DNA of 32,926 nucleotides from a bacterium (GTDB lineage: Bacteria; Krumholzibacteriota; Krumholzibacteriia; Krumholzibacteriales; WJIX01): NCBI GenBank assembly GCA_014730075.1, contig WJIX01000272.1:1-32926 (forward strand). Direction: 5' to 3'. The notes beneath the pieces were generated by a model. The model was not told the DNA's origin and ran no database searches. It saw only the letters and a list, made by a program, of their open reading frames with translations. This document shows, piece by piece, positions 1 to 32,926 of the stretch. A program made the translations under genes and the position numbers. Position 1 is the stretch's first letter. Each line of letters opens with the position of its first letter.

Positions 1-1182
1 CTTCCCTTCACCCGTCAGGCCAAAACGGGCCGCCAGGTCATCCCTGCCAGCAGCCCCCGAACTTCGCAGGGGAGCCAGCAGTACCTTCCTGGAATTCTTG
101 ACCGCCTTCTCCGGAAAAGCTCCCAGGTCTTTTCTCTCCATGCAGCCGAAGATAATTATATTATACTTCGGCTCCGATATCGCTCTAAGAGTGGCCATCG
201 CTCCGAGCAGGGACTGCTCATTATGCGAAACATCCATAATTATCCTCGGCCTGCCACTGAGGACCTGAAACCTGCCCGGCAGAAAAGCCCTCCTGATACC
301 TTCAGGTATGAAATCAGTATAACCGGTCCCGAAGATATCCGAAAGAGTTTCAACCGCTTTCACGGCGGTGGACAGATTCCTGAGCTGATGCTCTCCAATA
401 ATTCCCGACCCGACAGTACCGTAATCATAACTGTCAGTCCTTAAACTGAAAAGCATCTTTTCCGCGGCAAGATCCTTTAATACCGCTTCCACCTTATCGG
501 AGGCATTAATCATTGGAGCCCCGGTACTGCGGCAGTGATCCAGAGCTATCGCTGAAAGCCGGCTGCACTGCAGATTGACCACCACCGGAACCCCCTCTCT
601 GACCACACCCAGTTTCTCAGCCAGGATCTTTTCCCTGGTATCTCCAAGGTGCCGGGTATGATCGATCGATATCCCGGTAATAACCGACAGGACGGAGTTC
701 ACCAGGCGGGTTGCATCCAGCCTGCCACCCAGGCCGACTTCAAAAATAGCTATGTCCACTTTATTATCAAGAAAATACCGGACTGCCGCGGCAGTTATCC
801 CCTCAAAGAAGGTAAAGGGATAATCGGCATGAATCTTCCTCAGCTCTCCAAGGTAATTGTCTAGGACCTGAGAAGCTATCTCCCTGCCATCTATCTGGAC
901 TCTCTCATTTATCCTGAATAGATGGGGTGAAAAGAATGTTCCCGTTTTCAGGCCTGCAGTCCTGAGGATAGATGATATAAATGCTGAGACCGACCCTTTT
1001 CCGTTGGTGCCGGCAACCAGAAGGGCCGGGAACTTCTCCTGGGGGTTGCCGAAATGATCGAGGACAGCCGTGATGTTCTCAAGGCCCAGTTTCATGCTGG
1101 CAGGCCTGAGGGAATAGAGAAACTCAATATTTGAAAAGGGGGCGCCCTTACCAGATGAGCGAGAGTGATTTGCTGCTATCAT
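1..1182 (-). CDS. folC: Bifunctional folylpolyglutamate synthase/dihydrofolate synthase, C-terminus truncated at window edge
   Basis: Open minus frame running off the left edge, so absent from the ORF track. Translates as MIAANHSRSSGKGAPFSNIEFLYSLRPASMKLGLENITAVLDHFGNPQEKFPALLVAGTNGKGSVSAFISSILRTAGLKTGTFFSPHL...; Mur-ligase GTNGKGSV P-loop and FolC N-terminal motif. Start ATG 1182-1180 overlaps the ancestral accD 3' end; ATG near 1096 is an alternative. Confidence 0.9.
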   Translation of the reverse strand, partial: MIAANHSRSSGKGAPFSNIEFLYSLRPASMKLGLENITAVLDHFGNPQEKFPALLVAGTNGKGSVSAFISSILRTAGLKTGTFFSPHLFRINERVQIDGREIASQVLDNYLGELRKIHADYPFTFFEGITAAAVRYFLDNKVDIAIFEVGLGGRLDATRLVNSVLSVITGISIDHTRHLGDTREKILAEKLGVVREGVPVVVNLQCSRLSAIALDHCRSTGAPMINASDKVEAVLKDLAAEKMLFSLRTDSYDYGTVGSGIIGEHQLRNLSTAVKAVETLSDIFGTGYTDFIPEGIRRAFLPGRFQVLSGRPRIIMDVSHNEQSLLGAMATLRAISEPKYNIIIFGCMERKDLGAFPEKAVKNSRKVLLAPLRSSGAAGRDDLAARFGLTGEGK

Positions 1183-2053
1183 TCACGTTCTCTTCCTTAT
1201 CGCTGCCGGTTTTTCCCCTGATGAAACTCTCGATAATAAATCCGGTGGTCCGCTTCATTTCTCCCCTGGATACAATCATGTCAATCATGCCATGTTCCAG
1301 AAGAAACTCTTAACGCTGAAAACCCTCGGGAAGCTCTTCCCCGACTGTTTCCTTTATGACCCGGGGGCCGGCGAACCCGATCAGTGCCCTCGGCTCGGCG
1401 ATAATAATATCACCCTGGAATGCAAAAGATGCGGCAACACCGCCGGTTGTAGGATTGGTAAGAATTGAAATAAAGGGAAGCTTTGATTTCTCCAGCAGGT
1501 TCACCGCCGCGGAAGTCTTGGCCATCTGCATCAGCGAAAGGATCGATTCCTGCATCCTGGCCCCTCCAGAAGCAGAAACCATCAGAAACGGTATTCTCTG
1601 CTCTATGGCTTTCCTTGCAATTCTGGCAATCTTCTCTCCAACCACCGACCCCATACTTCCGCCCAGAAAGGAAAAATCCATTATTGCCAGGGCTACCCTG
1701 TTACCATCCAATTCCGCGGTTCCGGTCAGTACCGCCGATTTGCGGCTGGTCTTTTTCTGGGCATTCTTTATCCTGCCGGGGTATTTTTTGCTGTCCTTGA
1801 ATTTAAGCGGGTCGGAAGAGCTCAGATCGGGGTCCGATTCCTCGAAACTGCCCCGGTCGAACAGAATCTCCAGATATCTGTCCGGTGATATGCGGAAGTG
1901 GTTGCCGCAGTTGGAGCATACCGAAAGATTCTTCTGAAGGTTCTCACTGTAGACGATCTCACCACAGGAAGGGCACTTTTTCCATAACCCCTCCGGGATG
2001 CTCTTCCTCCTCCAGGTCCTGATACCTTTCCTAGCCCTTTTCAACCAGTTCAT
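1148..2053 (-). pseudogene. accD: Acetyl-CoA carboxylase carboxyltransferase subunit beta; intact 247-aa ORF 1310-2053, then in-frame TAA, then 53 more homologous codons to TAA at 1150-1148
   Basis: Zn ribbon CPSCGEIVYSENLQKNLSVCSNCGNHFRIS; carboxyltransferase core. After GFQR the TAA (1312-1310) is followed in the same frame by EFLLEHGMIDMIVSRGEMKRTTGFIIESFIRGKTGSDKEENVNDSSKSLSLIW*, the expected AccD C-terminus. Could be a functional truncation, pseudogene or sequence error. Confidence 0.85.
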
Positions 2054-2247
2054 ACCATCCCTCTAATCAGTATAATAAGGGGTTAAAAAATCCCCTGGCC
2101 CTGTCTAACCGGAACAATTCCCATGCGGCCGGGTGCATCATCTCGGCAGTCCTGCTTCCTAATGGTAATTTAACATCAGGGCGGCACCTCTAACAAACCT
2201 TTTTTATATTTTTATCACCGACCCTAGCGGGAAACCTCTTCCGGACC

Positions 2248-3018
2248 CTAACTCATATGGCCTATCAGGCCGGCCAGAGCTGACCTGGCTGCCCTGCACC
2301 TGTCTATCACTCCCCGGTGACCTGATCCGTCGGAAGATATATTGGGTGTGTAATTCGTAAGACAGCTGATAACTGCCACTTCCATACCGAACTCCCCTGC
2401 TGCTTCCAGCTCCGGGTACACCGACATGGTTACCGCATCCGCTCCGATAACCCTACCCGCCCTTGCTTCAGCGGGGGTTTCGTAGCAGGGGCCGGAATTC
2501 CAGAGCAGCACACCGGGAAACAGATTCATCCCCGCCCTGGCGGCAGAGCGAACTACCAGGTCTCGAAAACCGGCCGAAATATAATTCCCCCTTCCAAAGC
2601 GGTAACCGCACTCCCGGCCGCCCTGCCAGGCGCGCCTTCTGAAGGGGAAGGATGCCACGGAAGCCGGAGCCAGCCAGCTTCCCAGTGGAATATCAGGCCG
2701 GAGGCATCCGGCCGCGTTAGTTATCAGGACTCTTCTGCACCCCAGCCGGGCTGCCGCCCTTACTGTCCCGCCGGCCCTGTAAAAACCAATCCCCTCGTAA
2801 AGGTGGGCTCTGCCCATGAACAGGATTATCCCGGAACCTTCCCCCCTCCCGAAGAGTGCAACAGTGCCAGGGTGGCCCTCCACTGTGGGAACCGAGAGAT
2901 CTTCCAACTCTTCATATCCTGCTATTCTCTCCAGTGGGAAGGATCCTCCTTCAAGGGAAAGGCCGGATCCCAGTATAACAGCTGTATCAGCTTTGATATC
3001 CCCTGCGCTCCCTATCAA
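2248..3018 (-). CDS. Purine nucleoside phosphorylase (PNP/MTAP family)
   Basis: VILGSGL near N-terminus, VEGHPG, GRAHLYEG, NAAGCL, GPCYETPAEAR, TNYTPN motifs. Confidence 0.88.
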   Translation of the reverse strand: MIGSAGDIKADTAVILGSGLSLEGGSFPLERIAGYEELEDLSVPTVEGHPGTVALFGRGEGSGIILFMGRAHLYEGIGFYRAGGTVRAAARLGCRRVLITNAAGCLRPDIPLGSWLAPASVASFPFRRRAWQGGRECGYRFGRGNYISAGFRDLVVRSAARAGMNLFPGVLLWNSGPCYETPAEARAGRVIGADAVTMSVYPELEAAGEFGMEVAVISCLTNYTPNISSDGSGHRGVIDRCRAARSALAGLIGHMS

Positions 3019-3027
3019 TACTTCACC

Positions 3028-3483
3028 TCAAATCAGGGAAAGCTCAAGAAGGAGTGCGTCCTCCCCATTCTCCTGATAGTACCCTTCTATTATGCCCCTT
3101 ATCCTGAATCCCTTCCCCACGTAGAAATCCCTGGCCTTTAAATTGCTCGCTCTAACCTCCAGGTAGAGACGGACGCATTCTCTCTCTCTGGACCGTCTTA
3201 TTATCTCATCCACCAGCTTTCCGGCTACCCCGCGCCTCCTGTACTCCGAAGAAACCGCTATATTGAGAATATGTGAATCTTCACCTTCAAACCAGACCAC
3301 CGAATATCCCGTCACCGCATTCCCACTGTGGGCTACCAGTACGGCTGCAATGCTTCTGAGCTGGAGCTGATTCATGAACATCCGCTCCGACCAGGGAAAC
3401 TCGAAACTGGAGGCTTCGATATCCAGAATATCCTGGATATCTCCGGGAACTGCATCCCGTACCTTTATCTCCATACTGGTCAC
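3028..3483 (-). CDS. rimI: Ribosomal protein S18-alanine N-acetyltransferase (GNAT)
   Basis: GNAT motif EYRRRGVAGKLVDEIIRRS, LEVRASNLKARDFYVGKGFRIRGI; next to tsaB. Confidence 0.88.
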   Translation of the reverse strand: MTSMEIKVRDAVPGDIQDILDIEASSFEFPWSERMFMNQLQLRSIAAVLVAHSGNAVTGYSVVWFEGEDSHILNIAVSSEYRRRGVAGKLVDEIIRRSRERECVRLYLEVRASNLKARDFYVGKGFRIRGIIEGYYQENGEDALLLELSLI

Positions 3484-4193
3484 CCTCTCTTATCCATCAG
3501 TTTAACTGAAGGCCTGGCATCAGGGGGCCTGATATAGAGAGGCTCCAGCCCCGCCAGCTGTTCGAAATCGACCGGCCTGCTTCCGTCAGTGAGAGCTGCC
3601 ATCAGTGACGCTGAAGGGTAGGTCCTGTTTATATCCGCGAATATGATACCCCGGCTACTGAATATTTCCCTGTAACGGCAGGCCCCGGTACCGCATGCAA
3701 TCACTTTTCTGCTGCCGCACCGGCTGGAAACAATACCACTTATCTCTGCCGGTTTGACCGCGCCCGGAGCCACGATCTCTTCCGGCATTCCTGAGCCGGT
3801 ACTGTACAGTGCGAAATATACCTCATTCCTTCTTGCATCTATAATTGAAGCTACCGGCAGCTGGCAGTATGGGAAAGCGGAAGCCAGAAGTTCCAGGCTG
3901 GAGACCGTGTACACCGGCTTCTGACGTACCGAAGCAAAAGCCTTGATGGTGGAGAGGCCGATCCTCAGGCCGGTAAAACTACCCGGTCCTATTACCACGG
4001 CAAAGCTCTCAATCTCGCTCAACTCAACCCCGGCCATCCGCAGGGAAGAATCCACCGCGGGAAGAAGGGTGGCAGAATGGGTATCGCTGGCGTCGAAGAA
4101 TACCCCGGACAGAAGCCCCGAATGATCCGAGACAGCTACGCTGCCCCTCAAGTGCGAACTGTCCAGTGAGATCTGCAGGGACCTATTCTTCAT
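3480..4193 (-). CDS. tsaB: tRNA threonylcarbamoyladenosine biosynthesis protein TsaB
   Basis: GPGSFTGLRIGLSTIKAFA, IDARRNEVYFALY; rimI-tsaB-tsaE cluster. Confidence 0.9.
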   Translation of the reverse strand: MKNRSLQISLDSSHLRGSVAVSDHSGLLSGVFFDASDTHSATLLPAVDSSLRMAGVELSEIESFAVVIGPGSFTGLRIGLSTIKAFASVRQKPVYTVSSLELLASAFPYCQLPVASIIDARRNEVYFALYSTGSGMPEEIVAPGAVKPAEISGIVSSRCGSRKVIACGTGACRYREIFSSRGIIFADINRTYPSASLMAALTDGSRPVDFEQLAGLEPLYIRPPDARPSVKLMDKRG

Positions 4194-4677
4194 GCCGGGC
4201 CTCCTTCAGGGAAGAAATAAAATTCACGGGGGCGGTGAACCTGATATCCCTGATATTATCACTCCTGATATCTATCTCTACCTTTAAATCAAAATCAAAG
4301 CTCTCTTCCGGCAGCCTGTCTCCCCATTCCACCAGTACTATATTCCTGCCATCCGCGGCGTCGAAGAGCCCGATATCGTATACTTCACCAAGCTCTTCCA
4401 GACGATAGAGATCGAAATGAAAAACCGTTAAATCTCCCCGGTACTCTTCTGCCAGAATAAAACTGGGGCTCAGCACTTCGCTGCTTATACCCAGCCCGGA
4501 ACATACCCCCTTGATGAAATATGTCTTGCCCGAACCGAGCCCTCCCTGCAGAGAAACTGTGGTACCGGCTGGAATAATAGCACCGAAAACCCTGCCCAGT
4601 GACATGGTTTCCCGGGAGGAGCCGGTTACGGTTTTCCATTGGGCGGGCATTCCTCTGAATTCATTTAATCTCTTCAT
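4183..4677 (-). CDS. tsaE: tRNA threonylcarbamoyladenosine biosynthesis ATPase TsaE
   Basis: Walker A GGLGSGKT, SPSFILAEEY, HFDLYRLE, VEWGDRLP. Confidence 0.9.
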   Translation of the reverse strand: MKRLNEFRGMPAQWKTVTGSSRETMSLGRVFGAIIPAGTTVSLQGGLGSGKTYFIKGVCSGLGISSEVLSPSFILAEEYRGDLTVFHFDLYRLEELGEVYDIGLFDAADGRNIVLVEWGDRLPEESFDFDLKVEIDIRSDNIRDIRFTAPVNFISSLKEARHEE

Positions 4678-4725
4678 TTTATACAGATCCCCCCTGGCAC
4701 CATGCTGCCGGAAATGAATTTTCCA

Positions 4726-6285
4726 TCATGCTTTTGGTTCCAGTGTTATGCAGGGAACGATCATCTCCTCCAGGGATATCCCCCCATGCTGGAAGGTGTT
4801 TCTGTACTGCCTCTCATACTTGTGGTAATTGGTTGGATATACGAAATAGTAGTTCGATTTAGCGAATATGTAATTCTTGGTGGGGCTCTCAGCCGGAAGC
4901 TTTATGCTCCTCGGATTCTCCACCCTGTAGGTGTACTTCCTGTCGCAGCTGATATTTTCACCGAATTTATACCGCAGATTGGTGGATGTCTCCCGGTTGG
5001 CCTTTACCATGGTGGCCTTTTTGCAGAGGATCGACCCGTGATCGGTAGTTACGATCACAGTCCCGCCCTGGAGACTGATTCTCTTCAGAATATCGTAGAG
5101 TGCCGAATGGATGAACCAGGAACGCATCAGGGAACGGAAGGCGCTCTCATCGGGAGCAATCTCCTGGAGAAGCCTGATATGGCTTCTGCCGTGGGAGAGC
5201 ATGTCCAGAAAATTAACCACTATCGCGATAAGGTCCAGGGACTTGTAGGAGCCTATCTCATCACTTATCCTGGCTGTGTCCTCATTACTGTATATCTTTA
5301 TATACTTTGATTTTATCTTATCGAACCCCTTGGCCCTGAGCTGTTCGTTCATCAATTCCATCTCGAAGCGGTTCTTGCCCGAACCGTCATCGTCAGCCCT
5401 CTCCAGCCAGTACTGCGGGTACTGCTGCTTTATTCCTATCGGGAAAAGCCCTGAGAATATGGCATTTCTGGAATAGGGAGTTGCCGAGGGAAGGATCGAA
5501 TAGATCAGGTCCCTGTCTATGGCGTAGTGGTCGGCCAGAAGATCCTCGATCATAAGCCACTGATCGTATCTCATGCAGTCTATAATCAGGAGATAAACCT
5601 GTTTGCCCTCAGATAGTGCCGGGAGAGCGAATCTGTCGAACACGTCCTTGGTCATTACCGGACGATTATCTGAGTTCATCCACTCAGAATAGTTTTCTTC
5701 CACGAAAGCGGAGAATTTCTCATTGCTTCGCTCCCTCAGGTCACTGTGAATCTGCTCCAGCCCCGTTTTACTCAGGCTGTCCAGCTCCAGGTCCCACCGG
5801 CAGAGGTTATGGTGAATCTCCTTCCACTGCTCGGTGGTTAGATCGGCCTCCACCATTTCATCCACTTTCCGGAATTCCTCCAGATACCCCCGGCTGAGGG
5901 TATCCTTCTGAATCCTGGAGGATTGCAGTATCTTCTTAGCCGCCAGATATGCCTGCAGGGGATTAATCGGCTTTATAAGGTAGTCGTCTATCTTCAGCCC
6001 GATCGCCTGGTCCATAATCCCTTCCTCTTCGTTCTTGGTTATCATGATAACCGGAAGGTTCATATTTATCGCCTTTATCTCCTGCAGGGTCTGTATTCCA
6101 TCCTTTCCCGGCATATTCTCATCCAGGAAGACCAGGTCGTAATTATTCCTTTTTATCTCCTCTACACCCTCCTCCCCGCTGGAAACTCCCTTTACCCCGT
6201 ACCCCTTCTCCTCCAGAAATATAATATGCGAACGCAGAAGTTCTATTTCATCGTCAACCCACAGAATAGAATTATTGATGTTCAA
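4726..6285 (-). CDS. porX: PorX-like response regulator with PglZ/alkaline-phosphatase-superfamily effector domain
   Basis: N-terminal receiver (ILWVDDEIELL...LVFLDENMPGKDGIQTL...PVIMITKNEE...YLIKPI) fused to PglZ-type domain (LLIIDCMRYDQWLMIEDLL, ILPSATPYSRNAIFSGLFP, VTTDHGS). Confidence 0.85.
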   Translation of the reverse strand: MNINNSILWVDDEIELLRSHIIFLEEKGYGVKGVSSGEEGVEEIKRNNYDLVFLDENMPGKDGIQTLQEIKAINMNLPVIMITKNEEEGIMDQAIGLKIDDYLIKPINPLQAYLAAKKILQSSRIQKDTLSRGYLEEFRKVDEMVEADLTTEQWKEIHHNLCRWDLELDSLSKTGLEQIHSDLRERSNEKFSAFVEENYSEWMNSDNRPVMTKDVFDRFALPALSEGKQVYLLIIDCMRYDQWLMIEDLLADHYAIDRDLIYSILPSATPYSRNAIFSGLFPIGIKQQYPQYWLERADDDGSGKNRFEMELMNEQLRAKGFDKIKSKYIKIYSNEDTARISDEIGSYKSLDLIAIVVNFLDMLSHGRSHIRLLQEIAPDESAFRSLMRSWFIHSALYDILKRISLQGGTVIVTTDHGSILCKKATMVKANRETSTNLRYKFGENISCDRKYTYRVENPRSIKLPAESPTKNYIFAKSNYYFVYPTNYHKYERQYRNTFQHGGISLEEMIVPCITLEPKA

Positions 6286-6298
6286 AACAGTGCTCCTT

Positions 6299-7546
6299 CT
6301 AATGAACGGGGAATTTCAGCAGAAATGTAGTCCCCCTGCCCAATTCCGAATCAGCCAGGGAAATGGATCCTTTATGAATCTCCTCCACGATTCTCTTGAC
6401 CAGTGCCAGGCCCAGCCCCCATCCTCTTCTCTTGGTGGTAATACCTGGAGAAAAAATCCTGTTACGAAGGGCCGGAGGGATCCCGCTTCCTGTATCGCTG
6501 ACCTGTATCTCGATACTCCTGTTCCTCTCATTCAACCTGCCGGTAATCTCGATCCTTCCCTCTCCCCCACTGATGGCATCCAAAGAATTCTTGATCAGGT
6601 TCTCGAATACCCAGCCGATCAGGTCCGCGCTGCACCGGATCTCCGGGAGTTCTTCAAGCTTAACCGTAATAATAGAATTAATGCTCAGGGCCGGCCTTCT
6701 GCGCTTGAAATACTCAACCGTCCGTAATATTATCTCTCCGATATCCTGATATTCCATCCTGGGCGCCGATCCTATCTTGCTGAACCTTGAGGATATTCTG
6801 CTCAATCTCTCCACATCCAGTTCAGCCTCCCGGACCGATGAATCTATCTTTTCTCTGGCTATCTGATCTTTTCTCAGCTCTCCCTTGATAATTTCAAGCC
6901 AACCCATGAGTGAAGATATGGGAGTTCCCAGCTGATGAGCGGTTTCCTTGGACATCCCCACCCAGATCGATCTCTGTTCGCTCTTCTTGAGGATCTGAAA
7001 ACCGATGAATCCGAACAGCGCGAATATCAGAAAGACACCCAGTTGTACATACGGAGCTATCTTTAGTTCCCTGGCCAGGCCGGAAAGTCCGTAATGAATC
7101 ATCAGTTTCTGGCCGTTGGTTCTTACCGGTATCGGTTTATTGATTGCGTCAAAGCTCCTGACCTTTTCCAGAACCTGCTCCAGGAGAGGATCGTCCGGGC
7201 TTTCAGGGTCAAAATCAAGAAGTCTCGAATATTCCGAGTCCTCCATCTGAGGGATCCCGATCTCGTTCCATATCATCGGCCTCCCCCCAGCGTCAGTAAT
7301 CACCAGCGGCAGAATCATCGCTTCACGGATCTCCCTGACAAACTGCCTGCTCCCCGAGTTTTCCACCCTGCTCAGGGCCAGAGCGGTAAAACGGGAAAAG
7401 AGGTTTGTGGTGTTCTCGGCCTGTTTTTTCATGCGGCTTATCAGGGTGTTATTGTAATAAAGCATGGAGACGGCCAGGATAATTCCTCCCACGATGAAAT
7501 AGACTCTGATCAGGAAGGGAAGATTTCTTGAAAGACGTATCTTCAT
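6299..7546 (-). CDS. Sensor histidine kinase, PorY-like
   Basis: ORF track start 7648 lies inside serS; ATG at 7546 (MKIRLSRNLPFLIRVYFIVGG) is preferred. Two TM segments, HisKA box GMSKETAHQLGTPISSLMGWLEIIK, N/G1/G2 boxes (ENLIKNSLDAI, VSDTGSGIP, GWGLGLALVKRI). Confidence 0.85.
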   Translation of the reverse strand: MKIRLSRNLPFLIRVYFIVGGIILAVSMLYYNNTLISRMKKQAENTTNLFSRFTALALSRVENSGSRQFVREIREAMILPLVITDAGGRPMIWNEIGIPQMEDSEYSRLLDFDPESPDDPLLEQVLEKVRSFDAINKPIPVRTNGQKLMIHYGLSGLARELKIAPYVQLGVFLIFALFGFIGFQILKKSEQRSIWVGMSKETAHQLGTPISSLMGWLEIIKGELRKDQIAREKIDSSVREAELDVERLSRISSRFSKIGSAPRMEYQDIGEIILRTVEYFKRRRPALSINSIITVKLEELPEIRCSADLIGWVFENLIKNSLDAISGGEGRIEITGRLNERNRSIEIQVSDTGSGIPPALRNRIFSPGITTKRRGWGLGLALVKRIVEEIHKGSISLADSELGRGTTFLLKFPVH

Positions 7547-7547
7547 A

Positions 7548-8819
7548 TTACCCCCCCAGGAATTCTCTGCCGCCCATATAACCGGCCAGGGGGGGAGGTA
7601 CCCTGACCTTTCCCGTTGGTGTCTGAAAAAGCTCCAGAATGGTCGCAATTATTCTGGGAAGCGCGAGGCCTGATCCATTCAGGGTATGTACGAACCGGGA
7701 GGAACCGTCCTTATCTTCCCGGTATTTGATCCTTGCCCTTCTGGCCTGAAAATCCTCGAAGTTACTGCATGAGGAAACCTCAAGCCACTTGCCGGTAGCG
7801 GGGGCGTATGTTTCTATATCATAGCACTTTGCGGCCGAGAAACTTAGGTCCCCGGTGCAGAGTTCAATCACCCGGTAAGGGATATCCAGCTGCTCCAGTA
7901 TATAAAGGGCATCCTGCAGGAGAAGCTCCAGCTGCTGGTATGACTCCTCCGGCCGGACCACTCTTACCATCTCAACCTTGTCAAACTGATGAACCCGGAT
8001 CAGGCCCCTGGTATCCTTGCCATAGCTCCCCGCCTCCCTCCTGAAACAGGGGCTGTAGGCAACCATCCTGACCGGGAGATCACTGCCTGAAACTGTGCTC
8101 TCCCGGAGAAGATTGGTAACCGGAACTTCAGCGGTGGGAATGCAGAACAGGTCATCCCTGCCGCAGTGGTACATGTCATCAGCCATCTTGGGAAGCTGTC
8201 CGGTGCCGATCATCGAATCCCTGCTTACCAGGTATGGTACCGCCACCTCTTCATGCCCCCGGCTCCTGTGGGTATCCAGCATGTAATTTACCAGGGCCCT
8301 GGATAGAAGGGCACCGTCACCGCGCAGAACAACAAATCCGCTCCCGCTTACCGCGGCACCCGCTTCCAGGTCGAGCACCCCCAGTTTCTCTCCTATTTCC
8401 CAGTGAGGAAGTATGGGAAGGTCGTTTCTGAACGGATCTCCCCATTCCCTGACCACCGGGTTATCCTTATCGCAGGTTCCAGGGGGCGCGCTCTGGTGGG
8501 GTATATTAGGGATGGTCAGCTCGAGGGCAATCAGTTCTTCCTCAATATCCTTCAACTGATCCTCATACTCTTTTATGGTGGATGAGGTCTCCTTCATCTC
8601 CTCTATAAGTTCCGAAGCATCCTTCCCTTCCCGCATCAGCTGTGATATCTCCCTGGAAGCAACATTCTTGCGGTGCTTGAGCGATTCCACTTCCTGCAGA
8701 AGCTCCCGGCGCCGGCTGTCCACCTCCAGAAAATGGTCCAGGTCAAAATCGCTTCCCTTGTTCCTGATCCCCTCCCTTACCTTTTCGGGGTCATTCCTGA
8801 TCAGTTTCCTGTCAAGCAT
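7548..8819 (-). CDS. serS: Seryl-tRNA synthetase
   Basis: N-terminal coiled coil MLDRKLIRNDPEKVREGIRNKG; class II motifs SPCFRREAGSYGKDTRGLIRVHQFDKVEM; C-terminal LNGSGLALPRIIATILE. Confidence 0.97.
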   Translation of the reverse strand: MLDRKLIRNDPEKVREGIRNKGSDFDLDHFLEVDSRRRELLQEVESLKHRKNVASREISQLMREGKDASELIEEMKETSSTIKEYEDQLKDIEEELIALELTIPNIPHQSAPPGTCDKDNPVVREWGDPFRNDLPILPHWEIGEKLGVLDLEAGAAVSGSGFVVLRGDGALLSRALVNYMLDTHRSRGHEEVAVPYLVSRDSMIGTGQLPKMADDMYHCGRDDLFCIPTAEVPVTNLLRESTVSGSDLPVRMVAYSPCFRREAGSYGKDTRGLIRVHQFDKVEMVRVVRPEESYQQLELLLQDALYILEQLDIPYRVIELCTGDLSFSAAKCYDIETYAPATGKWLEVSSCSNFEDFQARRARIKYREDKDGSSRFVHTLNGSGLALPRIIATILELFQTPTGKVRVPPPLAGYMGGREFLGG

Positions 8820-8852
8820 ATAACTCTTACTCCATTCATATCTTATAGCTAA

Positions 8853-9662
8853 TTAACTCCCGGCCCCGGTTCCGGCGGAAGAGATCTGCTCTACCAGCTG
8901 CCTCACTATATTATTTCCATCCTCCGTATTTCCCGAAACGGTGCGCTCTATCCTGTCTGAGCCATCAGGGCTGACCACTACCGCGCTGAAATCAAGGGCA
9001 AACCCCGAGATGCTGCAGAGCGCTCCCACGCACCTGTCCCCTCGGGAGATCTCCCCGGCGAATTCCCTCTCCAGGGAGACAGCCAGGTAAGCATTATGAT
9101 TATTCAGTTTAGCGGCCAGTTCGCCGGTCCTACTGTCAACCGACCTGGTGACCATGGCCAGTCCGCCCTGCCCTGGAGGAGGCATGCAAACCGAAGAGTT
9201 GAAAACCTCAACCACCTTGCCCTGCTGGTTAAGGGTCTCCACTACAAAGGCGGGCAATACGAATCCCCCGCACTTCTCTTCCAGCATCCTCTGGTAACAT
9301 AGCGAGAAATCCCTGTCGCAATCGACATAACTGAAGGCGGGATGGTGGTAGATCAGCTGGCCCTTGATCACCGGGCTGAACACCTCAATCGGCATCTCCC
9401 CGGGGTAATCCTCGAAGATTGAAGCTGATTCGGATATAAAGACGTTGAAGGGGTTTGCCCGGTCAAGGATCGCCGATATCCTGAAATCCCGGCTGAGCGG
9501 AAGGGGTACAAGAGAGGCGTCGCAGATCAGGATATCCAGGTCCTCGGACTCCAGCATATCGAAATATAAATTCAGGCCGGAACCGTTATCTCCCCATCCC
9601 TTTTCATTCTTAATCTCCTCATAGGTCACGCCGGGGGTAACCTCTCTGATTGAAGAGACCAC
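8853..9662 (-). CDS. Hydroxymethylbilane synthase (HemC)-fold homolog lacking catalytic residues; coding frame extends upstream to about 9725
   Basis: PPPGQGGLAMVTRSVDSRTGELAAKLNNHNAYLAVSLEREF matches the HemC P..GQG....R..DSRT.EL...LN.H....V..ER pattern; N-terminal part DILICDASLVPLPL..FRISAILDRANPFNVFIS matches DIAVHSMKDVP...REDPRDAFVS. Confidence 0.75.
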   Translation of the reverse strand: MVSSIREVTPGVTYEEIKNEKGWGDNGSGLNLYFDMLESEDLDILICDASLVPLPLSRDFRISAILDRANPFNVFISESASIFEDYPGEMPIEVFSPVIKGQLIYHHPAFSYVDCDRDFSLCYQRMLEEKCGGFVLPAFVVETLNQQGKVVEVFNSSVCMPPPGQGGLAMVTRSVDSRTGELAAKLNNHNAYLAVSLEREFAGEISRGDRCVGALCSISGFALDFSAVVVSPDGSDRIERTVSGNTEDGNNIVRQLVEQISSAGTGAGS

Positions 9663-9816
9663 TTCGTCGCCGGCTTCTCTTACCGCCGAATCCCCGAACG
9701 CTATTCTGTATACATCTGCAACTATCTCAGATCAACTCCTTACAAACTGAATAACAACAATTACATTGTCAAGCTACCACAGATAATATCAAAAGGCAAA
9801 GACAAACAGAACGGTA

Positions 9817-10923
9817 TCAACTGCTATTTCCGGCAAAAGAATTTCTCGACTTTCTGCAGTCGGCGATGATCCTGTTGATCCTCTCTCCGGAGACTTTGGA
9901 CCTGTTCATGAGCGAGAATGAAACGAAGAGTAGCACCAGCTGTAGGATCGAAGCGGTAATAAGCGCTGTCAGACTGCCGGCCATGGTCAGGATCCCCAGA
10001 ATGCCGAACAGCAGGGAAAGAGACCAGAGAATGAAATCAACCTTTATCATCGAACCGAATCTGAAGAGCAGGACATAGTGCAGATGCTTCATATCCGCCT
10101 CGAATACCGGGTGGCCGGCAACGGCCCGGCGCAGGAAGGCAAGTACCGCGTCGGTAAGTGGTATGCTCAGCAGGAAAATGCTGCCTGCCATCCTGTAGAT
10201 AACATCCTCGGCTCCTATTACCAGGAAGATGCAGATAAGCCCGAATATGAGGCCGAAGAAGAGCGATCCGGAATCACCCATGAATATCATAGCCGGAGGG
10301 AAATTATATCTGAGAAAGGCAACCGATGCTCCCAGCACCACCACGGAGGTATAGAGTACCAGTGGAATGTCGAATATATATCCTGCCACGCAGAGCTCCG
10401 CTGCGGCAATTACTGCGATGCCGGTGGCCAGTCCATCTATCCCGTCTATCAGGTTGAAAGAACTGGTAACGGCCAGTATCCAGAGTGTTACCAGAATAAA
10501 TGCCGCCACCACGTATTGAACAGTAAGTGCAGAGCCGAAGAATCTGGCCAGAAGAAAGATTCCCCCCAGAGAGACAATTACCGAGGCCGCTATCTGGAGA
10601 AATAACTTGTACTTATAATGAAGGGACCTGAGGTCGTCAATTACACCCAGTACGAATATAATGAATCCGCTTACTATCAGGATCGGAAAGAAAACCCGGG
10701 GCAGAATCTGTTCCTCTACCAGAAACAGGAAGACGGGAACCAGCCCCACCAGAATGGCCGCTACGATTGCCACTCCACCGATATGGGCTATATCTCCATT
10801 GGCCCTGTCGTTCGGTTTCTCACATATTTTCCACCTGACAGCGATATTCCTGATCAGGGGGGTGATTACAAAACAGACCAGAAATGAGAGGGAGAAAGGA
10901 ATGATTATATCTGAATAAGACAA
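9817..10923 (-). CDS. Undecaprenyl-phosphate GlcNAc-1-phosphate transferase-like (WecA/TagO/Rfe family)
   Basis: Multi-TM; HIGGVAI, VIDDLRSL, SFNLIDGIDGLATG, FMGDSGSLFFG, HLHY motifs. Confidence 0.88.
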   Translation of the reverse strand: MSYSDIIIPFSLSFLVCFVITPLIRNIAVRWKICEKPNDRANGDIAHIGGVAIVAAILVGLVPVFLFLVEEQILPRVFFPILIVSGFIIFVLGVIDDLRSLHYKYKLFLQIAASVIVSLGGIFLLARFFGSALTVQYVVAAFILVTLWILAVTSSFNLIDGIDGLATGIAVIAAAELCVAGYIFDIPLVLYTSVVVLGASVAFLRYNFPPAMIFMGDSGSLFFGLIFGLICIFLVIGAEDVIYRMAGSIFLLSIPLTDAVLAFLRRAVAGHPVFEADMKHLHYVLLFRFGSMIKVDFILWSLSLLFGILGILTMAGSLTALITASILQLVLLFVSFSLMNRSKVSGERINRIIADCRKSRNSFAGNSS

Positions 10924-10998
10924 GATGCCCCTTCCAAAAATCGATTCGGCTGTTCACCCAAGACCGGCAGTATTATTACTGCTGATGAGACTGCCACC

Positions 10999-12093
10999 CT
11001 ACTCATCATCGAATGCTTCCTCTATTATATCCGCAATACGTACCGCTGTACGGCCATCCCACAGCGGCGGAATGTCATAATCGCCCACTTCCGCTTCCAG
11101 GACTTCCATCGCTGCCGGGTAAAGGTCTTCCGCCCTTGTCCCCACCAGCGTATTGGTGCCCATCTGAACCGTTATGGGACGTTCGGTATTGTCCCTGACC
11201 GTCAGACAGGGAACTCCCAGAACGGTGGTTTCCTCCTGAATCCCTCCTGAATCAGTGATCACCAGGCGGGCATTTTTCATTCCCTTGAGGAAGTCAAGAT
11301 ACCCCACCGGCTGGATAATCCTGAAATCTGAATTCCCGTCATCTTTGATCCCGGCCTTCTCCATGACCTTTCTGGTCCTTGGGTGCATCGGAAAAACTAC
11401 AGGGTGTGTTTCAGCCAGCCTGGCCAGGACTTCGAAGAGGGCGCGGAATTGATCGGGATCATCCACATTGGAGGGCCTGTGGAGAGTTACCAGTATGTAA
11501 TCATTGCCGCTCAGCCCCAGATCCTCCAGGATTGAGGATTCCTCCGATTTCTCAAGATAAGATTTCAGGGAGTCGATCATGATATTGCCCACGAAGAATA
11601 TCCTCTCAGTCCCAACCCCCTCCCTTTTCAGGTTGTACTCCGCTTCTGGAGAGGTAGTGAAACAGAAGTCCGAGAGTATGTCGGTTACCATTCTGTTTAT
11701 CTCCTCCGGCATCCTCTTGTCAAAACTCCTCAGCCCCGCCTCCACGTGGGCCACCGGGATATGCTGCTTGGCCCCCACCAGCGAGCAGGCCAGGGTTGAA
11801 TTAACATCCCCTACTACTATTATCAGGTCCGGCTGCTCTTTCTTCACCACCCTTTCAAACTCCACCATGACCCCGGCAGTCTGGACAGCGTGTGTCCCAG
11901 AACCTATTCCCAGGTAGATATCGGGCCTGGGCAGGTTAAGGTCGTCAAAGAATATTCTGGACATATTTTGATCATAATGCTGGCCGGTATGAACCAGGAA
12001 TGCTTCGATACCGTCCCTGGTGCCGAACTCGCGCATCAGGGGGGCAGCCTTCATGAAATTAGGCCTGGCCCCCACCACAACTGCTGCTTTCAT
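10999..12093 (-). CDS. wecB: UDP-N-acetylglucosamine 2-epimerase (non-hydrolyzing)
   Basis: GARPNFMKAAPL, HTGQHYDQNMS, HVEAGLRSFDKRMPEEINR, LVTLHRPSNVD, ITDSGGIQEE, RDNTERP. Confidence 0.93.
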   Translation of the reverse strand: MKAAVVVGARPNFMKAAPLMREFGTRDGIEAFLVHTGQHYDQNMSRIFFDDLNLPRPDIYLGIGSGTHAVQTAGVMVEFERVVKKEQPDLIIVVGDVNSTLACSLVGAKQHIPVAHVEAGLRSFDKRMPEEINRMVTDILSDFCFTTSPEAEYNLKREGVGTERIFFVGNIMIDSLKSYLEKSEESSILEDLGLSGNDYILVTLHRPSNVDDPDQFRALFEVLARLAETHPVVFPMHPRTRKVMEKAGIKDDGNSDFRIIQPVGYLDFLKGMKNARLVITDSGGIQEETTVLGVPCLTVRDNTERPITVQMGTNTLVGTRAEDLYPAAMEVLEAEVGDYDIPPLWDGRTAVRIADIIEEAFDDE

Positions 12094-12095
12094 AT

Positions 12096-13124
12096 CTAGC
12101 CTTTCCTGTTCTTAGCCTGATCCAGACGTTCCCCGTACATCCTGTCATAATATTCACTGAAGCTCCCCTCCTTTATCTTCTTCCACCACCTCTGATTCTT
12201 GCTGTACCAGCGGACGGTCTTCTCCAGGCCCTTCAGGAAAGATGTCCTGGTCTTCCACCCCAGCGCCTTTACCTTCGCCGAATTCAGAGCATACCTGCGG
12301 TCGTGCCCTGGCCTGTCAGAGACAAATTTCAGCAGGCCACTGTCGGCACCGGTAAACTCGAGTATCTTTCTGGCGATATAACGGTTCTCCTTCTCAGCTC
12401 CAGCTCCGATATTGTAGACCTCTCCTGGCTTGCCCCTCCGTCCCACCAGGTCGATCGCCCTGCAGTTATCATCAACGAATATCCAATCCCTGACATTCCT
12501 TCCGTCCCCGTAAAGTGGAAGCTCCTTCCCCTCCAGGGCGTTGGTGATGAACAGAGGTATGAACTTCTCGGGGTGCTGAAAGGGGCCGTAATTATTGGAA
12601 CTCCTGGTTATCAGAACGGGGAGCCCGTAGGTTTTGTGAAAGGCCCTGACCAGCAGGTCAGCCCCCGACTTTGATGCGGAATAGGGGCTGTTAGGCATTA
12701 TCGGGTCTGTCTCTAAGAACCTGCCCTTTTCGATACTACCGTAAACTTCATCGGTGGATACCTGCACAAAACGGGGCACTTTATGCTCCAGGGCCTTCTG
12801 CAGAAGTGTAAAGGTGCCCATTACATCCGTCCTTACGAATGAGCCGCCCTCCAGGATGGAGCGGTCCACATGTGTCTCGGCGGCGAAATTATAGATAATA
12901 TCTACTCCCGGGACCAGAAGGTCCAGGAGCTGGGCGTTACCGATATCTCCCCTGACGAAATCAAGGTGGGGGCTGCTCAGGTAACCCCTGAGGTTATCTA
13001 TATTCCCCGCGTAGGTGAGCTTATCCAGTACAATAACCCTGTTGCTGCTTTTTCGATCAAGAATCATCTTAACGAAATTGGATCCTATAAACCCGGCTCC
13101 CCCGGTAACAAGCATTTTCCTCAT
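12096..13124 (-). CDS. rfbB: dTDP-glucose 4,6-dehydratase
   Basis: TGGAGFIGSNFVK, FAAETHVDRSI, VSTDEVYGSIEKG, YSASKSGADLLVRAF, SSNNYGPFQHPEKFIPLFI, GDGRNVRDWIFVDDNCRAI, SDRPGHDRRYA. Confidence 0.95.
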   Translation of the reverse strand: MRKMLVTGGAGFIGSNFVKMILDRKSSNRVIVLDKLTYAGNIDNLRGYLSSPHLDFVRGDIGNAQLLDLLVPGVDIIYNFAAETHVDRSILEGGSFVRTDVMGTFTLLQKALEHKVPRFVQVSTDEVYGSIEKGRFLETDPIMPNSPYSASKSGADLLVRAFHKTYGLPVLITRSSNNYGPFQHPEKFIPLFITNALEGKELPLYGDGRNVRDWIFVDDNCRAIDLVGRRGKPGEVYNIGAGAEKENRYIARKILEFTGADSGLLKFVSDRPGHDRRYALNSAKVKALGWKTRTSFLKGLEKTVRWYSKNQRWWKKIKEGSFSEYYDRMYGERLDQAKNRKG

Positions 13125-13211
13125 TGTTTTAATCCTCTCACATATTCAGCGGTCTTTCCGAGTCCCTCCCGGCATTGAGAGAGAGGGACCACAGTTCGAT
13201 CATACCAGATT

Positions 13212-14516
13212 TCAACGTCCGAACGAATAATACCGGAATCCCCTGCTGTCGAGTTCGACATCCTTATATATATTACGGCAGTCAAAGATAACCTTATTCT
13301 TCATGAGCCCTTCCACCTTGTCCATATCCAGCACCCTGAACTCATTCCACTCGGTCATTATTATCAGCCCCTCGGCGTCCCGGATAGCCTCATAGGCATC
13401 ATCAGAATATTTCAGCCGGGAGCCGTACAATTCCTTCACATTATCCATCGCTATTGGATCGTAGACACTCAGCTCGGCGCCTTCATCCAGGGCCCGGTTG
13501 ATAAACCTGAGTGAAGGAGCGTGCCTTATATCGTCGGTATTAGGCTTGAACGACAGCCCCAGCAGGGCAATATTTTTCCCTGAAATATCGGAGAACTCCT
13601 CCTTTATCTTGTCCATCAGCCGGTCCACCCTGGAGTTGTTTACCTGGTCCGCACCTGATATAATCTTCAGGTCCACTCCGCTTCTCTCGGCGGTATGCAG
13701 AATAGCGGCTACATCCTTGGGGAGGCAGGAGCCTCCGTATCCGATCCCGGCATGGAGGAATTTAGGACCGATCCTGCCATCCAGACCCATTGCCTTGGCC
13801 ACATCGCTGATATCCGCGCCCAGCTCCTCGCACAGATCCGCCATCTCATTGATGAACGATATCTTTACCGCCAGGAATGAATTGCTGGCGTATTTTATCA
13901 GTTCGGCAGTTCTTACAGATGTAAACACCACCGGTGTTTCCAGGAGATAGAGGGGGCGGTATATTTCTCTCATAATCTTCCTCGCCCTGGGATTGTCAAC
14001 TCCGATAACAACCCTGTCGGGGCGCATGAAATCCTCTATCGCCGATCCCTCTCTGAGGAATTCCGGATTTGAAACCCTCTCGAACTCTATATCTTCTTTC
14101 AGGTTCTCCCTGATTATTGCCCCCACCTTCTCCGAAGTCCCTACCGGGACTGTGCTCTTCTGCACGAATACCCTGTAGCTGTCCATGCAGTAGGCCACAT
14201 CGGCTGCTACCCGGAAAACCGCGCTCAGGTCCGCCGATCCGTCGTTCCCCATGGGGGTTCCAACCGCTGAAAATATAACTCCCGAGCTGCTGACTCCCTC
14301 TTCCAGGTCAGTAGTGAAAGATAATCTTCCCGAATCCCTGTTTCTGGAGACCAGCTCCTTGAGCCCCGGTTCATATATGGGCATGACCCCGTCCTTAATC
14401 TGTGCAATCCTGTCCTCATCGATATCCACGCATATTACCTTATTACCAAAATCAGCCAGGCAGGCTCCGCTGACCAGCCCCACGTAACCGGTTCCGACCA
14501 TACATATATCAGGCAT
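13212..14516 (-). CDS. UDP-glucose/GDP-mannose dehydrogenase family (UDP-glucose 6-dehydrogenase-like)
   Basis: GTGYVGLVSGACLADFGNKVICVDID, NPEFLREGSAIEDFMRPDRVVIG, GYGGSCLPKDVAAIL, GLSFKPNTDDIRHAPSL. Track start is 14522; MPDICMVGTGYVG at 14516 is more typical. Confidence 0.92.
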   Translation of the reverse strand: MPDICMVGTGYVGLVSGACLADFGNKVICVDIDEDRIAQIKDGVMPIYEPGLKELVSRNRDSGRLSFTTDLEEGVSSSGVIFSAVGTPMGNDGSADLSAVFRVAADVAYCMDSYRVFVQKSTVPVGTSEKVGAIIRENLKEDIEFERVSNPEFLREGSAIEDFMRPDRVVIGVDNPRARKIMREIYRPLYLLETPVVFTSVRTAELIKYASNSFLAVKISFINEMADLCEELGADISDVAKAMGLDGRIGPKFLHAGIGYGGSCLPKDVAAILHTAERSGVDLKIISGADQVNNSRVDRLMDKIKEEFSDISGKNIALLGLSFKPNTDDIRHAPSLRFINRALDEGAELSVYDPIAMDNVKELYGSRLKYSDDAYEAIRDAEGLIIMTEWNEFRVLDMDKVEGLMKNKVIFDCRNIYKDVELDSRGFRYYSFGR

Positions 14517-14554
14517 TACCAACTCCCATTTCTATACTCTGCCCGGCCCGCGGA

Positions 14555-15508
14555 TTACCTGCTGTATCTGCTTTTCCAGTAATCCGCCAGGGCGGACAGC
14601 ATTTTCTCTGCCGAAATAATCCTCTTCCATCCGGTCTCGCCGGAGAGGCGGCTGTTGTCCCCGATAAAGACCGGAACATCCGCCGGCCTGAACAATTCCG
14701 GGTCCTTATCTATCTCAACCTCTATATCAAACTGTTCAATAATAATGTCAAGCCCTTCTTTTAATTTCAACCCTTCCCCTGAACAGACATTGTATACCCT
14801 GCCTGGCTTTCCCTCCTCGGACAGGATCCTGTAAGCTCTGACCACATCCCTGACATCCAGGAAATCCCTGATTATTTCCAGATTGCCGGTTTTCAGAAGA
14901 GGCTCATTTCCTCCATAAGCTATACCGGCGCATTTCTTTGCGAATGAGGGAAATACAAATAGTTCTGACTGGCCGGGCCCGGTGTGGTTGAAGCTCCTGG
15001 TTCCCAGTATATCCAGACCATATGTCCTTTGGTACTGCATAGCTATGATTGTCTGGGATGCCTTGCTGGCCGCGTAGGGATTCGCCGGATCAATTGCGGC
15101 ATCCTCTTTCAGGGGCATATCCGGGCTCTTCTTCCTGCCGTACTCCTCTCCGGATCCTACCGCAAGGACTCTGGGATTATTCCCGATCTTTCTTAATACT
15201 TCCAGCAGGTTTATGAACCCGAAAATGTTGACCCTGAATGTCTCCGCCGGCCGGGAGATCGAAACCCTTCCGGAGCTCTGGGCGGCCAGGTGTACAACCA
15301 GGTCGGGGGCAGCATCAGAAATCAGCCGCTCCAGTTCGCTCAGATCAAGAAGATCGCATTGGAAATATTCAGTCCCTTCAGGGAATATACCTTCAGCCTT
15401 CTCCGGAGATACGATATCAGTTGCCAGCACCGGGTATCCGGCCTCAGCCATCTCACGGGCCATATACCTGCCCACAAAACCATATGCTCCAGTAATCAAG
15501 ACTCGCAT
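14555..15508 (-). CDS. NAD-dependent sugar epimerase/reductase of GDP-mannose 4,6-dehydratase/GDP-4-keto-6-deoxymannose reductase type
   Basis: Extended SDR: TGAYGFVGRYMAREM, VHLAAQSSGRVS, GSGEEYG, YAASKASQTIIAMQY, TRSFNHTGPGQ, RDFLDVRDVVRAY, YNVCSGEG. Confidence 0.85.
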   Translation of the reverse strand: MRVLITGAYGFVGRYMAREMAEAGYPVLATDIVSPEKAEGIFPEGTEYFQCDLLDLSELERLISDAAPDLVVHLAAQSSGRVSISRPAETFRVNIFGFINLLEVLRKIGNNPRVLAVGSGEEYGRKKSPDMPLKEDAAIDPANPYAASKASQTIIAMQYQRTYGLDILGTRSFNHTGPGQSELFVFPSFAKKCAGIAYGGNEPLLKTGNLEIIRDFLDVRDVVRAYRILSEEGKPGRVYNVCSGEGLKLKEGLDIIIEQFDIEVEIDKDPELFRPADVPVFIGDNSRLSGETGWKRIISAEKMLSALADYWKSRYSR

Positions 15509-15516
15509 AGAGAGAC

Positions 15517-16488
15517 TCAGATAAGTTTGCCCCTCTCCGGGTTCTGGCGCCAGAATTCCAGCAGATCTGAAAGGGTTTTTTCCAGCGGGATCTCCGGGTC
15601 CCAGCCGGTATCTGCCGCGAACTTGCTGTAATCACCCTCCAGCCTGGGAACATCACTGGGCCTCAGGCGGCTTTTATCCTGTTTTACCTCCAGCTCGACA
15701 CCACTTATATCGATCAGCATATCCAGAATACTCTGGATGCCGTAGCTTCTGCCGGAGCAGATATTATATACTTCACCCGCTCTGCCCTTTTCCAGGGCAA
15801 GCCAGTAACCCCGGACCATATCCCTGACATCCGTGAAATCACGGCTGGCTTCAAGGTTGCCGACCTCCATGACCGGCTTCTTCCTGCCCGACTCTATCTC
15901 GGTTATCTGCCTGGCAAAGTCGGAGCAAACGAATACCGGGCCCCTTCTCGGGCCGGTATGATTGAATCCCCTGGTTCGTACTATCTCCATTCCGTAACTC
16001 TTATAATACTGGTAGCCCAGCATATCCTGTCCCACCTTGCTCACCCCATAGGGGCTGAGCGGCCTGAACGGGTTGCTCTCTCGGATTGGTAATTCTTCCT
16101 CCGCTACCAGCCCGTACTCCTCGCTGGAGCATGCGATCTGGATTCTGCACGACAGCCCCGCCTTCCGGACAGCCTCGAAGAGATTCAGCTCTCCCAGAAT
16201 ATTAGTGCTGAGCGACTCGCTGGGAGCATTCCAGGAGGTTGGGACAAAGGACTGCGCTGCCAGATGAAATATATAATCGGGGGAAATCTTCTCTACAACA
16301 TCCCGGGTGGAATTGGCATCCCTGAGATCGCATTCCAGGAGCTGAAGCCTGTCCCAGATATGTTCGATATTCTCGGTCCGGCTGCGCCATCTTATTATTC
16401 CAAAAAGCTCTATATCACTCTTCTCCAGGCAGAGGTCGGCCAGGTGGCTTCCGGCGAAACCGGTAATACCGGTAATCAGAACTCTCAT
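15517..16488 (-). CDS. GDP-mannose 4,6-dehydratase-like SDR
   Basis: TGITGFAGSHLADLCLE, FHLAAQSFVPTSWNAPSES, ACSSEEYGLV, YGVSKVGQDMLGYQYYKSYGM, RGFNHTGPRRG, RDFTDVRDMVRGYW, YNICSGRSY. Confidence 0.87.
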   Translation of the reverse strand: MRVLITGITGFAGSHLADLCLEKSDIELFGIIRWRSRTENIEHIWDRLQLLECDLRDANSTRDVVEKISPDYIFHLAAQSFVPTSWNAPSESLSTNILGELNLFEAVRKAGLSCRIQIACSSEEYGLVAEEELPIRESNPFRPLSPYGVSKVGQDMLGYQYYKSYGMEIVRTRGFNHTGPRRGPVFVCSDFARQITEIESGRKKPVMEVGNLEASRDFTDVRDMVRGYWLALEKGRAGEVYNICSGRSYGIQSILDMLIDISGVELEVKQDKSRLRPSDVPRLEGDYSKFAADTGWDPEIPLEKTLSDLLEFWRQNPERGKLI

Positions 16489-16739
16489 CGATTCTACCTT
16501 TCATTTAATCATACTGTCAGGGAGCGAAAGATTATCCGCCCGCCGGTAAATACATCTGAATTGTTCAGTATAATATAAATACGATTAAATGTATAATTAA
16601 ATCCAGAAAACAATTTACGCTACGCTGCGGCTCTCCTGTTGCTGCATAAGGAATTACCGGATACCTTCCGGCAACCGGCACTCCTTGATATAAAATATAA
16701 AATGAGCCGCCAGTGGACCGTCCCCCATAGCCGGTCCTC

Positions 16740-17630
16740 CTACCCGAAAAGCCCCGTGCTAAGGTACTTTTCGCCCTTATCCGGAATTATTACCGCAACT
16801 CTTCCACCCCCTGTCATTTTTCCCGCCTGGACGGCGGCATAGAGAGCCGCTCCGGAACTCATCCCCACGAATATCCCATCCGTTCTGGCCACCTTTCTTG
16901 CTGTATCGAAAGCATCTCTCGCCGATACATATATCCTGTGGTCTATTAAACCGGAATGGAACACCGCGCCACAGAAATCTTCCTCTGGATTCTGAAGCCC
17001 CTGGATCCGGTAACCCCCGGGCGGAATCACTCCAATTATCCTGGTGCCGGGGGATTCTTCCCTGAACCTGGCCGCTATACCCATGATGGTCCCTCCCGTC
17101 CCAACTCCGGCCACAACCGCATCAATCCCCTCCAGGTCACGGAGCAATTCAGCTGCGGTACCACGGTAGTGGGCATCGGTGTTGTCAGGATTGTTGAACT
17201 GGTCGGCCAGCCAGTACCTCCCGGGCTCTCTGTCAACTATTTCCCTGGCTCGATCCAGTGCCCCCCGGGTACCGTCACCCTCTCCGGTCAGCTCGAGCCT
17301 GGCCCCGTAAGTTCTGACCAGCAAACCCCTTTCGCTGCTCATCTTCTCCGACATCACTATATGTACCGGGTACCCCCTTCTGGCTCCAACCATGGCCAGT
17401 GATATGCCCATATTGCCGCTGGTTGCCTCCAGGATGGTCCTGCCGGGCCACAGTTCACCCCTCTCCTCAGCCCTCTCTATCATATTAAGTGCCACCCGGT
17501 CCTTGATCGAACCGCTGGGATTTTCTCCCTCCAGCTTGGCGAAGACCTCCACGTCCGGAAGTTCCCGGAAGCTAGTGAGTCGTACCGTGGGTGTATTCCC
17601 TATCTTCATCAGTATATTTCCATAAATCAT
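16740..17630 (-). CDS. Cysteine synthase (O-acetyl(phospho)serine sulfhydrylase, CysK/CysM family)
   Basis: IGNTPTVRL, GENPSGSIKDRVALNMI (PLP Lys), EATSGNMGISLA, GVGTGGTIMG, GMSSGAAL. Track TTG start 17651 falls in the terminator T-run; ATG 17630 with upstream AAGGA is preferred. Confidence 0.93.
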   Translation of the reverse strand: MIYGNILMKIGNTPTVRLTSFRELPDVEVFAKLEGENPSGSIKDRVALNMIERAEERGELWPGRTILEATSGNMGISLAMVGARRGYPVHIVMSEKMSSERGLLVRTYGARLELTGEGDGTRGALDRAREIVDREPGRYWLADQFNNPDNTDAHYRGTAAELLRDLEGIDAVVAGVGTGGTIMGIAARFREESPGTRIIGVIPPGGYRIQGLQNPEEDFCGAVFHSGLIDHRIYVSARDAFDTARKVARTDGIFVGMSSGAALYAAVQAGKMTGGGRVAVIIPDKGEKYLSTGLFG

Positions 17631-17649
17631 AATCTTATTCCTTCCCCCC

Positions 17650-17685
17650 AAAAAAAAAGCTCCCGGAAAATTCCGGGAGCTCGTG
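17650..17685 (-). terminator. Intrinsic terminator of the cysteine synthase leader
   Basis: Minus strand: GAGCTCCCGGAATTTTCCGGGAGCTTTTTTTTT; perfect GC-rich stem (arms 17671-17680 and 17659-17668) followed by 9 T, located between leader ORF and structural gene. Confidence 0.92.
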
Positions 17686-17743
17686 GCAAATACCTTTATT
17701 TCAAAGGGTCAACGATACACGCATCCCGGATATTTATCGGGAT
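17650..17743 (-). promoter_or_regulatory. Candidate Cys-responsive transcription attenuator with alternative 1:2, 2:3, 3:4 pairings
   Basis: Region 1 ATCCCG (17743-17738); region 2 TCCGGGATGCGTG (17730-17718, with ATCCGGGAT spanning 17731-17723); region 3 CACGAGCTCCCGGAA (17685-17671); region 4 TTCCGGGAGC (17668-17659). 1:2 = ATCCCG/CGGGAT; 2:3 = TCCGGGA/TCCCGGA plus CGTG/CACG; 3:4 = terminator. Confidence 0.82.
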
Positions 17744-17780
17744 TACAACAACAGTTTACGTGTTCGGTGACATCTCTCAT
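17709..17780 (-). CDS. 23-aa Cys-rich leader peptide MRDVTEHVNCCCNPDKYPGCVYR
   Basis: ATG AGA GAT GTC ACC GAA CAC GTA AAC TGT TGT TGT AAT CCC GAT AAA TAT CCG GGA TGC GTG TAT CGT TGA; GGAG 8 nt upstream of ATG; directly precedes terminator and cysteine synthase. Confidence 0.85.
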   Translation of the reverse strand: MRDVTEHVNCCCNPDKYPGCVYR

Positions 17781-17813
17781 ATTATCTTCTCCATTCTTTG
17801 ATCAACAGGAATA

Positions 17814-17842
17814 ATTATACCACAGAGAGCTTTTTATTTCAA
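17814..17842 (-). promoter_or_regulatory. Sigma70-type promoter for leader-cysteine synthase transcript
   Basis: Minus strand TTGAAA (17842-17837) - 17 nt - TATAAT (17819-17814). Confidence 0.85.
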
Positions 17843-17878
17843 TTAAAATATCAGCATAATCAATGCCGGATCCTCCGG

Positions 17879-18355
17879 TCAGCACCTCCTGAAATATACC
17901 AGAACAGCCGCTGAATAGACTGTCAGCGTCAGGAAGAGGTAGACCGGAAACCAGACCAGCCCTTCAAAAACAGATTCCCGGTACAGGGCATAGAGAAGGA
18001 ACATGCCAGCGATCGAGAATGGGAGAGAAAGAGCCGCAGCCCTGGTCATATCGAGCCCCTGCTTTTCGTCGAAGGCCGACTGGTTACCCCGAGCTTTCAT
18101 CACCACCGCGGAGTAGAGGTAGATAATAACCGCCGGAAGCAGGATCAGCTCGAAGTAGTGTCCGGTCATTATCCTCTCTCCCATGATCAGCGACAGGGCC
18201 AGTCCGGCGGCACCGCAGGCGATCCCGGTAATATTGATTGCATAGAAGAGTTTTTCATTCATTCTAAGCGCCTTACCCAACCTGGTTTTCGGCAGCAGAT
18301 AAAAGGCGATAACGGCAAGAACAAGAACAACTGAGACAAACAACTTGGTATTCAT
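17879..18355 (-). CDS. Small multi-TM membrane protein, unknown function
   Basis: 158 aa with about 5 hydrophobic segments; directly downstream of XRE regulator. Confidence 0.75.
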   Translation of the reverse strand: MNTKLFVSVVLVLAVIAFYLLPKTRLGKALRMNEKLFYAINITGIACGAAGLALSLIMGERIMTGHYFELILLPAVIIYLYSAVVMKARGNQSAFDEKQGLDMTRAAALSLPFSIAGMFLLYALYRESVFEGLVWFPVYLFLTLTVYSAAVLVYFRRC

Positions 18356-18387
18356 TTAAATCTCCTTTCCATATATCAGTTCAATAC

Positions 18388-18600
18388 TCAATCTTCATCC
18401 TCTGTCAGATAGAAAATATCCTCGAACTTCCGCCCGAAGAACATGGCCAGCTTCAATGCCAGCAGGGCCGACGGTACATACCTGTTCTTCTCGATAGAGA
18501 TAATGGTCTGCCTGGTGACTCCCACCTCCTTTGCCAGTGCCTCCTGGGTTATCTCATCCATCTCAAACCTGCAGCGCCTCAGGTTATTTCCCAGTTTCAT
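18388..18600 (-). CDS. XRE-family helix-turn-helix transcriptional regulator
   Basis: 70 aa: RRCRFEMDEITQEALAKEVGVTRQTIISIEKNRYVPSALLALKLAMFFGRKFEDIFYLTEDED, short Cro/YozG-like HTH. Confidence 0.92.
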   Translation of the reverse strand: MKLGNNLRRCRFEMDEITQEALAKEVGVTRQTIISIEKNRYVPSALLALKLAMFFGRKFEDIFYLTEDED

Positions 18601-18646
18601 AAGGACTCCCCCTTCTCCTCTTTAGAACCACCACAATGTTTAACAA

Positions 18647-18665
18647 GCTTTACTAAATGTAAAGC
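18647..18665. promoter_or_regulatory. Candidate operator palindrome GCTTTAC-taaat-GTAAAGC
   Basis: Perfect 7-bp inverted repeat with 5-bp spacer, just downstream of the candidate promoter for the XRE gene. Confidence 0.6.
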
Positions 18666-18676
18666 ATACTGTACAT

Positions 18677-18705
18677 ATATTATTAATATTCGGCGCTGAT
18701 GTCAA
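18677..18705 (-). promoter_or_regulatory. Candidate promoter for XRE-membrane protein pair
   Basis: TTGACA (18705-18700) - 17 nt - TAATAT (18682-18677). Confidence 0.6.
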
Positions 18706-18904
18706 GTGTATTTAACATTTTGTTTGAAATTTTTAACATCGTCCCTTAACAAAGGGGCAGAACATTTGCCGCCAGCAGTGAAGGAGGGGAGGTAAATAGA
18801 TATTTCTGAGCTGGAGTATTATAACCCTTAAAGCATTTCAGGATACCCTGATACTCGGGCTCGCTCAGAGAGAGACGCAATCACCACATTTTTTCTACTC
18901 CGGC

Positions 18905-19558
18905 TTATCTAATCATTTTCATCTTCCGGTTCAGCCGGAGGCCGCCTGCTTCAAGGCGGTAGAAATAGACCCCGCTGGGAACCTGGGTTCCCCGCCGGTC
19001 CATACCGTCCCATTTAATACGATAGCTGCCAGCTCCCTTCTCACCCGAAAAGAGAACAGTCACCAGGCGGCCGGAAGGATCATAAACCGAGAGGGAAGCC
19101 CGGGAACTTTCACTCAGGCCGAACTCAATCACGGTACCGGGATTGAACGGGTTAGGATAATTCTGAGCAAGGTAGCTTTTCCGGGGTGGAGACGGGGTAT
19201 CGTCACCGGTAATATCATCAGGCCCGAGCAGGGCGAATACACTTTCATTTCCATGAATATCCACAGCCGAGAGCTTATAGGAATAGCCCTTATCCCACTC
19301 CCATTCACCGTCGAAATAAAGAGTATCACAGGGCGAAGCTATCAGATTGTCATCCCCGACTCAAAGAACTCTCCCAACCCCCGGCAGATCCTGTAGCAGT
19401 CCAGGTCGGACTCGCCACTGCGGTGCCACTCCAGTTCCAAACCCTCCGGGATGTAACTCTGACTGCCGGCCAGCCCCTTTGGCGGGCATGGAGCCAGGTT
19501 ATCCACTGAATAGCCACTGTCCGACTCCGATATAAAGAAAGTAAGAGGGCCGGCGGTA
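18905..19558 (-). pseudogene. Remnant of an Fn3-like/T9SS C-terminal sorting-domain (FlgD-type) secreted protein
   Basis: ORF 18905-19264 ends SYLAQNYPNPFNPGTVIEFGLSESSRASLSVYDPSGRLV...SGVYFYRLEAGGLRLNRKMKMIR. Same-family coding continues upstream in the frame as DDNLIASPCDTLYFDGEWEWDKGYSYKLSAVDIHGNE, then in another frame as FFISESDSGYSVDNLAPCPPKGLAGSQSYIPEGLELEWHRSGESDLDCYRICRGLGEFFES, indicating a frameshift near 19350-19362 and loss of the N-terminus. Confidence 0.75.
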
Positions 19559-19604
19559 TGGGCTGTTAGAATTTGGTTATTTCCATCCTGTCAGTAAGTG
19601 CGTT

Positions 19605-19632
19605 ATTGACATGGTCAATCAGACACTATAAT
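19605..19632 (+). promoter_or_regulatory. Candidate promoter/operator of the efflux operon
   Basis: Palindrome ATTGAC-atg-GTCAAT (19605-19619) overlapping TTGACA (19606-19611); TATAAT at 19627-19632 (15-nt spacer). Confidence 0.45.
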
Positions 19633-19734
19633 CTTACTTTATGTTTCCGGTTAATTTCTCCGGATAAGGCACCAATTATTACAAAAATATCAAAGATGCC
19701 GTATTACAGCCCGGATTCCAACCCGGAGGGCAAT

Positions 19735-20385
19735 TTGAAAGCGGGAAATAAAATATCAATTATTCTTTTATCTATCTCCGTATTTCTGATATTTCAGGCT
19801 GCTTCGTACCGCACCCTGAACGCAAATGAGAATGAACCCTCCTGGGGTCTGGGCATTTCTTCAGGGCTTCTGCAGTCAGTGTCCGGGTCGCTCGACATGG
19901 ATAATTCATCAGCGGACGTTCTGGAGACCGGGCCCAGCTTCGGCCTGACTCTCAGCAAACGGGCAGGTAACCGCTTCCGCACCGAAATAACCGCCGGGAT
20001 GGGATGGATGCAGTTTGGCAGGGACCTTTATGAAAGCTCCTCGAATTTCTCTATGGCTGCCCTTATTCTCAGCAACAGCTATTCGGTAATCCGTACCGGG
20101 AGGCTGGAACTGCACCTCAGGGCCGGGGCTGGAATGTACTACTGGAGAATATCCGCCGAAGAGGTATTCGGCGGCGCCAGGCAGTTCGAGATGGAAGACC
20201 TTCAGAAGGTGAGCATCGGACTTCAGGGAGGGCTGGGAGCATCACTTTCACTCAACCGGCGTGTATCATTGACCGCGGAGAGTAATTATAACTACATACT
20301 ATGCAAGGATACCTTTCACTTCGGAAGGGGTTTTACCGAGCAGGGAATAATTGATATAAGACTGGGGTTGAGATTTTACCTGTAA
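19735..20385 (+). CDS. Outer membrane beta-barrel protein (unknown function), first gene of efflux operon
   Basis: ORF track 19573-20385; TTG at 19735 after GGAGGG gives signal peptide MKAGNKISIILLSISVFLIFQAASYRTLNA; alternating-strand barrel-like C-terminus ending GLRFYL. Confidence 0.65.
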   Translation: MKAGNKISIILLSISVFLIFQAASYRTLNANENEPSWGLGISSGLLQSVSGSLDMDNSSADVLETGPSFGLTLSKRAGNRFRTEITAGMGWMQFGRDLYESSSNFSMAALILSNSYSVIRTGRLELHLRAGAGMYYWRISAEEVFGGARQFEMEDLQKVSIGLQGGLGASLSLNRRVSLTAESNYNYILCKDTFHFGRGFTEQGIIDIRLGLRFYL

Positions 20386-20388
20386 GAG

Positions 20389-21792
20389 ATGAAGAAACTG
20401 AATAAAATAACTGCTGCTGCCTTTATCTTCCTGGCCTTTTTCTCAGGCTCCGGCGCCGGCACGGGTCCATCGGTGGAACAGGACGGAGATACCCTTATAC
20501 TGACCATGGAACAGAGCGTCAGGATAGCCCTGGAGAACAACCTGGAGCTTAAGATCGCCAGGGAGAAGGTTATCGAGAGCGAGGAAGGTCTGAAGGAGGC
20601 GAGAACATCGTTCATGCCCAGGCTGACCGGGGAGGCGAACTATACCAGGCTGGATATGGCGCCTTTCTTCCCCGCCGCGATGTTCGGCGGTTTCGGTTCC
20701 TCCCCCGGGAGCGAGCAGATGCCTAAAAAGATTGTAATCGGCTCGCCGGATAACTACGCCCTTACCCTGAACCTGAGCCAGCCACTATTCACCTTTGGAA
20801 AGATCATGGACCAGGTTGATATCAGCGAATCTGCCAGGGACGCGGCGGTTTCCGACTTCCGGGCGCGGCGTAACCTCCTGGCCTTCGAATCGGCTCAGGC
20901 ATACTGGAACCTCTATAACGCTATCGAACTCAAGAAGGTAGCGGTGGAATCATCCAAACTGCTCAGTTCGCAGCTTCAGGACCTGGACAACCTCTACCAG
21001 AGCGGGCTGGCCGCAAGGAACGATATGCTCAAGACCAGGGCACTGCTGGCCGAATCCCATCTCGGCCTGATTCAGGCGAACAACAGTATAGAACTCTCCC
21101 GCAAAAATCTCTGCGATATTCTGGATATCCCGCTGGATACTCCGCTGAAACTCTCCGGGGAACCGGATACCGAACCTGAACCATTCATAGTGAACCTCGA
21201 AGAGCTCGCAGCTGAAGCACTCAGCCGCCGCCCCGAGGTGGAGGCAGTGGAGAGCCACCTGAATATCGCCAGAAAACAGCATATTATCGATAGAAAAAGT
21301 TATCTTCCAGATATTTCCTTCTTCGCGAACCTCGGTTATAACCGACCGGACCGGCAGTACCTGGATGAATTCTACACTACCTGGACCATGGGTGTAGTGG
21401 CCCGGATGAATATTTTCGACTGGGGAGCCTCCGCACACCGGGCCAGGCAGTCAAACAGCAGGAAGAAACAGATACAGCTGGAACTGGAAAAGATCAGAAA
21501 AGCGGTTAAACTGGACGTTACCAGGGCCCACCTGCAGCTCACGGAGGCGGCCCAGTCCGTATCGGCGGCTGAAGAAGGGTTGAAACACGCCAACGAAAAT
21601 TACCGGGTGACCCACCAGAAATTCATCGAAGGGCTGGTCAATAACACCGAACTCCTGGATGCCCAGCTGATACTATCCAGGACAAGGGTTAATCACAGTA
21701 ACGCACTGGCCCGCTACCTGGTAGCCAAATCCAATCTGGACCGTGCTGCCGGCAGGCTGCCAGAAGATATCCCTGATGGCGGGAAGAAGTAA
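20389..21792 (+). CDS. TolC-family outer membrane efflux protein
   Basis: Signal peptide; LTMEQSVRIALENNLELKIAREKVIESEEGLKEARTSFMPRL; LNLSQPLFTFGK; repeat half LAAEALSRRPEVEAVESHLNIARKQ. Confidence 0.92.
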   Translation: MKKLNKITAAAFIFLAFFSGSGAGTGPSVEQDGDTLILTMEQSVRIALENNLELKIAREKVIESEEGLKEARTSFMPRLTGEANYTRLDMAPFFPAAMFGGFGSSPGSEQMPKKIVIGSPDNYALTLNLSQPLFTFGKIMDQVDISESARDAAVSDFRARRNLLAFESAQAYWNLYNAIELKKVAVESSKLLSSQLQDLDNLYQSGLAARNDMLKTRALLAESHLGLIQANNSIELSRKNLCDILDIPLDTPLKLSGEPDTEPEPFIVNLEELAAEALSRRPEVEAVESHLNIARKQHIIDRKSYLPDISFFANLGYNRPDRQYLDEFYTTWTMGVVARMNIFDWGASAHRARQSNSRKKQIQLELEKIRKAVKLDVTRAHLQLTEAAQSVSAAEEGLKHANENYRVTHQKFIEGLVNNTELLDAQLILSRTRVNHSNALARYLVAKSNLDRAAGRLPEDIPDGGKK

Positions 21793-22931
21793 TGATCATG
21801 AAAGGAAATGATATGCTTTACAATACTTTTGGTAAATTCCTGCGAAAGCGATTTATTCCGGGCTTCGCTTTGCTGGTGGCAGCTGTCTTCTCACTGCAGG
21901 TCAGCCACCCCGCAGCCGGGGAGGAAGATGGGCCGGTACCGGTCAGAACCTTCACTGTCTCCAGGAAGGATATCAGTGACCGGGTTATCTTCACCGGTAC
22001 CATCCAGCCATGGCAGAAAACGAACATAATCCCTGCCACCGGGGGAAAACTGGACACCATATTTGTAGAGCAGGGGGATTATGTAGAGGCGGGAACGATC
22101 CTGGCCTATCTGGACATGGCACCGGTCAGGATCCGGATTAAACAGGCGGAAGCGGCTGTATCTGTTGCCGAGTCAGGGCTGGAGAACGCCAGGACCAACT
22201 ATTACAGGATCCTTACCCTGAAGAAGAAGGGGACCATATCAACCAGGGAATATGAAGAAGCACGCCTGGCCCTCAGGTCCGCCGAAGCCCAGCTTCAGCA
22301 GGCTGAAGCAAACCAGGAGATGGCTGATTACAACCTGGGCGAAGCGATAATCAAGGCCCCCTTTTCAGGCCATATAACCAGCAGAAACGCGGAGCCGGGG
22401 GATATCTTGAGCCCGGCGCCGGGACACCCCGGTGTGGTTACTCTGATGGATATTTCCTCGGTGAAAATAGAAGGAACCGTTCCGGCACCTGAAATCAAAT
22501 ATGTAAGGAAGGGTATCAGGGCTGTGGTTCATGTCGATATTTACCCCGATACCACCTTCAGCGGGGAGGTATATTCGATCAGCCCGGCAGCCAGTATGCA
22601 GACCAGGTCTTTCCCCCTGGAGGTCAGGATCAGAAATTCGGGAGAAAATCTCAAGCCGGGATTCTTCGCTACCGTTGAACTTCTGGCCAGAGAGAAAAAA
22701 TCGGTCCCGGCGGTGCCGATTGACGCTGTACTGGAAGCTGATGGCACGGAATACCTTTACGTTGTTGAGAAAGGAACCGCCCGGCGGAGAGAGGTAAAAA
22801 CCGGAATACGGGAAGGGATATTCCTTGAGATAACTGAAGGGCTCATTGGGGGAGAGAAGGTTATTCTTGCCGGAAACACAATGGTGGAAGAGGGCAGCAG
22901 AGTCACCGTGGAAGAAGGAGAGAGCAGGTGA
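21792..22931 (+). CDS. RND efflux periplasmic adaptor (membrane fusion protein)
   Basis: FTGTIQPWQKTNIIPATGGKLDTIFVEQGDYVEAGTILAYLD; AEAQLQQAEANQEMADYNLGEAIIKAPFSGHITSRNAEPGD. Start may be 21798 or 21813. Confidence 0.92.
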   Translation: MIMKGNDMLYNTFGKFLRKRFIPGFALLVAAVFSLQVSHPAAGEEDGPVPVRTFTVSRKDISDRVIFTGTIQPWQKTNIIPATGGKLDTIFVEQGDYVEAGTILAYLDMAPVRIRIKQAEAAVSVAESGLENARTNYYRILTLKKKGTISTREYEEARLALRSAEAQLQQAEANQEMADYNLGEAIIKAPFSGHITSRNAEPGDILSPAPGHPGVVTLMDISSVKIEGTVPAPEIKYVRKGIRAVVHVDIYPDTTFSGEVYSISPAASMQTRSFPLEVRIRNSGENLKPGFFATVELLAREKKSVPAVPIDAVLEADGTEYLYVVEKGTARRREVKTGIREGIFLEITEGLIGGEKVILAGNTMVEEGSRVTVEEGESR

Positions 22932-25900
22932 AACTTCCCAGAAGATCTGTGGACAAACCGGTAATGACCATGATGGTATTCCTGGCCATCCTGATCATCG
23001 GTGTCATAGCCCTCACCCAGATAAAGATCGACGTCATGCCCGAAATAGAGGTTCCCACCATGGGAGTAATTACCAGCTATCCCGGTGCCAGCTCCAAAGA
23101 TATGGAGAACCTGGTTACCAAGGTTCTGGAATCTAACCTGGCTGCGATCTCTCACGTAAAGGATATCAACTCCAACTCCACGGAAGATTACTCCTCCATT
23201 CTGATATCCTTCGAATGGGGAACCAACCTGGACGAGGCGGCCAATGATATACGCCAGGCGATCGACTTCGCGGAAGAGGCCCTTCCGGAGGACTCTGAAG
23301 ACCCCATGTTGATCAAGTTCGACCTATCCATGATGCCGGTAATGTGGATAGGGATAACAGCGGACCAGAGCTATAATGAACTCTACAATATTGTGGACAA
23401 GAGGATATGCGATCCCCTTATGAGGCTCCCGGGGGTCGCTCTGGCAGAGGCGGTTGGCGGAGAGATCAGGGAGATCAAGGTAACAGTGGACCAGAGCGAG
23501 CTGGAAGCCTATCAGATATCGGAGGAATCTATTGCGTCGGTCCTTGCAGCAGAGAATATCTCCCGGCCGGCGGGAAAGATCGAGATGGGGAGGAAAGCGT
23601 ATATAATCAGGGTCCCTGGTGAGTATACCTCGGTTGACCAGATAGCGAAAACGGTGGTGGCGGTGAGGGATGGCCAGCCGGTCCACCTCAGGGATATTGC
23701 CGAGGTAGTGGACGGGTACAAGGAGAAAGACCGCCGGGTAAGGGTAAACGGGGAATCTGCCGTTCTGGTGCTGGCCATGAAACAGTCCGATGAGAATACC
23801 GTGGAAGTGGCAGAGAGCATCAGGGAAGAGCTTCCCTCCCTGGTCCGCAACCTCCCTTCCGATGCAAATCTTAATATCATCATGGACTCCTCCGAGTTCA
23901 TCCGGGACTCGGTTAACAATCTGCGGAATACGGTGCTGTGGGCAATACTCTTTGTGGTAATAGTGGTATTTCTCTTTCTGAGGGAGTGGAGGGGAAGCTT
24001 TATCGTGGGAGTTACCATACCATTTTCCATGGTCCTGGCATTCATATTCCTTTACCTGGCGGGGTACACCATCAATACCATGTCCCTTTCAGCGGTGGCT
24101 ATCGCCATCGGAATGGTGGTGGATAACGCTATCGTGATATTCGAGAATATTTATTATCACCGTAAGGATATAGGTGAATCGCCCAACGAATCGGCGGTAT
24201 TCGGCTCCAGCGAAGTAGGCCTGGCGGTAACCGCCTCCACCGCCACTACCGTCTCGATATTCATACCGGTAATCTTCATTCCCGGGATCACCGGTATTAT
24301 CTTCAAGGAACTTGCATTCTCCATTATCGTGGTCCTGGTCGGATCACTATTCTGCGCCCTGTCGCTTACACCGATGCTCTCATCCCGTCTGCTCAGGCAG
24401 GTTGACAGAAGGCGGGAAACAGCACTTCAGCGATACGGCAACCAGGTTTTCGGCAGGATAGAGGATTTCTACTCAGGGATTCTCGCATGGGCCCTCGATC
24501 ACCGCAAGACCATCATATTCAGCGGGCTGGGGATTTTTCTTTCCTCCCTCCTTCTTACCGGCCTGATTGGAACAGAGTTCTTCCCCTCGGTAGACCAGGG
24601 AGAGGTCCGGGGTAATGTGGAGCTGGCGGTTGGCACCAGGGTGGAGGTCACCGACAGTGTGATGACCCGGGTGGAGAAGATCCTGCAGGAGAAGGTGCCT
24701 GAGGCTGACATAATCTTCGCCAGGTGCGGTACCAGCGAATCAGGCTGGAGCGCCATGGTGGGGAGAGAGGAAGATACCCATATAATAAATATCGGGGGTA
24801 TGCTCATAGACAAGAACGACAGGGAACGGTCCGACGCTGATATAGGAAAGATGCTCTCCAGGGAGATAAAGAAGATCCCCGGAGTAGTCAGTGTTGATTT
24901 TACTCCTACCGATATGTTCGCCGCCATGATGTCGGGAGGAACCAAACCGGTATCCATAGAGATTTACAGTGACGATTACCAGGCATCCGGTGAATTTGCC
25001 GTGAAGCTGCTTGAGGAAGTAAAGGAGGTGGAAGGAATCATCGACCCATCCATCTCCAGAAAGCCCGGCAAACCGGAGTTATGGGTTGAGGTGGACCGGG
25101 ACAGGGCCGCCATACTGGGACTGAGCATGGCACATATATCCAATACGGTCAGGAATAACTTTCAGGGGAAGATAGCGATGCTCTACCGGGAAAGGGATGA
25201 CGAGTTCGATACACGTATAAGGCTTAGCAGAGAAGAGCGAAGAGATATTGATAACCTGCTCAGAACCACCGTAATATCCCCTGTGACCGGCCAGAAAGTC
25301 CCCCTGGCGAATATCGCTCATATAAGGAACGAACAGGGAGTCAGGACCCTGGAGAGGAAGAATCAGCAGAGGATAGTATTCCTCAACGCCGGGATATATG
25401 GCAGGCCGCTCGGCAACGTAGTGGAAGATATCAGGGAGAAGATCGGGGGAATGGATGTCCCGGAAAATATAGACCTTCATTTCGGGGGCACAGCCGAAGA
25501 CCAGGCCGAATCATTCAAATACCTTTTCCTGGCACTGATCCTGGGTATAACACTGGTATACATGGTTATGGCGTCCCAGTTCGAGTCATTACTGGACCCC
25601 TTCATAATCATGTTCTCGGTCCCCTTCGCTATAACCGGCGTTATACTGGCCCTTCTGATTACCGGTAATACCCTGAACCTGGTGTCATACGTGGGGATGA
25701 TAATGCTGGTGGGAATTGTAGTAAATAACGGGATAGTACTGGTCGATTACACCAACATACTCAGGGCCAGAGAGTACGGCATCCGGGAAGCGATACTCAC
25801 AGCGGGGCAGAGAAGGCTGAGGCCGGTTCTGATGACCGCCTTTACTACCATATTCGCCCTGACTCCACTGGCGCTGAGCACCGGCGAGGGAGCTGAGAGC

Positions 25901-26038
25901 TGGAGCCCTCTGGCAATATCAGTTATCGGGGGGCTGCTTTTTTCCGCCCTGGTTACTCTCATATTCGTACCCACCATGTACTCAATACTGGAGGAGAGGA
26001 TCAGGAAAAACAGAAAGAAGAACAACAGTGCCATGTAG
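22928..26038 (+). CDS. RND efflux transporter permease (AcrB/HAE1-like)
   Basis: 1036 aa; IKIDVMPEIEVPTMGVITSYPGASSKDMENLV; AIAIGMVVDNAIVIFENIYYH; MLVGIVVNNGIVLVDYTN. Confidence 0.96.
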   Translation: MKLPRRSVDKPVMTMMVFLAILIIGVIALTQIKIDVMPEIEVPTMGVITSYPGASSKDMENLVTKVLESNLAAISHVKDINSNSTEDYSSILISFEWGTNLDEAANDIRQAIDFAEEALPEDSEDPMLIKFDLSMMPVMWIGITADQSYNELYNIVDKRICDPLMRLPGVALAEAVGGEIREIKVTVDQSELEAYQISEESIASVLAAENISRPAGKIEMGRKAYIIRVPGEYTSVDQIAKTVVAVRDGQPVHLRDIAEVVDGYKEKDRRVRVNGESAVLVLAMKQSDENTVEVAESIREELPSLVRNLPSDANLNIIMDSSEFIRDSVNNLRNTVLWAILFVVIVVFLFLREWRGSFIVGVTIPFSMVLAFIFLYLAGYTINTMSLSAVAIAIGMVVDNAIVIFENIYYHRKDIGESPNESAVFGSSEVGLAVTASTATTVSIFIPVIFIPGITGIIFKELAFSIIVVLVGSLFCALSLTPMLSSRLLRQVDRRRETALQRYGNQVFGRIEDFYSGILAWALDHRKTIIFSGLGIFLSSLLLTGLIGTEFFPSVDQGEVRGNVELAVGTRVEVTDSVMTRVEKILQEKVPEADIIFARCGTSESGWSAMVGREEDTHIINIGGMLIDKNDRERSDADIGKMLSREIKKIPGVVSVDFTPTDMFAAMMSGGTKPVSIEIYSDDYQASGEFAVKLLEEVKEVEGIIDPSISRKPGKPELWVEVDRDRAAILGLSMAHISNTVRNNFQGKIAMLYRERDDEFDTRIRLSREERRDIDNLLRTTVISPVTGQKVPLANIAHIRNEQGVRTLERKNQQRIVFLNAGIYGRPLGNVVEDIREKIGGMDVPENIDLHFGGTAEDQAESFKYLFLALILGITLVYMVMASQFESLLDPFIIMFSVPFAITGVILALLITGNTLNLVSYVGMIMLVGIVVNNGIVLVDYTNILRAREYGIREAILTAGQRRLRPVLMTAFTTIFALTPLALSTGEGAESWSPLAISVIGGLLFSALVTLIFVPTMYSILEERIRKNRKKNNSAM

Positions 26039-26080
26039 AATCGGGAGATCAGACAGCTGTATTCCGGGAGGTGCGCAGTA

Positions 26081-26371
26081 ATGAAAATGGTCCTGTTCAT
26101 ATATAACGCTTCCATAGAGGAAGAGGTCCGCCAATGCATGAAGGAGTGCGGGGTCGATAAGTTCACCAGGTTCCAGGAGCTGCACGGAAGGGGCAGGCAC
26201 TCCGATCCTCATATGGGAACTCATATATGGCCATCCACCAACTCCATGATAATGGTAGTATGCGAGGATGAGAGAGCCCGGCAACTCCTCTCCAGGATGC
26301 GGGAGCTGAAGGAAAGGTTCATGGAATCGGGGATAAAGGCCTTTCTCCTGCCGGTGGAAGAATCGATCTGA
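26081..26371 (+). CDS. PG0541-family RND-transporter-associated small protein
   Basis: 96 aa MKMVLFIYNASIEEEVRQCMKECGVDKFTRFQELHGRGRHSDPHMGTHIWPSTNSMIMVVCEDE; follows TolC-MFP-RND genes. Confidence 0.8.
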   Translation: MKMVLFIYNASIEEEVRQCMKECGVDKFTRFQELHGRGRHSDPHMGTHIWPSTNSMIMVVCEDERARQLLSRMRELKERFMESGIKAFLLPVEESI

Positions 26372-26383
26372 GAAGCGGCTTAA

Positions 26384-28903
26384 TCAGAAATATATATTCA
26401 CTCCGAATGCTGGCACTACCGAGAGCATACGGTAATAGCTCTTCCTGGAATAATCCCTGTTATACTGCAGGTTGAAGTAATTATGGTTGTTGGTGACATT
26501 CATCACCTCGGCAAAAATGACCGCCCTTGAATATTTCCACTCCATGCGCAGATCGAGCCGGGAATAGGGAGGCAGGAGCGCGGACATCTTCCTGCCCTCG
26601 GAAGCGACATAATATCCCGGGGCCGCTTCCTCGACCTCCCCAATAGGGGTATATGGTTTCCCGCTGTTATAACTCCATTTCAAAATCAACTTCATATTAT
26701 CGGTTATCGCTCTTCTTCCTTCCAGAAGCAATGAGTGCTTCCTCTGATAAGGGGAACTATACCAGTAAGATGGGACAGTTACAGCCTCCAGCAGCCCCGC
26801 ATTCTCTTCTCTCCGGTCCGGCCTGAAGGTCAGCATGAAGGGTCCGTCACGGCGCTGTGAACTGGTGTAGGCGTATTTGATCAGACCGCCCCAGTTCCTT
26901 CCCTCTCTCTTCATACCGATATCGAAACCGTAACCCCTTCCCTTACCGCAGTTCTCAAAGCGTACCGGTTCGGTCTCCACCAGGAGGTCCCATTCCCTTC
27001 TGGCGAATCCGTTGATTTCAAGGGAGAGGTTATCTCCCAGAACCTGACGGAGCCCCGCGGTGACCTCAGCGGCCTTCTCCACACCGGCGCCCTCACCCGC
27101 CGAAGCAGGATTCCCGAAATCATCCCTGGTATCCCTGGCGAAGATACCGCCTGAGAGGCGCAGGGTTCCCCCTCCCGAAAGAGCTGTCATAACCGATATG
27201 GAAGGCGAGATGAAAAGGTCATTGCCGGAGAAATGCTCCAGGCGCAGTCCCGCCCTCAGGGCCGCTCCACTTCCAGCCCAGGTCAGTTCCCCGTATCCGG
27301 CCGCGTAACACCATTCCCGGTAACCGTTCTCGATAAACTCCCAGCCGTCAGCCTCCGCTCTCACCGCGGAGTTCTCATTTCTGCTGGCCAGCCAGAATCC
27401 CCTTCCGAAGCGGAGATTACACCCTATCCCGGAGTAGGAGGTGTAAAGCCCGGTCCGGATCTTTCCTCCCGAGTAACCCCTCTCCATGTCAAGGCGGAAA
27501 GTCCCTCTTGCTCCTGACCAGTGCATGCTTTCATCATCGCTTCCGGTAATATCAAAATCAAATGAATATGGCTGCCATCCCAGGGTAACCCTGGGCACCC
27601 ACACTCTATCCTCTCCCCTGCGGTAGAAGGCCAGGTAGAGGGCATTCATATCTCTGTGCCAGTTGAGTACGGGAGTTTCTTCAGGCCCGGGCGCGACCTG
27701 GTCAGCCTGCATCCTGGAATTGTCACCGGAAATAACCAGGCCGAGCTTCAGGTAGTACTCATCACCCAGAGTTTTTACCATATTCCCCTGAAGGTCGTAG
27801 AAGTTGGGAATCTTCATTCCACCATCTCCCCCCAGGGAATTATATATCAGGTCGATATAGCTTCTCCTGGCCAGGAAGGAGCTGTAGATGTCATATATCG
27901 AATTCTGCGAGGAAATGGAAGAACTGAGCACTCCCATTGAGAAAGTGCTCCCCGCTCCGGGCTGGAGGCCATCGCTGGTCTCTACCTCCACTACCGCCCC
28001 GGTTCCCCCGAAGCTGGAGGCGGAATATGGAGCACGCGAAAATGAAAAACTCTTGATATTGGCCGGATCGTAAATGGAGCACAGCCCCCCCAGGTGGTAT
28101 GGAGAGGGGAACATCAGCCCATCCAGAAAAAAGGCATTTGCGTCCGGGCTGGAGCCGTGAATACTGAAGCGGCCGTCGAAATCGCTGGATGATGAAAGAG
28201 CAGGATTTTCCTTGAGAGATTGAAGCGGGTCTACCTGAGACATGGCGGAAGCGGCCATAACCCCGGCATCTATTTCCAGCTTCTCGAAGCTCATCCGCTC
28301 AGTTTCGGCCGGTTCCCTCTCTCCCGATACCCGGACCATTGGCGCCCGGTAAAGACGTTTATCCAGGGGTATAATTACAAGGGCCCCGGATGAATCTATC
28401 TTACGGGTGGCGGGAAGATAGGAAACATGTCCTATCCTTAAAAGGTTATTGCCGCGGCCTGGCGGATGCTCAATCCTGAAGAAACCCCTGGAATCGGTGA
28501 TAGTCACGGTTCCGGCCGCCGGCAGTTCAACCGAGGCCATAACCACCGGTTCGCCGCTCTGAAAATCTATTATTCTTCCGTAGATATAATCGTTACCGTC
28601 ATCCGTCCCCACCGCCAGATATTCTCTGAAGATATCGGAAGCTCCGGGACTGTCACCTGACTCAGCGGTGGGGACAGATTTCGGGTTTTTCGCAGTCACT
28701 CTGGCCAAGGACCGCGAATCGCCCCGGCTATCGCGGGAACAGCCGGCGACGGTAAATCCGCTGCGTTTCAGCGAACTATCAGGAGGCTGGAATAGTTTAT
28801 CCGAACTGCCGTGGCTTACGGTTTGAGCTCCACAGTCAAGCACCGGCAGAGAGGACAGAATTATCCCCGCCATAATATATTTAACTACACCTGGTACGGG
28901 CAT
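26384..28903 (-). CDS. TonB-dependent outer membrane receptor with N-terminal carboxypeptidase-regulatory-like domain
   Basis: IYGRIIDFQSGEPVVMASVELPAAGTVTITDSRGFFRI; plug FDGRFSIHGSSPDANAFFLDGLMFPSPYHLGG; barrel with YSRLDLRMEWKYSRAVIFAEVMNVTNNHNYFNLQYNRDYSRKSYYRMLSVVPAFGVNIYF. Confidence 0.85.
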   Translation of the reverse strand: MPVPGVVKYIMAGIILSSLPVLDCGAQTVSHGSSDKLFQPPDSSLKRSGFTVAGCSRDSRGDSRSLARVTAKNPKSVPTAESGDSPGASDIFREYLAVGTDDGNDYIYGRIIDFQSGEPVVMASVELPAAGTVTITDSRGFFRIEHPPGRGNNLLRIGHVSYLPATRKIDSSGALVIIPLDKRLYRAPMVRVSGEREPAETERMSFEKLEIDAGVMAASAMSQVDPLQSLKENPALSSSSDFDGRFSIHGSSPDANAFFLDGLMFPSPYHLGGLCSIYDPANIKSFSFSRAPYSASSFGGTGAVVEVETSDGLQPGAGSTFSMGVLSSSISSQNSIYDIYSSFLARRSYIDLIYNSLGGDGGMKIPNFYDLQGNMVKTLGDEYYLKLGLVISGDNSRMQADQVAPGPEETPVLNWHRDMNALYLAFYRRGEDRVWVPRVTLGWQPYSFDFDITGSDDESMHWSGARGTFRLDMERGYSGGKIRTGLYTSYSGIGCNLRFGRGFWLASRNENSAVRAEADGWEFIENGYREWCYAAGYGELTWAGSGAALRAGLRLEHFSGNDLFISPSISVMTALSGGGTLRLSGGIFARDTRDDFGNPASAGEGAGVEKAAEVTAGLRQVLGDNLSLEINGFARREWDLLVETEPVRFENCGKGRGYGFDIGMKREGRNWGGLIKYAYTSSQRRDGPFMLTFRPDRREENAGLLEAVTVPSYWYSSPYQRKHSLLLEGRRAITDNMKLILKWSYNSGKPYTPIGEVEEAAPGYYVASEGRKMSALLPPYSRLDLRMEWKYSRAVIFAEVMNVTNNHNYFNLQYNRDYSRKSYYRMLSVVPAFGVNIYF

Positions 28904-29047
28904 CCTAATCTCTCAGGATACCTTCCGTGGCAGTCAGCTTGATTCTTCCATGGGATTACGGTCTAACCAAATGAGATATGCGACAAAGTTCTTCAACCTT
29001 ACCGCCGTTTTCCGTCTCTCTCGCGGCAAGGCCTTAATCCGGTTCTT

Positions 29048-29077
29048 ATTATACCATAAAACAGCCCGGAACGTCAA
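29048..29077 (-). promoter_or_regulatory. Sigma70-type promoter for TonB-dependent receptor
   Basis: Minus strand TTGACG (29077-29072) - 18 nt - TATAAT (29053-29048); predicts about 138-nt 5' UTR. Confidence 0.65.
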
Positions 29078-29218
29078 GCCTGGCGGGGATATGCACTGCG
29101 TACGGTCAGATCCGTCCCTTTCTCTAAAAAGCGCAGATACAGTTTGGAATAGCTGAGCAGGAAAGAGAGGGGCAAATACACGGCAATATCGTTCTGTCAA
29201 TTAAAGGAGGGCAGTATT

Positions 29219-30748
29219 TTAATCCTCTATTCTTACCTCATTGAGGTAGAATTCATTCACGGGGGAGAAATCGAGCCCCGTTACATTCTTTCCATAGGCA
29301 CCCAGTCTGTGAGGATGGCTGATCAGAATCCAGGGATACTCCTCCTGCAGGACCTTTTCCGCCTGGTCCAGCAGGGACCATATCCTCCTGATTGATACCG
29401 TTTCCCTGGCATCAATTATCAGTGATTCGAAACGTTCCGGTTTCCACCATCTATTGAATTCGTCCTCTGTATTTCCGATCCCGAAAACACATGAATAAAA
29501 ATCGTTGGGGTCTTCGGTGTCCAGGAGCCAGCCGGTAATAAGAAAATCATAATCTACCCTCGGATTCCAGTAATCATTTATGTAGCTCTCCCATGAATCC
29601 GGCCTGACATATTCAACCTTCAGCCCCGCTTCCTCCAGGTAGCCTTTGATCATCCCGGCCAGTTTTTCAGGTTCCGGACAGTAAGGCCTGGGAAATGGGA
29701 GCCCCACCAGCTTGAAACTCCGCTCGCTAACCTGGTATCGGCTGAAAACCATTCTTGCCCTCTCCGGATTGTATGGAACCTCCATCTGCTCTCTCAAGCT
29801 GGATATTGCCGGCGGCAGATAGGTCCTGCATTCCACGGCCTGCCCGTAGAATATATTCCTGATTATCTCTCGACGGTCGACTGCAAGGTTAAGAGCCCGC
29901 CTGAATTCAGCGTTGTCCAGGGGCGGCCTGAACGGGTTGATCAGAATATACAGGGTATTGCTCCCCTTGATAATATCCAGGTCAAGGCCACTGTCGGAAA
30001 TAACCTCATCCGCAAGGGATGGGGGAACCGAATAGAGAACATCCAGCCTTCCTTCCCGCATCAGTGCCACTGCCTCCCCGGGCCCGGAGAGGCAGTGGAA
30101 GGTGGCGCCGTCAAGGGCAGGCTTTCTGCCCCAGTAACCGCGATAGGCGGCGATATGGATCTTATCGCCCCCGTCCCATTCCTGCAGGGTAAACGGTCCG
30201 GTCCCGAGAATAGAGCCGTCCTCACCGGTCTTGGCGGGGAAATTTTTGAGATTGGTAAGCACCTTCAAAAGGTTGGCAGTCCTGACCGGCATGGTGAACC
30301 TTACCTTCATCCTGCTCTCCACTGATGGAACACCGGAGAAATATTTATTCTTTCGTATGGAGTCTACTATATCAAAGGCCGTCAGGGGAGAACCGTCATG
30401 GAAGGTAATCCCTTCCTTTACCTGGAATATCCAGACCTTCCCCCCATCCCGTATCTCCCAGTCCCGGACCAGGTTGGGCTCCACGCTGAAACTGTCAGGG
30501 CTGAACCTGACCAGCCCCTCGAATACATTGTTCTTAAGTATGGCAGTCCCGATGGCATCATTCAATTCGGAAGGATAGAGACATGATGGTTTGCCCCTCA
30601 CCGCAACCTCCAGCCAGTTCTCTTCCGCTCCCGCCGCGGATATCAGCAGGAGAAGCGAGACCGCGGTAACCGCAAAAAGCTGGCATTTTACGGCTTTTTC
30701 CCTTACCATTGACAGTCTAACCAACCTGATTCCTTTTCCTCCTGCCAT
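29219..30748 (-). CDS. ABC transporter substrate-binding protein, family 5 (peptide/nickel type)
   Basis: Signal peptide; VFEGLVRFSPDSFSVEPNLVRDWEIRDGGKVWIFQVKEGITFHDGSPLTAFDIVDSI; NPFRPPLDNAEFRRALNLAVDRREI. Confidence 0.88.
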   Translation of the reverse strand: MAGGKGIRLVRLSMVREKAVKCQLFAVTAVSLLLLISAAGAEENWLEVAVRGKPSCLYPSELNDAIGTAILKNNVFEGLVRFSPDSFSVEPNLVRDWEIRDGGKVWIFQVKEGITFHDGSPLTAFDIVDSIRKNKYFSGVPSVESRMKVRFTMPVRTANLLKVLTNLKNFPAKTGEDGSILGTGPFTLQEWDGGDKIHIAAYRGYWGRKPALDGATFHCLSGPGEAVALMREGRLDVLYSVPPSLADEVISDSGLDLDIIKGSNTLYILINPFRPPLDNAEFRRALNLAVDRREIIRNIFYGQAVECRTYLPPAISSLREQMEVPYNPERARMVFSRYQVSERSFKLVGLPFPRPYCPEPEKLAGMIKGYLEEAGLKVEYVRPDSWESYINDYWNPRVDYDFLITGWLLDTEDPNDFYSCVFGIGNTEDEFNRWWKPERFESLIIDARETVSIRRIWSLLDQAEKVLQEEYPWILISHPHRLGAYGKNVTGLDFSPVNEFYLNEVRIED

Positions 30749-31015
30749 AAGTTAATTCCCGCCTTGGAGAAGACCCTGCCGGAGCTCCGGGTTCATAACC
30801 GTCTCTGAAGATAATAACCTTCAGTACCATCCCCGTTCACACCTGTTCTTATTGTAACCATATAATATCCCTTTCAGCAGAAAGCTGTTATAATATATTT
30901 CGGCCGGGGGCTGCAATTCTTGACACCTTTATGCTGATCATTTTTCAGGAATGGGGGAACTGTCTGCCGCGATATTATGCGCGGTGGATAATGACGTGGG
31001 ATCATTACCTGATAT

Positions 31016-32926
31016 CTAGACAACCTTTATTACCACTATGGTAATGTCATCTTCCTGCTGCCTGTTCTCGGTGAATATTCTTATATCCTCAAGTATCCTG
31101 TCCCTGATCCGCTCCGATGATATAGATTCGGTATCCAGGGACTCGAGAAAGGTCTTGAGCCTGCTGTCACCGTAAAACTGTCCTGAGCGGTTTCTCGCCT
31201 CGATTACACCGTCGCTGAATATGGCCAGTACATCGTCCTTCTCCAAGCTGATTTCATCCTCATCATAGCAGCTGTCCGGGAAAGCGCCCAGAGGGAAACC
31301 GCATCCCTTCCGGTTGAGAACCGAGATCCCCCCCTTCGATTTGAGAATCGGGGGTTTCATGCCGGCGCAGGAAAAAACAGCTCTTCTGTTCGGTAGATCT
31401 ATGGTAAAGAGGGAAAGGGCCGTAAACATCGTATCGCCGGTCTTTTTGTAGATCGATCTGTTTATGGATGTCATGGCATCTTTTGGCGCACTTTCCTGAT
31501 TCAGGGCGGCATTCATCATGCCGCTGGACATCACCGCTATCATGGCCGCCTGCATCGCCTTGCCGGAAACATCCCCCACCACTACCGCCAGCTTCGACCC
31601 GTTATCCCCAATCTGCATGTAATCGAAGAAATCCCCCCCTACTTCGTTGGCGGGTATGCATTTGCCGGATATATCGAAACCTTCCACCACAGGTGGAGAC
31701 TGCGGCATAATCGACATCTGGGCCCGGTGGGCGGTTTCCAGCTCAGCCGCCATCCTTACGTTCCGCACCCTCCTCCTGTACCATATTACCGCAAGTACTA
31801 CGGCCAGCAGGAAGATCGCCGCTCTGAAAGAATTCCTCTGGTAAAGGGGAGGAGTAATGGTTATCCCCAGCGAGATTCCCCGTTCATTCCAGACTCCGTC
31901 ATTATTGGAACCCTTTACTCTGAAGTTATATTCGCCGGGAGGGAGGGTGGTGAAGTTGGCGAAACGTTTCCGGTAATCGGTGTAAATCCATTCATCATTC
32001 AGGCCTTCCATCCTGTAAGCGTACATGTTCTTCTCCGGAGCGGAATACTCCAGGGCGGCGAATTCAAAGGAGAAAATGTAGTCCCTGTGAGAAAGGGTAA
32101 TATGATTACGCCCGGAAATGTACTTCTGCAGGGGAACCTCCCTGTTCATTATCTTCAGCGAAGTGATAACTATATTCGGCTCGAAGGTATTATCCCTGAT
32201 CTGAGCCGGATAAAAAGAGTTGAACCCATTTATGCCCCCGAAAAACATCTCACCCTGATCAGACTCGAAATATGAACCGCCGTTGAATTCGTTGCTCTGC
32301 AGACCGTCCCTCTCATTGTAGTTCTTAAATTCCCCGGTTTCGGGGTCAAAACGGGACAACCCGTTATTGGTGCTCATCCACAGTTTTCCATTCCTGTCCT
32401 CCATCACTCCGTATATCGAATTACTGGCCAGGCCATCTTCTTCGGTAAAGGCGGTAAACCTGCCAGTCCGCGGTTCGAATCTGTTGAGCCCTCCTCCCCA
32501 GGTTCCCAGCCAGAAAATCCCCCCGCTGTCTTCATATATGGAAAAGACAAAATTGCTGTTTATACTGTATTGACCGCCGCTCTCAGTAGTGTAACGAACG
32601 GTCCGCCCCGTCTCCCTGTCGAACCTGTTAAGCCCCCCACCCTGGGTACCCAGCCAGAACCCACCCCGGCTGTCTTCATATATCACCCTTACAAAGTCAT
32701 TACTGATGGTGGAAGAATCTTCAGGATCACTCCTGTACCTTGTAAAATTCCCCGTAACTCTGTCAAATCTGTTCAGTCCCCCGCCATTGGTTCCTATCCA
32801 GATCATCCCCCCGCTGTCTTCATAAATAGACCTGACCTGGTTGTGGCTGATACTGTTACGGTCTCCGGGAATATTTCGGAAGGTAACAAATCTGCCTTCT
32901 TCCCTGTCGGTCATTCTGCATATTCC
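31016..32926 (-). CDS. Membrane sensor: two-component-regulator-type beta-propeller + Y_Y_Y domain + TM + SpoIIE-type PP2C phosphatase (N-terminus beyond window)
   Basis: Reg_prop repeats (IYEDSGGMIWIGTNGGGLNRFD...); PGEYNFRVKGSNNDGVWNERG Y_Y_Y end; TM AAIFLLAVVLAVIWYRRR; PP2C PANEVGGDFFDYMQI, VVVGDVSGKAMQAAMIA, FSCAGMKPP, IFSDGVIEARN, QEDDITIVVIKV. Frame is open to the right edge. Confidence 0.9.
   Translation of the reverse strand, partial: GICRMTDREEGRFVTFRNIPGDRNSISHNQVRSIYEDSGGMIWIGTNGGGLNRFDRVTGNFTRYRSDPEDSSTISNDFVRVIYEDSRGGFWLGTQGGGLNRFDRETGRTVRYTTESGGQYSINSNFVFSIYEDSGGIFWLGTWGGGLNRFEPRTGRFTAFTEEDGLASNSIYGVMEDRNGKLWMSTNNGLSRFDPETGEFKNYNERDGLQSNEFNGGSYFESDQGEMFFGGINGFNSFYPAQIRDNTFEPNIVITSLKIMNREVPLQKYISGRNHITLSHRDYIFSFEFAALEYSAPEKNMYAYRMEGLNDEWIYTDYRKRFANFTTLPPGEYNFRVKGSNNDGVWNERGISLGITITPPLYQRNSFRAAIFLLAVVLAVIWYRRRVRNVRMAAELETAHRAQMSIMPQSPPVVEGFDISGKCIPANEVGGDFFDYMQIGDNGSKLAVVVGDVSGKAMQAAMIAVMSSGMMNAALNQESAPKDAMTSINRSIYKKTGDTMFTALSLFTIDLPNRRAVFSCAGMKPPILKSKGGISVLNRKGCGFPLGAFPDSCYDEDEISLEKDDVLAIFSDGVIEARNRSGQFYGDSRLKTFLESLDTESISSERIRDRILEDIRIFTENRQQEDDITIVVIKVV
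32510..32835 (-). repeat. Tandem beta-propeller blade repeats (about 145-bp period) within sensor gene
   Basis: Recurrent + strand segments '(c)agccaga...ccccc(g)ctgtcttcatatat' near 32521, 32668 and 32812; protein repeats IYEDSxGxxWLGTxGGGLNRFDxxTGxxxxY. Confidence 0.75.

Follow-up and report, generated by a model that had tools for sequence, protein, structure and literature searches.

Hydroxymethylbilane synthase (HMBS, also known as porphobilinogen deaminase or HemC) is a textbook enzyme that makes its own, unique cofactor. HMBSs of known structure (e.g., PDB ID: 1ah5, 2ypn) display a three-domain fold and are detected by the Pfam profiles PF01379 and PF03900 and by the NCBIfam hemC equivalog (TIGR00212). 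They hold the dipyrromethane cofactor through a cysteine, and a catalytic aspartate and a network of arginines complete the active site. In the E. coli enzyme, the R131L, R132L, D84A, and D84N mutants are inactive, D84E is reduced in activity, and R11H, R149H, R155H, and R176H are damaging (PMC3945110). A second system of relevance is the PorX/PorY two-component system of Bacteroidota, in which a membrane kinase is associated with a regulator combining a receiver and a PglZ domain. In the locus described here, a similar pair is found downstream of a HemC-like gene, and the resemblance concerns these neighbours and not the HemC-like protein itself. No report of a HemC-like protein together with PorX was found in the titles and abstracts of the literature searched.

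The window, i.e., the whole stretch of 32,926 nucleotides analysed, belongs to a member of the Krumholzibacteriota and harbors a HemC-like open frame (Table 1). The homology to HMBS proposed in the earlier note is borne out by profile searches: PF01379 matches at 38.1 bits (cut-off 22.1), PF03900 weakly and below its cut-off (12.8 vs 26 bits), and TIGR00212 at 66.7 bits, below the equivalog cut-off of 164. The AlphaFold2 model, built from 15 sequences, is confident (mean pLDDT 88.7, pTM 0.87), and its best 32 PDB matches by Foldseek are all HMBS chains (TM 0.80-0.87, normalised by query length), the top one being E. coli HMBS (PDB ID: 1ypn) with a TM of 0.85 over the full length. Type II periplasmic-binding-protein (PBP) domains, such as LysR effector domains and ABC solute-binding proteins, form a second tier far behind (TM of only 0.39-0.48 by query length); unlike them, the window protein possesses the third HMBS domain, and its sequence matches HMBS only. 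The structural residues R101, P194, Q198-G199, and E231 of HMBS are also shared, and the hydropathy profile reveals no clear membrane segment. The resemblance to HMBS, together with the altered active site described below, is thus real and well beyond chance.

Table 1. Features of the HemC-like locus (positions in the window)
Feature	Position	Strand	Basis or remark
HemC-like (pseudo-HMBS) open frame	8853..9734	-	stop to stop, with TGA at 9732-9734; codons 8856-9731; Pfam, NCBIfam, AlphaFold2, Foldseek
N-terminal stretch with strand 1 (DVYRIAFG), ahead of GTG 9662	9663..9731	-	model strand E7-12; matches strand 1 of relatives in the alignment
AGGAG, candidate ribosome-binding site located 10 nt ahead of an in-frame ATA (9725-9723)	9736..9740	-	sequence; putative start codon
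CDASLV(P), site of HSMKDV(P); Lys83 to S, Asp84 to L	9508..9525	-	alignment
VVEVFNSSVCMPPPGQG, segment with the highest conservation in the order's family (EVFTSSICMPxAGQG); variable in canonical HemC	9165..9215	-	alignment
RGDRC in the cofactor loop, where HemC has GGC; Asp at the Cys242 position	9022..9036	-	alignment
WecB-type UDP-GlcNAc 2-epimerase	10999..12093	-	
WecA/TagO-type polyprenyl-phosphate glycosyl-1-phosphate transferase (PF00953)	9817..10923	-	conserved upstream neighbour
serS	7548..8819	-	conserved downstream neighbour
Membrane histidine kinase (HisKA/HATPase_c)	6299..7648	-	
PorX-type response regulator (receiver + PglZ domain)	4726..6285	-	

Alignment to E. coli HemC confirms that the hallmark catalytic and cofactor-binding positions are substituted. 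The window protein carries Asp at S13, S81, R149, N151, and C242, Ser at K83, Leu at D84, Val at T127 and R131, Ile at R132, Cys at R155, and Thr at R176, R11 falling in a gap. None of the six arginines of the active-site network (Arg11, 131, 132, 149, 155, and 176) is therefore retained, and this network is variable across the family of relatives. Neither Asp84 nor Cys242 is restored in the window copy by profile or multiple alignment. The RGDRC segment is indeed an altered cofactor loop, as claimed in the earlier note; its cysteine is not the cofactor Cys, since in the alignment it comes two positions after C242, and it is found in no relative within the order.

These relatives form a large family. 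HemC-like genes are present in 16 of the 25 genomes of the window's order, the 15 other genomes concerned carrying one equally divergent copy each, and copies lacking the cofactor Cys ("Cys-less") occur in Krumholzibacteriota, in Eisenbacteria, and in a third small phylum (family code f72). They were found with an alignment as query; a single-sequence scan of the genome contigs gave none. Cys242 is found in none of the 63 family copies vs 43/43 canonical HemCs, and retention is also low for N151 (2/63), G173 (3/63), R155 (14/63), and R149 (15/63). Position 84, a Leu in the window, is Asp or Glu in 52/63. As the anchoring Cys is absent, such proteins should, judging from the alignments, be unable to carry the dipyrromethane cofactor and hence to polymerise porphobilinogen.

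The copies fall into two sharp classes, canonical HemCs with all motifs intact and Cys-less proteins. Both are found together in several genomes (f8, Eisenbacteria G080, and f72), those of f8 and Eisenbacteria harboring their additional intact HemC elsewhere. The f3 genomes (L093, L094) harbor a canonical HemC alone, with no Cys-less copy found; f3 is the only such family sampled in the phylum. In a tree of 107 rows (63 Cys-less copies, 43 canonical HemCs, and L195), the Cys-less copies occupy one side of a branch separating them from canonical HemC (SH-aLRT 95). Since the classes were assigned partly on Cys242, independent support comes from the tree and from gene order, and since branches are long, a single origin is likely but falls short of proof. 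L195 (positions 2845-3750, genome G426) was considered as a family member and rejected: it falls on the canonical side of the tree and represents a separate Cys loss. This HemC-like protein (D84 to Y, R149 to E, C242 to D) is encoded next to genes for UbiD and hydrolases, and its genome contains a second HemC match.

Seven close pairs of relatives from outside the window's genus, all with unsaturated dS, display dN/dS values of about 0.07-0.25. The Cys-less relatives thus evolve under purifying selection and are a pseudoenzyme family, not pseudogenes. This Cys-less branch, spread over three phyla with a conserved gene order and missed in the earlier note, is a deep pseudo-HMBS clade of which literature searches returned no description. 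Three of its members nevertheless exceed the 164-bit threshold of the NCBI hemC equivalog, namely L087 (210 bits), L138 (196 bits), and L027 (164.6 bits).

No match to the HemA, HemB, or HemD profiles (PF05201, PF00490, and PF02602) is found in any of the 25 genomes of the window's order, 14 of which reach 90% completeness or more with no more than 5% contamination; these profiles do find matches in other families of the phylum. Hence, an HMBS in this order would lack a substrate of the cell's own making. Four f4 genomes also lack HemA, HemB, and HemD and retain the Cys-less gene. The window protein is almost certainly not an HMBS, and the suggestion that it has no deaminase activity appears well founded on the lost residues and the missing pathway.

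The genes surrounding the Cys-less gene are largely conserved. A WecA-type transferase gene is found upstream in the window's order, f5, f7/f8, f72, and five Eisenbacteria, and serS downstream in the window's order, f4, f7/f8, and 20/20 Eisenbacteria copies; none of 10 canonical Eisenbacteria HemCs adjoins serS. The histidine kinase-PorX pair follows serS in the order, f4, f7/f8, and Eisenbacteria, where the contig reaches that far. The downstream neighbours named in the earlier note (serS, the kinase, and porX) are therefore present and conserved, and the WecA-type gene upstream had been overlooked. Departures from this organisation also exist. In f72, the kinase of the kinase-PorX pair comes directly after the Cys-less gene, with no serS between. 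In f6, the Cys-less gene mostly follows a UDP-sugar dehydrogenase, with a DegT aminotransferase in the two tested, and some Eisenbacteria possess rpsP/ffh or ABC transporter genes upstream. No neighbour is universal. As the copies of f5, f6, and f72 are found at other loci or have no serS beside them, SerS was rejected as the sole functional partner, and the sugar-lipid genes upstream and kinase-PorX downstream are the more telling neighbours.

Other features of these loci deserve mention. In most other genomes of the order, a gene for a Wzx-like flippase (about 505 residues) separates those of WecB and WecA; it is missing in the window (9820-12093) and in sister genus g2. An SBP_bac_5 extracellular solute-binding protein is encoded at 29222-30748 (-), at the end of the window, where large surface/sensor genes lie nearby. 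In genome G331 (L193:1746-3791), a WecA-type transferase and a HemC-like domain share one open frame of 682 residues. This frame was rejected as proof of a WecA partnership, since the HemC-like part still has, like its relatives, a TTG start and an RBS-like GGAG, and since the linker approximates the length of the relatives' spacer; it is treated as a possible read-through or sequence slip.

In the order's family, conservation is no longer centred on the cleft. The 28 cleft positions of canonical HemC have an entropy of 0.46 vs 1.97 for the background, and in the window's order these values are 1.64 and 1.65 (P 0.46), i.e., no excess conservation; nor is the cleft better conserved than background in the Eisenbacteria Cys-less copies (P 0.30). 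Positions 181-192 (DRVVEVFTSSIC), conversely, have an entropy of 0.65 in the order vs 2.55 in canonical HemC. Over all 63 copies, E175 (62), Q180 (53), E185 (63), and F187 (53) are conserved, E185 being also frequent in canonical HemC (27/43). The simplest reading of this shift would be a new interaction surface on domain 2.

Purifying selection in the relatives and the lack of HemA, HemB, and HemD in the order favour a role other than that of a deaminase, as the earlier note had suggested. The reading preferred here, held at slightly better than even confidence, is that of a catalytically dead HMBS paralogue that now serves an envelope-polysaccharide/PorX locus as an accessory or regulatory protein in the cytosol. 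As a member of an ancient Cys-less family devoid of cofactor anchor and presumably of porphobilinogen polymerisation, it retains the three domains of the HMBS fold, of which the first two are similar to type II PBPs, and would act as a soluble accessory or regulator of its own locus. The new domain 2 face (E. coli residues 175-192, with E175, Q180, E185, and F187) would contact a partner, most likely the upstream WecA-type transferase or the downstream kinase-PorX pair, and the protein might thereby couple lipid-linked sugar synthesis to kinase-PorX signalling. More tentatively, the paralogue may have lost its cofactor before several phyla split, becoming a ligand- or partner-gated regulator that ties lipid-linked sugar synthesis (WecA) to kinase-PorX signalling and is kept in cells without their own heme synthesis. 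Counting against an accessory role are the lack of a universal neighbour, a cleft modestly better conserved than background in f5, f6, and f72, and the loss of the gene in genomes in which its neighbours stay.

Such losses bear on a different explanation, namely that the family survives in the window only as a decaying or dispensable remnant. WecA lies directly before serS in G022, G023, G024, and G010, with no trace of a HemC-like gene, and these are true losses; in sister genus g2, one genome of which is 97% complete and in two contigs, WecA adjoins serS with nothing recognisable between. Four other genomes without a copy (G006, G012, G016, and G020) have serS cut by or at a contig end and are not counted as losses, and no call is made for G021, in which serS itself was not found. 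Some lineages (g2 and G010) can thus do without the gene, and the window's lineage may be on the path to losing it. Furthermore, no end branch of the tree is longer than that of the window copy (1.81), which misses 11 of 44 near-invariant columns, vs 1-8 in other members. In addition, no ordinary start codon precedes strand 1: the earliest conventional start (GTG, 9662) falls inside helix 1, so that strand 1 requires either an unusual start (the ATA of Table 1) or a sequence error upstream. Against decay, no internal stop or frameshift is seen in the frame, its base composition by codon position is coding-like, all family-invariant residues are kept, and the fold is confident. A remnant therefore seems unlikely, and decay, which the earlier note had named as undermining a pseudo-enzyme, does not account for a conserved family of relatives under purifying selection.

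The modest cleft conservation in f5, f6, and f72 makes a ligand or new chemistry possible there, and the protein could be an enzyme acting in the same cleft on a nucleotide sugar or another product of the adjacent sugar genes. The sugar-nucleotide operon setting and the Asp or Glu prevailing at position 84 would fit such an activity. It is, however, rather improbable given the relaxed cleft in the window's order, the Leu at position 84 in the window, and a cleft in which no new invariant set of catalytic-looking residues appears. Slightly less probable again is a non-catalytic sensor that binds an external tetrapyrrole or heme and reports to kinase-PorX. This would preserve the ancestral ligand class, and several families keep one or both cofactor-binding arginines; yet Arg131 and Arg132 are mostly lost, conservation has left the cleft, and the cleft is relaxed in an order devoid of HemA, HemB, and HemD. 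Finally, that the protein is still the HMBS of the cell might be suggested by the absence of any other PF01379 match from its genome (the order has one per genome) and by the name automatic pipelines would give to some relatives. This reading can be set aside, since the cofactor Cys, the catalytic Asp, and the arginines are gone, the pathway enzymes are missing, and the R131L, R132L, D84A, and D84N mutants of the E. coli enzyme are inactive.

The accessory or regulatory protein preferred here thus differs from HMBS by its newly conserved second-domain segment, its other gene neighbours, and its occurrence without a heme pathway. Cys-less proteins are labelled "hydroxymethylbilane synthase" by Pfam and, for some of them, by the NCBI equivalog cut-off, which places a false heme-pathway gene in such genomes. 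For uncultured phyla, the family provides a delimited protein surface open to testing and, with WecA and kinase-PorX, a strong lead from the gene neighbourhood. The maintenance of an old and widespread Cys-less HMBS branch in organisms devoid of the heme pathway suggests that the HMBS fold has been reused for another function.
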